A program made the translations under genes and the position numbers. This document shows, piece by piece, positions 1 to 64,000 of a DNA stretch of 64,000 nucleotides. Below the pieces are notes generated by a model. It was not told where the DNA came from, did no database searches, and saw only the letters and a program-made list of their open reading frames with translations. Within the stretch, counting starts at the first letter, position 1. The number at the start of each line of letters is the position of its first letter. Location of the stretch: assembly GCA_017517685.1 (NCBI GenBank), contig JAFWYK010000009.1, positions 1-64,000 of the forward strand. Direction: 5' to 3'. Source of the stretch: Clostridia bacterium. GTDB taxonomy: Bacteria; Bacillota; Clostridia; TANB77; CAG-508.

Positions 1-38
1 AATAAAATAATAAAAAAATCAAAAAGGATAGATAAATT

Positions 39-395
39 ATGAAGAAAAGTTATAGTAAAAAAGGAGATTATTATATACCAAATTAAATACCACCAAAGAA
101 TATAAAAGGGTTTCAATTAGAAAAGTATAGTGCACTAAGATTAAAATATTTAAAGGAGAATAAAAAGATAAAATATCATTCATTAGTTATGAATAATGAG
201 TTGCAAAAACACTTAATGGATGTACAAAGTAGTTGCGAAAAATTGCGTAAAAAAATGATAAATCAATTAAAAAAATAAGAAAATATTACTGAAGAATTGA
301 AAGCAAAAGATCAAATGAAATGGGTAAGAAAAATGAATAATATTAGTAATATTGCAGATGAAATTGTATTAAATATGTATGTATATGATGACTAA
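39..395 (+). pseudogene. TnpV-like transposon protein, broken by two stop codons
   Basis: Reading straight through from the ATG at 39 gives about 118 codons that resemble TnpV, a small protein carried by Tn4451-type and other clostridial mobile elements. Recognisable parts are GDYYIPN near the start, LRYLKEN-like text (ALRLKYLKENKK), and ELKAKDQMKWVRKMNNI near the end. The frame is interrupted by TAA at 84-86 and TAA at 276-278 but never shifts, so this is a recent nonsense-mutated copy rather than random sequence. It sits just upstream of a relaxase gene, which fits a decayed mobilisable element. The function of TnpV is not well established. Confidence 0.7.
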
Positions 396-409
396 AATTA
401 AAGAAAAAA

Positions 410-445
410 GTGCCTGAGTTTTTAATAAACAAGGGCATTTTTAAT
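410..445 (+). terminator. Weak hairpin terminator after the TnpV remnant
   Basis: GTGCCT (410-415) pairs with GGGCAT (433-438), followed by a T-rich tail. The stem is short and includes G-U pairs, so this is a modest call. Confidence 0.4.
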
Positions 446-465
446 TTATTGATAGCTATAATTTA

Positions 466-540
466 TGTATTAGGCAAGCAATGAATTCCGTCAACACGAA
501 ATTCTAACATGGGGAAAAATCCCCAATCCCCTTTTTGATA
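466..540 (+). other. Possible origin of transfer (oriT) upstream of the relaxase
   Basis: The 75 bases before the relaxase carry the inverted repeat GGGGAAAAATCCCC (512-525) and a further CCCC before a T-run. Relaxases of this family usually nick just upstream of their own gene, near short inverted repeats. No nic site can be assigned from sequence alone; the position is the main argument. Confidence 0.35.
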
Positions 541-555
541 AGAGAGGAGGATAAA

Positions 556-1941
556 ATGGCGACAACAAAACTATGGAAAGTAGAAAATAGATTAGACAAT
601 GTAGTTAATTATGCAAGTGATAAAAGTAAAACAGAAAATAAAAATTATCAGAAGAAAAATATAAATAGTATATTTGAATTATTGGATTATACAACGAATC
701 CAGACAAGACAGAAAAACAATTTTTTATAACAGGTATTAATTGCGAATTAGATACAGCAGTTAAACAAATGGCACAAACTAAAAAGAAATTTAATAAAGA
801 TAAATATAGTAAGAATAATAAGATAGTTGCATTTCATGGATACCAATCTTTCGCAGAAGGAGAAGTGACTCCAGAAACAGCACATGAAATTGGAGTTAAA
901 CTTGCTGAAGAAATGTGGGGAGATAGATTTGAAGTTGTAGTATCAACACATCTAAATACAAATCATATTCATAATTATTTTGTTTTAAATTCTGTTTCAT
1001 TTAAAGATGGAAAAAAGTATTATAGTAATTTTGCAAATACAGCACTTTTACGAAAAACTTCTGATGATATTTGTGATGAATATGGGCTGAAAGTTTTGGA
1101 AGAAAAAACTTGTAAGTCCGGAATTAATTTTGAGAATTTTTATAAAAATGGTTTATCTAATTCGGACTACTATAAATTTGCAAAAGAAGATATTGATTAT
1201 GCAATAAATCATTCATGGACATATAAAGAGTTCTTGAAAAAATTAAAAGATATTGGATATGAAATGTTTTTTAGAACAGAAAAAATTAGCATAAGAAGAT
1301 ATCCTCATAAAAGAAATATTAGAATTGAAAGAGCATTTGGAGAACAATATTCAATAGATAATATAAAGAATAAGATTTGTAGTAGCTATCCTAATAGAGA
1401 AGAAGTAATAAAACCAAAAACTTATACAGGTAGATTATATTTAAAAGGTAGTTTAAAAAAGTTATCAAAACCTAAAGGGTTTAAAGCATTATATTTATAT
1501 TATTGTTATTTGCTAAAGGTATATCCTAAAAAGAAAATAGAATATAAACTAACACCAGCTATGAGAGTAGAAGTTAGAAAAATGGATGAATATTCAAATG
1601 AAATTAGATTATTAAATAAATATAATATAACTAATAGTGATGAATTAAATAGTTGTAAAACAAATTTGAATGGTCAATTAAACGATTTAATCAGGCAAAG
1701 GAATAACTTATATTATAAGAGACAAAATATGGCTGAGAATGAAAATAAAGATGAAATTAATAAAGAAATTGAAATGGTGAGTAAGGATATTATTAAAATT
1801 AGAAATGAAATTAAGTTGTGTAATAAAATTAAGGTTAGAGTACCTGAAATAAAAGAACAAATTAAATATTTTAATAAAAAAGAGAATGATGAAAAACAAA
1901 AAGAAATACAAAAGAAAAAACAAAGAAAATGGGAAAGATAA
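556..1941 (+). CDS. Relaxase/mobilisation nuclease (MobA/VirD2-like)
   Basis: 461 residues. The N-terminal half is a relaxase nuclease domain of the type found in clostridial integrative and mobilisable elements. The metal-binding motif STHLNTNHIHNYFVLNS (about residues 131-147) has the spaced histidines of motif III, and an N-terminal tyrosine is expected as nicking residue. The C-terminal half is lysine-rich and probably coiled coil. The start at 556 is chosen because AGAGGAGG lies six bases upstream. Its role would be to nick oriT and pilot one DNA strand during transfer. No MobC, coupling protein or integrase is seen nearby, so the element is probably a remnant or is mobilised in trans. 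Confidence 0.85.
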   Translation: MATTKLWKVENRLDNVVNYASDKSKTENKNYQKKNINSIFELLDYTTNPDKTEKQFFITGINCELDTAVKQMAQTKKKFNKDKYSKNNKIVAFHGYQSFAEGEVTPETAHEIGVKLAEEMWGDRFEVVVSTHLNTNHIHNYFVLNSVSFKDGKKYYSNFANTALLRKTSDDICDEYGLKVLEEKTCKSGINFENFYKNGLSNSDYYKFAKEDIDYAINHSWTYKEFLKKLKDIGYEMFFRTEKISIRRYPHKRNIRIERAFGEQYSIDNIKNKICSSYPNREEVIKPKTYTGRLYLKGSLKKLSKPKGFKALYLYYCYLLKVYPKKKIEYKLTPAMRVEVRKMDEYSNEIRLLNKYNITNSDELNSCKTNLNGQLNDLIRQRNNLYYKRQNMAENENKDEINKEIEMVSKDIIKIRNEIKLCNKIKVRVPEIKEQIKYFNKKENDEKQKEIQKKKQRKWER

Positions 1942-2047
1942 AGTTGGCACAGAAATGTGCCAATATTTTTTTGAAAATGGAGTCGATTTGTTGAGAAATA
2001 AAGTATTTTATGATATATTGGTAAAAAATACAAATTGGGAGAGAATA

Positions 2048-2428
2048 ATGATAGAAGTTGTTGCAGGGGTAATATATAAAGATAATAAATTTTTAATAGC
2101 TCAAAGAAATTTGAAAAAGGCGCAAGGAGGTCTTTGGGAATTTCCTGGAGGAAAAGTAGAAAATAATGAATTAAAAGAAAGTGCTTTAATAAGAGAAATA
2201 AAAGAAGAATTTGATGCTGATATAAAAGTAGACAAATATATTGGAGAAAATATACATCATTATCCAGAAAAAGATGTAAAATTGATTTTTTATAAAGCAA
2301 CATTATTAAGTGACAAAATTACTTTGATAGAGCATGAAAATTATCAATGGATAACTAAAAAAGAAAAAGATAATTTTGAATTTGCTGGAGCTGATAAAAT
2401 GGTATTTGATTTAATTGAGGAGGATTAA
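2048..2428 (+). CDS. Nudix hydrolase (MutT-like)
   Basis: 126 residues. The Nudix box is intact: GGKVENNE then a run ending in REIKEEFDADI, matching G-x5-E-x7-REUxEExGU. The family hydrolyses nucleoside diphosphate-X bonds; the MutT-like branch removes oxidised dNTPs. The ATG at 2048 follows GGGAGAG and lines up with the usual Nudix N-terminus; the longer reading frame upstream lacks family similarity. Its stop codon directly abuts the ATG of the next gene, so it is the first gene of a packed operon with a nuclease, two MazG-like hydrolases and helicases. Substrate unknown. Confidence 0.88.
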   Translation: MIEVVAGVIYKDNKFLIAQRNLKKAQGGLWEFPGGKVENNELKESALIREIKEEFDADIKVDKYIGENIHHYPEKDVKLIFYKATLLSDKITLIEHENYQWITKKEKDNFEFAGADKMVFDLIEED

Positions 2429-3442
2429 ATGAAGGAATTAATTAGATATGAAAAATATTCAAGGAGAGATATACATGATGTGTTTTCTCCAGATACAAAT
2501 TTTACACCTCAAACAGGATCTTGGGGATTACATGGAATAATAAGAGTTCCTGGAACATTACATGATTATATATTTCTAGTAACATATGGAAAGAAACAAT
2601 CAGGTCATGAGTTTGATGAAAATATAGATGAAAATGGTATTTTAACATGGCAATCACAGCCATCACAAACATTAAATGAGTCAAGAATAATTGATTTTAT
2701 AAATCATAATCATTTAAAAAATAATATATACCTATTTTTAAGAACATCAGATAAAGAAGATTATACATATATGGGACGATTAGCATATGTAGATCATGAT
2801 AATCAAAGAGAAAAACCAGTTTATTTTAAATGGCAGATATTAGATTGGAATGAAGAAAATTCAAGTGTATTAATAAAAAATAAAACTGAAATAACATATA
2901 GTATTAAAGAATTTGATGCAAAAGAATTTGCATTAGAGCTAAAGGAAGATGAGACAGAATATAAATATGATTCTGGAGAGCGAAAAGGGAAAAAAACAGA
3001 AGAGTTTTATAATAACAAGAATATAAATTTTGAAGGAGAAATAAAAAAGAATACAGAATTAGGTAAAAAGGGCGAAGATATTGTAGTAGAATATGAAAAA
3101 ACAAGACTTATAATGGAAGGAAGAGAAGATTTGGCTGATAAGGTTTTTGCAACAAGAGAAATTGCTGGTAATGCTGAAAGGTTTGATGTTCTTTCATATG
3201 ATAAAGATGGAAATGAAAAATATATAGAAGTAAAAACTACTAAAGGAGGACTAAATAATATATTTCATATATCTGAAAATGAAGTTGAATTTTCGGAACA
3301 ATATCAAGATAAATATTATCTATATAGAGTTTATAATTTTAATATAAAAACAATGTCTGCAGATTTAAAAATTATAAAGGGAGCAATAAGAAGAGAAAAA
3401 TTACAAGCAACAAATTATACTTGTAGAATAGGAGGAAAATAA
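2429..3442 (+). CDS. DUF3427/DUF3883-type predicted restriction nuclease
   Basis: 337 residues. The N-terminal half (about 1-150: YSRRDIHDVFSP, then GIIRVPG and DYIFLVTYGK) resembles DUF3427, often found behind helicases in restriction-like systems. The C-terminal part (about 210-325) resembles DUF3883, with LGKKGEDIVVEYEK, RFDVLSYD and YIEVKTTKGG. The D...E-x-K spacing matches a PD-(D/E)XK nuclease core. The gene begins immediately after the Nudix stop codon and overlaps the next start by one base, so translation is coupled. Likely a DNA-cutting effector of a defence system; target and trigger unknown. Confidence 0.7.
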   Translation: MKELIRYEKYSRRDIHDVFSPDTNFTPQTGSWGLHGIIRVPGTLHDYIFLVTYGKKQSGHEFDENIDENGILTWQSQPSQTLNESRIIDFINHNHLKNNIYLFLRTSDKEDYTYMGRLAYVDHDNQREKPVYFKWQILDWNEENSSVLIKNKTEITYSIKEFDAKEFALELKEDETEYKYDSGERKGKKTEEFYNNKNINFEGEIKKNTELGKKGEDIVVEYEKTRLIMEGREDLADKVFATREIAGNAERFDVLSYDKDGNEKYIEVKTTKGGLNNIFHISENEVEFSEQYQDKYYLYRVYNFNIKTMSADLKIIKGAIRREKLQATNYTCRIGGK

Positions 3443-3747
3443 TGAAAATTTATAATAAGCTTGTTAGAGATAAGATAACAGATATTATTCAAGCCGAGGG
3501 TAGGACAGTTAAATATAGAATATTAGATAATCATGAATACAGGGAAGAACTAAATAAAAAATTACAAGAAGAAATAAAGGAATATTTAGAAGATAATAAT
3601 GTTGAAGAATTGGCAGATATTGTTGAAGTTATTTATGGAATACTAAATTCTATGGATGTTTCAATTGAAGAGTTTGAAAAGATAAGAACGGAGAAAGTTA
3701 TAAAAAGAGGAGCGTTTAAAAAGAAAATTTTCTTAGAGGAGGCATAA
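3442..3747 (+). CDS. MazG-superfamily pyrophosphohydrolase (phosphoribosyl-ATP PPase-like)
   Basis: 101 residues, all helical. KLVRDKITDII at the N-terminus and EEIKEYLE followed by EELADIVEVIYGI give the paired acidic E-x-x-E/E-x-x-D metal sites of all-alpha NTP pyrophosphohydrolases. Starts in a TAATG overlap with the preceding nuclease and ends in another with the next gene. Members hydrolyse nucleoside triphosphates to monophosphates; here it may alter or clean the nucleotide pool alongside the Nudix protein. Confidence 0.8.
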   Translation: MKIYNKLVRDKITDIIQAEGRTVKYRILDNHEYREELNKKLQEEIKEYLEDNNVEELADIVEVIYGILNSMDVSIEEFEKIRTEKVIKRGAFKKKIFLEEA

Positions 3748-4067
3748 TGATGGAAAATATAATGAAAGAAATAAAGCAATTTAATGAGGAAAGAGACTGG
3801 GGACAATTTCATACACCTGAAAATCTAGCAAAGTCTATTTCGATAGAGGCTAATGAATTATTAGAATGTTTTCAATGGAATTCAGAAAACTATAATAAAG
3901 AAGATGTATGTGAAGAATTAGCAGATGTTTTTACATACTGTATTCAAATGGCAATGAAATTAGATGTTAAACCAGAAGAAATTATATTAAAAAAATTAGA
4001 AAAAACTAAAAAGAAATATCCTGTAGAAAAATCAAAGGGAGTAAGTACAAAATATAATAAGTTATAA
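3747..4067 (+). CDS. MazG-like nucleotide pyrophosphohydrolase
   Basis: 106 residues. The pattern SIEANELLECFQWN then EELADVFTYCIQMA is typical of the dCTP pyrophosphatase/RS21-C6 branch of MazG proteins, including the conserved aromatic after the first helix. It directly follows a different MazG-family protein, so two all-alpha NTP hydrolases and one Nudix hydrolase are encoded in the same operon. ATG occurs at 3747 and 3750; either could be used, with GAGGAGG just upstream. Confidence 0.83.
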   Translation: MMENIMKEIKQFNEERDWGQFHTPENLAKSISIEANELLECFQWNSENYNKEDVCEELADVFTYCIQMAMKLDVKPEEIILKKLEKTKKKYPVEKSKGVSTKYNKL

Positions 4068-4089
4068 TAGATAGAAATGGGGGCTATTT

Positions 4090-6192
4090 ATGATAGAAAG
4101 TATTGGAAACATAGATGATCTAAAAAAGAAGGAAATTGCAGAAAGTATAGTTGAAACTTTTAATGAGAAATATCCAGATATAGAAGGAGAAGCATATTAT
4201 GGATATCCTATTTATATTGATGAAATTACAGAAAGTAAAATCTGTGTAGATTTAGCAATAGTAAGTAAGATAGGTGTTTATATATTTAATATTTTGACAG
4301 AAGCAGTAACAGATTATACAGAGATGCAAGATAGTATTTATGTAAAAGTTGAAAACAAATTTAGAAAGCAACCATTCTTAATGCATAAAAGAAAATTAAT
4401 ATTTGATATTACAATAATAACTTATTCAAAAGAAATATTACAAAGAGAAGATGAAAACTATATTGCTTTTTCAAACGAGGATGTAATTGATATAATAGAA
4501 AAAAATAAAGATGATTTATATGATGATCAAAAATATAAAAATATATTATCCGGTTTACAAGAAGCATATGGTATAAATCCAAGAAAAGAAAGAGAAGGAG
4601 TGACAGAAGGAACAAAGGCATATTTGATTAATAAAATGAATGATTTAGTGGAAAAATATGATACTAAACAAATGGAAGCAATTTTGTCAGATACAAAAGG
4701 AATACAAAGAATTAGAGGAATGGCAGGTAGCGGAAAAACAATTGTATTAGCAAGAAAAGCGGTAGAGTTACACATGGCTCATAGGGATTGGATTATAGTT
4801 GTAACATATTCAACAAGAGCGTTAAAGCACCAATTAGTTAATTTGATTTCTAAATTTTATGCTGCTAAAAATGAAGGGGCTAAGTATGATCCTAAAAAAA
4901 TTAAAATTATGCAAGCTTGGGGTGCAGCAACATCACCAGGAGTATACTACGAAATATGTATTTCACATGGTGTTAATCCATTAAATTTTAGTCAAGCTAA
5001 GTTAAAATTTAATAAAAATGTAGTTTTTTCAAAAGCTTGTTACGAGGCTATACAGGAAATAAAGGATTTCCATAAAATGTATGATTGCATTTTGATTGAT
5101 GAAGCACAAGATTTTGATAAAAATTTTATGAATCTATGTTTAAATGTATTGGGACCAGATAAAAGGCTTGTGTATGCATATGATGAATTACAAAAATTAA
5201 ATGAAGAAACTATGCCTGCACCCAAGGAAATATTTGGGCAAGATATTAGTAATGATACACCACTAACTGTTTGTTATAGGAATCAGTCAAAGACTATTGT
5301 AACAGCACATGCAATAGGAATGGGATTATATAGAAAAAATGAAGGATTAATACAAATACCAAGTTCTATAGATGTTTGGCAAACAATAGGTTATAAAACA
5401 GATAAAGATATTGTTGAAGGTGGAATGGTAGAATTATATAGGACAAAAGAGACTAGTCCAGAATTATTAAATTATGATAAAGATGATATAATTGATTTTT
5501 ATAAATACAATAATTCAAATGAAGTTAGCGAAGCTCTTTTAAGAATGATAAAAGAAAATATGGAAAATGATCAATTATTGCCGAGTGACATAATGATTAT
5601 AGATATGGATACAATAGGTACTTCAGAAAATAAAAATAAATTAGATTATTATTTATATAATAATGCTGAATATAGAAAATTATCAATACATTTAGCTGGA
5701 ACTATAAGTCCCGAAGATTTTTTTAGAAAAGATTCAATAGTATATTCTACAATTTTTAGAGCAAAAGGTAACGAAGCATTTATGGTTTATATAATAAATG
5801 CTCAAAGATCGGCAGAATCATTAACTCCTAGAAGTGATAGAAATGCACTGTTTACAGCTATTACTAGAAGTAAAGGGTGGGTTAGAGTGTTAGGATATGG
5901 AGATGAGATGCAGTTGTTATGTGATGAATTTTCAGAAATTAAAAAGAATAATTTTAAATTGTATTTTGAACATTATCCAACAAAAGAGGAACAAAAACAA
6001 TTAATACTTAACAATAAAGATCTTGATAAAAGTTCTATGAGTTCTTTAAATAATACAAGAGCTTTAATAATGAAGTTAAAAGCTGATGGAAAGGTAACAG
6101 ATGTACAACTAATAAAAGAATTATTCGGTATATCTACTAAAGATGAAATTATGAAGATGCTTGAGGATGAGGAGGATTATGATGCCTTCTAA
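4090..6192 (+). CDS. UvrD/PcrA-like superfamily I helicase
   Basis: 700 residues. Walker A GMAGSGKT at about 212, Walker B LIDEAQD at about 335, an arginine-finger-type motif in VCYRNQSKT, and a C-terminal motif VI (ALFTAITRSKGW). The first 150 residues (DLAIVSKIGVYIFNI) look like a NERD-type domain without an obvious E-x-K, possibly a degenerate nuclease fold. A GGGGG ribosome site precedes the start. Expected to unwind DNA or act as an ATP-driven sensor in the operon. A second helicase of a different family lies downstream. Confidence 0.8.
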   Translation: MIESIGNIDDLKKKEIAESIVETFNEKYPDIEGEAYYGYPIYIDEITESKICVDLAIVSKIGVYIFNILTEAVTDYTEMQDSIYVKVENKFRKQPFLMHKRKLIFDITIITYSKEILQREDENYIAFSNEDVIDIIEKNKDDLYDDQKYKNILSGLQEAYGINPRKEREGVTEGTKAYLINKMNDLVEKYDTKQMEAILSDTKGIQRIRGMAGSGKTIVLARKAVELHMAHRDWIIVVTYSTRALKHQLVNLISKFYAAKNEGAKYDPKKIKIMQAWGAATSPGVYYEICISHGVNPLNFSQAKLKFNKNVVFSKACYEAIQEIKDFHKMYDCILIDEAQDFDKNFMNLCLNVLGPDKRLVYAYDELQKLNEETMPAPKEIFGQDISNDTPLTVCYRNQSKTIVTAHAIGMGLYRKNEGLIQIPSSIDVWQTIGYKTDKDIVEGGMVELYRTKETSPELLNYDKDDIIDFYKYNNSNEVSEALLRMIKENMENDQLLPSDIMIIDMDTIGTSENKNKLDYYLYNNAEYRKLSIHLAGTISPEDFFRKDSIVYSTIFRAKGNEAFMVYIINAQRSAESLTPRSDRNALFTAITRSKGWVRVLGYGDEMQLLCDEFSEIKKNNFKLYFEHYPTKEEQKQLILNNKDLDKSSMSSLNNTRALIMKLKADGKVTDVQLIKELFGISTKDEIMKMLEDEEDYDAF

Positions 6193-6844
6193 TATAATTA
6201 ATACTATAAATAGAGACATTGAAAATGTTAGAGAAGTTCTTTTTGAATGGAAATTGATAAAAGAAATGAAAGAAACATCTATAAAGTGTATCGGAAGAAA
6301 TAAATATGTACTTACATGGCATACTAAGAATTCAACAAGTAATATTATATATGATAATGATATTGATGTAGATGTTATAATGAAAGAATTATTAAAGAAT
6401 GAACAATATTCTATTATATTATATGATAGAAGTATAATACAGTTTGAGTTTATTGTAGAGAATAATGAAATAATAAAACAAAGATTATTATTTATAAAAA
6501 AGCATAATAAAATATTAGATAAAGAAGATATTGCAGATATAGAGAATACACCAGATACAGATTTTTTTGATTATTTTTTTGAGGATAAAGGAATTCCAAC
6601 TATGTTAAGGGTTGATATGGATAAAGAAAATCATGAGGAGTGTATACATCCAATTTCTCATATGACTATTTCCAATAATAAAACATGTAGAATTCCAATG
6701 AAAGGAATAATATCATGTACGGAATTTATAAAATTAATATTATTACACTTTTATGGAATAAAAGTCGAGAATAAACAAATGAATTTTAATACTGATACAA
6801 TTGTTGAAGCTGAAAAAAGAATGATCCATTTAAATTGGAATTAA
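6182..6844 (+). CDS. DUF2290-like protein
   Basis: 220 residues. The C-terminal stretch HPISHMTISNNKTCRIP followed by a helical FIKLILLHFYG resembles the DUF2290 family, whose biochemical role I do not know. The start at 6182 is chosen because GAGGAGG at 6169-6175 lies six bases upstream; ATG 6179 is the alternative. The gene overlaps the end of the helicase gene, indicating a co-translated pair. It sits between two helicases, so it may be an adaptor or a metal-binding component; this is inference from position. Confidence 0.55.
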   Translation: MPSNIINTINRDIENVREVLFEWKLIKEMKETSIKCIGRNKYVLTWHTKNSTSNIIYDNDIDVDVIMKELLKNEQYSIILYDRSIIQFEFIVENNEIIKQRLLFIKKHNKILDKEDIADIENTPDTDFFDYFFEDKGIPTMLRVDMDKENHEECIHPISHMTISNNKTCRIPMKGIISCTEFIKLILLHFYGIKVENKQMNFNTDTIVEAEKRMIHLNWN

Positions 6845-6865
6845 TGATTAATGGGGGCAATTATT

Positions 6866-8824
6866 ATGATAGTATATGAAGCAACAAAGCAATTATTTGT
6901 AGAAGATGTTGTACAAGATAGAATTGAAGAAAATATAGATAGAAAATTTTATGAAAGAATGGGTTATCATACTTCAAAATCTGAAAGAGATGCATGGAAG
7001 AATTCTATGCAATATATGTTAAAAGTTTTAATAGACAATAATATTCCTGGGAATGTAGGAATAGCAATTGAGTTTAAGATACCTAATACTTCAAAAAGAA
7101 TAGATTTTATAATATCAGGAAAAGATGGAAAATTAAAAAACACTGCTATAATTGTAGAATTAAAACAATGGACTGAAGCTGAGATTGTAAGTGGAAAAGA
7201 TGGGATAGTTTCTACATATACAGGACATGCACTAAGAGAAGTAGCACATCCATCATATCAAGCTTGGTCGTATGCTACAACGATAGAAGATTATAATGAA
7301 ACTGTACAAGAAAGACAAATAGATTTACATCCATGTGCATATTTACACAATTATTTAACAGTAACACCACCAACACTACTATCAGATAATTATAAAGAAT
7401 ATTTAGAGAAAGCACCTGCTTTTGTAAAAGGTGATGTAGAAAAATTAAGAGAGTTTATAAATAAATATATAAAATATGGTGATGATAAAGAAACTTTATA
7501 TATGATTGAAAATGGAAAGATTAGACCTTCTAAATCATTACAAGATGCTTTATCAAGTATGCTACAAGGTAATCAAGAATTCGTTATGATAGATGATCAA
7601 AAACTTGTATATGAAACTGCATTAGAAATGGCAAGAAAATCATATAGAGATGGAAATAAAAGAGTATTAATAGTTAAAGGTGGACCAGGAACAGGAAAAT
7701 CAGTATTAGCTATAAATTTATTGGTAAGATTAACAAATGAAAATATGGTTTGCTCATATGTAACAAAAAATGCTGCTCCGAGAAATGTGTATGCTACCAA
7801 ACTAAGTGGAGACTTCAAAAAAACAAGAATAAATAATCTATTCAAAGGTTCAGGAGCATTTGTTGAATCTGCAGAAAATGAATTTGATGTATTAATAGTT
7901 GATGAAGCTCATAGATTAAATGCAAAATCAGGAATGTTTCAAAATTTGGGAGAAAATCAAATAAAAGAAATTATTCATGCATCAAAGTTTTCAATATTTT
8001 TTATAGACGAATCTCAAAAAGTTACTTTAAAAGATATTGGAAGTATTGAAGAAATACAAAAATATATAGGCCAAGAAGATGCAGAATCAGAAATAATGGA
8101 GTTAGAATCACAATTTAGATGTAATGGATCTGATGGATATATAGCTTGGTTAGATGATGTTTTAGAAATTAGAGAAACAGCTAATAGAGATGGATTTGAT
8201 TTAGATTATGACATCAAAATTTGTGATACGCCTAATGAAGTAAAAGATATAATATTTGAAAAAAATAAAATAAATAATAAAGCAAGATTACTAGCTGGTT
8301 ATTGTTGGGAATGGATTAAGGAAGGTAAAAATAAATCTGATGTATTTGATATAACAATATCAGAATATAATTTTGCAATGAGTTGGAATTTAGGTAATAG
8401 TACTACATGGGCAATAGATTCAGAATCTGTGAATGAAATAGGATGTATACATACTGCTCAAGGGCTAGAGTTTGATTATGTTGGAGTTATTATAGGTAAT
8501 GACTTGAGATATCAAAATAATAAAGTAGTAACAGATGTTACAGAAAGAGCTAAGACAGATCAATCAATAAAAGGTATATATAAACTATATCAACAAGATT
8601 TTGAAAAAGCACAAAAGATAGCAGATGAAATAATAAAAAATACATATAGAACTTTAATGACTAGAGGACAAAAAGGATGCTACATATATTGCACAGATAA
8701 GAATTTAGCTGAATATTTAAAAAGAAGATTAAAACAAAATGATGAAAAAGTTTATGCTATAAATGAAGATAAGAATTATAATTATTTAATGGTTTCAGAA
8801 GATAGCGAAGAATATAAAAATTAA
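6866..8824 (+). CDS. DUF2075 helicase with N-terminal PD-(D/E)XK nuclease
   Basis: 652 residues. RIDFIISG (about 78) and IIVELKQW (about 97) give the D...E-x-K core of a PD-(D/E)XK nuclease; VEVAHPSYQAW-like text follows. Walker A GGPGTGKS at about 271, Walker B LIVDEAHR at about 344, and an E-S-Q-F-R motif mark the Schlafen-type DUF2075 helicase. Start 6866 is preferred since GGGGG lies eight bases upstream; an ATG at 6851 is in frame. Last gene of the packed operon starting at 2048. Likely cleaves and unwinds nucleic acid during defence. Confidence 0.8.
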   Translation: MIVYEATKQLFVEDVVQDRIEENIDRKFYERMGYHTSKSERDAWKNSMQYMLKVLIDNNIPGNVGIAIEFKIPNTSKRIDFIISGKDGKLKNTAIIVELKQWTEAEIVSGKDGIVSTYTGHALREVAHPSYQAWSYATTIEDYNETVQERQIDLHPCAYLHNYLTVTPPTLLSDNYKEYLEKAPAFVKGDVEKLREFINKYIKYGDDKETLYMIENGKIRPSKSLQDALSSMLQGNQEFVMIDDQKLVYETALEMARKSYRDGNKRVLIVKGGPGTGKSVLAINLLVRLTNENMVCSYVTKNAAPRNVYATKLSGDFKKTRINNLFKGSGAFVESAENEFDVLIVDEAHRLNAKSGMFQNLGENQIKEIIHASKFSIFFIDESQKVTLKDIGSIEEIQKYIGQEDAESEIMELESQFRCNGSDGYIAWLDDVLEIRETANRDGFDLDYDIKICDTPNEVKDIIFEKNKINNKARLLAGYCWEWIKEGKNKSDVFDITISEYNFAMSWNLGNSTTWAIDSESVNEIGCIHTAQGLEFDYVGVIIGNDLRYQNNKVVTDVTERAKTDQSIKGIYKLYQQDFEKAQKIADEIIKNTYRTLMTRGQKGCYIYCTDKNLAEYLKRRLKQNDEKVYAINEDKNYNYLMVSEDSEEYKN

Positions 8825-8837
8825 TAATAATTGAAGG

Positions 8838-8876
8838 CAGAAATTTTAATAGAAGTTAAATTTTCTGTTTTTATAT
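8838..8876 (+). terminator. Terminator after the helicase operon
   Basis: CAGAAATTT pairs imperfectly with AAATTTTCTG and is followed by TTTTTAT. Confidence 0.4.
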
Positions 8877-8926
8877 TATAATATACATTAAAATAGTGTG
8901 ATGTAAAATAAAGGAGAAGAGATATT

Positions 8927-9688
8927 ATGATATATATAACAGGAGATACACATGCCGATTTTTCGAGATTTAACGTAGAAAATTTTCCAATACAAACAGA
9001 GATGACTAAGAACGATTATGTAATTATTTGTGGAGACTTTGGAGGAGTATGGACATTTGAAGAAGAGAGTAGCAGAGAAAAAGAAATGTTAGATTGGCTA
9101 GATAGTAGAAATTTCACTACTTTATTTGTAGATGGAAATCATGAAAATTATACAAGATTATATAACTATCCTGTTGAAGAATGGAATGGTGGAAAAGTAC
9201 ACAAAATAAGAAATTCTGTATTGCATTTAATGCGAGGGGAAGTATTTGATATAGATAATAAAAAGTTTTTTGTATTTGGTGGAGCAAGGTCGCATGATAT
9301 ACAAGATGGGATATTAAATCTTGATGAAGAAGAAAGAATTTATGAATTTCGAAAAAGAGGAGCATATTTTAGAATTAGAGATTTTTCATGGTGGGATTTG
9401 GAACTTCCAATAAAAGAAGAAATGGAAAACGGAACAACAAATCTAGAAAAAGTAGATTATAAAGTAGATTACATTATTTCTCATTGTTGTCCAACAAGTA
9501 TTCAAACTTTGATAAATCCAACATATAAAAAAGATTTATTAACAGAGTACTTACAACAAATTTCAGAGAAATGCATATTTAAAAAATGGTATTTTGGGCA
9601 TTATCATGATTATAAGCAAGTGAATTCACAATTTGTTTTATTGTATGAAAATATCGTGCCATTGGAATATAAAAGTATATTTGAATAA
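8927..9688 (+). CDS. Calcineurin-like metallophosphoesterase
   Basis: 253 residues with the complete metal-binding set: GDTHAD near residue 6, GDFGG near 37, GNHEN near 69, SHCC near 185 and GHYHD near 225. The family cleaves phosphomonoesters or phosphodiesters with two metal ions. It has its own ribosome site (AAGGAGAAG) and is separated from the helicase operon by a probable terminator, so it is likely transcribed separately. It could act on nucleotides or nucleic acids produced by the neighbouring defence genes, but nothing in the sequence proves that link. Confidence 0.85.
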   Translation: MIYITGDTHADFSRFNVENFPIQTEMTKNDYVIICGDFGGVWTFEEESSREKEMLDWLDSRNFTTLFVDGNHENYTRLYNYPVEEWNGGKVHKIRNSVLHLMRGEVFDIDNKKFFVFGGARSHDIQDGILNLDEEERIYEFRKRGAYFRIRDFSWWDLELPIKEEMENGTTNLEKVDYKVDYIISHCCPTSIQTLINPTYKKDLLTEYLQQISEKCIFKKWYFGHYHDYKQVNSQFVLLYENIVPLEYKSIFE

Positions 9689-9863
9689 AATAATAGACAA
9701 TTTAAGTAAATTAGTATAAAAATTAATTGTTAAGTTGCTATATATAATTTTAGTATTTATAATATCTATCATTATAGTAAATATTGATTCTACACTGTTA
9801 ATAAATGTGTTTGAAGTAATGCTTACAATATATTTTACAGTGATTTATGAAAGGATGATATCT

Positions 9864-9932
9864 ATGAAACAATTTTCACATGGTGTTAGCTCTTGTATTT
9901 GTGTAGAAACAAATGTGAATATGGTAAATTAA
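9864..9932 (+). CDS. Possible 22-residue peptide
   Basis: ATG at 9864 follows AAAGGATGATATCT and encodes MKQFSHGVSSCICVETNVN plus three residues. No family recognised. It overlaps the degenerate tRNA at 9901, so both cannot easily be functional. Could be a leader peptide or chance. Confidence 0.25.
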   Translation: MKQFSHGVSSCICVETNVNMVN

Positions 9933-9987
9933 ATACTAAAATAAATATAGATTAGAGCATTAGGTTCGATTCCTAATTTACACACCA
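9901..9987 (+). pseudogene. Degenerate class II (Leu-like) tRNA
   Basis: GTGTAGA (9901-9907) pairs with TTTACAC (9977-9983); TTAGG/CCTAA close a perfect T arm with loop TTCGATT; A then CCA end at 9987. The D arm can form AAT/ATT around a loop with GG. The total length of 87 fits Leu or Ser tRNA. The anticodon stem does not pair, so the molecule is probably not charged. A terminator follows directly, as for a real tRNA gene. Could be the scar of an element inserted in a tRNA gene. Confidence 0.5.
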
Positions 9988-9993
9988 AAAGAA

Positions 9994-10024
9994 AGCAGAC
10001 TTTTTGAAAGTCTGCTCTTTTCTT
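9994..10024 (+). terminator. Strong hairpin terminator after the tRNA-like gene
   Basis: AGCAGACTTT (9994-10003) pairs with AAAGTCTGCT (10007-10016), followed by CTTTTCTT. Confidence 0.8.
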
Positions 10025-10026
10025 AA

Positions 10027-10170
10027 TTATTTTTTCTTAAGTGTATGTTTTGGTTGTCTTTGAGAAAGAGCAGAACCAGCTATAGATTTTGTTGTTGCTG
10101 AAGTTCTACCATCTTTTAAAGCTTTTGAAGCTTTAGATGCAACAGTTTTACTTGTAGTTTTACAAGCCAT
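10027..10170 (-). CDS. Small basic protein (Ala/Ser/Thr/Lys-rich)
   Basis: 47 residues, rich in Ala, Ser, Thr and Lys: SKTVASKASKALKDGRTS then KSIAGSALSQR. Short proteins with this repetitive pattern occur in many bacteria, often near phage or mobile DNA, and have no known function that I can name. The start is set by AAAGGTGGTG upstream; the longer frame to 10251 lacks a ribosome site in the right place. It converges with the tRNA-like gene. Confidence 0.65.
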   Translation of the reverse strand: MACKTTSKTVASKASKALKDGRTSATTKSIAGSALSQRQPKHTLKKK

Positions 10171-10308
10171 TAGAATCACCACCTTTCCAGGATAGAAATC
10201 CTTCTCCACCAATTTTATACTGGAAATATGGTAACAATGAAATAATAGCATAAATTTATAAAAATATCAATGAAAGTGAGAAAATTTCTCAAAAATATTG
10301 CTATTTTT

Positions 10309-10337
10309 TATAAAATCGCATATAATATAATAGAAAA
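10309..10337 (+). promoter_or_regulatory. Promoter of the AAA ATPase/RloB pair
   Basis: TTGCTA, a spacer close to 17 bases, then TATAAT just upstream of the ribosome site AAAGGAGG. Confidence 0.55.
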
Positions 10338-10350
10338 GGAGGAAAATAAA

Positions 10351-11586
10351 ATGTTAATTAGATTTAGTTTTAAAAATTTTAAATCTTTTAAGAATGAAAA
10401 TTGCTTGGATATGGAAGCAACAGCTTTAAAAGAGCATGAATATAATGTGGCTAAGACAGAAATGGGAGAATATTTAAAAGTATCAGCTATATATGGTGCG
10501 AACGCAAGTGGAAAAACTAATGTGTTACAAGCGTTTAGTTATATGAAAAAAAGAATATTAGTCAGTGATGATTCAAAAGTAAATACTCCTTTAGATGAAG
10601 AAAATGTATTTAGTTTTATGATAAATAATGATCCAATAAGTTTAGAGGTAGAAATACTTGCAAGAAATAATAAGATTTATAAATATGGCTTTGATATATT
10701 AAAAGATAGAATAATTTGTGAATGGTTATATGAAAAAAGAGTAAATAAATTTTATGAAATATTTGAAAGAAATGAAAACAATATTAAAGTAAAAGATAAT
10801 AAAAATAAATTGCTAGGATTAGCTAATATTGATGAAAGAAGTTTATTTTTAAATGTATATACAAAAATTGATAAAAATAATGAGGATTTTAATAATGTAT
10901 ATGAATGGTTTATTAACGCTAATTATTTAGATTTAGGAGATCCGAAATTTGAAAATGCATTAAATAAAAGAATATCTTTAAGAATTGTAGAAGATGAAAA
11001 ATATAAAAGTGAATTATTATCATTCATAAGAACTTTTGATTCGACAATAGATTCAATAAATATTTCTCCAAATTCTTTAGAAGAATTAAAAAATACAAAT
11101 GGAGTTGTTAAAGTTGAGTTAGTTCATAATTTTGATGAAGGAAAAAATGCATTACCTCTTTCATTAGAATCAAATGGAACAATGAAGATGTTTCATTTAT
11201 TTGATTTTTTGATGGATGCTTTGAAAAATGGAATGGTGTTATTTGTAGATGAATTAGATGCAAAGTTACATCCATTACTTACTAGATATATCATAAATTT
11301 ATTTCATAATAGTGATACAAATAAAGGTAATGGACAGTTAATATATTCAACACATGATACAGTAAATTTGAATAAAGAAACATTTAGAAGAGATGAAATA
11401 TGGTTTGCAGAAAAAGATAAAGATGGTATTTCAGAAATATATGCATTATCTGATTATATATTAGAAGATGATAAAAATGCAGGCAAGAAAGTAAGAAATG
11501 ATGCAACTTATAACAAAGATTATTTAACTGGAAGATATGGTGCTATTCCAGTATTAGAAGAATTTGAGATAGATTATGAAAAATAA
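10351..11586 (+). CDS. AAA ATPase of an AbiL/RloA-type defence pair
   Basis: 411 residues. Walker A GANASGKT at about 48 right after an FKNFKSF N-terminus, and a Walker B/D-loop region VDELDAKLHP at about 296, followed by an H-loop (IYSTHD). This is the SMC/ABC-like AAA_15 architecture seen in OLD, RloC and AbiL proteins. Start 10351 follows AAAGGAGG. The next gene overlaps its end and encodes an RloB-type protein, the usual partner. Such pairs are known or suspected anti-phage systems in which the ATPase senses infection and the partner cuts nucleic acid. Confidence 0.8.
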   Translation: MLIRFSFKNFKSFKNENCLDMEATALKEHEYNVAKTEMGEYLKVSAIYGANASGKTNVLQAFSYMKKRILVSDDSKVNTPLDEENVFSFMINNDPISLEVEILARNNKIYKYGFDILKDRIICEWLYEKRVNKFYEIFERNENNIKVKDNKNKLLGLANIDERSLFLNVYTKIDKNNEDFNNVYEWFINANYLDLGDPKFENALNKRISLRIVEDEKYKSELLSFIRTFDSTIDSINISPNSLEELKNTNGVVKVELVHNFDEGKNALPLSLESNGTMKMFHLFDFLMDALKNGMVLFVDELDAKLHPLLTRYIINLFHNSDTNKGNGQLIYSTHDTVNLNKETFRRDEIWFAEKDKDGISEIYALSDYILEDDKNAGKKVRNDATYNKDYLTGRYGAIPVLEEFEIDYEK

Positions 11587-12217
11587 TAATATTTCAAGAA
11601 AAGACAGATTAAAAAGTAAAAGGCAAGCACCAGCCAATTACCTGATTGTATGTGAAGGAAAGAAAACAGAACCTAATTATTTTAATGGATTAAAGAAAAA
11701 GATTAATGAAAAATATGGTAATAAAGTAGATGTGCTAATTCCTAATATTGAAGTTAAAGGAACAGGGATGAATACAACATCTTTAGTAAAATATACTCAA
11801 AAAACAGTTAATCATGCTAATAAAGTATATGGACAAGTATGGGTAGTATTTGACAAAGATGATTATAATGATGAACAATTCAATTTAGCAATAGAAAACT
11901 GTAATTACAATGTAGCGTGGTCAAATCCAAATTTTGAACTTTGGTTACTATCACATTTTAAAAAAGTAAATAGATGTATTTCAAAAGATGATGTATTGCA
12001 AGAACTTAGCAAAGAATTTCAAAAAAAGAGATTAGGAGATTATGTAAAAAATGATGAAGATATATTTAATAAAGTTACAAGTGAAGGAAAATTACATACT
12101 GCAATAAGAAATTGCGAATATATGGAAGAATTAAATAAATGTAGACAAGCATCACAAAGAAATCCAATGACTAAAGTATATAAAATAGTTGAAGGATTAA
12201 AGGAATATTTAGAATAA
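11576..12217 (+). CDS. RloB-family protein (TOPRIM-like)
   Basis: 213 residues. LIVCEGKKTEPNYFN near residue 23 is the TOPRIM-type acidic motif of RloB, VVFDKDDYND near 100 is the second acidic motif, and WSNPNFELWLLSHF is the family signature. It starts inside the preceding ATPase gene, so the pair is co-translated. AbiLii belongs to the same family. Predicted metal-dependent nuclease or effector controlled by the ATPase. Both key acidic motifs are present. Confidence 0.85.
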   Translation: MKNNNISRKDRLKSKRQAPANYLIVCEGKKTEPNYFNGLKKKINEKYGNKVDVLIPNIEVKGTGMNTTSLVKYTQKTVNHANKVYGQVWVVFDKDDYNDEQFNLAIENCNYNVAWSNPNFELWLLSHFKKVNRCISKDDVLQELSKEFQKKRLGDYVKNDEDIFNKVTSEGKLHTAIRNCEYMEELNKCRQASQRNPMTKVYKIVEGLKEYLE

Positions 12218-12230
12218 GTTTACAGAAGAA

Positions 12231-12280
12231 AAGCAAAGTATGAGAGTAATTAAAAGTTACAGGATTATTTTGCTTTTTTG
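12231..12280 (+). terminator. AT-rich terminator after RloB
   Basis: AAAAGCAAA pairs with TTTGCTTTT, with an inner GTAA/TTAC pairing, followed by T-rich sequence. The stem has few G-C pairs. Confidence 0.4.
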
Positions 12281-12469
12281 ATAATAAATAATTAGTGGAA
12301 AATTGTAAAATCATAATAAAATCAGGAAAACAACGGAAAGAGTTAGTAATGAGTCTATAGATATGAAAACTAATCAAATTTTTGTAAGTATATTTAATAG
12401 AAAAAGTATGCAAAATTAATTGGTTAATGCAATAGAAGAAGTATAAAAAAGAAAAAGCGGGAGGTAAGA

Positions 12470-13891
12470 ATGAAGGAATTAATAGAAGAAGTAAAAGAAA
12501 TAAATGAAAATAATGATATATTTGGAACATATCCTAAAGCTAAGTCAATTCGTGAATTTATTGAGTTAAAGGAAAACGAAGAATTATTATCTAAAAACAA
12601 TTTGATAGCAATATATGGTGAGTGGGGAATTGGAAAAAGTTGTCTAATGCAAACGATTTATAAAGAATTAGATAAAAATAAATTTGAAACTATATGGTTC
12701 GATACGTGGAAATATGAAAAAGATGAAAATTTAGCATATTCTTTATTCAAATTTATAGGAAAAGATAGATTTTGGAATAAGTTTCTAAGTGCAGGGGAGA
12801 ATATATTAGATAATGCATATGGGATATTTAAAAGTCTGGCAAAAGGCATAGAAATAAATCTAGGAGTTTTAAATTTAAAGCCTGGAGATGCTCTTGATGA
12901 AGCTGAGAATAAAGATAAGGAAATAATTGAAAAAGCAGAAAAGAAAAAATGCTTATGGGAGAAGATTGATGAGTTTGAAGGCGTATTCAAAGATATAAGC
13001 TTTTCTAATAAGAAATTAGTTGTTTTTTTAGATGATTTAGATAGATGTGAATCAGAAAACATAGTTACTTTATTATCGGCAATTAAGTTAATGCTTTCTA
13101 TTAATAAGAATATTATATTTATTATTGGAATAGATAAAAAAGCAGTAACGTTAGCTTTACAAAATAAATATAATAATGATTATAATAAAGCAGATGAGTA
13201 TTTGGAAAAAATCTTTCCTATAAATTTTGAACTTTCAAATAATATACAGTCTCAAAATTTTAAAAAATACATTAGTGAAGTAACAGATTTAGATAATGAA
13301 GATGCCAACACTGTGATTGACTTTTTGTATAAAATACAATTTAATAATGCTAGGCATATAAAGAAAGTATTTAGAAAATATTTTTTAATAAAGAAATATA
13401 TTGACAGTAAAAATATTGATATAAAAAATAAATATATAGTGATGTTAGTTTTATATACAATAATATTAAATATTTTTTATAATGATGAATACAAAGAAAT
13501 GCTAAAAGAGAATAAAGAAAAAATTTACAAAAAGATTTTGTTGGTAAGCCATGACAAAAATGGATTCAGAAAAGAAGGAAAGTTTGATAATTACGAAAAA
13601 GTATGTAATATAAATTACACAAATAATAAGAATTACGAAATATACAAATTATTGGTAAGATTTTCTTCATATAAGATAAACAATTTTGATTTGAATTGCG
13701 TAAAAACATTGGATAATCAAGCATACATAGAATATTATAATTGGATGGGTCTATTTGAAAATAATATATGTAATGACTTTATAGAATTTTTATTAAGTGA
13801 TACAGATTTTATAGATAATTTTATAAAGGAAAGACAGTTTGATGATGAGCTACTATATAGTTATTTAAAAGTGATTGATAACATTTTGTAA
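12470..13891 (+). CDS. KAP-family P-loop NTPase
   Basis: 473 residues. Walker A GEWGIGKS at about 50, the KAP hallmark WFDTWKYEKDENLAYSLF shortly after, and Walker B VVFLDDLDRCE at about 184. A GGGAGGT ribosome site precedes the ATG. Bacterial KAP ATPases are frequent in defence islands and are often membrane-linked; this one has no clear transmembrane pair in the insertion, so it may be soluble. It stands alone between a terminator-like hairpin and a strong inverted repeat. Role in defence is inferred from family and location. Confidence 0.82.
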   Translation: MKELIEEVKEINENNDIFGTYPKAKSIREFIELKENEELLSKNNLIAIYGEWGIGKSCLMQTIYKELDKNKFETIWFDTWKYEKDENLAYSLFKFIGKDRFWNKFLSAGENILDNAYGIFKSLAKGIEINLGVLNLKPGDALDEAENKDKEIIEKAEKKKCLWEKIDEFEGVFKDISFSNKKLVVFLDDLDRCESENIVTLLSAIKLMLSINKNIIFIIGIDKKAVTLALQNKYNNDYNKADEYLEKIFPINFELSNNIQSQNFKKYISEVTDLDNEDANTVIDFLYKIQFNNARHIKKVFRKYFLIKKYIDSKNIDIKNKYIVMLVLYTIILNIFYNDEYKEMLKENKEKIYKKILLVSHDKNGFRKEGKFDNYEKVCNINYTNNKNYEIYKLLVRFSSYKINNFDLNCVKTLDNQAYIEYYNWMGLFENNICNDFIEFLLSDTDFIDNFIKERQFDDELLYSYLKVIDNIL

Positions 13892-13952
13892 TTTACACAT
13901 TAAAAGCGAGATTTAATTCGCCTTTTATATACTGAGATATTTAAAAATTTTA

Positions 13953-13990
13953 CAATTGTGCCACAATTTTGCGATTTTGTGGCACAATTG
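13953..13990. terminator. 14-bp perfect inverted repeat between converging genes
   Basis: CAATTGTGCCACAA (13953-13966) and TTGTGGCACAATTG (13977-13990) flank a 10-base loop. It lies between the KAP gene and a converging small gene and may terminate in both directions. A further GCACAATTGTAAATTTTT follows at 14028. Confidence 0.55.
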
Positions 13991-14044
13991 CTAATTTACA
14001 TCTGTGCTTAAAATTGTTGTTTTTTTAGCACAATTGTAAATTTT

Positions 14045-14338
14045 TTATTCTTCAATACATCCACAAAGTAACTGAATTCCATCAACAAAACCATTTCTAT
14101 AATACTTCTCATTCCGATAACCAATATAATCCATAAAATTATCATCAAGAACATTAAGTTGCTTTTGAACAAAAGCTCTATTTTGTTTAGGAATACTATT
14201 TAAAATACTTTTTGAAATTTCATCAAAATAAACCCAGTGTTTTTTATCCTTATCACAAGATAAACTGGAAATCTCATTTTCTCTAAATAATAACCAATCC
14301 TTTAATAAATCATCATTAATATCTCTTAAATTATTCAT
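14045..14338 (-). CDS. Small helical protein of unknown function
   Basis: 97 residues, acidic and helical, ending in YRNGFVDGIQLLCGC. Similar C-terminal N-G-F-x-D-G-I-x-L patterns are common in short proteins from clostridial mobile elements. Preceded by TAGGAGGATTTAGATT. It lies next to the tRNA-Met fragment, at the probable edge of the accessory region, so an accessory role in the element is possible. Function not recognised. Confidence 0.55.
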   Translation of the reverse strand: MNNLRDINDDLLKDWLLFRENEISSLSCDKDKKHWVYFDEISKSILNSIPKQNRAFVQKQLNVLDDNFMDYIGYRNEKYYRNGFVDGIQLLCGCIEE

Positions 14339-14560
14339 AATCTAAATCCTCCTAAAATTATAAAAATTATCAATAAAAATTTAAACCTACAAAGCTTGAA
14401 AATACTCAAATATACGTATTATGCCGATTGGGAAAAAATGGAAAAAACATTCAAAAAAAAAGCACAAAAAGACACAAATGTTCAGTAAATAAAAATCCTT
14501 GTAAATATATAAATACCAGTCAAAACCCTAATATTCACAAAACTTCAAAAAATGGTCAAA

Positions 14561-14581
14561 TCACGCTCATAACCCGAAGGT
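14561..14581 (+). other. tRNA-Met anticodon-arm fragment, possible attachment site
   Basis: The bases here match the anticodon stem-loop and following bases of elongator tRNA-Met (CTCATAACCCGAAGGT), without the remaining tRNA. Integrative elements often recombine at this segment of tRNA genes. It lies where the accessory left region ends. The second copy is not in the window. Confidence 0.5.
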
Positions 14582-14584
14582 AAT

Positions 14585-14621
14585 AAAAAACACTACATTT
14601 TTTATGTAGTGTTTTTTATTA
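14585..14621. terminator. Bidirectional terminator
   Basis: AAAAAACACTACAT (14585-14598) pairs with ATGTAGTGTTTTTT (14604-14617), with A-run and T-run on either side. It ends the minus-strand Fic operon. Confidence 0.85.
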
Positions 14622-15239
14622 CTTATTATTTTCTTCATCATCAAATACAAATTTAACTTCTGAATCGTATAGTTGAAGTTTGTATATTCTTTCGGTTCTT
14701 TTTTCAACATTATTAAGCATTAAGTTTTCACACATTTCCCATAGAGCAACCCATCCAACGATGTTGATTAGCTCGGCAATAAATGATGGTATTTGTGTTC
14801 CAAATGCAAATGAAAGAATTATAAATAGTAATCCAATGAAGAATAGAGAGAATGATTTTTTGTTTGATACATGGATATCATAATCTCTATCATCAATTTC
14901 CATACCATAGTTATTTTTAATAACTTTTTTGATTCTTGATTGTTCTTCTTCATCTATTCTTGGGCAATGTATTTCTAGAATGATTTCATATTTTAGTGGG
15001 ATTATATAAGCAATTTCTTCGATGTAATCGCAGACATCATCTGAAAGAGCTAATTTTTTATAATCATGTTTCATATATAAATCATCTATTTTTTTAAGTG
15101 TGATTGGAATAGTAGCTTTTCCATATTTGATATAGTGTTTATCAATATAGTCAGCCTCTCTAAACTTAATCTTTCTGTTTTTTATTCTAAATTTGTTTTT
15201 CTTTTTTTTCTTATTTTTATTAAAAAATTTAATTCCCAT
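14619..15239 (-). CDS. Membrane protein downstream of Fic, unknown function
   Basis: 206 residues. A very basic N-terminus, a soluble region, and two hydrophobic segments at about 130-150 and 155-175 suggest a hairpin membrane anchor with both ends in the cytoplasm. It begins 17 bases after the Fic gene on the same strand and ends at a strong terminator, so it is the third gene of the Fic/antitoxin operon. No known family recognised. It may anchor or modulate the Fic enzyme, or be an AMPylation target; both ideas are inference. Confidence 0.65.
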   Translation of the reverse strand: MGIKFFNKNKKKKKNKFRIKNRKIKFREADYIDKHYIKYGKATIPITLKKIDDLYMKHDYKKLALSDDVCDYIEEIAYIIPLKYEIILEIHCPRIDEEEQSRIKKVIKNNYGMEIDDRDYDIHVSNKKSFSLFFIGLLFIILSFAFGTQIPSFIAELINIVGWVALWEMCENLMLNNVEKRTERIYKLQLYDSEVKFVFDDEENNK

Positions 15240-15255
15240 TAGTACCTCATTTTCT

Positions 15256-15963
15256 TTATCTTACTGAATCTTCATGTGAGTCTAACTGGCTTTGAAGCTC
15301 TGTAATGTTTTTTGATATACCAGAAACAATAGCTTTTTTAAGTAGAGCACTTAAATGTTCTGGTTCTGGATAATACTCTTTTGGGATTGCAGCTAGAACA
15401 AATTTATCTCTAATACTATATTGAGTAATTCTTCCTGATTCATCGTACTTTCTTGATAAGTTATCAAGAAGTATTCCTAAATCCATAGGGAAGTTGTGTT
15501 CTTTAGAGAATTGTCTAGCAAATGTAATTGTAGTTCTTGTATTACCATCTCTAAAAGGATGTATACTCCAAAGTTCTGTAAGTTGGCTAGTAAATTCCTC
15601 AACTTTTCTATCTAGTGGAAGTGAATCCCAATTTGTTTCATTCATTTTCTTAAGAGTAGCTTTTAGTTTTTTTTCGATATCTTTGCTATCGGCATAATCT
15701 AAACTTAATCCAGGAAGAACAACTTCTTCTTTAACAATTGGAACTGTTCTATATTCACCAGCCCAATCGAAGATATCTTCAAAAATATGTCTATGAATAG
15801 ATTTAAAATATTGAGCATTAAATTGTTGTTTATAAGATGTATCGATATCTAAAAACTTAGCGAATGTAATGTCTCTTTCAGCTCTATTTAATTCATGATA
15901 GTCAGTGATACCTAATTTATTTCTTAATACACCATCTTCGTCATATACGTATGGATCATGCAT
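15256..15963 (-). CDS. fic: Fic/DOC family AMP-transferase toxin
   Basis: 235 residues. The Fic motif is HPFRDGNTRT at about 135-144, with catalytic His135 present. The version with GNT rather than GNG is common among cell-filamentation-type Fic proteins. The upstream DWAGEYRTVPI block is also typical. Fic enzymes transfer AMP or a similar group from NTP to target proteins. It overlaps the stop of the small VbhA-type antitoxin gene upstream by one base, so toxin and antitoxin are co-translated. Confidence 0.9.
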   Translation of the reverse strand: MHDPYVYDEDGVLRNKLGITDYHELNRAERDITFAKFLDIDTSYKQQFNAQYFKSIHRHIFEDIFDWAGEYRTVPIVKEEVVLPGLSLDYADSKDIEKKLKATLKKMNETNWDSLPLDRKVEEFTSQLTELWSIHPFRDGNTRTTITFARQFSKEHNFPMDLGILLDNLSRKYDESGRITQYSIRDKFVLAAIPKEYYPEPEHLSALLKKAIVSGISKNITELQSQLDSHEDSVR

Positions 15964-16163
15964 TAGTTGTCACCGCCTTTTTTATACATATTTATAATTT
16001 TAGCTTGAACATCAGCAATTTCAGTTTGGCCATCAACGTATTCTTTTGCAATTCTTAATACTTTTTCATCTGGCACATCTGCACCTGTAATAGAGATAGC
16101 TAAAGCGTTTTTAACTATATCCATTCTTTGTTCTCTTGTTGTGTTCTTTATAGATAAATCCAT
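15963..16163 (-). CDS. VbhA-type Fic antitoxin
   Basis: 66 residues. The layout (two helices, then AKEYVDGQTEIADVQAKII) matches antitoxins of the VbhA family, which block ATP positioning in Fic proteins. In VbhA-type proteins the inhibitory helix carries S/T-x-x-x-E-G/N; the nearest match here is SITGAD, in which the glutamate position appears to be alanine. That alignment is by eye. First gene of a three-gene operon; AAGGAG precedes the start. Confidence 0.75.
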   Translation of the reverse strand: MDLSIKNTTREQRMDIVKNALAISITGADVPDEKVLRIAKEYVDGQTEIADVQAKIINMYKKGGDN

Positions 16164-16339
16164 AAATTTTCTCCTTAAAATTTTTTTAGTTTAAAATTAA
16201 CATATAAATTATACCATTTTTATGTTAATAAATCAATTGCAGCTTGCTTTCTAATAAGTATCATTTTGATTACAAATATTTACAAAGAAAAAGATTATAT
16301 ATATAATTTTATTATGAATACTTATGCATAGGAGAAAGT

Positions 16340-17182
16340 ATGGAAAGAGCTGAATTAAAAGAATTATTAAAAAGAAAAGGTGTAAAACCTGAATTATTAG
16401 AAATGCCAGCAGTTGTAGAACCAATATTTAAAGATGTTGTAGACAAAACTGTATCACAAGTTGAAAGAAGTAATGATATAAAAGCAAATCCAGATGGAGT
16501 ATTTTCTTATCAAAATAGAGTTGTAACACCAGGAGAAGATGGTGGAGCGGTTATTAGTTATGGTGATGCTACAATAGATGTAAATAGTTATGGTATAGCA
16601 ATAGGATATTCTGATGGTAGTTGGATGGATTATTTTTCACATACTTCAAGAAAACCAGATGGAACAGTAGAACATTCATCAGGAAATAATGGAAATGCTA
16701 CTATGAGCACAAGAACAAGTTTTGATAATGGTTCTTGGTCAATTTTAAATGCCGGTGGAGCAGATTTTACTAATATGCCATATATTGGTGCAAAAGATGT
16801 AAGAACAACTAGTATAGATAAAGAAGCTATTTTAAGAGAATTTGATGAGAATTCTCAAGCTGTTATGAAAAATTATCCTGGAACAATTTCTTGGTATACA
16901 GAAAGAAGAGAAGCTTTAGTACAAACATTAGAAAGAGAAACAAATCCAGAGTTAGTTCAAGCAAGAAGAATGCAAGAACTTGAAGAAGAAAATGCAAGAT
17001 TAACAAAAAGAAATAGAGATTTATTAGAGAGTAACTCAAAATTAACAGCAATGCTTGAAAAATCATTAGAGTTTATGAGTTCAGTAAGAAATAGTCCTGT
17101 TGGAAATATATTCTTTGGTAAAAAGATTAAAGAATACGAACAAGGATTAAATAGATTAGATAAAGGAAGAGATGAAAAATAA
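16340..17182 (+). CDS. Unknown protein with C-terminal coiled coil
   Basis: 280 residues. Residues about 45-150 are rich in Gly, Ser, Asp and Tyr with a repeating short-strand character (SYGDATIDVNSYGIAIGYSDGS), suggesting a beta-sheet domain. Residues about 205-265 form a clear coiled coil (ELEEENARLTKRNRDLLE). AGGAGAAAG precedes the start. Stands alone between a minus-strand operon and a strong terminator. No family recognised. Confidence 0.7.
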   Translation: MERAELKELLKRKGVKPELLEMPAVVEPIFKDVVDKTVSQVERSNDIKANPDGVFSYQNRVVTPGEDGGAVISYGDATIDVNSYGIAIGYSDGSWMDYFSHTSRKPDGTVEHSSGNNGNATMSTRTSFDNGSWSILNAGGADFTNMPYIGAKDVRTTSIDKEAILREFDENSQAVMKNYPGTISWYTERREALVQTLERETNPELVQARRMQELEEENARLTKRNRDLLESNSKLTAMLEKSLEFMSSVRNSPVGNIFFGKKIKEYEQGLNRLDKGRDEK

Positions 17183-17222
17183 TTCTTTCTTCAAAATTAA
17201 TTTTAGAATATTTCGTAGCTTA

Positions 17223-17258
17223 AAGTGCTTAAAGGTTTAACCTTTAGGTGCTTTTTTT
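17223..17258 (+). terminator. Hairpin terminator
   Basis: AAGTGCTTAAAGG (17223-17235) pairs along its whole length with CCTTTAGGTGCTT (17241-17253), followed by seven T. Confidence 0.85.
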
Positions 17259-17338
17259 ATAGCAAAAAGCATTTAATAATTAATAAAAATATGCTATAAT
17301 ATTGCATGTAAGAAAATTATTTTTAAGAAAGGCTAATT

Positions 17339-17839
17339 ATGAAACCAATTGAAGATATGCTGGCAGATAAGATATATGAACTTGTAAATTATGTTTTATC
17401 AAAGAAGTTCATACCAGATATTAAACTTGAAACTGTCGGTACACTTACAAGAGATGATGTTAGAAGTTTAAAAAAACAGCTTGGAATTGAAGGTGTTATT
17501 TTAGATATAGATGAAACTGTAAGAACAGGAATGAATAAGATTCCAAAATGCAATGAACAATGGTTAGATATGCTAAAAGAAGAGCTAAAAGTGATTGTTG
17601 TATCTAATGGAATAGATGGAAATGTAGAAAAGTTCTTGGAAGCTAAAGGAATTGATTACATAGGATTTGCTCATAAGCCTATGAAGAAAAACTTTATTAA
17701 AGCATGTGAACGTTTAGGTATAGCTCCAGAAAATACTCTAGTAATAGGCGATAGTGTTTGGTGCGATATATATGGTGGTCAAAGAAATAATATGAAAACT
17801 GCTTTAGTAAAAAAAGTAGAAGAAGATGAAGAAAGATAA
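17339..17839 (+). CDS. yqeG: YqeG family HAD phosphatase
   Basis: 166 residues. HAD motif I is LDIDETV at about 56, motif II VVSNG at about 85, the motif III lysine lies in HKPMKKNF, and motif IV is IGDSVWCDI. This matches the YqeG IIIA-type HAD family of Bacillota, related to mitochondrial phosphatidylglycerophosphate phosphatases. It is followed by plsC and a lipid kinase, which supports a role in phospholipid synthesis, possibly dephosphorylating phosphatidylglycerophosphate. Confidence 0.88.
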   Translation: MKPIEDMLADKIYELVNYVLSKKFIPDIKLETVGTLTRDDVRSLKKQLGIEGVILDIDETVRTGMNKIPKCNEQWLDMLKEELKVIVVSNGIDGNVEKFLEAKGIDYIGFAHKPMKKNFIKACERLGIAPENTLVIGDSVWCDIYGGQRNNMKTALVKKVEEDEER

Positions 17840-17875
17840 ATTGATAGTATATATAAAAAGAGAAAGAAAGAGCAT

Positions 17876-18454
17876 ATGAAAGAAAATAAAATATTTTATG
17901 GATTTTTAAAATGCATATATGCAAGTTTGGTGACTATTCTTTATAACCCAAAAGTTTATGGTAAAGAAAATATACCAAAAGAAGGATCAATTGTTTTTGC
18001 AGGGAATCATAGACATGCTTTTGATCCTGTTGTAGTAATGACTCATACAAGAAGATTTGTTCATTACATGGCAAAAGAATCTCTATTTAAAGGTGTATTT
18101 GGATTCTTATTAAAACAAATTGGAATTATAAAAGTATATAGAACAAGAAATAATCCGCATGCTATTGAAGAAGCTGAAAAAGTTTTAAATAGTGGAGGTA
18201 CAATAGGAATTTTTCCAGAAGGAACAAGAAATAAAGAATTAAAAGAACCACTTTTAAAATTTAAGCATGGAGCAGTTGTAATTGCGCAAAATACTGGATC
18301 AAAAATAGTTCCATTTTATATAAATGGGGAATATAAAGTTTTTAGAAGAAAGCTTGAACTTCATTTTGGAAAACCAATTGATGTATCAGGAATGACAACT
18401 GACGAAGCAAATGACTACTTAAGAGAAGAAGTAATGAAATTAATCAGAAAGTAG
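17876..18454 (+). CDS. plsC: 1-acyl-sn-glycerol-3-phosphate acyltransferase
   Basis: 192 residues. The acyltransferase motif HRHAFD (H-x4-D) lies near residue 41 and the substrate motif FPEGTRN near 107. The enzyme adds the second acyl chain to lysophosphatidic acid at the membrane. It lies between a YqeG phosphatase and a diacylglycerol kinase with short gaps (36 and 7 bases), forming a three-gene phospholipid operon. Length is typical. Confidence 0.92.
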   Translation: MKENKIFYGFLKCIYASLVTILYNPKVYGKENIPKEGSIVFAGNHRHAFDPVVVMTHTRRFVHYMAKESLFKGVFGFLLKQIGIIKVYRTRNNPHAIEEAEKVLNSGGTIGIFPEGTRNKELKEPLLKFKHGAVVIAQNTGSKIVPFYINGEYKVFRRKLELHFGKPIDVSGMTTDEANDYLREEVMKLIRK

Positions 18455-18461
18455 GATTTAT

Positions 18462-19328
18462 ATGAAATATATTTTTATTGTTAATAAAGGTGCTGGAAAA
18501 GGAAAATGTGAAAGAATAGTTCCAAAAATAGAAGAAGAGTGCCAAAAAAGAAATTATGAATATGAAATAAGATATATAGAAAAAGATTTATCAGGTGCTG
18601 ATATTGCTTCAGAATATAAAGATGAAGAAAATGTTATATATGTAGTTGGGGGAGATGGAACATTAGCTAAAACACTGCCTGGAGTTGTAGGTACTAAAAA
18701 TAGACTTGGAATTATACCAGCAGGTTCTGGAAATGACACATATAGAACTATAAAAACAATGGAAGATGGAGCGCATAAAATTGATCTTGGAAAAATCAAT
18801 GATACATATTTTATAAATGTTGCATGTACTGGAATTGACGCAGAAGTTGCTAATAACTTAGATTTATTTAGAAATACAATAGTCCCATCAAGTCAGCTTT
18901 ATACAGTAAGTATTTTTTATACATTTTTTAAATTTAAGTTTAAAAAAATCAAGCTTACAACAAGAGTAAAAGTATTAGATACAGAATATACAATTTTAAG
19001 TATATGTAATGGTTCATATTATGGTGGAGGATATAAAATAGCTCCAAAGTCTAGATTAACAGATGGACTTTTAGATATATATTATGCAGAGAAAATGTCT
19101 AAATTTAAAATAATACCTTTAATATTAAAATTAAAGAAAGGAAAGCATGAAGGGAAAAGACGTATTCATAAATTTAGATGTGATAAAGTAGAGATTAATT
19201 TTGAAGAAGAAATAGTATTTAATGTAGATGGAGAAAAGCTATCAGGAAAAGATTTTAAAATAGAAGTATTAAAAGAAGCGTTAGTGCTTCATAATGATAA
19301 AGAATTTGTAGAAGAGATTTTAGATTAA
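18462..19328 (+). CDS. dagK: Diacylglycerol/lipid kinase (YegS/BmrU family)
   Basis: 288 residues. VVGGDGTLAKTLPG at about 61 is the nucleotide-binding loop and PAGSGNDTYRT at about 87 is the second family motif. The C-terminal VDGE near residue 246 is also conserved. The enzyme phosphorylates diacylglycerol, recycling it into phosphatidic acid. It starts seven bases after plsC and ends at a strong terminator. Confidence 0.9.
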   Translation: MKYIFIVNKGAGKGKCERIVPKIEEECQKRNYEYEIRYIEKDLSGADIASEYKDEENVIYVVGGDGTLAKTLPGVVGTKNRLGIIPAGSGNDTYRTIKTMEDGAHKIDLGKINDTYFINVACTGIDAEVANNLDLFRNTIVPSSQLYTVSIFYTFFKFKFKKIKLTTRVKVLDTEYTILSICNGSYYGGGYKIAPKSRLTDGLLDIYYAEKMSKFKIIPLILKLKKGKHEGKRRIHKFRCDKVEINFEEEIVFNVDGEKLSGKDFKIEVLKEALVLHNDKEFVEEILD

Positions 19329-19354
19329 ATAAATATCTATATAGAGAAAAAAAG

Positions 19355-19400
19355 AAGAGATGTCCACAAATAGTTTGCAAAATGTGGAAATCTCTTTTTG
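19355..19400. terminator. Terminator of the phospholipid operon
   Basis: AAGAGATGTCCACA pairs with TGTGGAAATCTCTT (19383-19396), followed by a T-run; it can also serve the converging gene. Confidence 0.8.
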
Positions 19401-19413
19401 TTTTTTATTATTT

Positions 19414-19879
19414 TTATATGTTTATTTCCATTGGAGTGAATCTAATTCCATCAACAATTTTTTCTGGTTCTAAATCTGTAAAACCTAATTTGTGATAAAA
19501 TCCAAGTCCATAGCAAGAAGAATTTACTGTTATTTTACGTGAGGATGAATTTTGAGCAATCTTTTTAATGATAGAATATAACTTGCTGGCTATTCCGTTT
19601 TTTATGATAATTTTTGTTTATAAAAAGAAGGCAAATATGATTTATATTCTTAGTACCAATTACTCCTATAATAGAGTCATTATCAAACGCACAGAAGAGA
19701 GTAATTTCTTTAGATATTACTTTTGATTTTATATTATCTATATCTATAAATTTGTAAAATGAATCTGCTCCTTCTTGAGAATAAAAAGGTTTTTCAAATT
19801 CATCAAATACTTCTTTAACAAGAAACATTGCACTATCTATTTCTTTTAATTTAATTTCTCTAAATTCAAGATTTTCCAT
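19414..19879 (-). pseudogene. GNAT acetyltransferase, single frameshift
   Basis: The first 98 codons (MENLEFREIKLKEIDSAMF onward) read as a GNAT N-acetyltransferase up to CLLFINKNYHKK. The acetyl-CoA loop then continues in another frame as GIASKLYSIIKK, and the frame carries on through GLGFYHKLGF to a stop at 19414-19416. One extra base in or next to an A-run near 19606-19614 explains the break. A recent mutation, a sequencing error or slippage would all look the same. Substrate unknown. Confidence 0.75.
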
Positions 19880-20021
19880 GTAAATCTCCTTAAAACATAA
19901 GTATTTATATAATAAATTTACTATAAATAAGCATAATATTCAAGCAGGTGGTTTGCTAAGAATTAAATTTATGATATAATAAATTTGTACAAAAGCGAGC
20001 AAAAAATAAAACGGAGGCTTT

Positions 20022-21356
20022 ATGGATATAAAACCAATAGTTGATTTATATAGAGAAAAAGATAGTAGAGATTTGGTAGATAAAATTGCAAGAATTGTAA
20101 AGGCACAAGCTGGTAGATGGGATTTAGGATTAGATGAAAAGTCTAAAGAATTAACTACTATGCTACTTTATGAATATTCTACAGCACTTGAGTCTATAAC
20201 AGATGGAAAAATTTCTGCTGAATTTGTTATAAGAAAATTAGCAGAAAATATGGGCACATTTCGATATGGTGATTTCAAAAGAAAAGAAGATGATCATATT
20301 ACTTATGATAATGTATCTGTTACATCAGATGAATATAAAATGATGACAAGAGTAAATAGAGAATTTGGTGCACATCAAGTTGATTATAGAGATGAGACTG
20401 GAAGACCAAAGTTTTCTGTGGTACTTTTTGATGATAAACAAAAATTTAAAACACGTGATGGAAGAAGACTTGTACTTTCTGGAATAGATATGTCAGATTT
20501 AAATGGAATTAGACATACAGTATTTCATGAGTGGACTCACATAATGGAGAAATCATTTGTAAAAGCAGCTCTTTTGAAAAGAGAAGATATAATATTAGAA
20601 GATGGAGATTCTATTTATATTAATGCTTGTCTAGGTGCAGACTTGGAAATGAAAGATTATAAAGATTTTATAGCAAGCGTTGATTCAATTTTAGATTCAC
20701 ATGGTGAAGTATTATTTGGTGGTATCTCTACTATAGAAATTAATGAAAAGAAAAGTCCTAATAGAAGGATAATGCATAATCAAATTAGTGAAGGTGCAAC
20801 AGAATATATTGCTTTAGCAGTAATGGAAGAATTAGGATTTGAAGTAAAAGATAAGGAAAGATACAAAGATAGAAGAGAGATAGTAGAGCAAGTATTTTCG
20901 TCAGTTGGAAGAAAACAAGCAATTGCTGATTATATGAAAAATTCTAATAAATTAATATCAATGATTGAATCTAGAAGATTTAATGGAAAACCACTTCTTC
21001 AAGCTGCAGATAATATGGTAACGAAATTAGGGAAGATAGATGCATTTTTTAAAGGTGAATTTAAGAAGTGTGGTAAAGATTATAAAGAGTTTGATAAAGT
21101 AAAAGAAAAAATAATGGGATTTTGGTGTTTAGGAAGAAGACCAAAAAATGAAGACGTAGATAGAGTTTTTGGTGAAGCAAGAAGCTTAGTAGATTTTTCT
21201 TCTGAAGTAAGTGAAGATATGGGAAGAAGATTTATAGAAAGTGCATTAGGATTTAACCAAGATATGCTTGATTTTAAAGGTACTTTAGATAGAGAATTTC
21301 CAGTTTCAATAAAACAAATTGATGATGTGAAATTAAAAGATGAGCAAAGTGAATAA
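20022..21356 (+). CDS. Zinc-protease-like protein with HEXXH motif
   Basis: 444 residues. HTVFHEWTHIMEK gives HEWTH at residues 169-173, and ISEGATEYIALAV supplies a downstream glutamate (E257 or E261) as in gluzincin metallopeptidases. No signal peptide or membrane segment is seen, so it is probably cytoplasmic. ACGGAGG precedes the start. It stands alone with a shared terminator. I do not recognise the family beyond the catalytic motif; substrate unknown. Confidence 0.7.
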   Translation: MDIKPIVDLYREKDSRDLVDKIARIVKAQAGRWDLGLDEKSKELTTMLLYEYSTALESITDGKISAEFVIRKLAENMGTFRYGDFKRKEDDHITYDNVSVTSDEYKMMTRVNREFGAHQVDYRDETGRPKFSVVLFDDKQKFKTRDGRRLVLSGIDMSDLNGIRHTVFHEWTHIMEKSFVKAALLKREDIILEDGDSIYINACLGADLEMKDYKDFIASVDSILDSHGEVLFGGISTIEINEKKSPNRRIMHNQISEGATEYIALAVMEELGFEVKDKERYKDRREIVEQVFSSVGRKQAIADYMKNSNKLISMIESRRFNGKPLLQAADNMVTKLGKIDAFFKGEFKKCGKDYKEFDKVKEKIMGFWCLGRRPKNEDVDRVFGEARSLVDFSSEVSEDMGRRFIESALGFNQDMLDFKGTLDREFPVSIKQIDDVKLKDEQSE

Positions 21357-21377
21357 ATATGGATAAAAAAGAAAAAG

Positions 21378-21413
21378 AGCAGTCACCCGTGATTAGGTGA
21401 ACTGCTTTTTTGT
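21378..21413. terminator. Shared convergent terminator
   Basis: AGCAGTCACC pairs with GGTGAACTGCT with one bulged base, with A- and T-runs outside. It ends the protease-like gene and the converging gene at 21416. Confidence 0.8.
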
Positions 21414-21415
21414 GC

Positions 21416-21733
21416 TTAAGTGTCGGAAATTTCCTTGTACAAAAGCGTGTCAGTATCGAGCTTCATGGATGACTCCATCCAAGCATCCCACGCCTGTTCA
21501 TTCGGCAGCTGATTCAGACGCTCAGTGAAGTAGAGTCTGTTTTTATCTGAGTACCGAACGATGATGGTCTTGAAATCAAGACGGTTGGTGTCGAAGGTAA
21601 GCAGGATAGCTCCGGTATGAAAATCCTCGGGAGCAGATTCAGAAAAAGACTTGAATCCAAGCTCTTTGAGGTGGGTCGGTAGGTAAGTGACTGCAGGTTG
21701 AAAACCAATGAAAGGAACTGACGTCTTCAACAT
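21416..21733 (-). CDS. Unknown 105-residue protein, GC-richer coding sequence
   Basis: 105 residues, no signal peptide, mixed alpha/beta; it begins MLKTSVPFIGFQPAVTYLP. No family recognised. The coding sequence uses C- and G-ending codons, in sharp contrast to its neighbours, while the promoter (TTGATT/TATAAT) and ribosome site AAGGAGGT are ordinary for this genome. It is monocistronic with its own terminator. One of nine such isolated genes in the window. Confidence 0.75.
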   Translation of the reverse strand: MLKTSVPFIGFQPAVTYLPTHLKELGFKSFSESAPEDFHTGAILLTFDTNRLDFKTIIVRYSDKNRLYFTERLNQLPNEQAWDAWMESSMKLDTDTLLYKEISDT

Positions 21734-21764
21734 AAGGTGTACCTCCTTTTTAATGCTAACTTTA

Positions 21765-21793
21765 ATTATACCACAAAATTAGCTAAAAATCAA
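21765..21793 (-). promoter_or_regulatory. Promoter of the gene at 21416
   Basis: On the minus strand TTGATT, 17 bases, TATAAT, with a TGG just before the -10 box. The same TTTTTAGC text occurs in the adk and SH3-protein promoters. Confidence 0.75.
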
Positions 21794-21834
21794 CATATTT
21801 AAGCGTTATGGTAAGTTTAGAGGGAAAAAGAAAA

Positions 21835-21884
21835 GATAGTAAATCCCAAGACTAGCGCTCATTTAGTCTTTCGTCATTACTATC
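21835..21884 (-). terminator. Terminator of the transaldolase gene
   Basis: Nested stems: GATAGTAA with TTACTATC outside and AAGACTA with TAGTCTT inside, followed by TTTTCTTTTT on the minus strand. Confidence 0.75.
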
Positions 21885-21909
21885 TTATAGAAATATGAAG
21901 AAATTTATA

Positions 21910-22563
21910 TTATTCGCCAAATACAGCGATATAATCTTTTTTGAATTTTTCAATTCCAGCATCAGTTAAAGGATGTCTTAAACATTGTTCTATAACTTTA
22001 TATGGAACTGTTGCGATATCTGCTCCGGCAAGAGCACAATCTACTATATGGATTGGATTTCTTACACTTGCACAGATAATTTCGCAATCTATGTTTTGCA
22101 TTGCAAAGATTTCAGAAATTGTTCTGATTAAATCAATTCCTGGTGTTGCAATGTCATCTAATCTTCCTAAGAATGGAGATACATATGTTGCACCAGCTTT
22201 TGCAGCAAATAATGCTTGTGTAGCGTTAAATATTAATGTAACGTTTGTTTTTATACCTTCTTTTGATAATACGCTAACAGCTTTTAATCCTTCAGCAGTC
22301 ATTGGTATTTTTACTACCATATTTGGATGGATTGAAGCGATTTCTCTAGCTTCTTTAATCATGTCTTCAGCAGTTACTGTTGTTGCTTTAACTTCACCAC
22401 TGATAGCTCCGTCTACTATTGAAGTGATTTCTTTGATTACTTCTTTGAAATCTCTTCCTTCTTTTGCAATTAATGATGGGTTAGTTGTTACACCACAAAT
22501 AATTCCCATGTCATTTGCTTTTCTAATTTCATCTACATTAGCTGTATCAATAAAAAATTTCAT
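21910..22563 (-). CDS. Transaldolase (fructose-6-phosphate aldolase-like)
   Basis: 217 residues, the length of the short TalC/FSA class. [13 protein letters not shown] at the start, [19 protein letters not shown] with the Schiff-base lysine near 85, and SPFLGRLDD are all conserved. It transfers a dihydroxyacetone unit between sugar phosphates in the non-oxidative pentose phosphate pathway. AGGAGGTACTTTAA precedes the start. AT-rich like the bulk genome, unlike the adjacent adk. Confidence 0.93.
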
Positions 22564-22776
22564 TTAAAGTACCTCCTAAAAAGAATGTTTAATTTTTGTA
22601 TTGATAAGATAATATATTTAAAAAGCAAAAATCCTATGAACGAATTATATATTTTTTGTGAATTTTATTTTTGAAAAATAAGAAAGTTTTATTAGCTGAA
22701 AGTATAAGAAAATAAATTAAAAATGGATTTATTATTTACAGAATATTATTATGTTTTTTGTGTGAATAAAATGTTG

Positions 22777-22804
22777 AAAGGCAGCGTAAGTCCGCTGCCT
22801 TTCT
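22777..22804 (-). terminator. Terminator of adk
   Basis: AAAGGCAGCG (22777-22786) pairs with CGCTGCCTTT (22793-22802); T-rich on the minus strand. Confidence 0.75.
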
Positions 22805-22819
22805 TCGGCTAATTCTGAT

Positions 22820-23464
22820 TTAGGAATACTTGAGCATGAGAGCTTCGAACTGTGCATCTACGTCATCGGCAGTAGTGTCGATGGTGCAGATTTCAACCCC
22901 AGCTTCTTCAAGAACTTTCAGAAGCGGCAGGGTATCAGTTTCGTACACAGCGAAACGCTCGAGCACGGTTTCTTCCTCGTCGTCTTTTCTGCGGCCAACT
23001 TCGCCACCACACTTGTCACAGATACCTTCCACCTTAGGCGGACGATAATCGTTAAGAGTGTAGGCTTCGCCACATTTCTTGCAAACGATTCTGTTCAGAG
23101 CTCTGTCGAGGACGACGTCCTTAGGTGCGACGAGCTCGATAACGACTGCGGGAACGATGTCTGCTTCGAGCATAGCGGTTGCTTGCTCAATGGTACGAGG
23201 GAAGCCGTCAGTGATGAGATTCTTTTCAGCATTCTTCATGCCTTCCAGAACAACACCGTTGACGATTTCACCGGGGACGAGCAGACCTTGATCCATGTAA
23301 CTTGCAGCCTTGAGACCGAGTTCAGTTCCGGCTGCTCTTGCAGCTCTCAGCATATTGCCGACGGACATGAGCTCGTAATCAGTTTCCCGGCCATCCAGGA
23401 AGTTGCTTAGCCGAGTGCCTTTACCGACACCGGGCATTCCAAAAACTACAATTGTGCTTTTCAT
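22820..23464 (-). CDS. adk: Adenylate kinase
   Basis: 214 residues. P-loop GMPGVGKGT at 9-17, DGFPRT for nucleotide binding, and a zinc-type LID with two C-x2-C pairs (CKKCG and CDKCG). Catalyses AMP + ATP to 2 ADP. adk is normally inside the ribosomal-protein/secY operon; here it is alone with its own promoter and terminator and has GC-rich codon use unlike flanking genes. That suggests either an acquired copy or a gene under different codon selection. Whether another adk exists elsewhere cannot be seen. Confidence 0.93.
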   Translation of the reverse strand: MKSTIVVFGMPGVGKGTRLSNFLDGRETDYELMSVGNMLRAARAAGTELGLKAASYMDQGLLVPGEIVNGVVLEGMKNAEKNLITDGFPRTIEQATAMLEADIVPAVVIELVAPKDVVLDRALNRIVCKKCGEAYTLNDYRPPKVEGICDKCGGEVGRRKDDEEETVLERFAVYETDTLPLLKVLEEAGVEICTIDTTADDVDAQFEALMLKYS

Positions 23465-23511
23465 TTTGGGTAACCCTCCTTCGAAATGTCAAATACTTAA
23501 AAAGCTTTTCG

Positions 23512-23540
23512 ATTATAACATAATGTGTGCTAAAAATCAA
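23512..23540 (-). promoter_or_regulatory. Promoter of adk
   Basis: On the minus strand TTGATT, 17 bases, TATAAT; the ribosome site GAAGGAGGG follows. Confidence 0.75.
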
Positions 23541-23651
23541 GATTAAGAAGCGTTTTAGGGATTTTGAAGAATAATTTGTAATTTTTTAAAGCAAAAATAA
23601 TTATCTTGCTTTTATTTTGTTCTATGATAAAATGATTTTGGTGATTATATT

Positions 23652-24473
23652 ATGAAAGATTTTTCAAAAGAACTTGCTGAGTGGAAGACTCTTTTTGAAG
23701 AAGGACAAATTGATGAGGCAACGTATTTAGCAGAGATAAGTAGATTGTCTAGATTAGAAGATGAGCAAAAAAATAACGAAGTAAGATCAAATAAAGTAAA
23801 AAAAGAAGCAGCGTTTAAATTTATAGAAATAATTAAAGCGTTTTGGCTTCAAATTTTAGTATTTATATTTATAATTTGCGTTGTTGCAAAAGTTAATACA
23901 CCTAAAGAATATGAAATTGTGAAGTCACTTGGTGAACTTCCAGATCCAGTTCAGGAAAATTTATTAGGTGGTAGGGTAGAGAAAGTAGTATTTGGTAAAA
24001 ATGTAGATATTATTTATGGAGCTGAATACACAATATATGGTAGAGTTATAGGAACTTTTAGTCCTATGCCAACTAATATTAGAGATTCATTATCTCCAAT
24101 GGATATAGCATTATCATGGGGATTTTTAGCACAAGATACATATGACCATGAAGTAATTTATACATCTCTTCCAAGTAGGTTTTTAAGATTCCAAATTTAT
24201 GATATGTCAGTATTTTCAAGTGTAGGTGGAATGAATGCTGTTGGTAATCATTTATCAAATAATCATGTTATTCCAAAAGATAGTAAAATTAAAACGTTAC
24301 TTAAAAAAGTAAAGGTTGATGACTATATTAAACTTGAGGGTTATTTAGTAACAGCTCAAGTAGAAGGGCAATCAAGACCAGTACTTCAATCAAGTGCTGT
24401 AAGATCAGATTCTGGTGCAGGTGCTTGTGAAGTAATGTATGTAACAGGTATTAAGTGGCTAAAAGAGAAGTAA
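23652..24473 (+). CDS. Membrane-anchored protein of unknown function
   Basis: 273 residues. A short charged N-terminal helix region (KELAEWKTLFEEGQIDEATY, like a SHOCT-type segment), one transmembrane helix at about 63-84, and a roughly 185-residue external beta-rich domain. The promoter-like TTGCTT/TAAAAT lies close to the start, so the untranslated leader is very short and has no clear ribosome site. A terminator follows. No family recognised. Confidence 0.75.
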   Translation: MKDFSKELAEWKTLFEEGQIDEATYLAEISRLSRLEDEQKNNEVRSNKVKKEAAFKFIEIIKAFWLQILVFIFIICVVAKVNTPKEYEIVKSLGELPDPVQENLLGGRVEKVVFGKNVDIIYGAEYTIYGRVIGTFSPMPTNIRDSLSPMDIALSWGFLAQDTYDHEVIYTSLPSRFLRFQIYDMSVFSSVGGMNAVGNHLSNNHVIPKDSKIKTLLKKVKVDDYIKLEGYLVTAQVEGQSRPVLQSSAVRSDSGAGACEVMYVTGIKWLKEK

Positions 24474-24487
24474 ATATTTTAAAAATG

Positions 24488-24522
24488 AAACTAAGCTAAA
24501 ATGCTTAGTTTTATTTTTTTGT
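24488..24522 (+). terminator. Terminator of the membrane protein at 23652
   Basis: AAACTAAGC (24488-24496) pairs with GCTTAGTTT (24503-24511), then a T-run. Confidence 0.8.
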
Positions 24523-24577
24523 CTTGAATGTAAAATATATTTATCATAAAATAATTGTGATGAATTAAGGAGAAAAA

Positions 24578-26011
24578 ATGAGATTTTTAAAGAAAAATTA
24601 TAAAATATTAGTGCTTATAAGTTTTGCTTTAATGTCTTTGATAATTGGCTATTTTCATGAGCCATGGAGCGATGAAGCACAAAGTTGGCTAATAGCAAGA
24701 GATCAAACGGTAAAAGATATTATATTTTTTAATGCTTCATATGAAGGGTGTTTTCCGCTTTGGATATTAATAGTAAAAGTGTTTATAAGCTTTGGATTAA
24801 ATTATGAGTATATAAATATTATTTCGACGTTAATAGTCGTAATTGCTATGTATGTGTTTCTATATAAAACTGATATAAAACCTGTAGTTAAAGTAATATT
24901 TCCATTTACATTTTTTATTTTCTATCAATACAACATTATTGCAAGAAACTATTCTTTATTAGTTTTAGCTTTTATGATTTTATTAAGTTTATATGATAAA
25001 AGACATATTAAATCAGCAAGTTATTTTACATTATTAGCTTTTACATCTATGATTAGCTTTCATGGAATGCTTATATCAGGATGTTTGTTTTTTGAGCTTT
25101 TAGTAGAAGAAATACTAAAGTTTAAAAAAGATAAAAACATTAATAAAAAAGTAGTATTATTTTCAATTGGATTAATTTTAATATATCTTTTTGAGATATA
25201 TGTTTTATTTCCAAGACAAGAACTATTAATGGCAATGAATTTTGAAGAACCATTTAAAGATAATTTTCTTCATATACTAGTTAAAATTTGTGCAGTTACA
25301 ACAAATAGTTTCTTTTTGTTTTTAAATATAATTTCAGTAGTATTTTTAAGTATTGTATTGTTTTTAGTAAAGAAACACAATCAAAATAGAATGGCTTTTA
25401 ATTTAATGGAAATATTAATGATAATTCAATTATTTTTAATAAGAGCTGCGAGCCATCATATAGGAATATTATTTTTAATAATAATTGTTGAAATATTATT
25501 AAATAAAAATAATAAAATAATAGAAATTTTAACTGTAATAGTACTTGTTTTATATATGATTTTAAATGTTATAGCATGTTTTAATGAAGTAAATGGTAAT
25601 TATTCTGGTGCTAAAGAAATGGCACAATATATAAAGCAAATTGAAGATTTTGAGAAAGAAGATGTATATGCAGTTGGCTATAAAACCACGGCAATACTTC
25701 CATATTTTGAAAGAAATATTTTCGATAATAGAAAAGATGCATATTATTTATGGTCTTCAGATAATCTAGAATTGTCACTATATGTATATTTTTATGAAAA
25801 TATGAATTATGATACATTTTTTAAAGAAGGAAAATATCCAAAATATTTATTAATTCAAAATCATAATTTGACTAATAAAGATAAGAAAATAAGAGAAAAG
25901 ATAGAAAGAAGTAAGTTATATCAATTGAAATATGAAACAGAAGGCGAGAATTTTTATAAAGCTTCATCAAGTGAAACAGAAGGATATATTTTATATGAAT
26001 TAATAAAATAG
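24578..26011 (+). CDS. GT-C type membrane glycosyltransferase
   Basis: 477 residues, about ten predicted membrane helices and a C-terminal soluble tail. HEPWSDEAQSWLIAR in the first external loop contains the acidic D-E motif that GT-C enzymes use to bind a lipid-linked sugar. These enzymes move sugars from polyprenyl phosphate to glycans or proteins outside the membrane. AAGGAG precedes the start; a terminator follows. A second, interrupted protein of the same general class lies at 38722. Acceptor unknown. Confidence 0.75.
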   Translation: MRFLKKNYKILVLISFALMSLIIGYFHEPWSDEAQSWLIARDQTVKDIIFFNASYEGCFPLWILIVKVFISFGLNYEYINIISTLIVVIAMYVFLYKTDIKPVVKVIFPFTFFIFYQYNIIARNYSLLVLAFMILLSLYDKRHIKSASYFTLLAFTSMISFHGMLISGCLFFELLVEEILKFKKDKNINKKVVLFSIGLILIYLFEIYVLFPRQELLMAMNFEEPFKDNFLHILVKICAVTTNSFFLFLNIISVVFLSIVLFLVKKHNQNRMAFNLMEILMIIQLFLIRAASHHIGILFLIIIVEILLNKNNKIIEILTVIVLVLYMILNVIACFNEVNGNYSGAKEMAQYIKQIEDFEKEDVYAVGYKTTAILPYFERNIFDNRKDAYYLWSSDNLELSLYVYFYENMNYDTFFKEGKYPKYLLIQNHNLTNKDKKIREKIERSKLYQLKYETEGENFYKASSSETEGYILYELIK

Positions 26012-26049
26012 TAAGATTTATTACGAAAATATGAATAAAGTAGAGTTGG

Positions 26050-26074
26050 AGAGAGTAGAAATACTCTCTTTTTT
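26050..26074 (+). terminator. Terminator of the glycosyltransferase gene
   Basis: AGAGAGTA pairs with TACTCTCT, followed by TTTTTT. Confidence 0.8.
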
Positions 26075-26075
26075 A

Positions 26076-26104
26076 TTGACAAAATAAATATAGCATGATA
26101 AAAT
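26076..26104 (+). promoter_or_regulatory. Promoter of the dtxR-sufC-sufB operon
   Basis: TTGACA (26076-26081), 17 bases, TAAAAT (26099-26104). Confidence 0.75.
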
Positions 26105-26121
26105 GTTAACCGAAGTTAACA
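26104..26121 (+). promoter_or_regulatory. Operator palindrome, probable DtxR-type box
   Basis: TGTTAACCGAAGTTAACA is a perfect 7-4-7 palindrome touching the -10 box and the expected transcription start, just upstream of a DtxR-family gene. Such positioning allows repression by blocking polymerase. Confidence 0.7.
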
Positions 26122-26135
26122 AACAAGGAGGTACT

Positions 26136-26594
26136 ATGATTTCTAAAGCATTAGAAGAATATGTTAAAACAATGTATGTTTTAAAAAAACAGTTAGGTGA
26201 AATAAGAGTAACTGACATTGCAGAAAAGATGAATTGTTCTAAGGCGAGCGTTACTAAATCTTTAAATAGTTTAAAAGAAAAAGGATTAGTAAATTATGAA
26301 GCTTATGGCAAGATAACTCTTACTAAAGAAGCTGATGATATAGCTCAAAAGGCTTTAGAAGCATATGACATTGTTTATTTATTATTTAATAAATTACTTA
26401 ATCTGCCAGATGATAAAGCAAAAGATGAAGCAGAAAAGGTAAAAAAGGTATTAAGCGATGAAGCTTTAAATAGTTTAGCAAAATATTTACATACAACATT
26501 AGGTCTAGTAAATCTAGATTGTAGATATGATATAAATCAAAAGAAATGTAGAGATTGTATAAAAAGAAACACAGTAAAACAAAATAACGAGTAA
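26136..26594 (+). CDS. DtxR/MntR-family metal-dependent repressor
   Basis: 152 residues. N-terminal winged helix (YVKTMYVLKKQLGEIRVTDI then KASVTKSLNSLKEKGLV) and a dimerisation/metal domain, with a C-terminal Cys pair (KKCRDC) unusual for the family. The start follows AAGGAGG. Downstream are SufC and SufB genes with short gaps, and a palindrome overlaps the promoter. The expected role is control of Fe-S cluster assembly in response to iron or cluster status; the extra cysteines could sense a cluster. Confidence 0.83.
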   Translation: MISKALEEYVKTMYVLKKQLGEIRVTDIAEKMNCSKASVTKSLNSLKEKGLVNYEAYGKITLTKEADDIAQKALEAYDIVYLLFNKLLNLPDDKAKDEAEKVKKVLSDEALNSLAKYLHTTLGLVNLDCRYDINQKKCRDCIKRNTVKQNNE

Positions 26595-26607
26595 GGAGAA
26601 AGAAAAT

Positions 26608-27324
26608 ATGCTAGAGTTAAAAGATATATGTTTTGAAAGAGACGGCAAAAAAATACTTGATAATGTTAATTTAGTAATTGATGATAAAAAGTTTGTTGCG
26701 ATTACTGGACCAAATGGTGGTGGTAAATCTACTATAGCAAAAATCATAATGGGAATTGAAAAGCCAGATTCAGGAAAAATTATTTTTAATGGTGAAGATA
26801 TCACAAATAAAACTATATCTGAAAGAGCTAATATGGGAATAGGATTTGCTTTTCAACAACCTGTTAGATTTAAAGGTATTACAGTAGGAGATCTTTTAGA
26901 ATTATCAGTAGGAAGAAAAGTAAAATTAGCTGAAAATTGTGATATTTTATCATCAGTTGGCTTATGCCCAAAAGACTATGTAAAAAGAGAAATTAATTCA
27001 TCACTTTCAGGTGGAGAATTAAAAAGAATTGAAATTGCTACAGTAGTTGCAAGAGGTACAAACCTTTCAATTTTTGACGAACCAGAAGCTGGTATAGATT
27101 TATGGAGCTTTAATAATTTAATTGAAGTATTTGAAAATATGTCTAAAGAAATTCAAGGTTCAATTGTTATAATTTCACATCAAGAAAGAATTTTAAATAT
27201 AGCTGATGAAGTTGTATTGGTAGAAAAAGGAAAAGTGAAACAAATAGGTAAAAAAGATGAAATTTTACCTGAACTTCTTTCATCAACAAGTAGAGCTTGT
27301 TCAAGAGTAAAGGAGGTAAAATAA
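26608..27324 (+). CDS. sufC: Fe-S assembly ATPase
   Basis: 238 residues. Walker A GPNGGGKST at about 34, signature SLSGGELKRIEIA, Walker B LSIFDEPEAGIDLW. The DEPEAGID text is typical of the short SufC found with SufB alone. It powers conformational change of the SufB scaffold. Thirteen bases after the DtxR-type gene and one base before the sufB-like gene, so clearly one operon. No sufS, sufU or sufD follows. Confidence 0.88.
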   Translation: MLELKDICFERDGKKILDNVNLVIDDKKFVAITGPNGGGKSTIAKIIMGIEKPDSGKIIFNGEDITNKTISERANMGIGFAFQQPVRFKGITVGDLLELSVGRKVKLAENCDILSSVGLCPKDYVKREINSSLSGGELKRIEIATVVARGTNLSIFDEPEAGIDLWSFNNLIEVFENMSKEIQGSIVIISHQERILNIADEVVLVEKGKVKQIGKKDEILPELLSSTSRACSRVKEVK

Positions 27325-27325
27325 T

Positions 27326-28252
27326 ATGGAGAATTTAAATAACTTAGAAAAAGATTTATTAAAAAAGATAACTGATTCAGATGATTTTTCTGGTGGAGCA
27401 TATAATATTAGAGAAAACGGAAAAGGTGTAGCTAGAAAAACAACAGAAAATATAAATATCGTAACTAAAGAAGATAAACCAGGAATTGATATTATAGTTA
27501 AAGAAGGAACTAAAAAAGAATTTGTTCATATTCCAGTTATGATTACAGAATCTGGTGTTAATGATTTAGTATATAATGATTTCTATATTGGTAAAGATGC
27601 AGATATTACAATAATTGCAGGATGCGGAATTCATAATGATCATCATCAACTTGCAAGACATGATGGAATTCATACATTTTATTTAGAAGAAGGTGCTAAA
27701 GTAAAATATATTGAAAAACATTATGGTGAAGGAGAAGGAACAGGAGAAAAAATATTAAATCCAAAAACTGTAGTAAAACTTAAAAAAGGTGCAGTATTAG
27801 AAATGGATTCTGTTCAAATTAAAGGTGTTGATTCAACAATAAGAGAAACTGTTGGTGAGCTTGATGAGGATGCTAGTTTTATAGTATCAGAAAAGATTAT
27901 GACTCATGGAAAACAATATGCAAAAACAGTATTTAATGTAGCGTTAAATGGAGAAAATTCAAGTACACATGTTATTTCAAGAAGTGTAGCAAAAGATGAA
28001 TCAAAACAAGAATTTTATTCAAATATAGAAGGAAATACAAGTTGTTATGGACATGTTGAATGTGATGCAATTATAATGGACAAAGGTGTAGTAAAAGCTG
28101 TTCCAGAAATATTAGCTAACAGTATAGATGCAAGATTGGTTCATGAAGCTGCAATTGGAAAAATTGCTGGAGAACAATTAACTAAACTTATGACACTTGG
28201 ACTTTCAGAAAAAGAAGCTGAAGAAAAAATAGTAAATGGATTTTTAAAATAA
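27326..28252 (+). CDS. sufB: Short SufB/SufD-like scaffold protein
   Basis: 308 residues, shorter than classical SufB (about 460). It has the parallel beta-helix core (DFYIGKDADITIIAGCGIHN, then GAKVKYIEKHYGEGEG) and the C-terminal helical block HEAAIGKIAGEQL that contacts SufC. Alone with SufC it matches the minimal SufBC system (called SMS) proposed as ancestral in Clostridia and archaea. Cys in AGCGIHN is a candidate ligand. Operon ends at a terminator. Confidence 0.87.
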   Translation: MENLNNLEKDLLKKITDSDDFSGGAYNIRENGKGVARKTTENINIVTKEDKPGIDIIVKEGTKKEFVHIPVMITESGVNDLVYNDFYIGKDADITIIAGCGIHNDHHQLARHDGIHTFYLEEGAKVKYIEKHYGEGEGTGEKILNPKTVVKLKKGAVLEMDSVQIKGVDSTIRETVGELDEDASFIVSEKIMTHGKQYAKTVFNVALNGENSSTHVISRSVAKDESKQEFYSNIEGNTSCYGHVECDAIIMDKGVVKAVPEILANSIDARLVHEAAIGKIAGEQLTKLMTLGLSEKEAEEKIVNGFLK

Positions 28253-28264
28253 TAAAAAAGAATT

Positions 28265-28291
28265 AACGTCGCTATACGCGGCGTTTTTTGT
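28265..28291 (+). terminator. Terminator of the suf operon
   Basis: AACGTCGC (28265-28272) pairs with GCGGCGTT (28278-28285), then T-run. Confidence 0.85.
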
Positions 28292-28313
28292 TTGAAAATA
28301 AAAAAAGAAAAGG

Positions 28314-28350
28314 CCTTAAGCGCAATTTATTGCGATCTTAAGGTCTCTCC
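28314..28350 (-). terminator. Terminator of the SH3 protein gene
   Basis: On the minus strand AGACCTTAAG pairs with CTTAAGGCCT around an inner CGCAA/TTGCG stem, followed by TTTTCTTTTTTT. Confidence 0.75.
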
Positions 28351-28396
28351 CGAATAGTTTTGAGGTCGTTTAGTAATGAAGAGACGTGCATCGAGC

Positions 28397-29089
28397 TTAC
28401 TTGTTACAGCAGCACGAAATGCAATTACAGTTACAAGTGCAATTTTCGTTGAAGATGAAGTCTTCATTGCCGAGGAGTGCAACGTAGTCAGTAGATACAT
28501 AACCAATGGTTCCATCGGAAAGATCTTTGACACGAATGTATCCGTTTTCGACTTTGGTAGATACAACTTCAAGAAGTTCGCCATTGTACAGGTACTTAAG
28601 ACGATAACCTTTCCGGGAGGGCCTCTTTCTGAGATTAAGCTTCTTATCAGAAGTGACTACCAAGGTAGCACCTTTGTAGTAAGCATTTTCAGAAGAGTCA
28701 TATTCCGGTTCGGTATAGTCTTCATCAGGCTCGTAAGTAAACGGGGGAACAATCACAGGAGTGTTTGTCGTGCCGTACGATACGAAAGCCAAGTACTCGC
28801 CAAAGGCATAGCACTCAAGTCCGGTTTCATCAACGCGAACATGGTAGTAACCGTTGCGGTCGATTTCACTGAGAATTGTTACGGTCTTATCAGTAGCAAG
28901 CTGGCCAATGACTTCTCCCTGAGGCTCACGCCTGAGGTTGAGTTTGGTTGCATTGACGACGCGTGCAGTGCAGTAGAGAGGAAGACTCTCAGATGCAGAT
29001 GCTACGACAGTACTTGCCATGACGGTAATGATCAGAATGATACAAATTACCAGGGTAAAAGTCCTACGAGAAATCCGTTCCGCCTTCAT
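28397..29089 (-). CDS. Secreted double-SH3 protein with cysteine-rich tail
   Basis: 230 residues. A signal peptide or anchor at about 10-32 (FTLVICIILIITVMASTVVA), two bacterial SH3 domains (about 40-105, with KLNLRREP, and 140-205, with KLNLRKRPSRKG) and a linker rich in acidic residues. The last 17 residues, ENCTCNCNCISCCCNK, hold eight cysteines. SH3b domains bind cell-wall peptides. The coding sequence is GC-rich relative to neighbours; the gene has its own promoter and terminator. The tail might bind metal or form disulfides. Confidence 0.85.
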   Translation of the reverse strand: MKAERISRRTFTLVICIILIITVMASTVVASASESLPLYCTARVVNATKLNLRREPQGEVIGQLATDKTVTILSEIDRNGYYHVRVDETGLECYAFGEYLAFVSYGTTNTPVIVPPFTYEPDEDYTEPEYDSSENAYYKGATLVVTSDKKLNLRKRPSRKGYRLKYLYNGELLEVVSTKVENGYIRVKDLSDGTIGYVSTDYVALLGNEDFIFNENCTCNCNCISCCCNK

Positions 29090-29140
29090 GTTTCATACCT
29101 CCTAAAATATAGTTTGCAATGAAATGCAAGAACTACTTTA

Positions 29141-29169
29141 ATAATACCACAAAATGGCTAAAAAGTAAA
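29141..29169 (-). promoter_or_regulatory. Promoter of the SH3 protein gene
   Basis: Minus strand TTTACT, 17 bases, TATTAT. Divergent to the riboswitch promoter at 29198. Confidence 0.65.
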
Positions 29170-29197
29170 GTTTTATGTATACTTTGTACAGAATTGG

Positions 29198-29226
29198 TTG
29201 ACATAATTAAGTAGATATGCTATAAT
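29198..29226 (+). promoter_or_regulatory. Promoter of riboswitch-led operon 1
   Basis: TTGACA, 17 bases, TATAAT; consensus sigma-A promoter. Transcription would start just before the aptamer. Confidence 0.85.
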
Positions 29227-29229
29227 GAG

Positions 29230-29323
29230 CTTGTAGGGGAGTAATAACCATAGAGATATGGAATAGCATCAACAATTTGCGGAAACAAAACCTGGTGCTA
29301 TTTTAAAATATGAGACTTACTAG
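29230..29323 (+). promoter_or_regulatory. yybP-ykoY-type (Mn2+) riboswitch, copy 1
   Basis: CTTGTAGG pairs with CTTACTAG as the closing helix. GGGGAGTA follows, then hairpin CCATA/TATGG, then outer stem AATAGC/GCTATT enclosing the internal loop ATCAACA and ACCTGG, and a UUUG/CAAA tip. The pieces GGGGAGTA, (C/A)TCAA, ACC-GG and AGAC appear in the same order as in yybP-ykoY aptamers, which sense manganese. The stem pairs change compensatorily among the three copies here. Confidence 0.72.
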
Positions 29324-29352
29324 CAGGTTTGCTAATAAGATCTCAATTTTTT
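29312..29352 (+). terminator. Terminator 1 of the copy-1 leader
   Basis: GAGACTTACTAGCA pairs with TGCTAATAAGATCTC, then a T-run. Its 5' arm includes the 3' strand of the riboswitch closing helix, so the two folds exclude each other. Confidence 0.75.
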
Positions 29353-29377
29353 GTTTAAGTAAAGAATTCTTTCGTAG

Positions 29378-29409
29378 ACATATTTAGCAACGTGCTAAAT
29401 ATGTTTTTT
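29378..29409 (+). terminator. Terminator 2 of the copy-1 leader
   Basis: ACATATTTAGCA pairs with TGCTAAATATGT, then T-run; the ribosome site follows at once. Confidence 0.75.
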
Positions 29410-29436
29410 GTTTATAAAAAGAAGGAGGAATTTAAT

Positions 29437-29922
29437 ATGGAACAAAAAATTAATCAAACTGCGTTGGTAGGCCTTGCAAATAATAGCTTTGTAGCAAATT
29501 TACAAAGAACTAAAAAACAAGAGGTGCTTGATTTAATTGAAGGAATTAAATATGAGCATAGAGTTGGTACTTCAGCTATGATGGGACCATATTCTGATAG
29601 AGAAGCTAAACATGAATATGAAAAATTATTATCAGCTCTTGATGGAGTTCCAGGACTTAGTCAAGAAGAAAAAGCAGAACTTACTGCTTTGATAAATGCT
29701 GCAATCGAAAACATTCCTAATGTTGAGAAAGAAAAAGAAGAAGAATATTTAGAAGCTGAAAGACAACATAAAGAAGCGTTTGAAAGAGCTAAAGCAAGAT
29801 TTAAAGCTTTAAGCCCAGTTAAACAACTTAAATTAAAATTAGCTGGAAAAGATCCAGATAGCATTGATGTTTTCTGGAAAACTGTAAAGCAAATAGATGA
29901 ATTATATATAGAAAGTAGATAG
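29437..29922 (+). CDS. Unknown helical protein, riboswitch operon 1
   Basis: 161 residues, almost entirely helical, with a coiled-coil segment around 100-130 (EKEKEEEYLEAERQHKEAF). No signal peptide or membrane helix. GAAGGAGG precedes the start. First of three co-transcribed genes behind a manganese-type riboswitch leader. No family recognised. If the leader senses manganese, the protein may serve metal handling or storage, but it has no obvious cluster of metal ligands. Confidence 0.8.
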   Translation: MEQKINQTALVGLANNSFVANLQRTKKQEVLDLIEGIKYEHRVGTSAMMGPYSDREAKHEYEKLLSALDGVPGLSQEEKAELTALINAAIENIPNVEKEKEEEYLEAERQHKEAFERAKARFKALSPVKQLKLKLAGKDPDSIDVFWKTVKQIDELYIESR

Positions 29923-29932
29923 GTGAATTAAA

Positions 29933-30196
29933 ATGGAGGTTTATAGAAATCTTATTAATACATTCTCTAAACTTGATACTAAAACTAAAAGAGAAGAGAT
30001 TAAAGGTGAACTTCAAGAAACTTTAATGGTATTTGAAAAGTTATGTAGAAAGAAGAATGTTAAAAATGATATTTTACTTCATGAGCAAATGAGAAACTTA
30101 GAAAAAGAAAACATATCAGAAGATGAATGTTTAAATGCAATCTATAGTTACTTAATAGCAATTGAAGAAAGAATTGGTGATTATTTTACTAAATAG
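29933..30196 (+). CDS. Small helical protein, riboswitch operon 1
   Basis: 87 residues, helical, highly charged, ending KERIGDYFTK. Eleven bases separate it from the gene before; AGGTG precedes its ATG. Its end overlaps the untranslated start of the third gene. No family recognised. Possibly a subunit that pairs with its neighbour. Confidence 0.7.
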   Translation: MEVYRNLINTFSKLDTKTKREEIKGELQETLMVFEKLCRKKNVKNDILLHEQMRNLEKENISEDECLNAIYSYLIAIEERIGDYFTK

Positions 30197-30221
30197 AAAA
30201 AATGATTGTGAGGTAATTGTT

Positions 30222-30971
30222 ATGAAAGAAAATACTATTACATTACAACAAAGATTAGAAAAACAAATTGATGAATCAAGATTGAGCGAACAAGATAAAG
30301 AATATATGAAAAGAATAGTAGATGGAATTATTAAAGCTCCAAAAGGAAGACTTTATTTAATTAATAATCCAGATTTTCAAAGATACATGACTTTGAGAAA
30401 AGATGTATCTGATCTAAATAGCTCTTTAGACTATTGTTTAGTAAATGTTATGAAAAATCCTGACACAGGTTTTACTGAAGGGAGATCATATACATTTCCA
30501 GGTTTAAAAGGCTTTCTTAGACTTGCTCGTGAAAACGAGAGTGTGCTTGCTAGCGAGCTTGTTAATAGCCAAAATCATCAAAAAGTTAAATCGGGAGTTT
30601 CTAGTAGTGAAATTATGGCTCCTAAAGAAACAGAGGAACAAAGATGCAAAAGATTAACAAAAGAATCTATTGCAAGATTAGAAACTGTTCCAGATTATAA
30701 AAAACAAAGAGTTTATGATGCTTTAGATATGATTGATAAAATTGGAAAAATAAAAGCGGTAGATGAGCAAGATTATTCTGAGCATATTGCTATGAGAAGA
30801 GATGGAGGTATCCTGGGGTATTGTTTAGTGCAAAGAATGATAGATTATAGTGGTGCTACAGTCGGTAGAAGATATGTTCCGCTAGGAGCTAAAACTTTAG
30901 TTACTTATGTTGAAGAACATAGAGAAATAATAGATAAAGAAGTGAAAAAAGCTCAAGAACTTGATAGATAG
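30222..30971 (+). CDS. Unknown protein with an internal duplication, riboswitch operon 1
   Basis: 249 residues. Two roughly 90-residue halves resemble each other: LDYCLVNVMKNPDTGFTEG then YTFPGLKGFLRLARE in the first, LGYCLVQRMIDYSGATVG then YVPLGAKTLVTYVEE in the second. Each half is a helical stretch followed by a conserved Y-C-L-V and Y-x-P core. GTGAGGT precedes the ATG at 30222. Last gene of the operon; a good terminator follows. No family recognised. Confidence 0.75.
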   Translation: MKENTITLQQRLEKQIDESRLSEQDKEYMKRIVDGIIKAPKGRLYLINNPDFQRYMTLRKDVSDLNSSLDYCLVNVMKNPDTGFTEGRSYTFPGLKGFLRLARENESVLASELVNSQNHQKVKSGVSSSEIMAPKETEEQRCKRLTKESIARLETVPDYKKQRVYDALDMIDKIGKIKAVDEQDYSEHIAMRRDGGILGYCLVQRMIDYSGATVGRRYVPLGAKTLVTYVEEHREIIDKEVKKAQELDR

Positions 30972-31016
30972 AATTAAATAAGATTTTTATAAACTTATAA
31001 TATGAAACTTAAATTT

Positions 31017-31046
31017 GCACAAGAAATATACTTGTGCGTTTTTTAT
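31017..31046 (+). terminator. Terminator of riboswitch operon 1
   Basis: GCACAAG pairs with CTTGTGC, followed by GTTTTTT. Confidence 0.85.
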
Positions 31047-31068
31047 TGCCTAAAAATCAAAAATGGTG

Positions 31069-31097
31069 TTGCCTTTACATTTTATTCATGCTATAAT
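31069..31097 (+). promoter_or_regulatory. Promoter of glgP
   Basis: TTGCCT, 17 bases, TATAAT with TGC just before the -10 box. Confidence 0.75.
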
Positions 31098-31103
31098 ACG
31101 CTC

Positions 31104-31262
31104 TGGAATAACATTGTTATTTCAGGTAACACTGCAAGTTTTACTAAGATTTTAGTATTTCTTGTTGACCCCTTATGTCTCTCTCAAAAAGGAGGTATTT
31201 TTTGTTTAAGAGAGATGATCGTAACTATAGACTGTTGGACAATTTGAAAGGAGTGTTTTAGT
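31104..31262 (+). promoter_or_regulatory. Long structured leader of glgP
   Basis: About 160 untranslated bases with several possible stems: GGAATAAC/GTTATTTC, TACTAA/TTAGTA, an imperfect ACCCC/GGAGGT stem followed by ATTTTTTG, and CTCTCTC with GAGAGA across it. The T-run after the third stem looks like an attenuator. I do not recognise a known riboswitch class. Confidence 0.4.
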
Positions 31263-33638
31263 ATGCCTTATACTATCAACCTCGATGCCCTGAAGTCTCA
31301 GTATAGAGAAGCTGCCCGGAACCTGTATGGTAAGGAATTAAATCAGCTGTCTCCTCATGAGATCAATGGCATCATCGCTAACGTGGTGAAGACGAAAGTA
31401 ATCTCTAAGAGCTGGGAGTGCGCTCAGAACTTGTACTCTCAGCAGAGAATTGCAATCTACTTCTCCATCGAATTCCTCATCGGTCGACTCGGCGTTGATG
31501 CGCTGGTTAATACTGACCTGATTGAGGAAACCAGAAAGATTTTTGAAGAAGAAGGAATCGACCTTAACTGTCTTGAAGAAGTTGGCGATCCTGCTCTCGG
31601 TAACGGCGGCCTTGGTCGTCTCGCTGCCTGCTTCATTGAATCCGCTGCTACTTTGGGTCTGCCGCTGTATGGCGTCGGTCTCTATTACAAGTACGGCCTT
31701 TTCAAGCAGGCGTTCGACGAAAATGGCTGGCAGATTTCTCAGCCGGATGATTGGGCAGCCAATGGAGTTGATCCTTGGTTTGAAGCTCATGAAGACGAAT
31801 ATGAAATCGTCGAGTTCCAGGATACCCGCGTTAAGGCAGTGCCTTACGTAATGCCTGTCATTGGTTACAAGACCAATGCATTCCCGCTCACGCTGTGGAA
31901 GGCAGAACCTATCGAAGGTCAGACCAACCACTCTGCTGCAGCAATCTCTGATTGGCTGTATCCGAGTGATGGCAACGATGAAGGTAAAATCCTTAGAATC
32001 CGTCAGGAGTATTTCTTTGTCAGCGCAATGCTGCAGAGACTCTTCAGGATTCACAAAGCAAAACATGGTACGCTCGATAACATCGAAGAGTACTATTTCT
32101 TCCAGATGAACGACACCCATCCGGTGTTCGGCTGTCTGGAGTTCATTAGACTCTTGAAGAATGAGGGCTATACGTTTGATAAGGCGTTTGAGAAGGCTAA
32201 GAAGTGCTTCGCTTACACCAATCATACTATTATGCCCGAAGCACTGGAAAAGTGGAACATTCTGCTTTTCAAGAACCTGCTGCCTAACGTGTTTAAGGTA
32301 GTTGAAGAAATCAATCAGAAACTCATTGAAGAACTCAAGAGAGAAGATGCTTTCTGCAACACCAAGCTCGAAGGTGGCCGCTATGTGAAAGAACCTGCAT
32401 GGGACAGAATCAATCCGTATGAGATGTTCCAGAACGGCTATGTTCACATGAGCCGCATCGCCTGCTACGTTGGTAGCAAGATCAATGGCGTTGCCGCAGT
32501 GCACACCGAGATCATTAAGAAGGACCTGCTCAACATCTGGTATACCCGTTATCCTTGGAAGTTTAACAACAAGACTAATGGCGTTACTCCGAGACGTTGG
32601 CTCAGACTGGCAAACCCGGATCTGGCAGAGTTCCTGGACAAGTATCTTGGTCCCGAGTGGACTACCAATATGACTATGCTCGAACAGCTTGAGGATTACA
32701 AGAACGACTCTGTCGTTCTGGCGGAATTTGCCGGTGTTAAGTACGAAGCTAAGAAGCGTCTTGCTGCGTACATCGAAAAGCACGAAGGTATTTACGTCGA
32801 TCCGGACAGCATTTTCGACTGCCAGGTGAAGAGAATTCACGAGTATAAGCGTCAGCTTATGAATGCTCTGAGAATTCTTTACATCTATGATCAGCTGAAG
32901 AAGGGCAAACTGCTCAACTTCTACAAGACCACCTTCATCATTGGCGGCAAGGCCGCTGCATCTTACAAGAAGGCAATTCAGACCATTGCTCTTATTAAGG
33001 ACATCCAGGAACTTGTTAACAACGACCCTGATGTTAATGATAAGATGAAGGTCGTGTTCCTGACGAACTTCAATGTCAGCTATGCCGAAAAGGTATACGC
33101 CGGCGCCAACTTCTCTGAACAGATTAGTACTGCAGGTACCGAAGCTTCTGGTACTGGTAATATGAAGTTCATGATGAATGGCTCTCCGACTATTGGTACC
33201 CTTGATGGCGCTAACATCGAAATCGTCGAGGAAGCCGGTTCCAAGAACAACTATATCTTTGGCGCAAACGTTGAAGAACTTAAGCGCATTAAGCCTATCT
33301 ACAATCACCATACCATCCTTGAAGCCAATAAGGAAATGGTAGCTCTGCTTGATTACCTTAAGGGTGAGAAGGGCCTGAGATCTACCTACTGGGACCTTGT
33401 CAATACTCTTCTGTATGACGATCGGTACTATGTTATGTACGATCTTGAGTCCTATATCAACACTAGCCTGAAGGCTATCGCTGAGTATGGTTTCGAACAG
33501 CAGACTGGTGAACTTGTTCACTACACGAGAAAGGCGTTTAAGAACACTGCACATAGCGGTAAGTTCTCGTCTGATCGTACGATCCTCGAATATGCCGAAG
33601 ACATTTGGCAGATCGAGCCCGTAAATTTTGAAGCTTAA
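31263..33638 (+). CDS. glgP: Glycogen/maltodextrin phosphorylase
   Basis: 791 residues, near the usual 800-840. GNGGLGRLAACF near the start, KRIHEYKRQLMN with the phosphate-binding residues, and EASGTGNMKFMMNG with the pyridoxal-phosphate lysine. It releases glucose-1-phosphate from alpha-1,4-glucan. The coding sequence is markedly richer in CTG, AAG, TTC and GCC codons than its surroundings, and the gene is alone with its own leader and terminator. malQ, needed to process the limit chains, lies 1.2 kb downstream but is AT-rich. Confidence 0.95.
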   Translation: MPYTINLDALKSQYREAARNLYGKELNQLSPHEINGIIANVVKTKVISKSWECAQNLYSQQRIAIYFSIEFLIGRLGVDALVNTDLIEETRKIFEEEGIDLNCLEEVGDPALGNGGLGRLAACFIESAATLGLPLYGVGLYYKYGLFKQAFDENGWQISQPDDWAANGVDPWFEAHEDEYEIVEFQDTRVKAVPYVMPVIGYKTNAFPLTLWKAEPIEGQTNHSAAAISDWLYPSDGNDEGKILRIRQEYFFVSAMLQRLFRIHKAKHGTLDNIEEYYFFQMNDTHPVFGCLEFIRLLKNEGYTFDKAFEKAKKCFAYTNHTIMPEALEKWNILLFKNLLPNVFKVVEEINQKLIEELKREDAFCNTKLEGGRYVKEPAWDRINPYEMFQNGYVHMSRIACYVGSKINGVAAVHTEIIKKDLLNIWYTRYPWKFNNKTNGVTPRRWLRLANPDLAEFLDKYLGPEWTTNMTMLEQLEDYKNDSVVLAEFAGVKYEAKKRLAAYIEKHEGIYVDPDSIFDCQVKRIHEYKRQLMNALRILYIYDQLKKGKLLNFYKTTFIIGGKAAASYKKAIQTIALIKDIQELVNNDPDVNDKMKVVFLTNFNVSYAEKVYAGANFSEQISTAGTEASGTGNMKFMMNGSPTIGTLDGANIEIVEEAGSKNNYIFGANVEELKRIKPIYNHHTILEANKEMVALLDYLKGEKGLRSTYWDLVNTLLYDDRYYVMYDLESYINTSLKAIAEYGFEQQTGELVHYTRKAFKNTAHSGKFSSDRTILEYAEDIWQIEPVNFEA

Positions 33639-33649
33639 GACATAAGACA

Positions 33650-33686
33650 ATCCCGGGGACCACATGGTCTCCGGGATATCATTTTA
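33650..33686 (+). terminator. GC-rich terminator of glgP
   Basis: ATCCCGGGGACC (33650-33661) pairs with GGTCTCCGGGAT (33666-33677), then ATTTT. Confidence 0.85.
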
Positions 33687-33718
33687 ATATAAGGAAAAGT
33701 AATGTACTTTTCTACAAG

Positions 33719-33747
33719 TTGACATAATATCACAAACATGTTATAAT
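33719..33747 (+). promoter_or_regulatory. Promoter of riboswitch-led gene 2
   Basis: TTGACA, 17 bases, TATAAT. Confidence 0.85.
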
Positions 33748-33750
33748 TAA

Positions 33751-33844
33751 CTTGTAGGGGAGTAATAACCATATAAAATATGGAATAGCATCAACAATTC
33801 TGGAAACAAAACCTGGTGCTATTTTAAAATATGAGACTTACTTT
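33751..33844 (+). promoter_or_regulatory. yybP-ykoY-type (Mn2+) riboswitch, copy 2
   Basis: Same core as copy 1: GTAGG/CTTAC closing pair, GGGGAGTA, hairpin CCATAT/ATATGG (one extra pair compared with copy 1), AATAGC/GCTATT, loop ATCAACA and ACCTGG, tip with GGAAAC. The differences fall mostly in loops or keep base pairing. Confidence 0.72.
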
Positions 33845-33875
33845 GGTACAAAAGTACTAAAATAAGTCTTAATTT
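33834..33875 (+). terminator. Terminator 1 of the copy-2 leader
   Basis: AGACTTA...GTAC pairs with GTAC...TAAGTCT, then AATTTGTTT; the T-tract is weaker than in the other copies. Confidence 0.55.
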
Positions 33876-33904
33876 GTTTATAACTAAATAACCAAGCTAA
33901 CTAG

Positions 33905-33938
33905 ACATATTTAGTACTAAAGTACTAAATATGTTTTT
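33905..33938 (+). terminator. Terminator 2 of the copy-2 leader
   Basis: ACATATTTAGTAC pairs with GTACTAAATATGT, then T-run. Confidence 0.75.
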
Positions 33939-33960
33939 GTTTTATAAGGAGGTAATTGTT

Positions 33961-34731
33961 ATGAAAAAACAAGAATTCAAACCAAATTTCCTACAAAGGT
34001 TATTATTAAGAAAAGAGGATGTTCAGACAGAACGTCTTAGAGCGTTTTATTTTAAAATGCTTGAATCTGGTAGAGTACCTGCAAAATTGAAGGTAAAAGG
34101 TGTTACACCTGAAAGAGCTGCTAGTGATTTCTTAGAAGCGATAACATATGGTACTGATTTTGATCGTAGCCAAAAGCAATATGTTATTGATCATAGATAT
34201 ACAGAAGGAGATATGGATTGTAGACTTGTTTTAGAACAAGGATATCTTTCTGATTTTGAAATTGGTTATCCTGCTACAAGATATACTGTTGAAAAAGATG
34301 GAAACATAGTAAATCAATCAACAATTGGTGCTAATCTTTTTAGAGGTACAGAAATTGTTCCAATTATGGAATATGCAAGAATTATGCATGGAGATGAAAC
34401 ATACGCATATTTAATGGAGCTTGCTGCTAAAAAATTAGAATTATTTCCATATATTCCATGCGATGCTTCTTATGATTCAGCTCATGAAAGATATAAAGGA
34501 AAATTAATGAGATTTTTAAAGCTTGATCCAACAGCGAGAAGAATTATAAAAGAGTATAAAGCATTGAATAAAGAAAAAGATAAATATGATGTTATAAAGA
34601 AACCTAAAGACATTATTAGTGAGGCAAGTAAATTAAGATTTGATAACGAGTATACAGTTGATCCACAAGTAGCAAAAGTAATTAATATGCCTGTAAGACC
34701 ACCTAAAGAAAGAGAAAGAGCTGATGATTAG
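33961..34731 (+). CDS. Unknown protein behind riboswitch copy 2
   Basis: 256 residues, mixed helix and strand, no membrane segment. It starts MKKQEFKPNFLQRLLLRKED and contains a tyrosine/acidic-rich middle (TEGDMDCRLVLEQGYLSDF). TAAGGAGG precedes the ATG. Single-gene unit with a strong terminator. No family recognised and no clear similarity to the proteins of the other two riboswitch operons, although all three are leaderless cytoplasmic proteins. Confidence 0.78.
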   Translation: MKKQEFKPNFLQRLLLRKEDVQTERLRAFYFKMLESGRVPAKLKVKGVTPERAASDFLEAITYGTDFDRSQKQYVIDHRYTEGDMDCRLVLEQGYLSDFEIGYPATRYTVEKDGNIVNQSTIGANLFRGTEIVPIMEYARIMHGDETYAYLMELAAKKLELFPYIPCDASYDSAHERYKGKLMRFLKLDPTARRIIKEYKALNKEKDKYDVIKKPKDIISEASKLRFDNEYTVDPQVAKVINMPVRPPKERERADD

Positions 34732-34747
34732 TAAGTTTTAATGTATT

Positions 34748-34775
34748 TAGCCACGCATTTAGCGTGGCTATTTAA
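34748..34775 (+). terminator. Terminator of the gene at 33961
   Basis: TAGCCACGC (34748-34756) pairs with GCGTGGCTA (34762-34770), then TTTAAATTT. Confidence 0.7.
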
Positions 34776-34866
34776 ATTTATATAAATATTTTTTTAACAT
34801 ATTGATAATGTTTTTTACTATAGATATAATATTATTAGATTATTATAAACGAAAGAGGAAAAGGAT

Positions 34867-36189
34867 ATGAAAGAAAAAGGAATATTGCTTCCTATATTTT
34901 CACTTCCAACTAAGTATGGAATAGGTGATTTCGGACACGAAGCATATGAATTTGTTGATATTCTATATGAAAATGGTATGACATATTGGAATCTTTTACC
35001 AATATGTGCAAACAATAATCTACCATATTCACCAACAAGTTATTATGCACTAGAAGAAGATTATATATCACTAGATTTACTAAAAGAGGAAGGCTTAATA
35101 AAAGATGCTGAAGTTCGTCCTTCAAAAGACAGAGCGATATATGATGATTTTAAAGAAAAGTATTATAAAGAAGCCTTTGAAAATTTTGTAAAAACAGATG
35201 ATTATTATGATTTTATTAGAATTCCAGAAATAATGGAATATGCTGAATTTATTAAAGAAACAAAAGGTGAAGAATTAGAGTATACGCTATTTTTACAATA
35301 TATTTTAAATAAACAATGGATGAATCTTAAAAAATATGCAAATTCAAAAGGTGTTAAATTAATAGGTGATATGCCAGTTTATCCTGTATTTGATTCTGCA
35401 GAAACAATGTTTCATCCTAAATGTTTTGAGATGGAAAATGGAAACTTTACTTTTGAATCTGGTACACCACCAGACTATTTTAATGAAGATGGTCAAAAAT
35501 GGGGGAATCCAGTATATTCTATTGAATACATGAGAGAAGATAACTATAAGTATTTAATAAGACGTTTTAAATTTATGCTTAAAATGTTTGATAAAATAAG
35601 AGTAGATTACTTTAGAGGTTATGATTCGTTTTTTAGAATTCCAATTGGTAAATCTGGAAAAGAAGGAGAATACCATGATGGTTTAAGTTATCCATTCTTT
35701 GATGAATTGTTTAAAGATGGAGAAGTTAAAGTAGAAGATTTAATTATTGAAGATCTTGGTGATATTAGAGATGAAACAATAGCTTTAAGAGAACATTATG
35801 GATTTACTAGACAAAAGATATTACAATTTGCATTAGAGTTATGGCATCACTATGATAAAGATAATGAGTCTGAAAATGTTGTAATGTTTCCAGGTAATCA
35901 TGATTGTCAAACAATTCATGGTTGGTATAAAACATTAAGTGATTATGATAAAGAAAATTTAAAAGAATTTTTAAGAAGAAATGAATGTTATGATATTAAT
36001 GTTAACATTGGAATAATGCAGTACTGCTCTAAATGTAAAGCTAAAATTACAATAATGACAGTTCAAGATATTTTAGGATTAGATGATAGTGCAAGAATTA
36101 ATTTGCCTGGAGTAGAATCAGAGTTGAATTGGTCATGGAAATTAATAGATTTTAATGATTTTAGAGAAAGAATAAAAGATTTTAGATAA
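34867..36189 (+). CDS. malQ: 4-alpha-glucanotransferase
   Basis: 440 residues, a little shorter than the usual 480-500 of GH77. GILLPIFSLPTKYGIGDFG at the start, GDMPVYP, the nucleophile region RVDYFRGYDSFF, the acid/base region IIEDLGDI, and PGNHDCQTIHG (usually GTHDNDT). It transfers glucan segments between chains and complements glycogen phosphorylase upstream. Ribosome site AAGAGGAAAAGG. It has a Cys-rich insertion (MQYCSKCKAKI) near 385 that I have not seen described. Confidence 0.9.
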   Translation: MKEKGILLPIFSLPTKYGIGDFGHEAYEFVDILYENGMTYWNLLPICANNNLPYSPTSYYALEEDYISLDLLKEEGLIKDAEVRPSKDRAIYDDFKEKYYKEAFENFVKTDDYYDFIRIPEIMEYAEFIKETKGEELEYTLFLQYILNKQWMNLKKYANSKGVKLIGDMPVYPVFDSAETMFHPKCFEMENGNFTFESGTPPDYFNEDGQKWGNPVYSIEYMREDNYKYLIRRFKFMLKMFDKIRVDYFRGYDSFFRIPIGKSGKEGEYHDGLSYPFFDELFKDGEVKVEDLIIEDLGDIRDETIALREHYGFTRQKILQFALELWHHYDKDNESENVVMFPGNHDCQTIHGWYKTLSDYDKENLKEFLRRNECYDINVNIGIMQYCSKCKAKITIMTVQDILGLDDSARINLPGVESELNWSWKLIDFNDFRERIKDFR

Positions 36190-36220
36190 ATTTTGTAAAA
36201 AGGGAATTTTTTATATATAG

Positions 36221-36270
36221 AATGTGAAACAATTTAGGTTTTAAAAATCTATTTTGTTTCACATTTTCTT
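36221..36270 (+). terminator. Terminator of malQ
   Basis: AATGTGAAACAA pairs with TTGTTTCACATT (36254-36265), then TTCTTTATTTT. Confidence 0.75.
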
Positions 36271-36309
36271 TATTTTATGTGGAAAAAACATATGCAAAAT
36301 AGCTCAAAT

Positions 36310-36338
36310 TTGAAGAAAAAGTGGAAATATGGTATAAT
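36310..36338 (+). promoter_or_regulatory. Promoter of the C39-like protease gene
   Basis: TTGAAG, 17 bases, TATAAT with TGG just before the -10 box. Confidence 0.75.
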
Positions 36339-36396
36339 ATAATTGGATAGCTTTAAGCTAAATTTTTATATGCCGAAAGGCAGGAGGTACTATTTT

Positions 36397-37488
36397 ATGT
36401 GGCGTAAACGGATTCTGAGAGCGATGATTTTTATTAGCGTTATCGTTGCCATAGCGGCTTCGACAAGCGTTCTCGCATTCGCAGCTAGCAGCATTGACAC
36501 CAACAAACTTGTAAGTGAAGTCACCGATAGCATAAATAATCTGAAGGAAAAGGAACTCGATATTGTTTTTACCCCCAGCGAATCTACAGAAGCAACTTTT
36601 GAGACTGCAGGCTACGCTGTAGATCCTGCATCTTTTGATGTTGCATCTGATGAAGAGTATGGTTTTGTAAACCTTATCGTAACTATTCCTAATGATTCCA
36701 CAACTCCTACTATTGAACCTACATTTTTGGCAGAAACTCCTACTATGGAGACTGAGCCAGATGAAGATTCTGTAGTAGTACAAACTGTATTAAATGATGA
36801 TCCCTTAGCAATTAACCTTATTGAAACTCATGAGAATGGTACTAAAGTTTATAGTTTCAAGAATGGAACTTATACTGTACCGTACAATCCTGTGGGCAAT
36901 GAGGCCCAAGTAAGCGAAAGCGGATATGTTGAGAAAATACTTGAGGTTCCTCAGTATTTCCAGCAGGCCTATCATAAGACCAAGTATGGTTCTCATGGCA
37001 CTGTATCCAGTCACGGTTGTGGTATTACTAGTTGTGCAATGGTGTACACTTACCTTCTTGACCGGTGGATTATGCCTGATGAACTGGCTGAAACTTACGG
37101 CCGATACAATACTCCTGTAGGTTCTGACTACGCTTTATTTACCAAATCTGCTGAAGATTTTGGTTTAGGTGTTCAGGTAACCTATAAGTGGGAAGATGTT
37201 GTGACTGCCCTTGAAAATGGATCTGTCGTTATTGCCAATGTGCAGAGCGATACCATTTTTACAAGTGGTGGACATTTCATCGTTTACTATGGTATTACTG
37301 AAGATGGAAAAATCCTTATCAATGACCCTAGTATCTATAATTATGGACAGTGGAGCTCCAAGGCTCTGACTGAGGGTTTTGCAAATGGTTTTGATCAGAA
37401 ATACTGTAAATATAGTTTCCCTTGCTGGATCTATAGCCCTAAGGATATTGAATTTGTCGCAAGTGTATCCGAAACTAACAATACTTAA
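36397..37488 (+). CDS. Secreted C39-like cysteine peptidase
   Basis: 363 residues. Signal or anchor segment at about 8-27, then about 150 residues rich in Thr, Glu and Pro (wall linker), then a papain-like C39 domain: VPQYFQQ, catalytic Cys in HGCGITSC at about 206, His in GGHFIVYYG at about 291, and NDPS. The domain cleaves peptides or cross-links outside the cell. GCAGGAGGT precedes the start. Coding sequence GC-richer than neighbours; isolated unit with its own terminator. Confidence 0.83.
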   Translation: MWRKRILRAMIFISVIVAIAASTSVLAFAASSIDTNKLVSEVTDSINNLKEKELDIVFTPSESTEATFETAGYAVDPASFDVASDEEYGFVNLIVTIPNDSTTPTIEPTFLAETPTMETEPDEDSVVVQTVLNDDPLAINLIETHENGTKVYSFKNGTYTVPYNPVGNEAQVSESGYVEKILEVPQYFQQAYHKTKYGSHGTVSSHGCGITSCAMVYTYLLDRWIMPDELAETYGRYNTPVGSDYALFTKSAEDFGLGVQVTYKWEDVVTALENGSVVIANVQSDTIFTSGGHFIVYYGITEDGKILINDPSIYNYGQWSSKALTEGFANGFDQKYCKYSFPCWIYSPKDIEFVASVSETNNT

Positions 37489-37502
37489 AAATACCTAAAT
37501 GT

Positions 37503-37540
37503 GATGCAGAGATCTTAGGATCTCTGCATCGCATTTTTTT
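37503..37540 (+). terminator. Terminator of the C39-like gene
   Basis: GATGCAGAGATC pairs with GATCTCTGCATC (37519-37530), then a T-run. Confidence 0.88.
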
Positions 37541-37671
37541 ATCCAAAATTAAAAATACAAATGGCTTTAAATAGCATAGAAACATCTTTAATTTAATTGA
37601 CTTTAAAGGGGGTTACTTATATAATTATCATGTAAAATTAATGATTTTTTAAAGAATAATAAGAGGTTTTT

Positions 37672-38700
37672 ATGAACAGTTTCATTTTTAGTTTTTTATT
37701 TAGCATAGTAATGATTTCTGCTTTTGTATATGTGGTAAAAAATCATGAAATGTTAAGTAAAATGTATGAACAAAATAAAGATAAAAAATTAGTAAAAATA
37801 ATAGTATCAACTATAGTAGGATTTACATTTTTGATATTAGTAATTATGATTGGTCAAAATATAAATACTATTATTAGATATACATTTAGCTTAGATGATC
37901 ATAAAGAAAATTTAAATATTTTTGAAAATACAGATGAATTGCTAGCAGAAGAACAAAAAAACTATAATGAATTAATTAATAAAGATTATGAAAGTAAATC
38001 AAATAGTCCATATATACCAGATGGATTTACTTATAAAGAAGGCGATGTTGAAACAGGATTTGTTATTGTAGATAGTACAGGAAGTGAGTATGTTTGGGTA
38101 CCATGTTTTAATAAAGAAGTAGGAAACGTTCCAAAACTTGAAAAACGTAATTTTACAGAAGAACCATTTATATATGCAGATGCATGCGTAAATGAAAGTA
38201 TTGAAAGCTTTTTAAAAAGTGCACTTGAAAATGGAGGTTTTTATATTTCAAGATATGAGCTTGGAAAAGAAAATGATAAGCTAGTTAGTAAAAAAGGAAT
38301 AGAGATAGAAAAAGACATCTTCCTAGATGATGCGAAGGTGTTATTAAAAAATGAAACAGAAAGTTATAACATAGAAATAATTAATGGTTATGCTTATGAT
38401 ACAGCGCTTGCATGGATAATGAAAACAAAAGATATTAAACTAGAGTTTTATGATGTAAATAAACCAATTATTTCTGGAAGGAATGAATATAACAAAATTA
38501 ATGATATTGCAGATAATATTATGGAATATACAACAGAAAATGAATATGGTTCACCAATAATAAGAGGATTTCCATTTGATGGAGATAATAGTAAATATGA
38601 TAATGTAGTAAAAAACTACGATAGATTATCTATAAAAAATGATAAGAAGACTTTTTCAGCGGGAACAAAAATTGGTATAAGAGCGATTATTTATAAATAG
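37672..38700 (+). CDS. Membrane-anchored surface protein, formylglycine-enzyme-like fold
   Basis: 342 residues. Two hydrophobic segments at about 3-22 and 42-64, then an external domain starting IPDGFTYKEGDVETGFVIVD and continuing SEYVWVPC, a pattern seen in many clostridial and prophage surface proteins related to the SUMF1/C-type-lectin fold. No active-site cysteine pair is evident, so binding rather than catalysis is likely. Followed after 21 bases by a membrane glycosyltransferase-type gene. Confidence 0.65.
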   Translation: MNSFIFSFLFSIVMISAFVYVVKNHEMLSKMYEQNKDKKLVKIIVSTIVGFTFLILVIMIGQNINTIIRYTFSLDDHKENLNIFENTDELLAEEQKNYNELINKDYESKSNSPYIPDGFTYKEGDVETGFVIVDSTGSEYVWVPCFNKEVGNVPKLEKRNFTEEPFIYADACVNESIESFLKSALENGGFYISRYELGKENDKLVSKKGIEIEKDIFLDDAKVLLKNETESYNIEIINGYAYDTALAWIMKTKDIKLEFYDVNKPIISGRNEYNKINDIADNIMEYTTENEYGSPIIRGFPFDGDNSKYDNVVKNYDRLSIKNDKKTFSAGTKIGIRAIIYK

Positions 38701-38721
38701 TTATGCGAAAGGGAAAATTAT

Positions 38722-40209
38722 ATGAAATCTAACAAAAAATTAATTAATATAATTAATATAATGTTTATTGTTGTACTTTGTTTATTTGCAGTTTCCTTGG
38801 TAGAAAAAAAGTTTCAAAATGATACATTTTTTACAATTGCTTTAGGTCAAAGAACAGTAGAACATGGTATAGAAGAATATGATCAATTAGTTTGGCATGA
38901 TAATTTAAGATTTATTCATTTAAGATGGCTTTTTGATGTTGTTATTTATGGATTAAATAATACATTTGGATATGCTGGAATTTATATATTTGTTCTTATT
39001 CTTGCAGTGATTCAAGGATTAATGTAATATGCGATAATGAATAGCTTTACTAAAAATAAAATATTTTCATTTTTTAGTTCAATAGCATTAATTAGTTGGA
39101 ATGGATATTCAGTTGCAGCTAGAGGTCAAATAATGTCTTTCACATTATTTTTAATTGAATTTTATGCACTTAATAAACTTATTAATGAAAAGAAAAAAAT
39201 ATTTATACCGGTATTACTTACAATACCATTATTAGTTGTAAATTTCCATGCTTCGGTTTTACCAGTATATTTTGTGTTTTATTTACCATATATCGCAGAG
39301 TATATAGTATCTAAGCTTAAGATAATTAATAGTGAAGAATCTAAAATATTAGTAAACAAAATAGATAATAAAACATTTGTAACATTAGTTATTATAATGG
39401 TGTTAAGTTTATTTATAGGATTAATATCACCTATTGGAATAGATGCCTATAAGTATATGTTTAATGTAATGGGTGGTGTATCTACTGATTTTATAGCAGA
39501 ACTTCAACCAGTAAACTTTGCTGATAATCCAGCATATGTATTTTTAATTGTTTTATTTGTAGTAATGATTGGCTTTACAAAGATAAAAGTTAGACTTACA
39601 GATTTATTATATATTGTAGGATTTTTAGTGTTATCACTTCCTACAAATAGATGCATTTTCTTTTTCTATATGTTTGCAGGATCATGTATATTAAGAATTA
39701 CATTTGAATTTATAAAAGATTCTAAATTTAAAATTAATGTATATGAAAGTAAGATTCTAATAGCGTTGTTAATACTTGTACTTGTATTAATAATAGTTTC
39801 TTCAATTAAGGGTATATATAATAAATGTGAAGAGCCATATGTAGATTATGAGAAGCTTCCAGAAAATGCAACAAATTATATTTTAAATAATATTGATCAA
39901 GACAATATGAGAATATTTAATCATTTTGACTTTGGCAGTTTCATGGAATATAAGGGAATTAAAGTGTTTTTAGATTCAAGGTCTGAAATGTATACTGAAG
40001 AATTTAATGAAGGCGTTACAATACTAGAAGATTGGTATTTAACAGATGTAGGTAAAAAATCTTATAAAGAACTTATGGAAAAATATGATATAACACATGC
40101 TATTTTATATAATGACGAATTAACAGCTTTATATATTGCAGATGACGAAGATTGGAATTGTATATATAAAGATGATACATTTTGTATATATGAAAAAGTA
40201 AATAAATAA
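38722..40209 (+). pseudogene. GT-C type membrane protein interrupted by one in-frame stop
   Basis: One continuous frame of about 495 codons with a single TAA at 39025-39027; no shift occurs. The first part holds a signal-anchor and an external loop with HDNLRFIHLRWLFD; the second, starting after the stop, has about nine membrane helices and a soluble tail (FNHFDFGSFMEYKGIKVF then LDSRSEMY). The pattern matches membrane glycosyltransferases of the GT-C type. A TAT or TAC codon for tyrosine probably mutated to TAA. Confidence 0.7.
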
Positions 40210-40224
40210 TTTAAATATAAAGTT

Positions 40225-40257
40225 AAAACCTGGAGAATAATCTCCAGGTTTTAATAT
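40225..40257. terminator. Bidirectional terminator
   Basis: AAAACCTGGAGA pairs with TCTCCAGGTTTT between converging genes. Confidence 0.85.
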
Positions 40258-40266
40258 TTTAATTAA

Positions 40267-40854
40267 TTATAAGTTTAATCTTCTTCTATAATTACCAGTT
40301 ATAAAGCTTGGTAATTTTCTAAATAATTTATATAAAATAAGTCTAATTCTTTTGTTTAATTTATATGAGAAACGTAGGCCATGTCTTGGAAATTCTAAAC
40401 CACGATCCTTCATTGGAACTAAAGCCATTGTATTTGGAACTGCATAGTTTACATTTGCTTGAGTTGTAACTACAGCAGAGTCTGTATTAAATGTTGGAAT
40501 TTGAATGCTTGCATCTAAAATTTCATCGTCTGTAAAGTCATCTTCAAATATTTCAATGCCATTTGTTTCTATATTAAATTCTTGTTTGTTATCTAATATT
40601 ATTATTTTATTAGAGTCGTCTAGTAATCTAAAGTAGATGCTTTGTACACCATTATTAGCGATTATATTGGCTGAATAAACTAGACCTTTTCTTTCCATTA
40701 GTAGTACAGTAGCTTTTTTTCTAGCTTTCTTTTTGTTATTAAAAGGTGCAAAAGAATATTCAAGTGAAATATCTCTATCTAGAGTAGAGATAATCTTTAC
40801 TAAATATTGGTTTTCCTCTAGTTTAGAAACTATGACATTGTTTGATAGTTTCAT
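40267..40854 (-). CDS. Unknown protein with basic C-terminus
   Basis: 195 residues. The first 90 residues are beta-rich (ENQYLVKIISTLDRDISLEY), then an acidic stretch, then a very basic tail ending in FITGNYRRRLNL. No signal peptide. AAAGGG precedes the start. It lies divergent to the surface-protein locus at 41073, separated by a possible operator repeat. No family recognised. Confidence 0.65.
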   Translation of the reverse strand: MKLSNNVIVSKLEENQYLVKIISTLDRDISLEYSFAPFNNKKKARKKATVLLMERKGLVYSANIIANNGVQSIYFRLLDDSNKIIILDNKQEFNIETNGIEIFEDDFTDDEILDASIQIPTFNTDSAVVTTQANVNYAVPNTMALVPMKDRGLEFPRHGLRFSYKLNKRIRLILYKLFRKLPSFITGNYRRRLNL

Positions 40855-40962
40855 GACAAACCCTTTCTTTTGTAATATCTCATTACTATTTTATTATACC
40901 TAAAAAGTAAATACAAGCGAAAATGAGTATATTTAGATATCATTTGTGTTACAAAAATGTTT

Positions 40963-40986
40963 TAAATAACGTAAGTATGTTATTTT
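40963..40986. promoter_or_regulatory. Inverted repeat in the divergent spacer
   Basis: AAATAAC and GTTATTT flank eight bases between the divergent genes at 40267 and 41073. Could be an operator. Confidence 0.35.
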
Positions 40987-41072
40987 TGATACATTTGTGT
41001 GTTATTTAACTATCTATGTCGATTATATAGTAAAATTATTGTGTATTATTATATTTAAAAGGAGATACACAA

Positions 41073-41609
41073 ATGAACAAAAAATCAAAAAATGCTTTAT
41101 TGTTAGTAGTAATATTAGCAATAGTTGGTATCGCTGTTGGATATGCAGCTTTATCACAAGAATTAGTACTTACAGGTACAGCAACTGTTAAAGGTTCATC
41201 TGATTGGAATGTACATTTTGCAGATGAAACTAAAACAACACCTTCTGAAGTAGGTGCTTCTAATGCAACAATATCATTAGATTCTAGTAAGCTAGAAGGA
41301 ACATTTGCTGCAACACTTGAACCAGGTGGAAGTGTTGCATATGAAGTTTCAATTGTAAATGATGGAACAATTGCTGCTGAAGCTCAAGCACCAGTTGTAG
41401 AAGTAGAAGGAGAAGCTAACTATGCAAAATGTACAGTAGAAGAAGTTGGTGATACTACATCAGATTTAATAGGTGATACTGTTCACACATATAGAGTAAC
41501 TTTATCTTGTGATGCAGTTGATTCAACAGATGATTTACCAACAACTGAAGTTGAAGAAACTTTTAAAGTAAGATTTAACTATGTACAAAAAACAAATGGA
41601 ACAAATTAA
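41073..41609 (+). CDS. TasA/camelysin-like secreted protein
   Basis: 178 residues. Membrane segment at about 8-28, then the motif YAALSQELVLTGTATVKG followed by a beta-sandwich (WNVHFADE, then GGSVAYEVSIVNDGTIAAEA). This layout is typical of SipW-processed proteins such as TasA and camelysin, which form fibres or sit at the surface. A SipW-type peptidase lies 1.8 kb downstream. AAAGGAGATACAC precedes the start. Followed by two hairpins before the next gene. Confidence 0.8.
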   Translation: MNKKSKNALLLVVILAIVGIAVGYAALSQELVLTGTATVKGSSDWNVHFADETKTTPSEVGASNATISLDSSKLEGTFAATLEPGGSVAYEVSIVNDGTIAAEAQAPVVEVEGEANYAKCTVEEVGDTTSDLIGDTVHTYRVTLSCDAVDSTDDLPTTEVEETFKVRFNYVQKTNGTN

Positions 41610-41618
41610 TTAAAAAAT

Positions 41619-41653
41619 AAATAACATATAAGTTTAAAACTTATGTGTTATTT
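41619..41653 (+). terminator. Long AT-rich hairpin after the TasA-like gene
   Basis: AAATAACATATAAGT pairs over 15 bases with ACTTATGTGTTATTT. No strong T-run, so it may stabilise the upstream message rather than end it. Confidence 0.6.
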
Positions 41654-41655
41654 AA

Positions 41656-41680
41656 AGGCAAGCTTCAAGGCTTGCTTTTA
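41656..41680 (+). terminator. Second hairpin after the TasA-like gene
   Basis: AGGCAAGC pairs with GCTTGCTT (41670-41677), then TTTAAAT; leaky terminator likely. Confidence 0.6.
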
Positions 41681-41714
41681 AATAGCATATAAATATGAAA
41701 AATTGAGGATAAGG

Positions 41715-43442
41715 ATGTTTAAAAGTAGAATTAGAGAAAAAAGTAAATTGAATAATAAAAAGTTTTTGCTTGCTCTATGTGTATGTATTGTATTTTTAGG
41801 GACAGCTTATTCTTCAATGAGTCAAGTGTTAACGCTTACTGGTGTTGCGACAATAAAGGGACGTGGTAGTGGTAGTTCTGGTGGAGTAGATTCTGGTGAA
41901 GGTAGTGTATTGATGAAAGGAAATTTAGAAGCATATATTTCAGAAACTGGAGGTATGTGGAGAGCTGGAACAGAATGGAATTTATCTACTAAAATTATAA
42001 TTAATAATCAAAATGATTTTGATACAACAAATTGGGAAGTAATAATTTATGCACCTGGAATAACAGGAATAACTCTTTATAATGGTGCTCAAGTAGCAGT
42101 TGATAATGCTAGTGATACAGCAACAATAACAACGAAAAATTCAGCTACAGGTGTAATTAAATCAGGAGATAGTTATACACTTGATATTGTAATAAGATTT
42201 ACAAATGAATTGTTTGAATCAATTATAGATACATTTTCACCGGAAGAATTAGAATTAATAACAGATAATGATAGATCAATTTTATATGGTTCAGGACAAG
42301 GAGATTTATCAGAAAATTTAAAAAATGCACTTCTTGAACATATAGTTTATAACTTAGCAGGAACACCTACACCAAATAATGTAGAAGTTTCAGCAAGTAC
42401 AGTTTATGAACCAGAATACAATTTAACAGATTTTACTTATACCTATGGAGAAGTAAAATTTGACGTAACTTATTCTTATTATGTAAGATATGACGGTGTA
42501 TATATAACAACAGCTAAGATTAGTGCTACAAATATATCAGATTATGATATATCTAATTTAGCATTTACTATGAAATACAATTACCCATTAAGAAGCGATT
42601 ATTATAATTCAGTAGTATCAAATTGGGGATCGGATGGACAAAACAAATTTGATAATATGTCTAGTATAAATATAGTATCAAAAACAGAGGAAGAAGTTTT
42701 ACTTGAAACTCCATCATGGAATCCTGTTGAATTAACACCAGGACAAACAAGAAATTATTATATAACACAAATAATAACACCATTAAAATTTAAATCATTT
42801 ACATTTACAGATATTTCTTACGATATATCAGGTGGAACAGCTGCAAGTGTTGAATTTGATGTACTAGAAGATGACGAAGAATTTACAGATATTGAGTATA
42901 GTGAAGTACCAGATAATACTGCAAAAGATTCAACAAACACGGTTCCAGATACAGGAACAAATGATGATGTTCAAAATAAAGTAGAAGATAACATAGTAGA
43001 AAAACCATCAGATGATATTGTAGATGATGGAAAAACTGATTCTACTGACAATGTGGAAGATGGTGTAAATAACGAAAATACAAATGTAGATAATGGATTA
43101 GTAGTAGAAAATCCATTAACTGCAAGTGTTAGTTTTGTAGAACAAGATTGGGGAAGAAAAGTATTAATTGCAACAGTGACTTTATCTAACTCAACTGAAA
43201 AAGAAATAAAATCAGCTACATTTGATTTAGTTTATGATGTACCGGTTGAAACTCAAATTGATTCAAAAGCGGTATATTCATCAGCTAGTTTAGTATCACA
43301 AACAAATGAAAAAATATCACTTACAACAGCAAGTGGAACTGTAATACCAGCAGGTGGAAGTATAACATTTACGATAAATGGTATAGATGGTTCGACTGGA
43401 ACAAGTGCTCTTACACTTTCAAATGTTGTATGTACATATTAA
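41715..43442 (+). CDS. Large secreted surface protein, likely SipW-type substrate
   Basis: 575 residues. Basic N-terminus, membrane segment at about 16-34, then YSSMSQVLTLTGVATIKG, nearly the same motif as in the TasA-like protein. A cellulose-binding-like domain follows (EWNLSTKIIINNQNDFDTTN, WEVIIYAPGI), then a second beta domain, an acidic linker with many Thr, Asn and Asp (about 400-460), and a C-terminal beta domain. Probably an extracellular adhesin or matrix protein. Confidence 0.75.
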   Translation: MFKSRIREKSKLNNKKFLLALCVCIVFLGTAYSSMSQVLTLTGVATIKGRGSGSSGGVDSGEGSVLMKGNLEAYISETGGMWRAGTEWNLSTKIIINNQNDFDTTNWEVIIYAPGITGITLYNGAQVAVDNASDTATITTKNSATGVIKSGDSYTLDIVIRFTNELFESIIDTFSPEELELITDNDRSILYGSGQGDLSENLKNALLEHIVYNLAGTPTPNNVEVSASTVYEPEYNLTDFTYTYGEVKFDVTYSYYVRYDGVYITTAKISATNISDYDISNLAFTMKYNYPLRSDYYNSVVSNWGSDGQNKFDNMSSINIVSKTEEEVLLETPSWNPVELTPGQTRNYYITQIITPLKFKSFTFTDISYDISGGTAASVEFDVLEDDEEFTDIEYSEVPDNTAKDSTNTVPDTGTNDDVQNKVEDNIVEKPSDDIVDDGKTDSTDNVEDGVNNENTNVDNGLVVENPLTASVSFVEQDWGRKVLIATVTLSNSTEKEIKSATFDLVYDVPVETQIDSKAVYSSASLVSQTNEKISLTTASGTVIPAGGSITFTINGIDGSTGTSALTLSNVVCTY

Positions 43443-43455
43443 AAATGGAGGGTAA

Positions 43456-44643
43456 ATGGAGGATATATTTTTAGAACGAAAAAAACTAGTAATTATATAT
43501 AGCTTAATGATAGTTTCTATCATTCTAAATATGTTTGTAATTCCAAAATTTCTTTCTATTTATTGGAATGTATTAAATCTAGTTATATGGCTTGTTATAT
43601 TTGTTATTTCAAGAAAAGTATCAAACCAACATAATAGATTTAAAGGAAAATCAGAAAAATTAAAATCAATATTTATAATAGTTTTAATATATTTAATGCT
43701 GTATTATTTATCGGGACTTTTCTTTGGATATCAAGGAAGTGTATATTCACATTCACTTTATGGGTTAGCATATAATTTTACATTTTATATATTAGTTGTA
43801 ATGCTACAAGAATATACAAGATCAAGACTTGTAAATAATACAAGAAGTAAAGTAGTATACAGTATAATTACAGTGCTTATGATTTTACTTAGTTATAATT
43901 ATGCTACTGTATACAATAATTTCTCAAGTGGAGAAAATATATTTAAATTTATAGCAAGTGATATTTATCCGGCGATAATAAAAGGAATTCTATGTTGCTT
44001 TTTAGTTAAGCTTGGTTCTTATGAACTTTCATTAATGTTTTTAATGCCAATTAAAATAATGGAGTTTATAACACCAATAGTTCCAGATTTAGATTGGTTT
44101 TTAATAGTATCATTTGATTCAGCATTAGTATTATTGCTTTATTATTATACTTATTATGAACATATGATAAATGTAGAAAGATTTACTAGAAAACAAATAG
44201 AATATGCAAATCCTAAAAAGACAGCTTGTGCAATAATATTTGTTTTAGCATTTACATTTTTTGTAGCAGGATTCTTTCCAGCACAACCAGTTGCTATTAT
44301 GTCTAACAGTATGTACCCAGAAATAAAAAGAGGAGACGTAGTAATAGTAGAAAAAATTGATGCTAATGATATTAATAAATTAAAAGTTGGAGATATTATT
44401 GAGTATACAGTAGAGAATAAATCAGTAGTTCATAGAATTGATGCAATAGTAAATTCAAGTGGTGGTAAATTTGAATTTGTAACTAAAGGAGATAATAATA
44501 GATCAAGGGATCCTGAATCTGTATCAGAATCTCAAATCAAAGGAAAAGTAAACATTAAAGTTCCATATATAGGTTATCCATCAGTAATATTTAGTGAGAA
44601 GGTTTTGAATATGGAAGCTCAATTTTTATATGAAGGGGAATAA
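43456..44643 (+). CDS. sipW: SipW-type signal peptidase with membrane domain
   Basis: 395 residues. About seven membrane helices in residues 8-240, then an S26 peptidase: nucleophile Ser in IMSNSMYP at about 284, VVHRIDAI at about 324 where a His replaces the usual Lys (ER-type peptidase), and TKGDNNRSRDP. The long membrane domain is not in classical SipW. Fourteen bases after the second substrate gene, overlapping or abutting the DUF5305 gene. Expected to process the two proteins upstream. Confidence 0.88.
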   Translation: MEDIFLERKKLVIIYSLMIVSIILNMFVIPKFLSIYWNVLNLVIWLVIFVISRKVSNQHNRFKGKSEKLKSIFIIVLIYLMLYYLSGLFFGYQGSVYSHSLYGLAYNFTFYILVVMLQEYTRSRLVNNTRSKVVYSIITVLMILLSYNYATVYNNFSSGENIFKFIASDIYPAIIKGILCCFLVKLGSYELSLMFLMPIKIMEFITPIVPDLDWFLIVSFDSALVLLLYYYTYYEHMINVERFTRKQIEYANPKKTACAIIFVLAFTFFVAGFFPAQPVAIMSNSMYPEIKRGDVVIVEKIDANDINKLKVGDIIEYTVENKSVVHRIDAIVNSSGGKFEFVTKGDNNRSRDPESVSESQIKGKVNIKVPYIGYPSVIFSEKVLNMEAQFLYEGE

Positions 44644-44644
44644 A

Positions 44645-45703
44645 ATGAAAAAAGGTACAAAAGTAAAAAAACAAACTGAATTTAATATGCTTGATAATGC
44701 ATATTTAAAAATGGTAATTGCAATTATTGTCTTTGCTGTCTCATTATTCTTATTTGCAAGAGCAACAAATATAGTTGAAAATGTTGTTTTAACATATACA
44801 ATTGATAGTGATATCGATTATAAAGTGTACTTATATGATAATGAATATTTACCATTTGAATATATGCAAGAAGGTAAAGCTTACATATCAAATTTAGTAT
44901 CAAAAGTTAAAGCGGATTTTGATTATACAGTTAAAACTTCAAAGAAATTTGATTCAGAATATGAATATAATATTTACGCAAAAGCAACTGTTGCTCATGC
45001 ATCAAGTGGTAAAGAATTATGGACACAAAGAATTGATCTTGTAGATCATGTAAAAATTGATATAGAAGATAAAAAAGGTGCTATAGACCAAAATGAAATT
45101 AATATTACAGAATCAGTTGATTTACCATATAACCTTTTTAATACAAAAGTAAAATCATTTAAAAATCAACATAATATACCAGTTAAAGCATTTGTTGATT
45201 TAGAACTTGTAGTTATAGATACAAAAGAGAGAAAAGAAGTAGTATCAACTGGATTATCAATGGATTTATACGAAGACATATTTGAAGTAGCTGAAGTTGG
45301 AACAGGAAGTTATGTTCTAGACGTAACTGAAGAAGAAGTACCAAATAGATATGTTATATTTGCACTTTTATGTATTGTAATTACTTCAGGATTATATACA
45401 TTATTTATGATTTACTTAATTATTGAAAGTACATTAGGAAAGAAAACATATTATTCAAAAGCTATCTATACAATATTAAAAAATTATGGAGATATAGTAG
45501 CGGAAGTTATCAAACCTGTTGATATATCAAACTTAAATGTTATTGATGTTAAAAACTTTGACCAAATGCTTGATGTAGAAGAAGAATTAAGAATTCCAAT
45601 TATGTTCTTTGAAACTATTAAAGGAAAAGAAGGTTGGTTTGTTTTAGTACATAATGATTTAGCATACAGATATATTTTAAAAGACAAAGTAAAAGGAAAA
45701 TAA
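44645..45703 (+). CDS. DUF5305 membrane protein
   Basis: 352 residues. One membrane helix at about 23-43, an external domain of about 190 residues with ENVVLTYTIDSDIDYKVYL at its start, a second helix at about 233-258, and a cytoplasmic tail. The family DUF5305 is commonly found with SipW-type signal peptidases in Clostridia and archaea. Starts one base after the peptidase stop. Likely a partner in export or assembly of the surface fibres. Confidence 0.78.
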   Translation: MKKGTKVKKQTEFNMLDNAYLKMVIAIIVFAVSLFLFARATNIVENVVLTYTIDSDIDYKVYLYDNEYLPFEYMQEGKAYISNLVSKVKADFDYTVKTSKKFDSEYEYNIYAKATVAHASSGKELWTQRIDLVDHVKIDIEDKKGAIDQNEINITESVDLPYNLFNTKVKSFKNQHNIPVKAFVDLELVVIDTKERKEVVSTGLSMDLYEDIFEVAEVGTGSYVLDVTEEEVPNRYVIFALLCIVITSGLYTLFMIYLIIESTLGKKTYYSKAIYTILKNYGDIVAEVIKPVDISNLNVIDVKNFDQMLDVEEELRIPIMFFETIKGKEGWFVLVHNDLAYRYILKDKVKGK

Positions 45704-45706
45704 TGT

Positions 45707-46279
45707 ATGAAAAAATTTATTAAAATTGTGTTAATTATTTTAACAATAGTATTGCTAATAGCGCTTGGATTATATATTTATGTGTGTCTAGAGTCAAAAA
45801 AAGAATTTTCATTATATGATGAGAATAGATTTATAATTTATCCTAAAGGAATGAGTACTGTTGTTGCGGGAGGATTAGGAAATACAACTTATTATTATGA
45901 AGTTGATCTATCAAAAAAGAAAATGGACTATAGAGGAGACTCAGTAGTTTTTGATATAGAAGCAAATGAAGGAAAAGATAAGAGTGGTAAAAAAAGAAAA
46001 TTATTAGCAACATATTTTTTATCAAATGAAGAAGTAGATAGATTAAGAGCTTGTATATTAAATATTAAAAGTAAAACAAAAGAGTTAGAAGAAAATTCAG
46101 AGTATGAATTAATTGATAATACTCAAAATGAAAATGCTACTACTATAGAAAAATTAAAAGATGAAGTTAAATCTAAACCATTCTATTATTTAATTAAATT
46201 TGAAAATGAAAATTTAGAGGTGTTTGATAAAGAAAACATAAAAGAATTAAGAAAGCTTATAAATGAAATCATAGTATAA
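45707..46279 (+). CDS. Anchored protein of unknown function, last gene of the surface locus
   Basis: 190 residues. A single N-terminal membrane helix (IKIVLIILTIVLLIALGLYI) and an external domain with FSLYDENRFIIYPKGMS. Three bases after the DUF5305 gene. No lipobox cysteine. No family recognised. Co-transcription suggests a role in the same surface assembly. Confidence 0.68.
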   Translation: MKKFIKIVLIILTIVLLIALGLYIYVCLESKKEFSLYDENRFIIYPKGMSTVVAGGLGNTTYYYEVDLSKKKMDYRGDSVVFDIEANEGKDKSGKKRKLLATYFLSNEEVDRLRACILNIKSKTKELEENSEYELIDNTQNENATTIEKLKDEVKSKPFYYLIKFENENLEVFDKENIKELRKLINEIIV

Positions 46280-46290
46280 AATAAAAAGAA

Positions 46291-46333
46291 AAGAAGATCT
46301 AAACATATAAAAATGTATTAGATCTTCTTTTTT
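46291..46333. terminator. Bidirectional terminator
   Basis: AAGAAGATCTAA pairs with TTAGATCTTCTT (46318-46329), then T-run; ends the surface locus and the converging PIN gene. Confidence 0.82.
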
Positions 46334-46347
46334 ATAAAAATGATTGG

Positions 46348-47358
46348 TTAATTATCTTTACAATGTAATTCCATTTTATCTAAATAATCTGTAATATCGA
46401 TTAATGCTTTATCTATTATTTTATAATTCTTATAATTTCCATTTTTATCTTTAAATAACTCTATATAGATTTCTAAATCATTAAGATGTAATTTTGATGT
46501 GCTTCGATACATAGGATAAATGTATTCATCATCTTCATCATCGTAGATAGATTCTTTAGGATCAAAGACAAATATGTTTCCAGCAATATCTACAGAGTAA
46601 TTAACTTTAACAACTAAGCTTTCTAAATCTTCCCAGTCGTAGATAATTTCACATGCTTCCAAATAAGCTTTTTCAATTTGAATATTTATGATATCGTTTA
46701 CATTTGCACTTTCAAATTCAATTAGATTTTTATTATTTAGAATGTGATTATCTTTGATGTAATCTTCAATTAATTTGTATTCATAAGTACTGAAGTCGAA
46801 GAATTCACGAAGTATTGTCTCAAGTTTGTTTACTATTATGCAATCTACTTTAGATTTAATTGAATCGATAAATCCTTTATCTTCAGATACAATATATGCA
46901 TTTGAATAATTACTTTGTTTTAAGAAATTAACTATTGCTGAAATAATCATTGCATCTGGGAATTCTTTTGGTTTAGATGTTTCAAATGGTTTTTCTTTAT
47001 TGAAATACCATCTATTTACATCTGATATATCTAAATATTTTTCACACTCAAGAATTTTGATATTGTTCTTTTCAATAAAGTCATCTAATTTTTGAAGATT
47101 TTCTTTAAGAATTTCATCGTAGAAGTTTTGATTTAGTTTTCTTCTTATGTAGATGGACTTGATATTGTTTTGATCATTATCAATGGATTCTTTAATATGT
47201 TTTTTTAATTCTTCTACAACGATATTTGGAAGACAGACTTCAATATTAGAGTATCTTTTTAGTACTGCTAAAATGTTGTTTCTATATGTATGCTCGAAGT
47301 CGTATTTTTCTTTTCTACCAAATACGTTTGTATCTAAGAAGATGATGTCTTTTTCCAT
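46348..47358 (-). CDS. PIN-domain protein (DUF4935-like)
   Basis: 336 residues. DIIFLDTNVF gives the first aspartate of a PIN nuclease, PNIVVEELKKHI the conserved glutamate, and PDAMIISAIVNFL then YIVSEDKGFID the further acidic residues. A C-terminal domain of about 130 residues follows, with a strand-rich region. PIN proteins cleave RNA; this type occurs in toxins and defence proteins. It stands alone. GTAGGTG precedes the start. No antitoxin adjacent. Confidence 0.8.
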   Translation of the reverse strand: MEKDIIFLDTNVFGRKEKYDFEHTYRNNILAVLKRYSNIEVCLPNIVVEELKKHIKESIDNDQNNIKSIYIRRKLNQNFYDEILKENLQKLDDFIEKNNIKILECEKYLDISDVNRWYFNKEKPFETSKPKEFPDAMIISAIVNFLKQSNYSNAYIVSEDKGFIDSIKSKVDCIIVNKLETILREFFDFSTYEYKLIEDYIKDNHILNNKNLIEFESANVNDIINIQIEKAYLEACEIIYDWEDLESLVVKVNYSVDIAGNIFVFDPKESIYDDEDDEYIYPMYRSTSKLHLNDLEIYIELFKDKNGNYKNYKIIDKALIDITDYLDKMELHCKDN

Positions 47359-47592
47359 TTAAATCACCTACTTTCTATTCAAAAGTATTATTGATGAAAA
47401 AACTACATAGTATCCTACTATAATTATACCATTAATTCGAATAAAAATCAAAAATAAGAGACTTTTTAAGTTGCTTTTATTAACTTTAAGATAAATAAGA
47501 AAAATAACTTTAAAATCTATTTATAGAGTTTATTTAAAAACTAAAAATTATATTATAAATAAAGAATAGTAAAAAATATTTTAAAACATTAG

Positions 47593-47621
47593 TTGACATA
47601 ATTTTAAAAGTGTGCTATAAT
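47593..47621 (+). promoter_or_regulatory. Promoter of riboswitch-led operon 3
   Basis: TTGACA, 17 bases, TATAAT with TGC just before the -10 box. The 230 bases between the PIN gene and this promoter hold nothing else I recognise. Confidence 0.85.
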
Positions 47622-47624
47622 GAG

Positions 47625-47718
47625 CTTGTAGGGGAGTAATAACCATAGAAATGTGGAATTGCATCAACAATTTGCGGAAACAAAACCTGGTGCAATTTTA
47701 AAATATGAGACTTACTAG
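47625..47718 (+). promoter_or_regulatory. yybP-ykoY-type (Mn2+) riboswitch, copy 3
   Basis: Same core as copies 1 and 2. The outer stem here is AATTGC/GCAATT instead of AATAGC/GCTATT: a compensatory change keeping the pair. The hairpin CCATA/TGTGG keeps pairing through a G-U. Closing helix CTTGTAGG with CTTACTAG. Confidence 0.74.
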
Positions 47719-47752
47719 TACAAAAAGGTACTAATAAGGTCTCAGTTTTTTG
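47707..47752 (+). terminator. Terminator 1 of the copy-3 leader
   Basis: GAGACTTACTAGTAC pairs with GTACTAATAAGGTCTC, then TTTTTT; excludes the riboswitch closing helix. Confidence 0.75.
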
Positions 47753-47783
47753 TTTATAGGGAAAATAATATCAGATTAAATAG

Positions 47784-47824
47784 AGACATACTTAGTACCA
47801 AAAATACTAAGTATGTCTTTTTTT
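47784..47824 (+). terminator. Terminator 2 of the copy-3 leader
   Basis: AGACATACTTAGTA pairs with TACTAAGTATGTCT, then T-run. Confidence 0.75.
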
Positions 47825-47862
47825 CATATAAAAAAGATACTTAAAGAAGGAAGGGAAATAAA

Positions 47863-47949
47863 ATGTCAGAACAAAGTGAAAATCAAGAAAACAAATTTAT
47901 ACTTTTAATTAAAAGTGTTGTAAACGGTCTTAAAATTATATTTGAATAG
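47863..47949 (+). CDS. Small 28-residue protein behind riboswitch copy 3
   Basis: MSEQSENQENKFILLIKSVV then NGLKIIFE. AGAAGGAAGGG precedes the ATG with good spacing. A polar N-terminus and an amphipathic or membrane-seeking C-terminal helix. No family recognised. May be a small protein in its own right or a translated leader to the 437-residue gene downstream. Confidence 0.5.
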   Translation: MSEQSENQENKFILLIKSVVNGLKIIFE

Positions 47950-47991
47950 ATACCGAAAAGTAAGTTTTAAAATTAAAAGGGGGAAATTAAA

Positions 47992-49305
47992 ATGAATTTA
48001 TTACTGGTATTAGCACTTAAAAGAATCCATGATGACCAACAAGCGGCTGCAAGAAGACGTAGTAGAGCAAGAGAGGAAGCAAGAAGAAAGAAAAATGCTC
48101 CTAAAGATCATGCTCATAGATATTCTTCAAGAGAATATTCTGAAAATGAGTATTTTAATATGGTAGTAACAGAAGATGAAGTATTAACAGCATTCTTTGA
48201 TGCATTAGAGAAAAAAGGAAAACAAATTGATGATAAAGATGCTGAAGAAGTAAGAAAAGTAGTTGAAGAAAAATTAAAACTTCAAGCAGAACGTGTAGAT
48301 GAAATTAATAAAACATTAGCTGAAATTAAAGCTACTGGATTAGAACTTGATACAGATCAAGAAGAATATTTCTATTATAAAACAACTGTTGGTAAAAAAG
48401 TATTAGATGCCTGTGAACCAGCTTTTGGTGAAAAAGGTGAATATGCTAAAGTAAAAAAATCTTTTCAATTAGCTTATAAAGGAATTACATTAGATAGAGC
48501 TTGGTTTAGAGCTGATAGAATAGATGAAAACCCATTTGAAGTAAGACTTACTGATTGGGAACAAAGAAATCCAAATTTAGACCAAGAGATTCAAGAAAAA
48601 GAAGCAGCTGTAGAAGCTGCTGAAAAAAGATTAAAACATGCAATATTTGGTAAAGAAGAAAAACAAGATGAATTAAATAAATTAAAGAAAGAATTAGAAA
48701 GATTAAAAGAAGCAAAAGTTGATGGTGAAAAAATCGCATCTCAAAGAGATATATATGCAGAAATTACACCAGAGCAAAAAGCTTTAATTGCAAAATATTT
48801 TGATCAAGTAGATGTATGTAAAGAGGCTGGTAAGGATGTTGACAAAGACATTGAAAAATATACTCAAATTAAAGATGATTCTTACCGTTATTCATACAAT
48901 AAAGAAAAATCAGATAAAGAAAGAAATAAATGGCAAAGAGCATTAGACGAATTATTTGCTGATGGAGATGCTTCAGAAGAATTGTTAGATGCTATCGATA
49001 CAATCTTATCTGAAGAAGCTATCGGATATGAAAAGTATTCTGAAGGTAAAGATACATATCAAATGCAAAGAGAAGGTCACTCTGAAACATTTTCTAAATT
49101 AATTGGTTGGTATATAGATACAAGAAGAGAAAAAATAGCAACTAAAGGATTAGATAGAAGAGAAGCTGCATATGCGGCTCTTGCTAAAGAAAATAATAAA
49201 TTATTAGAACTTGCTGGATTAGTAGATGAAGCAAAAGCTTTAGAAAATCCAGATGAAAAAGGTAAAAAAGATCCAAAAGGAGATGAAGAATATGGAGATG
49301 AATAG
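47992..49305 (+). CDS. Large coiled-coil protein, riboswitch operon 3
   Basis: 437 residues. A hydrophobic start (MNLLLVLALKRI) followed by an Arg/Ala-rich stretch, then mainly helices with a long coiled coil around 200-245 (LDQEIQEKEAAVEAAEKRLK). The end is rich in Asp, Glu and Lys. GGGGG precedes the ATG. No family recognised. Followed by two further unknown genes, the first overlapping its stop. Confidence 0.77.
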   Translation: MNLLLVLALKRIHDDQQAAARRRSRAREEARRKKNAPKDHAHRYSSREYSENEYFNMVVTEDEVLTAFFDALEKKGKQIDDKDAEEVRKVVEEKLKLQAERVDEINKTLAEIKATGLELDTDQEEYFYYKTTVGKKVLDACEPAFGEKGEYAKVKKSFQLAYKGITLDRAWFRADRIDENPFEVRLTDWEQRNPNLDQEIQEKEAAVEAAEKRLKHAIFGKEEKQDELNKLKKELERLKEAKVDGEKIASQRDIYAEITPEQKALIAKYFDQVDVCKEAGKDVDKDIEKYTQIKDDSYRYSYNKEKSDKERNKWQRALDELFADGDASEELLDAIDTILSEEAIGYEKYSEGKDTYQMQREGHSETFSKLIGWYIDTRREKIATKGLDRREAAYAALAKENNKLLELAGLVDEAKALENPDEKGKKDPKGDEEYGDE

Positions 49306-49498
49306 AAAACTTGAAAAATTTCAAGAACTATTAAAACTTCAAGAAAAAGTTAGAAAAGGTTTAGTAAATAAAGAAGATTTAACGTATAAAGAAAAAATAA
49401 TGCTTTGTAGGTTATACGATGTACAAATGAATGAAAAAGAAGATGAAAATAAAAGACTACTTGATAAAGTAGTTGAATATAAAAAGAAAATTAGTTAA
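49292..49498 (+). CDS. Small helical protein, riboswitch operon 3
   Basis: 68 residues, helical and charged (NRKLEKFQELLKLQEKVRKG). Starts inside the end of the preceding gene; an in-frame ATG at 49298 is the alternative. AAAAGGAGA precedes it. Position and size resemble the 87-residue gene in operon 1. No family recognised. Confidence 0.65.
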   Translation: MEMNRKLEKFQELLKLQEKVRKGLVNKEDLTYKEKIMLCRLYDVQMNEKEDENKRLLDKVVEYKKKIS

Positions 49499-49521
49499 TA
49501 GTTTTAGAAAGGATGTTTAAA

Positions 49522-50685
49522 ATGGAAGTTTATGATTTTGATTATGGATGGAGTAGAATTCGTGCAAGAATTTGGAAGTCAGGATCTGTTTATATCGATA
49601 TGCCATCAAGAATTGGATTTAGAGATACAATTTGTTTAGAAGAAAGAGGGTGGAGATATACATCTACACAAGATGATTGTATAGATTATATATTCCATAT
49701 GTGGATGAAAGACAATGGTATGATGTCTTGGGCTAATGATATGAGCCGAGGAATTCAATATTTGGATGAACCTTTTAATCCAGATTATCCTAATGCAGAT
49801 TTGTTAAATGATACAGCAATGAAACTTTATACTATCTCTCATAAGATAAGAGATTATCAAAAGAGAAATCTTCCAGTACATGATGTCTTTGAATTAAGAA
49901 AATTATATTTAACAACTGCTTTAAAAACTTTAGGTTATGATAGTATTGCTGCTGTTGGAGAACCTTTAGATGATTCTAGAGGTTACTTAGGACTTACAAA
50001 AGTTGTAGATAGTTTAGAAAAGTATTTGGATTTATCTCGTTTAGTATTCTCTCCTGGTAAATATGGTGATTACGAACAAGTTAAATGTAGAGCATTAGAA
50101 ACTGTTACTAGAGAGCAAATGATTGAGTATGTAAAACCAGTTAAAGATCAAATCGATGAATTTGTTGCATTTATGCAAGATAAAGAAGATGGGCTTACAG
50201 CAAAAAGAAGAGTATTTCCAGAATACAGAACTAAGATGAAAGAAAAAGGTGGAGAATATTCATTTGATGCATATGAAGAAAAAGTAAAAGCTGTTGCTAT
50301 GTTACTTCTTGAACTTAATGCAGACCTTTTAACTGATGAAGAAAGAGAAAAATTCGGAATTAAACCATTTGAAGTAAAACCTGAAATTGAGGTAGAAGAT
50401 CGAATTTCAAGTTTAATAGATTCAGAAGAATTTAATGATGCTTGTAAATTTGAAGATACTTATGCTTATGATGAATCTAAAGAATTAGTTAGAAGGTTAA
50501 GAGAAATTTCTCCAGATAATATTTCTATTACTAGAGAAGAAGTTGTTAAATTATTAGAAGATGAGTTGAAAGAACTTGAAGAAAGAAGAACTTCTGTTGG
50601 AACTCATGAGATTATTCATAAAAAATACTATTCTAAAACTAGAAAATCAGAAGTAAAACAAAGAGAAGATGAATTTTTATATTAA
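49522..50685 (+). CDS. Unknown protein, riboswitch operon 3
   Basis: 387 residues. N-terminal beta-rich part with several aromatic residues (VYDFDYGWSRIRARIWKSGS), then helical. No signal or membrane segment. Start 49522 preferred because TAGAAAGG lies nine bases upstream; 49513 is too close. Ends before a good terminator. No family recognised. Confidence 0.77.
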   Translation: MEVYDFDYGWSRIRARIWKSGSVYIDMPSRIGFRDTICLEERGWRYTSTQDDCIDYIFHMWMKDNGMMSWANDMSRGIQYLDEPFNPDYPNADLLNDTAMKLYTISHKIRDYQKRNLPVHDVFELRKLYLTTALKTLGYDSIAAVGEPLDDSRGYLGLTKVVDSLEKYLDLSRLVFSPGKYGDYEQVKCRALETVTREQMIEYVKPVKDQIDEFVAFMQDKEDGLTAKRRVFPEYRTKMKEKGGEYSFDAYEEKVKAVAMLLLELNADLLTDEEREKFGIKPFEVKPEIEVEDRISSLIDSEEFNDACKFEDTYAYDESKELVRRLREISPDNISITREEVVKLLEDELKELEERRTSVGTHEIIHKKYYSKTRKSEVKQREDEFLY

Positions 50686-50739
50686 TTATAATCTAATATA
50701 GATTGTTAATAATAAAATCCTAGAATACCAAAATCGAAG

Positions 50740-50764
50740 AAGACCAGGAAACTGGTCTTTTTTG
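50740..50764 (+). terminator. Terminator of riboswitch operon 3
   Basis: AAGACCAG pairs with CTGGTCTT, loop GAAA, then T-run. Confidence 0.88.
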
Positions 50765-50847
50765 ATGATTAAAGATATAGTTGAAGAAATAGAGTCTTTA
50801 TGATAATATCTTATTAATAATAGATAATAAGATTGGGAAAAAAGATT

Positions 50848-51144
50848 ATGAAGAGATTAGAATTTGAAAAGAAAATTAAGGAATTAAAATTAGAAAAAGT
50901 ATATCGTGAAGGAAAACTTCAAACATATTCAAATGAAAAAAGGGAGTTTTATAGAGATTCTGCTAGAGATAATTTGTATGGATGTTATTATAATGAAAAA
51001 ACAAAATATTATATAATTTTCTTTACTGATGCAGAAAGAGATGTTGTAGTTGAACTAGGACATTTTAGTACTGAAGAAGATGCTTATGAAAAATTGTTTG
51101 AAACAATAAAAAAATGGGATGAAGATTATAAGAATAATAAATAA
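50848..51144 (+). CDS. Small protein of unknown function
   Basis: 98 residues: a basic helical start and a strand-rich end with YYIIFFTDAERDVVVELG and a terminal helix. It loosely resembles small immunity or SMI1-like proteins, but I cannot assign a family. The ribosome site is weak (GGGAAAAAAG). A terminator-like hairpin follows. Confidence 0.6.
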   Translation: MKRLEFEKKIKELKLEKVYREGKLQTYSNEKREFYRDSARDNLYGCYYNEKTKYYIIFFTDAERDVVVELGHFSTEEDAYEKLFETIKKWDEDYKNNK

Positions 51145-51152
51145 TAAATAAT

Positions 51153-51192
51153 AAGAGAATGTTGAAAGTATTGCCTTCAACATTCTCTTATT
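51153..51192 (+). terminator. Terminator after the 98-residue gene
   Basis: GAGAATGTTGAA pairs with TTCAACATTCTC, then TTATTT. A second hairpin, AAGAGAGT/ACTCTCTT, follows at about 51204-51225. Confidence 0.7.
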
Positions 51193-51370
51193 TAACGTAA
51201 AAAAAGAGAGTATAAAAACTCTCTTAGATGGTCGAGAGAGTATTATTGTAATGCTTGATATTAGTGAATTATACATGTTGATGTATACAGAAAATTAAAC
51301 TAAGTATACAAGAAAATAATGCGTTTGAATAATTACAAATAATCCTGAACAAATATTTGGTTTTTGTATT

Positions 51371-51399
51371 GACTTTAATTACTATATATAATAAAATTT
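51371..51399 (+). promoter_or_regulatory. Promoter of the 55-residue membrane protein gene
   Basis: TTGACT, about 17 bases, TAAAAT. The 200 bases before it hold only small hairpins. Confidence 0.5.
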
Positions 51400-51438
51400 C
51401 AGCAAGTTATTTTTAGATTGAGAATGTACCAACTTTTG

Positions 51439-51494
51439 AGCAGATGCATTGATTAGTAAATAGTTAATGCTATTTGTTAATTGATGCATCTGCT
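51439..51494 (+). promoter_or_regulatory. 25-bp hairpin in the leader of the 55-residue protein
   Basis: The arms 51439-51463 and 51470-51494 pair over all 25 positions, including five G-U pairs, around the loop TTAATG. No T-run follows, so it is not a terminator. Lies about 30 bases upstream of the ribosome site. Could control RNA stability or bind a protein. Confidence 0.65.
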
Positions 51495-51541
51495 AACTTT
51501 TGTCAGTAGATGTAATACATAAGAAAGGAGGTACACAAAAG

Positions 51542-51709
51542 ATGAATGAAAGCTTGAAAAAAAGCATTCAATCTTCTACTGTAGTATCTGTTGTTGCTAT
51601 TGTTGCAATGGCGATATGCTGCTTAGCAGCTCTTGGATATAATTCTAAGATTTCAGTAGAAAAAGAAAAGATTGAAGTAAATGCATCTTACTCCAATCTA
51701 ACTAAATAA
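51542..51709 (+). CDS. Small single-pass membrane protein
   Basis: 55 residues with one membrane helix (STVVSVVAIVAMAICCLAAL) and a short external tail. AAGGAGGT precedes the ATG at ideal spacing, and a strong terminator follows, so it is clearly an expressed unit. Long hairpin in the leader. No family recognised; a toxin-like or stress peptide is possible. Confidence 0.72.
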   Translation: MNESLKKSIQSSTVVSVVAIVAMAICCLAALGYNSKISVEKEKIEVNASYSNLTK

Positions 51710-51715
51710 CCCATA

Positions 51716-51748
51716 GATGAAGGTGAAAACCTTCATCTCTTTTTTTAT
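51716..51748 (+). terminator. Terminator of the 55-residue gene
   Basis: GATGAAGGT pairs with ACCTTCATC, loop GAAA, then T-run. Confidence 0.9.
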
Positions 51749-51891
51749 TATTTTATAATTAATATTAAATTAAGTCAACTACCTATTAGTGTTTTTAATT
51801 TAATATTACATTTGCATATTATAATATATTATATTTTTCCTGTCAATTAATTATACTATGTTTTTTATGAAAATAAGATATACAAATAATA

Positions 51892-51930
51892 AAAAACAAT
51901 AAGGCATCCAATGATGCCTTATTGTTTTTA
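51892..51930. terminator. Terminator of the DUF3892 gene
   Basis: AAAAACAATAAGGCATC pairs over 17 bases with GATGCCTTATTGTTTTT. Confidence 0.85.
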
Positions 51931-52212
51931 TTCCCTAGGTAAGTTTAATAAATTATCTATATATGTTGAATTAGCTTTTGACCTAACATATTTTTCACCA
52001 TTTTGGCTAATAACAGGTTCTACTTTGGGATATGGATAAATGTTAACCTCAATAGTTGAATAGGGATTATTTTTTAAAAAGTCATAAATGTCAGATTTGT
52101 AAAAATATCCGTCTTCTTTTAAATCTCCTACTAAATAAATTTTATCAATCTCTAATAGATTGTTTGATGAACCACATCCTGGTTTCATCTTAATTTTTGT
52201 TGCTTTTATCAT
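51928..52212 (-). CDS. DUF3892 family protein
   Basis: 94 residues. The end, EKYVRSKANSTYIDNLLNLP, is the hallmark of DUF3892, a small family of unknown function common on mobile elements. AAGGAGGAG precedes the start. Located next to an XRE regulator and near tRNA genes, consistent with a remnant of an integrated element. Confidence 0.78.
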   Translation of the reverse strand: MIKATKIKMKPGCGSSNNLLEIDKIYLVGDLKEDGYFYKSDIYDFLKNNPYSTIEVNIYPYPKVEPVISQNGEKYVRSKANSTYIDNLLNLPRE

Positions 52213-52282
52213 AGCAAACTCCTCCTTTATTTTTTTATTTATAAAATTAGTGTTTGCAAGAAATAAAATCCTTTCAGCCCTC

Positions 52283-52388
52283 TTGCAAATTAAAGAAGAA
52301 ATATGCTACAATAAATATACAAAAGAGAAATTCGGCAAAATTTCTTTTGAAAGTCGTTCAATGTTGCATTGGGCGATTTTTCTTCTTT
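52283..52388 (+). ncRNA. Candidate small RNA
   Basis: TTGCAA (52283-52288) and TACAAT (52307-52312) form a promoter with an 18-base spacer and TGC before the -10 box. Next come hairpin GAAATT/AATTTC and a second, TCGTTCAATG/CATTGGGCGA (10 pairs, 52354-52376) with TTTTTCTT. The transcript would be about 65-70 bases with no reading frame. No known RNA family recognised. The rest of the 366-base gap is featureless. Confidence 0.45.
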
Positions 52389-52526
52389 GATGCTAATATT
52401 TATTTCTAAAGTTATTATAAAATAAAGCTTGTATCAAATCAATCCTCAGGTATATCAACTTATTTAGCCTTAAATATTGATTTTTTAATAAAAAGATATT
52501 AATTTTAAATGTATTAATAATCAATT

Positions 52527-52555
52527 TCTTGACTTTGCTGCTGATATGTATTATA
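52527..52555 (+). promoter_or_regulatory. Promoter of the XRE regulator gene
   Basis: TTGACT, 17 bases, TATAAT, 25 bases from the start codon. Confidence 0.7.
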
Positions 52556-52579
52556 ATCAATTTTGTCGGAGGAGTCAAT

Positions 52580-53080
52580 ATGGAAGAAGAAAAAATTGGT
52601 GAAAGAATCAAAAAAGTTAGAAGTAGTAAAAAATTAACTCAAAAACAATTATCTGAATTGAGCAAAATAGATTCTACTTCAATAAGCAGATATGAAAACG
52701 GAACTCAAATTCCTAATTTGAATACTTTAGCTTACATATCAATTGCTTTAGATACATCTTTAGATTATTTAGTTTTTGGAAATGAACCTAATGTTAATAT
52801 ATCAAAAAAATCAAAAAAAGAAGCAGAAGAAGAAATTTTTGAAAGTTTGGCTACTTTAATAGATAATAAAGTTATAGAGAGTATCAGAACAGGAAATAGA
52901 GAATTTTATATGATTTCTCAGTATTATAAAACTTATGATAATTTTGTAGATAAATATGATTCTTTAGAGCAATTCCAAGGTTTAATTGGTATAAGTTTTA
53001 ATGAAGCAAAGAAGAATCTCATTAAATCTTTTGTTGATATATTAAAAAAAAAAAAAAAAGATAATGAATTGCCATTTTAA
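52580..53080 (+). CDS. XRE-family transcriptional regulator
   Basis: 166 residues. Helix-turn-helix at about 8-60: IGERIKKVRSSKKLTQKQLS then TSISRYENGTQIPNLNTL. The C-terminal 100 residues are helical and probably dimerise. GGAGGAG precedes the start. The last codons include a run of 16 A (53044-53059) encoding five lysines, prone to slippage. Typical of phage- or element-type repressors; near DUF3892 and tRNA genes. Confidence 0.88.
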   Translation: MEEEKIGERIKKVRSSKKLTQKQLSELSKIDSTSISRYENGTQIPNLNTLAYISIALDTSLDYLVFGNEPNVNISKKSKKEAEEEIFESLATLIDNKVIESIRTGNREFYMISQYYKTYDNFVDKYDSLEQFQGLIGISFNEAKKNLIKSFVDILKKKKKDNELPF

Positions 53081-53520
53081 TTTGAACTTAGAAATATATT
53101 GATTAATAGTAATTAAATAAAAAATAATATCTATATAAATTATAGACACTTTTCAAAACTGGTGGGATTAGAAGCTATGGAGATAGTGTGCGTTATATCA
53201 TCAATATAATGAAATAAATTACTTTGCCGCTGTTTCAATAAATATAATAAGGATATATATAAATGTTGTTTAAAATAGCAAAATTATTTTTTTGTTAATG
53301 TCTACAAATAATTCATCAAAAAAAGATTGATTTTAATTGATAAATATATACATACAGAGAAAATAGTTTTTTGTAGACTCTTGTGGTCTCACGTTTACAA
53401 AAAAGTCTACAAAAAATTAAAATTTGAATGATTTTGAATGCATATTTGGAATTTTAAAAAAGTACAAATAATCTTGAAAGCACTTAAAAGAGTGCTTAAA
53501 TAAGCTTGAATACACATAAA
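53081..53520. other. Intergenic region with integrase-arm-like repeats
   Basis: No gene seen in about 440 bases. TTTTTTGTAGACT (53367-53379) and AGTCTACAAAAAA (53404-53416) form a 13-bp inverted repeat, and a third GTCTACAAA lies at 53300. Repeats like these next to tRNA genes resemble arm-type binding sites of tyrosine recombinases. Probably the scar of an element. Confidence 0.4.
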
Positions 53521-53552
53521 AAAGACTTTTAGTAAAAACTAAAAGTCTTTTA
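53521..53552. terminator. Terminator of the tRNA unit
   Basis: AAAGACTTTTAG pairs with CTAAAAGTCTTT; on the minus strand it follows tRNA-Pro. Confidence 0.8.
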
Positions 53553-53556
53553 TTAT

Positions 53557-53632
53557 TGGTCGAGGTGACAGGGATCGAACCTGCGACCTCATGGTCCCAA
53601 ACCACGCGCGCTACCAACTGCGCTACACCTCG
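53557..53632 (-). tRNA. tRNA-Pro (anticodon TGG)
   Basis: 76 bases with encoded CCA. Acceptor CGAGGTG/CACCTCG, D arm GCGC/GCGC with GTTGG, anticodon loop TTTGGGA, T arm GCAGG/CCTGT with TTCGATC. All arms pair. Confidence 0.95.
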
Positions 53633-53640
53633 ATATATAT

Positions 53641-53665
53641 AAAACTCTTCCTTATGGAAGAGTTT

Positions 53666-53666
<1 letters not shown>
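53641..53666. terminator. Hairpin between the two tRNA genes
   Basis: AAAACTCTTCC pairs with GGAAGAGTTTT. On the minus strand it follows tRNA-Arg and could end or process that transcript. Confidence 0.65.
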
Positions 53667-53742
<76 letters not shown>

Positions 53743-53853
53743 ATACGACAGTAATAATATTACCACACGTAAAATGTTTTGTCAACATATTTTTGAAAGT
53801 TTTTTGAAAAAAAGTGTTTTATAGTGTTAATAATTCAAGTAATAGTGCTAAAT

Positions 53854-53882
53854 TTGATTAAATTTACATAAAGTGGTATAAT
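53854..53882 (+). promoter_or_regulatory. Promoter of the gene at 53947
   Basis: TTGATT, 17 bases, TATAAT with TGG just before the -10 box. Confidence 0.75.
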
Positions 53883-53946
53883 ATCATCATGGAATTTTGG
53901 TAAAAGGGGATAATTCCATAAATAATAAAAAGGAAGAGGGAATGCA

Positions 53947-54684
53947 ATGAATATTGTACCTGATCATGTAAAGCAACTTGTTGACCGGTTAGTGGCAGAA
54001 TATGAGAAAGCTTATGAGGCTGGAGATATATTCTATACAAGGGTAACTGTTGGAGACAAGGTCTACAATGGAAGAGAAACAACGAAGTACTATTTGGATT
54101 CTGTGAAAGACTTCAGAAAGAGTCTGGATACTGAAGAAGGACTGTTATTTAAGGGGGATGCAAAAGAGGTAATCAAGAATATCTACTATATGATCATCCA
54201 TTACTATGAACAGATTAGCTATGATGCTATTTGTCGTGTAAAAAATGTGGTCGAATGCCAGGGACAACTTTATACAGCGCTTAGAAAAGCAAAGAAGGTT
54301 GAAGGTCTCATGGCAGATGCAGAAAGCATGCTTCAGTTTATCGACACTGCATCGTATTCCAGCTGGGGACAGATGGATGCGTATGTAGATAGGAGAAAGT
54401 TTGTGCTCGTTAAGACGAAAGAAAAGTTCGAAGCTATTCTTAAGTCTAGTGATGCTGAGGAACTTACTCCGGGGACTATTAAACCTTTCCTTAAAATTCG
54501 AGTAGCATTCGAAGAAATCTCTGAGCGAGAACTTTATAAGAAGAGAAACATTTTAAGAAAGTATCTTGCTTTTTGGCACAAGTATGGTAAATCTGAACAG
54601 GCAGATGAATATTTCAAGATTCTCAATCTTTGGAATGGAATTGCTCGAACAGCTACTTACTATGTGTATGTTCCCAACAATTAA
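53947..54684 (+). CDS. Unknown helical protein, GC-richer coding sequence
   Basis: 245 residues, nearly all helical, many Tyr and charged residues, no signal or membrane segment. Starts MNIVPDHVKQLVDRLVAEYE. AGGAAGAGGG precedes the ATG. Codon use is moderately GC-rich compared with neighbours, and the gene is an isolated unit with its own promoter and a GC-rich terminator. No family recognised. Confidence 0.75.
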   Translation: MNIVPDHVKQLVDRLVAEYEKAYEAGDIFYTRVTVGDKVYNGRETTKYYLDSVKDFRKSLDTEEGLLFKGDAKEVIKNIYYMIIHYYEQISYDAICRVKNVVECQGQLYTALRKAKKVEGLMADAESMLQFIDTASYSSWGQMDAYVDRRKFVLVKTKEKFEAILKSSDAEELTPGTIKPFLKIRVAFEEISERELYKKRNILRKYLAFWHKYGKSEQADEYFKILNLWNGIARTATYYVYVPNN

Positions 54685-54707
54685 ATAATGATATCCCCAA
54701 AGAACAA

Positions 54708-54746
54708 AAACGGAGCCTGGCAGACTGCTGGGCTCCGTTTCGTTTG
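54708..54746. terminator. Bidirectional GC-rich terminator
   Basis: AAACGGAGCC pairs with GGCTCCGTTT (54731-54740); serves the genes at 53947 (plus) and 54780 (minus). Confidence 0.82.
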
Positions 54747-54779
54747 TTTATAAGGGTTTAGCCAAAGGGGATACTTTCT

Positions 54780-54884
54780 TTACAAGAAGAATTCCGGATA
54801 AAAGCACATCGTGCAACCGGACAGTATGCAAGAAAGTAGGCCTACGAAAGTGGCGACGACAACGATGTAAATACATTTTTTCAT
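54780..54884 (-). CDS. 34-residue lipoprotein
   Basis: MKKCIYIVVVATFVGLLSCI then LSGCTMCFYPEFFL. The lipobox LSGC follows a short basic start and a hydrophobic core, so the mature part would be only about 11 residues, C-T-M-C-F-Y-P-E-F-F-L. AAAGGAGTG precedes the ATG; a 17-spaced promoter lies upstream and a terminator downstream. GC-rich codons like the other isolated genes. Not a known family. Confidence 0.65.
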   Translation of the reverse strand: MKKCIYIVVVATFVGLLSCILSGCTMCFYPEFFL

Positions 54885-54962
54885 AAACACTCCTTTAATC
54901 CTTATGGGGCTATATAGTTACATTTTGCAGCTAAATAGCAATGTCATATAAACGTCTTTATT

Positions 54963-54991
54963 ATTATAACATATAATTTACATAATATCAA
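54963..54991 (-). promoter_or_regulatory. Promoter of the 34-residue lipoprotein gene
   Basis: Minus strand TTGATA, 17 bases, TATAAT. Confidence 0.65.
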
Positions 54992-55054
54992 ATATCAAAA
55001 ACAAGAGAAATGGCGAAAACCGTTGAAAATACTGAAAAATATTAGTTAAAATAA

Positions 55055-55083
55055 TTGAAAATTATGTTAAATTATGATATAAT
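55055..55083 (+). promoter_or_regulatory. Promoter of the gene at 55145
   Basis: TTGAAA, 17 bases, TATAAT. Confidence 0.7.
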
Positions 55084-55144
55084 ATAAGTGGTAATCCATA
55101 TACCAGTAAAACTATATCTATATACACAAGGAGAGAAGAACATT

Positions 55145-55876
55145 ATGGAAAAAAAGATCATTAGTTTTGACGCTGCAAAGGAACTTACCCGCAAGGTATT
55201 TGAGGTATCCGCACCGGCTGTGCCTATGGTGAAGCTGCCTATGGACAACATTGTTTTCGGTAAATTGGGAGATATTCCTCTGCTGGAGATGCTCCTTAAC
55301 CTGAACGTTGTTACTAAGGAGCACCTTAAGGGCACTGTGTACGACAAGAAGCTTTTCCACATGGTGATGCGAATCATCAATGGCAAGCTGCTTATGCGTG
55401 GCCAGGATATGGTAGAGAGACCCGATGCGTATGCATGGCATGTCAGCAAAGTGTTGAAGGAAAAGAACAAGAGAAAGATTGGTTTCCAGTCTGTCGAAGG
55501 TGCCTTTGCTTACGCTGAAGTTCTCGGAACCATGCCTGATCCCCATCATAAGGAACTGTTTACCAACATGCTGGTGGAACTGAAGCACGACCTTCTGCTT
55601 GTCCATACTGACGCCGAGGACCGTATGGTTATCGTTGTTACAGAGGACATGATCACGAAGCATGGTCTCACTTACGTGGCTAACAGCTACGATATTGAGT
55701 GGCCTGATGAGAATGCAACCGGCGTTGAGCTTACCCCTGTAAAGGTTGGTGATGCGCTTGTCGTTGAGAACATGTCTTTCGGCCCTGCCGTGTACGTTGT
55801 TCAGAAAGAAGAGTATGAGCTTACTCATGCAACTCCTGAGGAGTACGCAGAATCTCAGGTATCTGCAGCAAAGTAA
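55145..55876 (+). CDS. Unknown protein, GC-rich coding sequence
   Basis: 243 residues, cytoplasmic, helical N-terminal two thirds and a beta-rich end (GDALVVENMSFGPAVYVVQK). AAGGAGAGAAG precedes the ATG. Strongly GC-biased codons (CTG, AAG, GTG, CGT/CGC) unlike the neighbouring AT-rich genes. Own promoter and terminator. No family recognised. Confidence 0.78.
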   Translation: MEKKIISFDAAKELTRKVFEVSAPAVPMVKLPMDNIVFGKLGDIPLLEMLLNLNVVTKEHLKGTVYDKKLFHMVMRIINGKLLMRGQDMVERPDAYAWHVSKVLKEKNKRKIGFQSVEGAFAYAEVLGTMPDPHHKELFTNMLVELKHDLLLVHTDAEDRMVIVVTEDMITKHGLTYVANSYDIEWPDENATGVELTPVKVGDALVVENMSFGPAVYVVQKEEYELTHATPEEYAESQVSAAK

Positions 55877-55912
55877 CTGGTACAAATTTGATTAATTGAA
55901 TCAAGCAAATGT

Positions 55913-55946
55913 GAGGCGTCCCTAAAAAGATGCCTCCTTTTGTTTT
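55913..55946 (+). terminator. Terminator of the gene at 55145
   Basis: GAGGCGTC pairs with GATGCCTC (55929-55936), then T-rich. Confidence 0.75.
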
Positions 55947-56011
55947 TTATGATAGAAATAATAATAATATGTGATATAATATTATATATAAATTTTGAAA
56001 GGAAATTTAAT

Positions 56012-57085
56012 ATGATAGAAGATAGTAATGAAGATCCAATAAAAGATGGAGAAGAAGTAGTTAAAAAAGGAAATATTAAATCTATTTTTTATTTTTTAAT
56101 AGGTTTTGTAATTATATTATTAGTAGCACTAATGATTGTGATGAATGAATTACAAGAACAATTAGAAACAACGAAGTCTATTAATGATTATAATTATTAT
56201 GAAAATGTAGATGTAGTAGAAGAAATTATCGAACAAGAAGAGAAACCAGAAGAAGTTATAGAAGATAATATACAAGAGGAACCAATTGAAAATAACGAAC
56301 CAGAGCCAATGAGAATTTATACTTTTGAAGAATTTGATAATGAAACAAATCCAGATTTTTATAGTGTAATTAGACTTAACGGTATTGATTATGATTCGTA
56401 TTTAATGTATGTGTTAGATATTCCAAGAAAGACTTTTATAAGTCTTCATGAAAAACTTAAATTAAATGCTGTATTTGGAGAATCAGATTGGTATGAATAC
56501 CATAATAAGTATTGTACTACACCATCACTTTATGGTGATTCTGCTGGATATTTTTGGATAGAATCTAATTATGAACAATATGGATATAAATATTTTAATA
56601 ATAATTATATTGAAAAAGTAAAATATTCTGAGCCTATTACATTTAAAGCGACAGTTACACATGAATTAACTTGTAACTTAGAAAATTATGATTTTGACAA
56701 AGATTATTCAATGGAAGAATATACAAAATTTCAATATGATTATGCTAGAGATTTAATTCATTATAGCTTTGATGGATATAAAGGAACAGATGGATATTAT
56801 AGAGTTAATGGTATGTCAATTTTAAATGGGAATGATGAAAATTGGGAAGACTATGGTAGAGCTAAAAAGATTAAAGTTACAGTAGAAGGAAAAGAATACA
56901 TATTTGAACTTGAAGACAGTAAAGAGATACAATTATTCGATATAGGATATACGCAAAATACAATTGAAAAACCAATTGAAATTAAAGTAGAAGTTTTAGA
57001 AGCATACCCTGGTTTAATATCAAACGATGTATATATTTATGATATTAGATTTGGATTTGATACATCGATAATGCTTGGAAGATAG
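56012..57085 (+). CDS. Membrane-anchored surface protein of unknown function
   Basis: 357 residues. A cytoplasmic stretch of about 23, one membrane helix (about 24-46), an acidic Glu/Pro-rich linker (EEIIEQEEKPEEVIEDNIQE), then an external domain whose end (YIFELEDSKEIQLFDIGY, then IKVEVLEAYPG) looks like the jelly-roll part of carbohydrate-binding discoidin-like domains. AAAGGAAAT precedes the start. Terminator follows. Assigned loosely. Confidence 0.65.
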   Translation: MIEDSNEDPIKDGEEVVKKGNIKSIFYFLIGFVIILLVALMIVMNELQEQLETTKSINDYNYYENVDVVEEIIEQEEKPEEVIEDNIQEEPIENNEPEPMRIYTFEEFDNETNPDFYSVIRLNGIDYDSYLMYVLDIPRKTFISLHEKLKLNAVFGESDWYEYHNKYCTTPSLYGDSAGYFWIESNYEQYGYKYFNNNYIEKVKYSEPITFKATVTHELTCNLENYDFDKDYSMEEYTKFQYDYARDLIHYSFDGYKGTDGYYRVNGMSILNGNDENWEDYGRAKKIKVTVEGKEYIFELEDSKEIQLFDIGYTQNTIEKPIEIKVEVLEAYPGLISNDVYIYDIRFGFDTSIMLGR

Positions 57086-57093
57086 AAATATTT

Positions 57094-57118
57094 AAAGACG
57101 CTATAAGCGTCTTTTTTT
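57094..57118 (+). terminator. Terminator of the gene at 56012
   Basis: AAAGACGCT pairs with AGCGTCTTT, then T-run. Further on, AGTATATAGA/TCTATATACT (about 57196-57222) forms a hairpin of unknown role. Confidence 0.85.
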
Positions 57119-57280
57119 ATATATTTTGTTACCTTTTATGTGTTTTTTACCACTATAGAAAATGACTGAAATTATATAAGTAAACACGAGGTTTAGTATA
57201 TAGATTTTTTGTCTATATACTTAATTATATTATAAATTTGTCTGAAAACAAAGGAATCTAGGGTTCTAAGTCATAAAATG

Positions 57281-57308
57281 AAAAAACTCCCTCCGAAGTG
57301 GAGAGAGC
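57281..57308 (-). terminator. Terminator of the gene at 57337
   Basis: On the minus strand CTCTCTCC pairs with GGAGGGAG, then TTTTTT. Confidence 0.82.
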
Positions 57309-57336
57309 AAAGCGAATATCGCTTTTGGCAAACAGG

Positions 57337-57780
57337 TTAGAGACTGACATAAAGACCAGCGCCATCAATGAAACGCCAAAACTTTTTGAAAGTCAAAAAC
57401 TCCTCAAACACAGTTACCCAACCGATTTTATCGGTAACAAATGCGATGCTCTTATCGTCCCATGCCACAAGAATGTGGTTATTGTTACGAAGGTCGCGGC
57501 GCATGAGTTCGAAACTTGTAAGGTCGGGGAGCCAGATGTTGCGGGGAGTTCCCAGTGCGATAACACTGAAACCGGGATACTTAACAGTCTTAACCTTAGC
57601 ATCTTTTTCAGGTGCGAATCCCTTGGTGTGGTCTTCGCAGTAAGCGTAGTGCATCATGATGGACTTGAGTCTGATAAGATCAAACTCGCCGTCGCTGGTC
57701 ATGTTGAACTCTGCGCTTATCTGATAGTCAGAAAGACGCTTGTAGTACTGGGGATGCGAGGACTGGTAAGTGATTGCCAT
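57337..57780 (-). CDS. Unknown protein, GC-rich coding sequence
   Basis: 147 residues, cytoplasmic, mixed alpha/beta with many aromatic residues (YPGFSVIALGTPRNIWLP, then KIGWVTVFEEF). TAGGAGGTT precedes the start. GC-rich codons unlike its neighbours; isolated with own promoter and terminator. No family recognised. Next to the left repeat of the retron island. Confidence 0.75.
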   Translation of the reverse strand: MAITYQSSHPQYYKRLSDYQISAEFNMTSDGEFDLIRLKSIMMHYAYCEDHTKGFAPEKDAKVKTVKYPGFSVIALGTPRNIWLPDLTSFELMRRDLRNNNHILVAWDDKSIAFVTDKIGWVTVFEEFLTFKKFWRFIDGAGLYVSL

Positions 57781-57863
57781 GTGATTAACCTCCTAAAATT
57801 ATTTTGCTTGGGATATACCGAGGTTACCATGAAAATGACTTTTAAAAGTCAAATCCATAGATT

Positions 57864-57892
57864 ATTATACCACTGTTGACATAATTTTGCAA
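57864..57892 (-). promoter_or_regulatory. Promoter of the gene at 57337
   Basis: Minus strand TTGCAA, 17 bases, TATAAT with TGG just before the -10 box. Confidence 0.7.
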
Positions 57893-57985
57893 TATTGAAT
57901 GAAATTACTAGAAAAATTAGGTTAAAATATAAGCATGGTTGAAAATATAGAAATGCTTGTTTGAATAAAATATGCAAGATTTTAT

Positions 57986-58040
57986 AAAAAAGAAAAAGTC
58001 CCTTGAAAAAGGGACTTAATGGTGTACCCATACGGTAGAT
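57986..58040 (+). repeat. Left 55-bp direct repeat flanking the retron island
   Basis: Matches 63343-63397 with two differences. It contains the hairpin AAGTCCC/GGGACTT and then ACCCATACGGTAGAT. Read on the minus strand it gives TGGGT(A/G)CACCA followed by a hairpin and T-run, like the end of a tRNA-Arg gene with its terminator. Confidence 0.75.
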
Positions 58041-58227
58041 GACCTTGATATTTCAAAGAAAAAATGGATTTTGGGGTTGAATTTGGGAATATAATAATTG
58101 ATTTTAAGTTGGTTTGAAATATAAATAATTTTTTTGATAAAATTTATAAAAAGTGTTACCTTTTTGCAAATTTTATCAATATATAAGTATAAGATATCTT
58201 GAATATAAAAAGGAGTTTAGATCTAAA

Positions 58228-58776
58228 TTGAAAAGTAAAATTGAAAAATACAAAAATAATCAAAAATTAGATTTAGAAAAGATTATAGACGAATATAGTG
58301 GCTATGTTTATTCTATTATAAAAAATATGACAAATGAATATTTATCAAATGAAGATGTTGAAGAAATAATATCAGATACATTTTTTATACTATGGAAAAA
58401 TACAGAAAAATTAGATGATGATAGAATTTTAAGTTCATATATAGCAGGAATAACCAAAAATCTAGTAAAAGAAAAAAGTAGAGTAATAAAAATAAATTAT
58501 GATATTTCTGAGTACGAAAATATCATACAAGATAATGAAAAAGTTGATATGATTTGTGAGCAAAGAGAAAAAATAAATATTTTAGAGAAAACAGTAAAAC
58601 ATTTAAAAGATGATGATATATCAATTTTTAATTTATATTACTATTCTTCAATGAAAATATCGGAAATATCGAAAGCATTAAATATTTCGGATTTTAATGT
58701 GAAAATGAGATTACATAGAATACGAAAGAAAATAAAAAAAGAATTTTCGAAAGGAGGGTATAGTGATGATAAATAA
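58228..58776 (+). CDS. ECF-type RNA polymerase sigma factor
   Basis: 182 residues from the TTG at 58228; the open frame extends upstream to 58153. Region 2: YVYSIIKNMTNEYLSNEDVEEI then DTFFILWKN; region 4: DDISIFNLYYYSSMKISEIS then VKMRLHRIRKKIKKEF. AAAGGAG lies twelve bases before the TTG, so the start is uncertain. Directs RNA polymerase to stress or surface promoters, held by the protein encoded next. Confidence 0.85.
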   Translation: MKSKIEKYKNNQKLDLEKIIDEYSGYVYSIIKNMTNEYLSNEDVEEIISDTFFILWKNTEKLDDDRILSSYIAGITKNLVKEKSRVIKINYDISEYENIIQDNEKVDMICEQREKINILEKTVKHLKDDDISIFNLYYYSSMKISEISKALNISDFNVKMRLHRIRKKIKKEFSKGGYSDDK

Positions 58777-60124
58777 AGAAAAAATATTTGAAAATGTTAA
58801 ATTAAAAATTTCTATATCCAATTTTGACGAGGAGGAAAACATAGAAATGAAGAAAAACAATAAAAATATATTTAAAATTGCAACTGTGGCTTGCTGTTTG
58901 TTAATATTAACAACAGGTATAACTTTTGCTAAAGACATAGAAAAAATTATAAAATATTACTTTGGAGATGAAAGAATTACAAAAGCTGCAGAACAAGGAT
59001 ATGTTGAAGATGTCAATATGAATATGATAAATACAGATACTACACTTTCAAAAGATGAAACAGAAATTGTTGTTGAAAATATAAATGTAAGTGGAAAAAT
59101 TGATGAATTTTTAATGGATGATATTAATTTAAGTACAAATTTTTCTTTTATATTTGATGAAAAAATAAAAGAATATTTTGATTTAAATAATTTACAGAGA
59201 ATATATTTTACAGATTTAATTATTTTAGATGAAGAAAATAGAATTGTGGCTACAAGTTGTTTAAAACCTGATTTTGAAGAGAAATGTATAGAATATAATT
59301 TGAATTATGAATTTGAGAAACTTTCATCAAAAATGCCAATACTAAATACTTCAGTAATTAGTATTGATAAAGACAACAATTTAGTAAAATGCAATATTAA
59401 TTGTAATTCTTCAAACGAATTTTTTGAAAATTCTAAAGAATTGACATATATATTTACAAAAATAAGATTAGAGAAATATGAAGAATATACAGGACAGGAT
59501 ATTAATAATGGAGAATATTTGAAATGTGATAAAGTAAATCTTATAGGAGATTGGAAACTTAATGTAAAAGTTCCAGAGAAAATGTACAATAGAGAAAAAT
59601 CAGAGTATATAGTTGTTGGAGATGTTCACCCAGATATTAAAGTTTCTTATGTAAGGTGTTCTGAAAGTGGTTTTAAATTTAAAGCATGGTTGTTAAATTA
59701 TAAACAACCAGATCTTATCAATCGACCTTTACAGAAAGAATATATGAGAATAGAAGAATTAGTAAATAAAGGAGAAATGACTTGGGAAGAGGGAAATAAA
59801 TTAATTTCTGAATTTTATAATAAAGAAGAAAATAAAATTGCAGAAAAAGAATGGCAGAGAGAAAATGAAGCGATAACAAGAGATTATATGAACTTTGATG
59901 AAAATGAGGAAAGGAGTATAGATAAGATTACACATATAACAGATTCTAATGGAAATAAATATAAAACTGAAAGTAGTTCTATAGCGTGTGTTGATATAGA
60001 ACAAAACTTATATGAATTTACAGCAGATTTTGATCTAACAAAATATAATGCAACAGACAAATTAATAGTTACATTGATTTATTATGGAGAACCAGTAAAT
60101 ATAGAATTAGAAAGAATTAAATAA
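58766..60124 (+). CDS. DUF4179-like anti-sigma membrane protein
   Basis: 452 residues. A short cytoplasmic part (about 1-30), one membrane helix at about 36-54 (FKIATVACCLLILTTGITFA), and a long external domain. Overlaps the sigma gene by 11 bases, the usual pairing for ECF sigma and anti-sigma. AAAGGAGGG precedes ATG 58766; a GTG at 58763 is also possible. The external domain likely senses an unknown signal and releases the sigma factor. Confidence 0.75.
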   Translation: MINKEKIFENVKLKISISNFDEEENIEMKKNNKNIFKIATVACCLLILTTGITFAKDIEKIIKYYFGDERITKAAEQGYVEDVNMNMINTDTTLSKDETEIVVENINVSGKIDEFLMDDINLSTNFSFIFDEKIKEYFDLNNLQRIYFTDLIILDEENRIVATSCLKPDFEEKCIEYNLNYEFEKLSSKMPILNTSVISIDKDNNLVKCNINCNSSNEFFENSKELTYIFTKIRLEKYEEYTGQDINNGEYLKCDKVNLIGDWKLNVKVPEKMYNREKSEYIVVGDVHPDIKVSYVRCSESGFKFKAWLLNYKQPDLINRPLQKEYMRIEELVNKGEMTWEEGNKLISEFYNKEENKIAEKEWQRENEAITRDYMNFDENEERSIDKITHITDSNGNKYKTESSSIACVDIEQNLYEFTADFDLTKYNATDKLIVTLIYYGEPVNIELERIK

Positions 60125-60224
60125 TATAAAATATAGATACTAAAAGAATAGTTTCTAATTTGGATGTCGGTTGGTTTGATGGTTACTATAAATAAAACGC
60201 AGTATGTTTAAATAAAATGAAAAC

Positions 60225-60266
60225 AGAGTATTAGTTAATCCTGGTGAGATGCTAATACTCTTTTTA
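60225..60266 (+). terminator. Terminator of the sigma/anti-sigma pair
   Basis: AGAGTATTAG pairs with CTAATACTCT (60252-60261), then T-run. The rest of the 330-base gap up to the retron shows nothing I recognise. Confidence 0.75.
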
Positions 60267-60453
60267 TTATAGAGCCTTATTAAAAATTACTACTTTTTAA
60301 TTCTTTGAAGCTCTGACCGACACAGTTCAAAGTTTTATGAGCGTCTGTTATCTTTCTTAAAGAAAGTTTAAATAATTTTAATTTTATAAAATATAAGAAA
60401 GTTGTAGGGCAAGAAAAAATAAAAATTGTTTTATAAAAAAAGAATTAAATTAG

Positions 60454-61461
60454 TTGTATGTGAAAGATTTTTATGATATATATGTTTATGATAGTATAAT
60501 AAGTTATTTAGGCAATAATAAAATTAATGGTATAAAGGTTGAGTTAATGGAAGAAGAAATAAATGAACAAGTAAGATATGATTGCATTAACCGTTGGGAA
60601 AATGATGAAAAAAGTGAAAATTTTAATCAAAAATATAATGAATGGATAAAAACTATACCTTTAGAAAATAGAGAGTTAATATATAAATTATTAGAAAAAT
60701 TTAATTATTATGGACATGTGAGTGTTAATACTTATTTTAAAAAACTTTATTTAAATATTGTTGAAAAATACAATATAGATAATAATGAAACAATGTATAC
60801 TTTTATAAAGAAAAATGATAGTAGTTTTAATAGTTCAATGGGATATGCTTATGAATTTATGCGAATTAATAAAATAAGTGCTAAAAATAGTGTTCTAGAG
60901 TTACGAGACTTAAAAAGTAAAGAAATAGAACAAATAAAAAATATAGTCTTAATAGATGATTATAGTGGTTCTGGAAATTCAATAATAAAATATATAAAGA
61001 AATATAATGATATATTTAGTGAAAAAAATGTGTATATATTATTAGTCTCAATGTCTGAAAATGCGGATAGACATATTATTGAAGAACTAAAAGAATATAA
61101 AATAAATATAATTTTTGAAGTAATGAATATTGAAAAAAAAGCTTTTTCAGATGTGAATTTTTGTAAAGAGGAAATTAGTAGAAGAAAAGAAGAGTTTGAA
61201 TTAATATCAAGAGCTAAAAAAATACCAAATTATATTTTTGGAAGATATAATACTGAAGCTTTAATTTCGTTTTATAATAATACGCCCAATAATACATTAA
61301 ATTTATTTTGGGAAAAAACATCTCAAAATGACCCATTATTTCCAAGAGATATAAACTCGTCTCCGGATTGGAGAATGATTAAGAAAGAAAAAGAAAATAG
61401 AAAATTGCAAAATCTTAATAATACTAAGATTTTAGTAAAAAGTGTGAATAAAGATGGATGA
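60454..61461 (+). CDS. Retron-associated phosphoribosyltransferase-like effector
   Basis: 335 residues from TTG 60454, the first possible start after a stop; the nearest ATG is 60548, and no clear ribosome site decides. VLIDDYSGSGNSIIKYI at about 166 is the PRPP-binding loop of type I phosphoribosyltransferases. The second part ends YIFGRYNTEALISFYNN. Retrons classed as type III pair a phosphoribosyltransferase and a winged-helix protein with the reverse transcriptase; gene order here agrees. Probable toxic effector released when the retron DNA is disturbed. Confidence 0.75.
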   Translation: MYVKDFYDIYVYDSIISYLGNNKINGIKVELMEEEINEQVRYDCINRWENDEKSENFNQKYNEWIKTIPLENRELIYKLLEKFNYYGHVSVNTYFKKLYLNIVEKYNIDNNETMYTFIKKNDSSFNSSMGYAYEFMRINKISAKNSVLELRDLKSKEIEQIKNIVLIDDYSGSGNSIIKYIKKYNDIFSEKNVYILLVSMSENADRHIIEELKEYKINIIFEVMNIEKKAFSDVNFCKEEISRRKEEFELISRAKKIPNYIFGRYNTEALISFYNNTPNNTLNLFWEKTSQNDPLFPRDINSSPDWRMIKKEKENRKLQNLNNTKILVKSVNKDG

Positions 61462-61774
61462 GTATAGAAAAATATTAATTTTACAATACTTTTATGATGT
61501 AAAAGAAAAATATGATATAAATGAATTAATAAGAAAAATGGGAATTAATATTGAAATATTGTTTGGGTTGATTGATGAACTTATAGAGAGTCAATTATTG
61601 ATATATCAAGATTTTTTATTAAAAATAACAGAAGAAGGAACAAAAAATTTAACTAATAATGAGATTTATAGTTTATATGGGAATAAAATTATTAATAATA
61701 ATTTTATAGATGTTAATAATAAGCTAAATGTTCAAGATATATATATACCAAAAAGGTTTACAAAAAAAATATAA
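61454..61774 (+). CDS. Winged-helix protein of the retron
   Basis: 106 residues. KILILQYFYDVKEKYDINEL, then NIEILFGLIDELIESQLL and a beta wing (IYQDFLLKITEEGTKNL) make a winged helix. It overlaps the phosphoribosyltransferase gene by eight bases. In type III retrons a DNA-binding partner of this size accompanies the effector. May bind the msDNA. Confidence 0.72.
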   Translation: MDEYRKILILQYFYDVKEKYDINELIRKMGINIEILFGLIDELIESQLLIYQDFLLKITEEGTKNLTNNEIYSLYGNKIINNNFIDVNNKLNVQDIYIPKRFTKKI

Positions 61775-62018
61775 AATATATTCGCTAGAAAATGAATAGC
61801 AAGTTGCTATTCGATGTGTAACGTTACTTTATATCCCATAGCTATATATTGGCATATATAGCTGTGAGAAGAATGAACAAAGAAGTAATTGCAACACTTA
61901 AACGTTTATATTTAAGCATTATAAAACTTAAATATAAATGTTTAAGTGGGTTTCAATATAATACTTAAATATAAATGTTTAAGTAGGTTTCAATAAAAGA
62001 AAGGGTAACGAATATATT
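61775..62018 (+). ncRNA. Retron msr-msd RNA
   Basis: AATATATTCG (61775-61784) and CGAATATATT (62009-62018) are perfect inverted repeats at the two ends, the a1/a2 pairing of retrons. Between them are hairpin GAATAGC/GCTATTC, hairpin ATAGCTATATAT/ATATATAGCTGT, and a long stem made by ACTTAAACGTTTATATTTAAG with a downstream copy. The a2 repeat runs into the ribosome site of the reverse transcriptase. The exact branching G is not assignable. Confidence 0.75.
61926..61995 (+). repeat. Tandem duplication of the msd 3' arm
   Basis: Two 33-base copies at 61926-61958 and 61963-61995, 37 bases apart, differ at one base. Each can pair with the 5' arm at 61895-61915. Confidence 0.8.
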
Positions 62019-62029
62019 GGAGTTGGTAA

Positions 62030-63053
62030 ATGGATTATAAAGAAAAATATTTGTATGAACTAGAAAAAGAATTAAAAAAAGTATATGGAAAATATTATAT
62101 TAGGATTTGTATTAATTATGCAAAAAAACTTTTGGAAAATAATTTACCAGTAATATTTGATTTTGAACATTTAGCTTTGTTATTAGGAATAAAAAAAGAA
62201 TGTTTAGCAGCATATATATTCGGAGAAGAAGAATATGTATATAGAAAAATATTTATTTCTAAAAAAAGAGGAGGTAAAAGAGAACTTTCGATTCCTAATG
62301 CAAATTTAAAATATATTCAAAGATGGATATTAGATAATATACTAGATAATGTAAAAATATCAGAATATGCAAAAGGGTTTGAAAAAAATAAGTCAATTTT
62401 AGACAATGCTATAGTACATGTTAAACAAGAGTGTGTTATAAATATGGATTTAAAAGATTTTTTTCCAAGCATTAGTATAGATAGAGTTTTTAATATATTT
62501 TATTATTATGGTTATACCAAAGAGGTATCGTTTATATTGGCAAAACTTTGTACGTATAATGCTAGATTACCACAAGGAGCATCAACAAGCCCTAAATTAG
62601 CTAATATAGCTTGTTTAAAATTAGATAAGAGATTATCGAATTTGTGCAAAAAATACGAAGCCCAATATAGTAGATATGCAGATGATATTACTATTTCAGG
62701 TAAGAAGGGAATTGAAAGTATAATAAAAATAGTTAAAGAAATTATTAATGAAGAAAAATTCAATGTGAACGAAGAAAAAACAAGATTTGCATATAATAAT
62801 AAAAGGCTAAGTAACAGGTTTGAATATTAATTCTGGAAAAGTAACTGTTCCAAGAAAATATAAAAGAAAGTTAATGCAAGAAATATATTTTTGCCAAAAA
62901 TATGGAGTAGATGGACATTTGAAACATATAAATTGCAATAAAGCATTTTATAAAGAACATTTATATGGAAAAGCTTATTTTATTAATATGATTGAACCAG
63001 AATTTGCAACAAAAGTTATAAATGAGCTTGATAAAATTAATTGGAATTATTAA
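62030..63053 (+). pseudogene. Retron reverse transcriptase with a single frameshift
   Basis: The first frame (62030-62830) has KRGGKRELSIPN, KGFEKNKSILDNAIVHV with the retron NAxxH motif at about 126, NMDLKDFFPSI, LPQGASTSPKLANIAC and YADD at about 217. The VTG motif that retron enzymes use to recognise their RNA lies in another frame (VTGLNINSGKVTVPRKYK, from about 62811), continuing to a stop at 63053. One extra base near 62805-62811 explains this. Could be inactivating, an error, or programmed shifting. All catalytic residues are intact. Confidence 0.88.
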
Positions 63054-63117
63054 TAGGGAAAATTAAAAACGAGTAAAATAATTATGAAAAAAATAATAAA
63101 ATAAAATGTAGTTTATG

Positions 63118-63162
63118 ATATCTAAAAAAAGTGCTTTTAATGGCACTTTTTTTAGATATTTG
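63118..63162 (+). terminator. Terminator of the retron operon
   Basis: ATATCTAAAAAAAGTGC pairs over 17 bases with GCACTTTTTTTAGATAT. Confidence 0.8.
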
Positions 63163-63165
63163 AAT

Positions 63166-63243
63166 TTTACCCAAACAAAAATGATGATGTTTGGGTAGTT
63201 TTACTCAAACAAATTTTACTTTTTTGAAAAGTGTTTGGGTAAA
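63166..63243. repeat. Four alternating copies of TTTACCCAAACA
   Basis: Copies at 63166-63177 (+), 63188-63197 (-, shortened), 63200-63211 (+, one change) and 63232-63243 (-). Such arrays inside an attachment region resemble integrase arm sites. Confidence 0.55.
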
Positions 63244-63342
63244 TGTTTAAAAATGTTGTAAAAAATTTAAAAAAGTTTAAAACAGTTTAAAATAGGTAAA
63301 AGTATAGAAATGCTTATTTTGATATAGTTTGATAGATTTTTT

Positions 63343-63397
63343 AAAAAAGAAAAAGCCCCTTGAAAAAGGGACTTAATGGTGCACCCATACGGTAGAT
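63343..63397 (+). repeat. Right 55-bp direct repeat flanking the retron island
   Basis: Matches 57986-58040 apart from two bases. Weaker similarity (TATAGAAATGCTT) extends about 40 bases to the left in both copies. Confidence 0.75.
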
Positions 63398-63542
63398 ATT
63401 TCCTTAAATAAAAGACTGTAACTTATTTTGGGGTTGCTAGTGGTAATATTGTTATAATAAGATTAATAAACGTTTAATGCTTAGAAAATAATCAAGTTAT
63501 CGAAATAAAAATGAATAAATAAAAGAAATTATCATATAATAT

Positions 63543-63582
63543 CATTGAACAAAAATGCCAAAATTGGCAAAAATGTTCAATG
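63543..63582. promoter_or_regulatory. 40-bp palindrome upstream of the ATPase
   Basis: CATTGAACA/TGTTCAATG outside and TGCCAA/TTGGCA inside, separated by AAAA on each side. Looks like an operator. Confidence 0.45.
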
Positions 63583-63603
63583 AAGTGGAGAGAGGAATGT
63601 TTT

Positions 63604-64000
63604 ATGGATATTATACAAAGACAAGATTATTTAAATAAATTAATTGTTCGTAAAGAAAATGGATTAATAAAAATTTTAACAGGAATTAGACGTTGTGGAA
63701 AATCTTTTATGCTAGATCCAATTTTTAAAAATCATTTATTAGAAAATGGTGTTTCAGAAGATCATATAATAAAAATAGATTTAGATGATATTGAAAATGT
63801 TAAATATTTAAATCCTGAAGAATTAAATGTGTATGTAAAGAATCAAATAAAAGATGAAAAGACATATTATGTATTAATAGATGAGATTCAAAAAGTAGAT
63901 AATTTTGAATCTGTATTAAATGGATTTTTACACATAAGAAATCTTGATGTTTATGTAACTGGAAGTAATTCTAAATTTTTATCAAGTGATATTATAACTG
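63604..64000 (+). CDS. AAA ATPase (AAA_14/DUF4143 family), partial
   Basis: The first 132 residues are in the window; the gene runs off the end. Walker A LTGIRRCGKS at about 25, Walker B YYVLIDEIQKV at about 84, and VYVTGSNSKFLSS, the hallmark of AAA_14 ATPases that carry a C-terminal DUF4143. Such proteins are common in gut anaerobes and of unknown role. GAGAGAGGA precedes the ATG. Confidence 0.85.
   Translation, partial: MDIIQRQDYLNKLIVRKENGLIKILTGIRRCGKSFMLDPIFKNHLLENGVSEDHIIKIDLDDIENVKYLNPEELNVYVKNQIKDEKTYYVLIDEIQKVDNFESVLNGFLHIRNLDVYVTGSNSKFLSSDIIT

Follow-up and report, generated by a model that had tools for sequence, protein, structure and literature searches.

The leader at positions 29231-29320 of the window (the whole 64,000-nucleotide stretch of the Clostridia bacterium contig JAFWYK010000009.1 that was analysed) is, judged by its sequence and covarying structure, a member of the yybP-ykoY riboswitch family, and probably turns its operon ON when binding of Mn2+ forms helix P1, which would block a first terminator (T1) and then, by a predicted relay, a second one (T2). 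The window holds three such leaders, and the features to which we refer below are the following.

29198..29226, + strand: copy 1 promoter, TTGACA, 17-nt spacer, TATAAT (sequence, promoter count)
29231..29320, + strand: copy 1 aptamer, yybP-ykoY type (models R1/R2; RF00080 at 14.9-16.2 bits)
29312..29352, + strand: copy 1 H1/T1 (the first hairpin), followed by a U-tract; the P1 3' strand is part of the 5' arm
29377..29412, + strand: copy 1 T2 with U-tract
29437..29922, + strand: operon 1, 161-aa protein, no family above cut-off
29933..30196, + strand: operon 1, 87-aa protein, no family above cut-off
30222..30971, + strand: operon 1, 249-aa protein, no family above cut-off
33719..33747, + strand: copy 2 promoter (sequence, promoter count)
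33752..33841, + strand: copy 2 aptamer (models R1/R2)
33833..33870, + strand: copy 2 H1/T1, weak U-tract
33904..33935, + strand: copy 2 T2
33961..34731, + strand: copy 2 target, 256-aa protein from a narrow family whose charged C-terminal end is conserved
47593..47621, + strand: copy 3 promoter (promoter count)
47626..47715, + strand: copy 3 aptamer (models R1/R2)
47707..47743, + strand: copy 3 H1/T1
47783..47819, + strand: copy 3 T2
47863..47949, + strand: possible reading frame of 28 codons, preceding operon 3 (L005 has a comparable short frame after its leader)
47992..49305, + strand: operon 3, 437-aa protein, no family above cut-off
49292..49498, + strand: operon 3, 68-aa protein
49522..50685, + strand: operon 3, 387-aa protein, with an orthologue under the same leader in L005/L084

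The core GTAGGGGAGTAATAACCAT starts at 29233, 33754 and 47628, always on the + strand, while the chance expectation for this 19-base core, counted in shuffled sequence, is 0.01 matches. The sequence-only reading had described near-identical leaders at 33.7 and 47.6 kb, each before a different gene set, and this was confirmed, with 92% (copy 2) and 96% (copy 3) identity to copy 1 across 105-106 nt. The genome-wide search for further copies that it had proposed yielded three more: (i) a fourth near-identical copy (94%) at C4:104047, in the same genome and outside the window contig; (ii) a leader at C10:85306, found with a covariance model built from these leaders, which heads the gene of a protein starting MITLQH; and (iii) a leader at C4:7416, recovered by the same kind of model before the genome's own mntP. 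The total for this genome is at least six leaders, as scoring with the models was limited to the top candidates from an initial pass. By DNA similarity across 56 genomes, near-identical leaders were confined to this one genome, with three weaker matches elsewhere, and a covariance model was therefore needed to follow the family further. The aptamers of copies 1-4 are mutually 91-96% identical, and that of copy 1 is 99% identical to a leader in genome G473 preceding an orthologue of the last gene of operon 3; from this degree of identity, the leader cassettes must have spread or been homogenised.

Other features of the window deserve mention in their own right. A second direct repeat occupies 57935-58040 and 63292-63397 (106 nt, 86% identical), and a near-perfect, AT-rich inverted repeat at 63119-63158, perhaps a two-way terminator, gives a weak sub-threshold match to a microRNA family on both strands. 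At 31263-33638 lies a 791-aa frame, which we take to resemble glycogen phosphorylase; its G+C content is 39-46% amid approximately 27%, and a 775-aa open frame runs on the opposite strand.

The assignment of the window leaders to the yybP-ykoY (Mn2+) riboswitch family is supported by three features, namely, the covarying structure, the sequence of the ligand loops and the canonical targets of relatives. The ordered elements that the sequence-only reading had listed (GGGGAGTA, ATCAACA, ACCTGG and AGAC) are all present in the leader, with the P2 hairpin between the first two. The matching secondary structure that it had noted was borne out in part, with P1, P2 and P3 appearing in the minimum free energy folds of copies 1 and 2 and copy 3 alone differing, and folding energies lie only modestly below those of shuffles (z of -1.7 to -2.2). 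Likewise, the exchange of AATAGC/GCTATT for AATTGC/GCAATT, put forward as direct covariation evidence, is real and holds in alignments of 28 and 66 leaders, but it amounts to one pair, A-U becoming U-A, which is seen in copies 3 and 4 and is thin on its own.

Model R1, built from five near-identical leaders, gave 29 matches in 21 of 287 genomes of the order (E≤0.01), while model R2 gave 62 matches in 45 of 390 genomes of the family and had matches in 75 of 391 genomes of the class. Three matches were dropped before counting: L034 and L035, both from R1, in which the loop elements are missing and the sequence resembles a coding region, and a weak L005 match judged spurious. In the alignment of the 66 leaders retained from the order search with R1 and the family search with R2, 90.2% of cells are paired and 19 of 26 pairs show changes on both sides, values that none of 500 shuffles and no slid register came near, with the qualification that fitting the alignment to the model favors such statistics. 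The structure is not equally well kept throughout: the third P1.2 pair is unpaired in 58 of the 66 leaders, and 49.7% of cells are paired within the inner P3 helix. The L1 sequence GGGAGTA is kept in 66/66 leaders and the L3 sequence [CT]CAACA in 63/66, the remaining three retaining CAA; L3 is the loop in which the Mn2+-contacting adenosine is reported to sit (PMC6754395). Both loops are identical between these leaders and the mntP leaders of the clade, and from family membership together with the unchanged metal loop we infer that the ligand would be Mn2+.

The Rfam model itself remained below its gathering threshold of 45 bits in the search that the sequence-only reading had suggested. Short scans of copy 1 scored 14.9 and 16.2 bits with the loops in register, whereas the scan of the whole window returned no RF00080 match at E≤1 and the search of the leader's own genome none at E≤0.001. 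At gathering, RF00080 was likewise found in none of 40 scanned loci, mostly before canonical genes; it was detected in 4 of 20 class-level loci (21-37 bits) and in 1 of 20 order-level loci (26 bits). Since canonical leaders there also fall below gathering, the cut-off is set too high for this clade; a sub-threshold score is not disqualifying, and the leaders keep their place in the family. Separately, sub-cut-off matches to RF02617 (SSRC10, 'Streptococcus sRNA 10') overlap leaders found by yybP-ykoY-type models in loci L018, L023, L027, L031, L123, L124, L125, L128, L134, L135, L139 and L140, and RF02617 may describe part of this riboswitch family by a different name.

The 66 leaders are of two kinds. 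Forty-two precede mntP, Na/Ca-exchanger or P-type ATPase genes, identified by hallmark motifs (six were checked with Pfam), and the other 24, spread over 13 genomes and including all three window copies, precede unrelated, mostly uncharacterised genes. The suggestion of a regulon of uncharacterised proteins is upheld by these 24 and by the five leaders of the window's own genome that head non-canonical, mostly uncharacterised genes, but it does not extend to copy 4, the target of which is a PfkB-type kinase gene. The two kinds also differ in architecture. A consensus promoter (TTGACA and a -10 element with at most two mismatches) accompanies 24/24 non-canonical but 4/42 canonical leaders, and T2 is present in 23 of the 24 (L049 is without it), while a second hairpin by the same rule occurs in 2 of the 42, in L090 inside coding sequence. 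The promoter (TTGACA, 17 nt, TATAAT) lies inside the repeat; the sequence-only reading had missed it, as it had the second terminator. Targets among the 24 include the three window operons, PfkB kinases (three genomes), MITLQH proteins (three genomes) in two genomes, genes recognised by eye that are presumably DapA-like, and other operons that are mostly uncharacterised. Some targets are found again: in a metagenome-assembled genome from roe-deer caecum, the same leader controls the gene of a protein 64-66% identical to the 387-aa product of operon 3. Just upstream of the MITLQH leader, a 6S RNA gene (74-79 bits) was observed in L042 (1258-1448) and L026 (1258-1449).

Copy 1 contains the aptamer, the promoter, T2 and an overlap of the P1 3' strand with H1, and most of its sister leaders have the potential for H1-T2 pairing. 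In copies 1-3, the P1 3' strand is at the same time the 5' arm of H1, and the first terminator overlaps the P1 3' strand in 39 of the 42 canonical leaders; competition of this sort between the P1 3' strand and a terminator is known in the Lactococcus lactis switch (PMC11087558). The 5' arm of T2 resembles that of H1, and hence the H1 3' arm can pair with the T2 5' arm. Summed over 23 leaders, the cognate H1-T2 pairing amounts to -304.3 kcal/mol, compared to a permuted mean of -174.1 (sd 14.1), the cognate sum being reached in 0/20,000 permutations, with the same outcome (0/20,000) on 17 representatives. Set against mononucleotide shuffles, 17 of the 23 pairings were below 0.05, and set against 60 control terminators elsewhere in the same loci, 21 ranked in the best 5%, the exceptions being L046:1706 (10/60 controls as good) and copy 1 itself (21/60 as good), in which the pairing is weak (-7.1 kcal/mol; shuffle p of 0.25-0.29).

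In transcripts cut before the T2 3' arm, forcing P1 lifted mean capture of the T2 5' arm to 0.77, as against 0.29 otherwise, with a gain above 0.1 in 21/23 leaders; capture of non-cognate T2s had a mean of 0.48 and was below the cognate value in 23/23. When P1 is forced in full-length folds, T2 nevertheless prevails (mean 0.84), and the relay consequently needs co-transcriptional kinetics. H1 was not predicted in L086 and L117 even without P1. At most three U residues are found in the nine bases after H1 in 7 of 23 leaders (L086, L046 twice, L047, L120, L121 and L122, the last being doubtful in this count because its stem itself ends in U), so that T2 would be the main stop there, which fits H1 acting through T2. 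Across the class, the terminator overlaps P1 in 23 of 28 leaders and not in L126, L138, L143, L148 and L150; among the four in which pairing was scored, p<0.05 was reached in L143 and L148 only. This gives no more than a hint of a relay before mntP elsewhere.

The switch that we propose would operate in the following steps: (i) without Mn2+, H1 would form and, given a U-tract, stop transcription; (ii) polymerase escaping H1 would then meet T2; (iii) with Mn2+, P1 would take the H1 5' arm and break H1; and (iv) the freed H1 3' arm would catch the T2 5' arm before the T2 3' arm is made. Unrelated, mostly uncharacterised operons could thereby share a single signal, their promoter being strong and leakage probably low. 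It is less probable, but deserves serious weight, that the Mn2+ riboswitch controls the first hairpin only and that T2 is a backup terminator, perhaps a copy of T1, outside aptamer control. The greater stability of T2 in full-length folds, the arm sequences common to T1 and T2, as duplication would give, and a copy 1 pairing no better than many controls are all consistent with this; however, the shared arms match within leaders yet differ between them (T1 and T2 of copy 1 have both changed to TAGCA/TGCTA, those of the sisters being TAGTAC/GTACTA), and the 7/23 first hairpins with at most three U residues in nine bases point to T2 as the main stop.

We consider it improbable that the leaders keep the yybP-ykoY fold but respond to a different divalent metal, although this would account for the odd targets: a review anticipates that some yybP RNAs have other ligands and that variants of changed metal specificity underlie the diversity of associated genes (PMC7266159), and the PfkB kinase and similar targets are not metal transporters, but L1 and L3 are as in the clade's mntP leaders. 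Very improbable is the absence of any riboswitch, the resemblance to yybP-ykoY then being that of a leader bound by a protein or of a mobile cassette made up of promoter and leader. In its favor, RF00080 is below gathering, copies 1-4 are 91-96% alike before unrelated genes, and only 1 of 53 genomes of the genus encodes the copy 2 protein. Against it, our models also recover leaders of mntP, exchanger and P-type ATPase genes at the level of order and family, and of mntP and ATPase genes at that of the class, and the copy 1 leader is unmatched in 72,556 plasmid and 50,697 phage records.

With regard to the products, the three proteins of operon 1 had been called unrecognised, and indeed neither they nor the other unknown products of the three window operons match a Pfam or NCBIfam family above cut-off (Pfam only for the 68- and 98-aa proteins). 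The 256-aa protein under copy 2 has 14 database matches, none with a Pfam domain, and its family conserves the charged C-terminal end, which is preceded by a variable stretch. Structure models of this protein (pLDDT 78) and of a MITLQH protein (pLDDT 95) found no PDB match at E≤0.001. The MITLQH family comprises 295 proteins with no Pfam assignment (for example, L044 5528-6373), and its invariant His, Asp and Glu residues (H6, D32, H45, E47, H115, D119 and D123) could bind metal. No such leader lies near distant MITLQH homologues in three genomes, and a search of viral contigs for MITLQH relatives found none. The last 12 residues encoded by the first genes of the 24 leaders are polar and acidic, with an acidic fraction of 0.28, versus 0.13 in the background (p of 5.5e-7; 4.8e-5 on 13 representatives), which is a lead only, as the background consists of 296 mechanically read frames. 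The charged, acidic C-terminal ends of otherwise unrelated products hint at a common destination or partner. Tentatively, and with somewhat more doubt than belief, the Mn2+ riboswitch may be regarded as the master switch of a lineage-specific regulon, in which a two-stage relay, with T2 mimicking the H1 5' arm, would let one binding event open two terminators and the similar acidic ends would hint at such a shared destination or partner.

Compared to known systems, the leaders resemble the yybP-ykoY (RF00080) switch of L. lactis in the L1 and L3 loops, the P1/P2/P3 layout and the sharing of the P1 3' strand with a terminator, but differ from it in their mostly uncharacterised targets, the promoter inside the repeat, the sub-threshold Rfam score and the second terminator with its predicted relay. 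In trp-type attenuators, a middle strand pairs either upstream or downstream and so decides the formation of a later terminator; here, the choice would be driven by an aptamer and not by ribosome position, and the upstream hairpin can itself terminate. A comparative study links yybP-ykoY mostly to transporters. The nearest platform that we found in the literature is the dual terminator of Bc1, a c-di-GMP-I riboswitch of Bacillus thuringiensis with two rho-independent terminators 28 bp apart, an arrangement that the authors call rarely seen (PMC11218506). Like Bc1, copies 1-3 have one aptamer followed by two rho-independent terminators before the start codon; unlike Bc1, they have another aptamer and ligand, so they would work like Bc1 without being members. 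Bc1 also acts on translation, and mimicry between T1 and T2 arms is not reported for it in the available part of that study. In the open-licence literature, we found no paper on (i) yybP-ykoY with tandem terminators, (ii) a riboswitch with an anti-antiterminator and a second terminator, (iii) any three of yybP-ykoY, ribokinase, PfkB and dapA together, or (iv) a manganese riboswitch with a dual terminator.

To conclude, the known role of yybP-ykoY is the control of cation-transporter genes, and in one clade they seem to serve as a general manganese signal for a set of uncharacterised operons, which makes the role of that signal testable. In AT-rich Clostridia, likely Mn2+ riboswitches, those before mntP among them, escape the Rfam cut-off. 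The relay, if true, would provide a compact route to a tight OFF state, with one aptamer behind a strong promoter.
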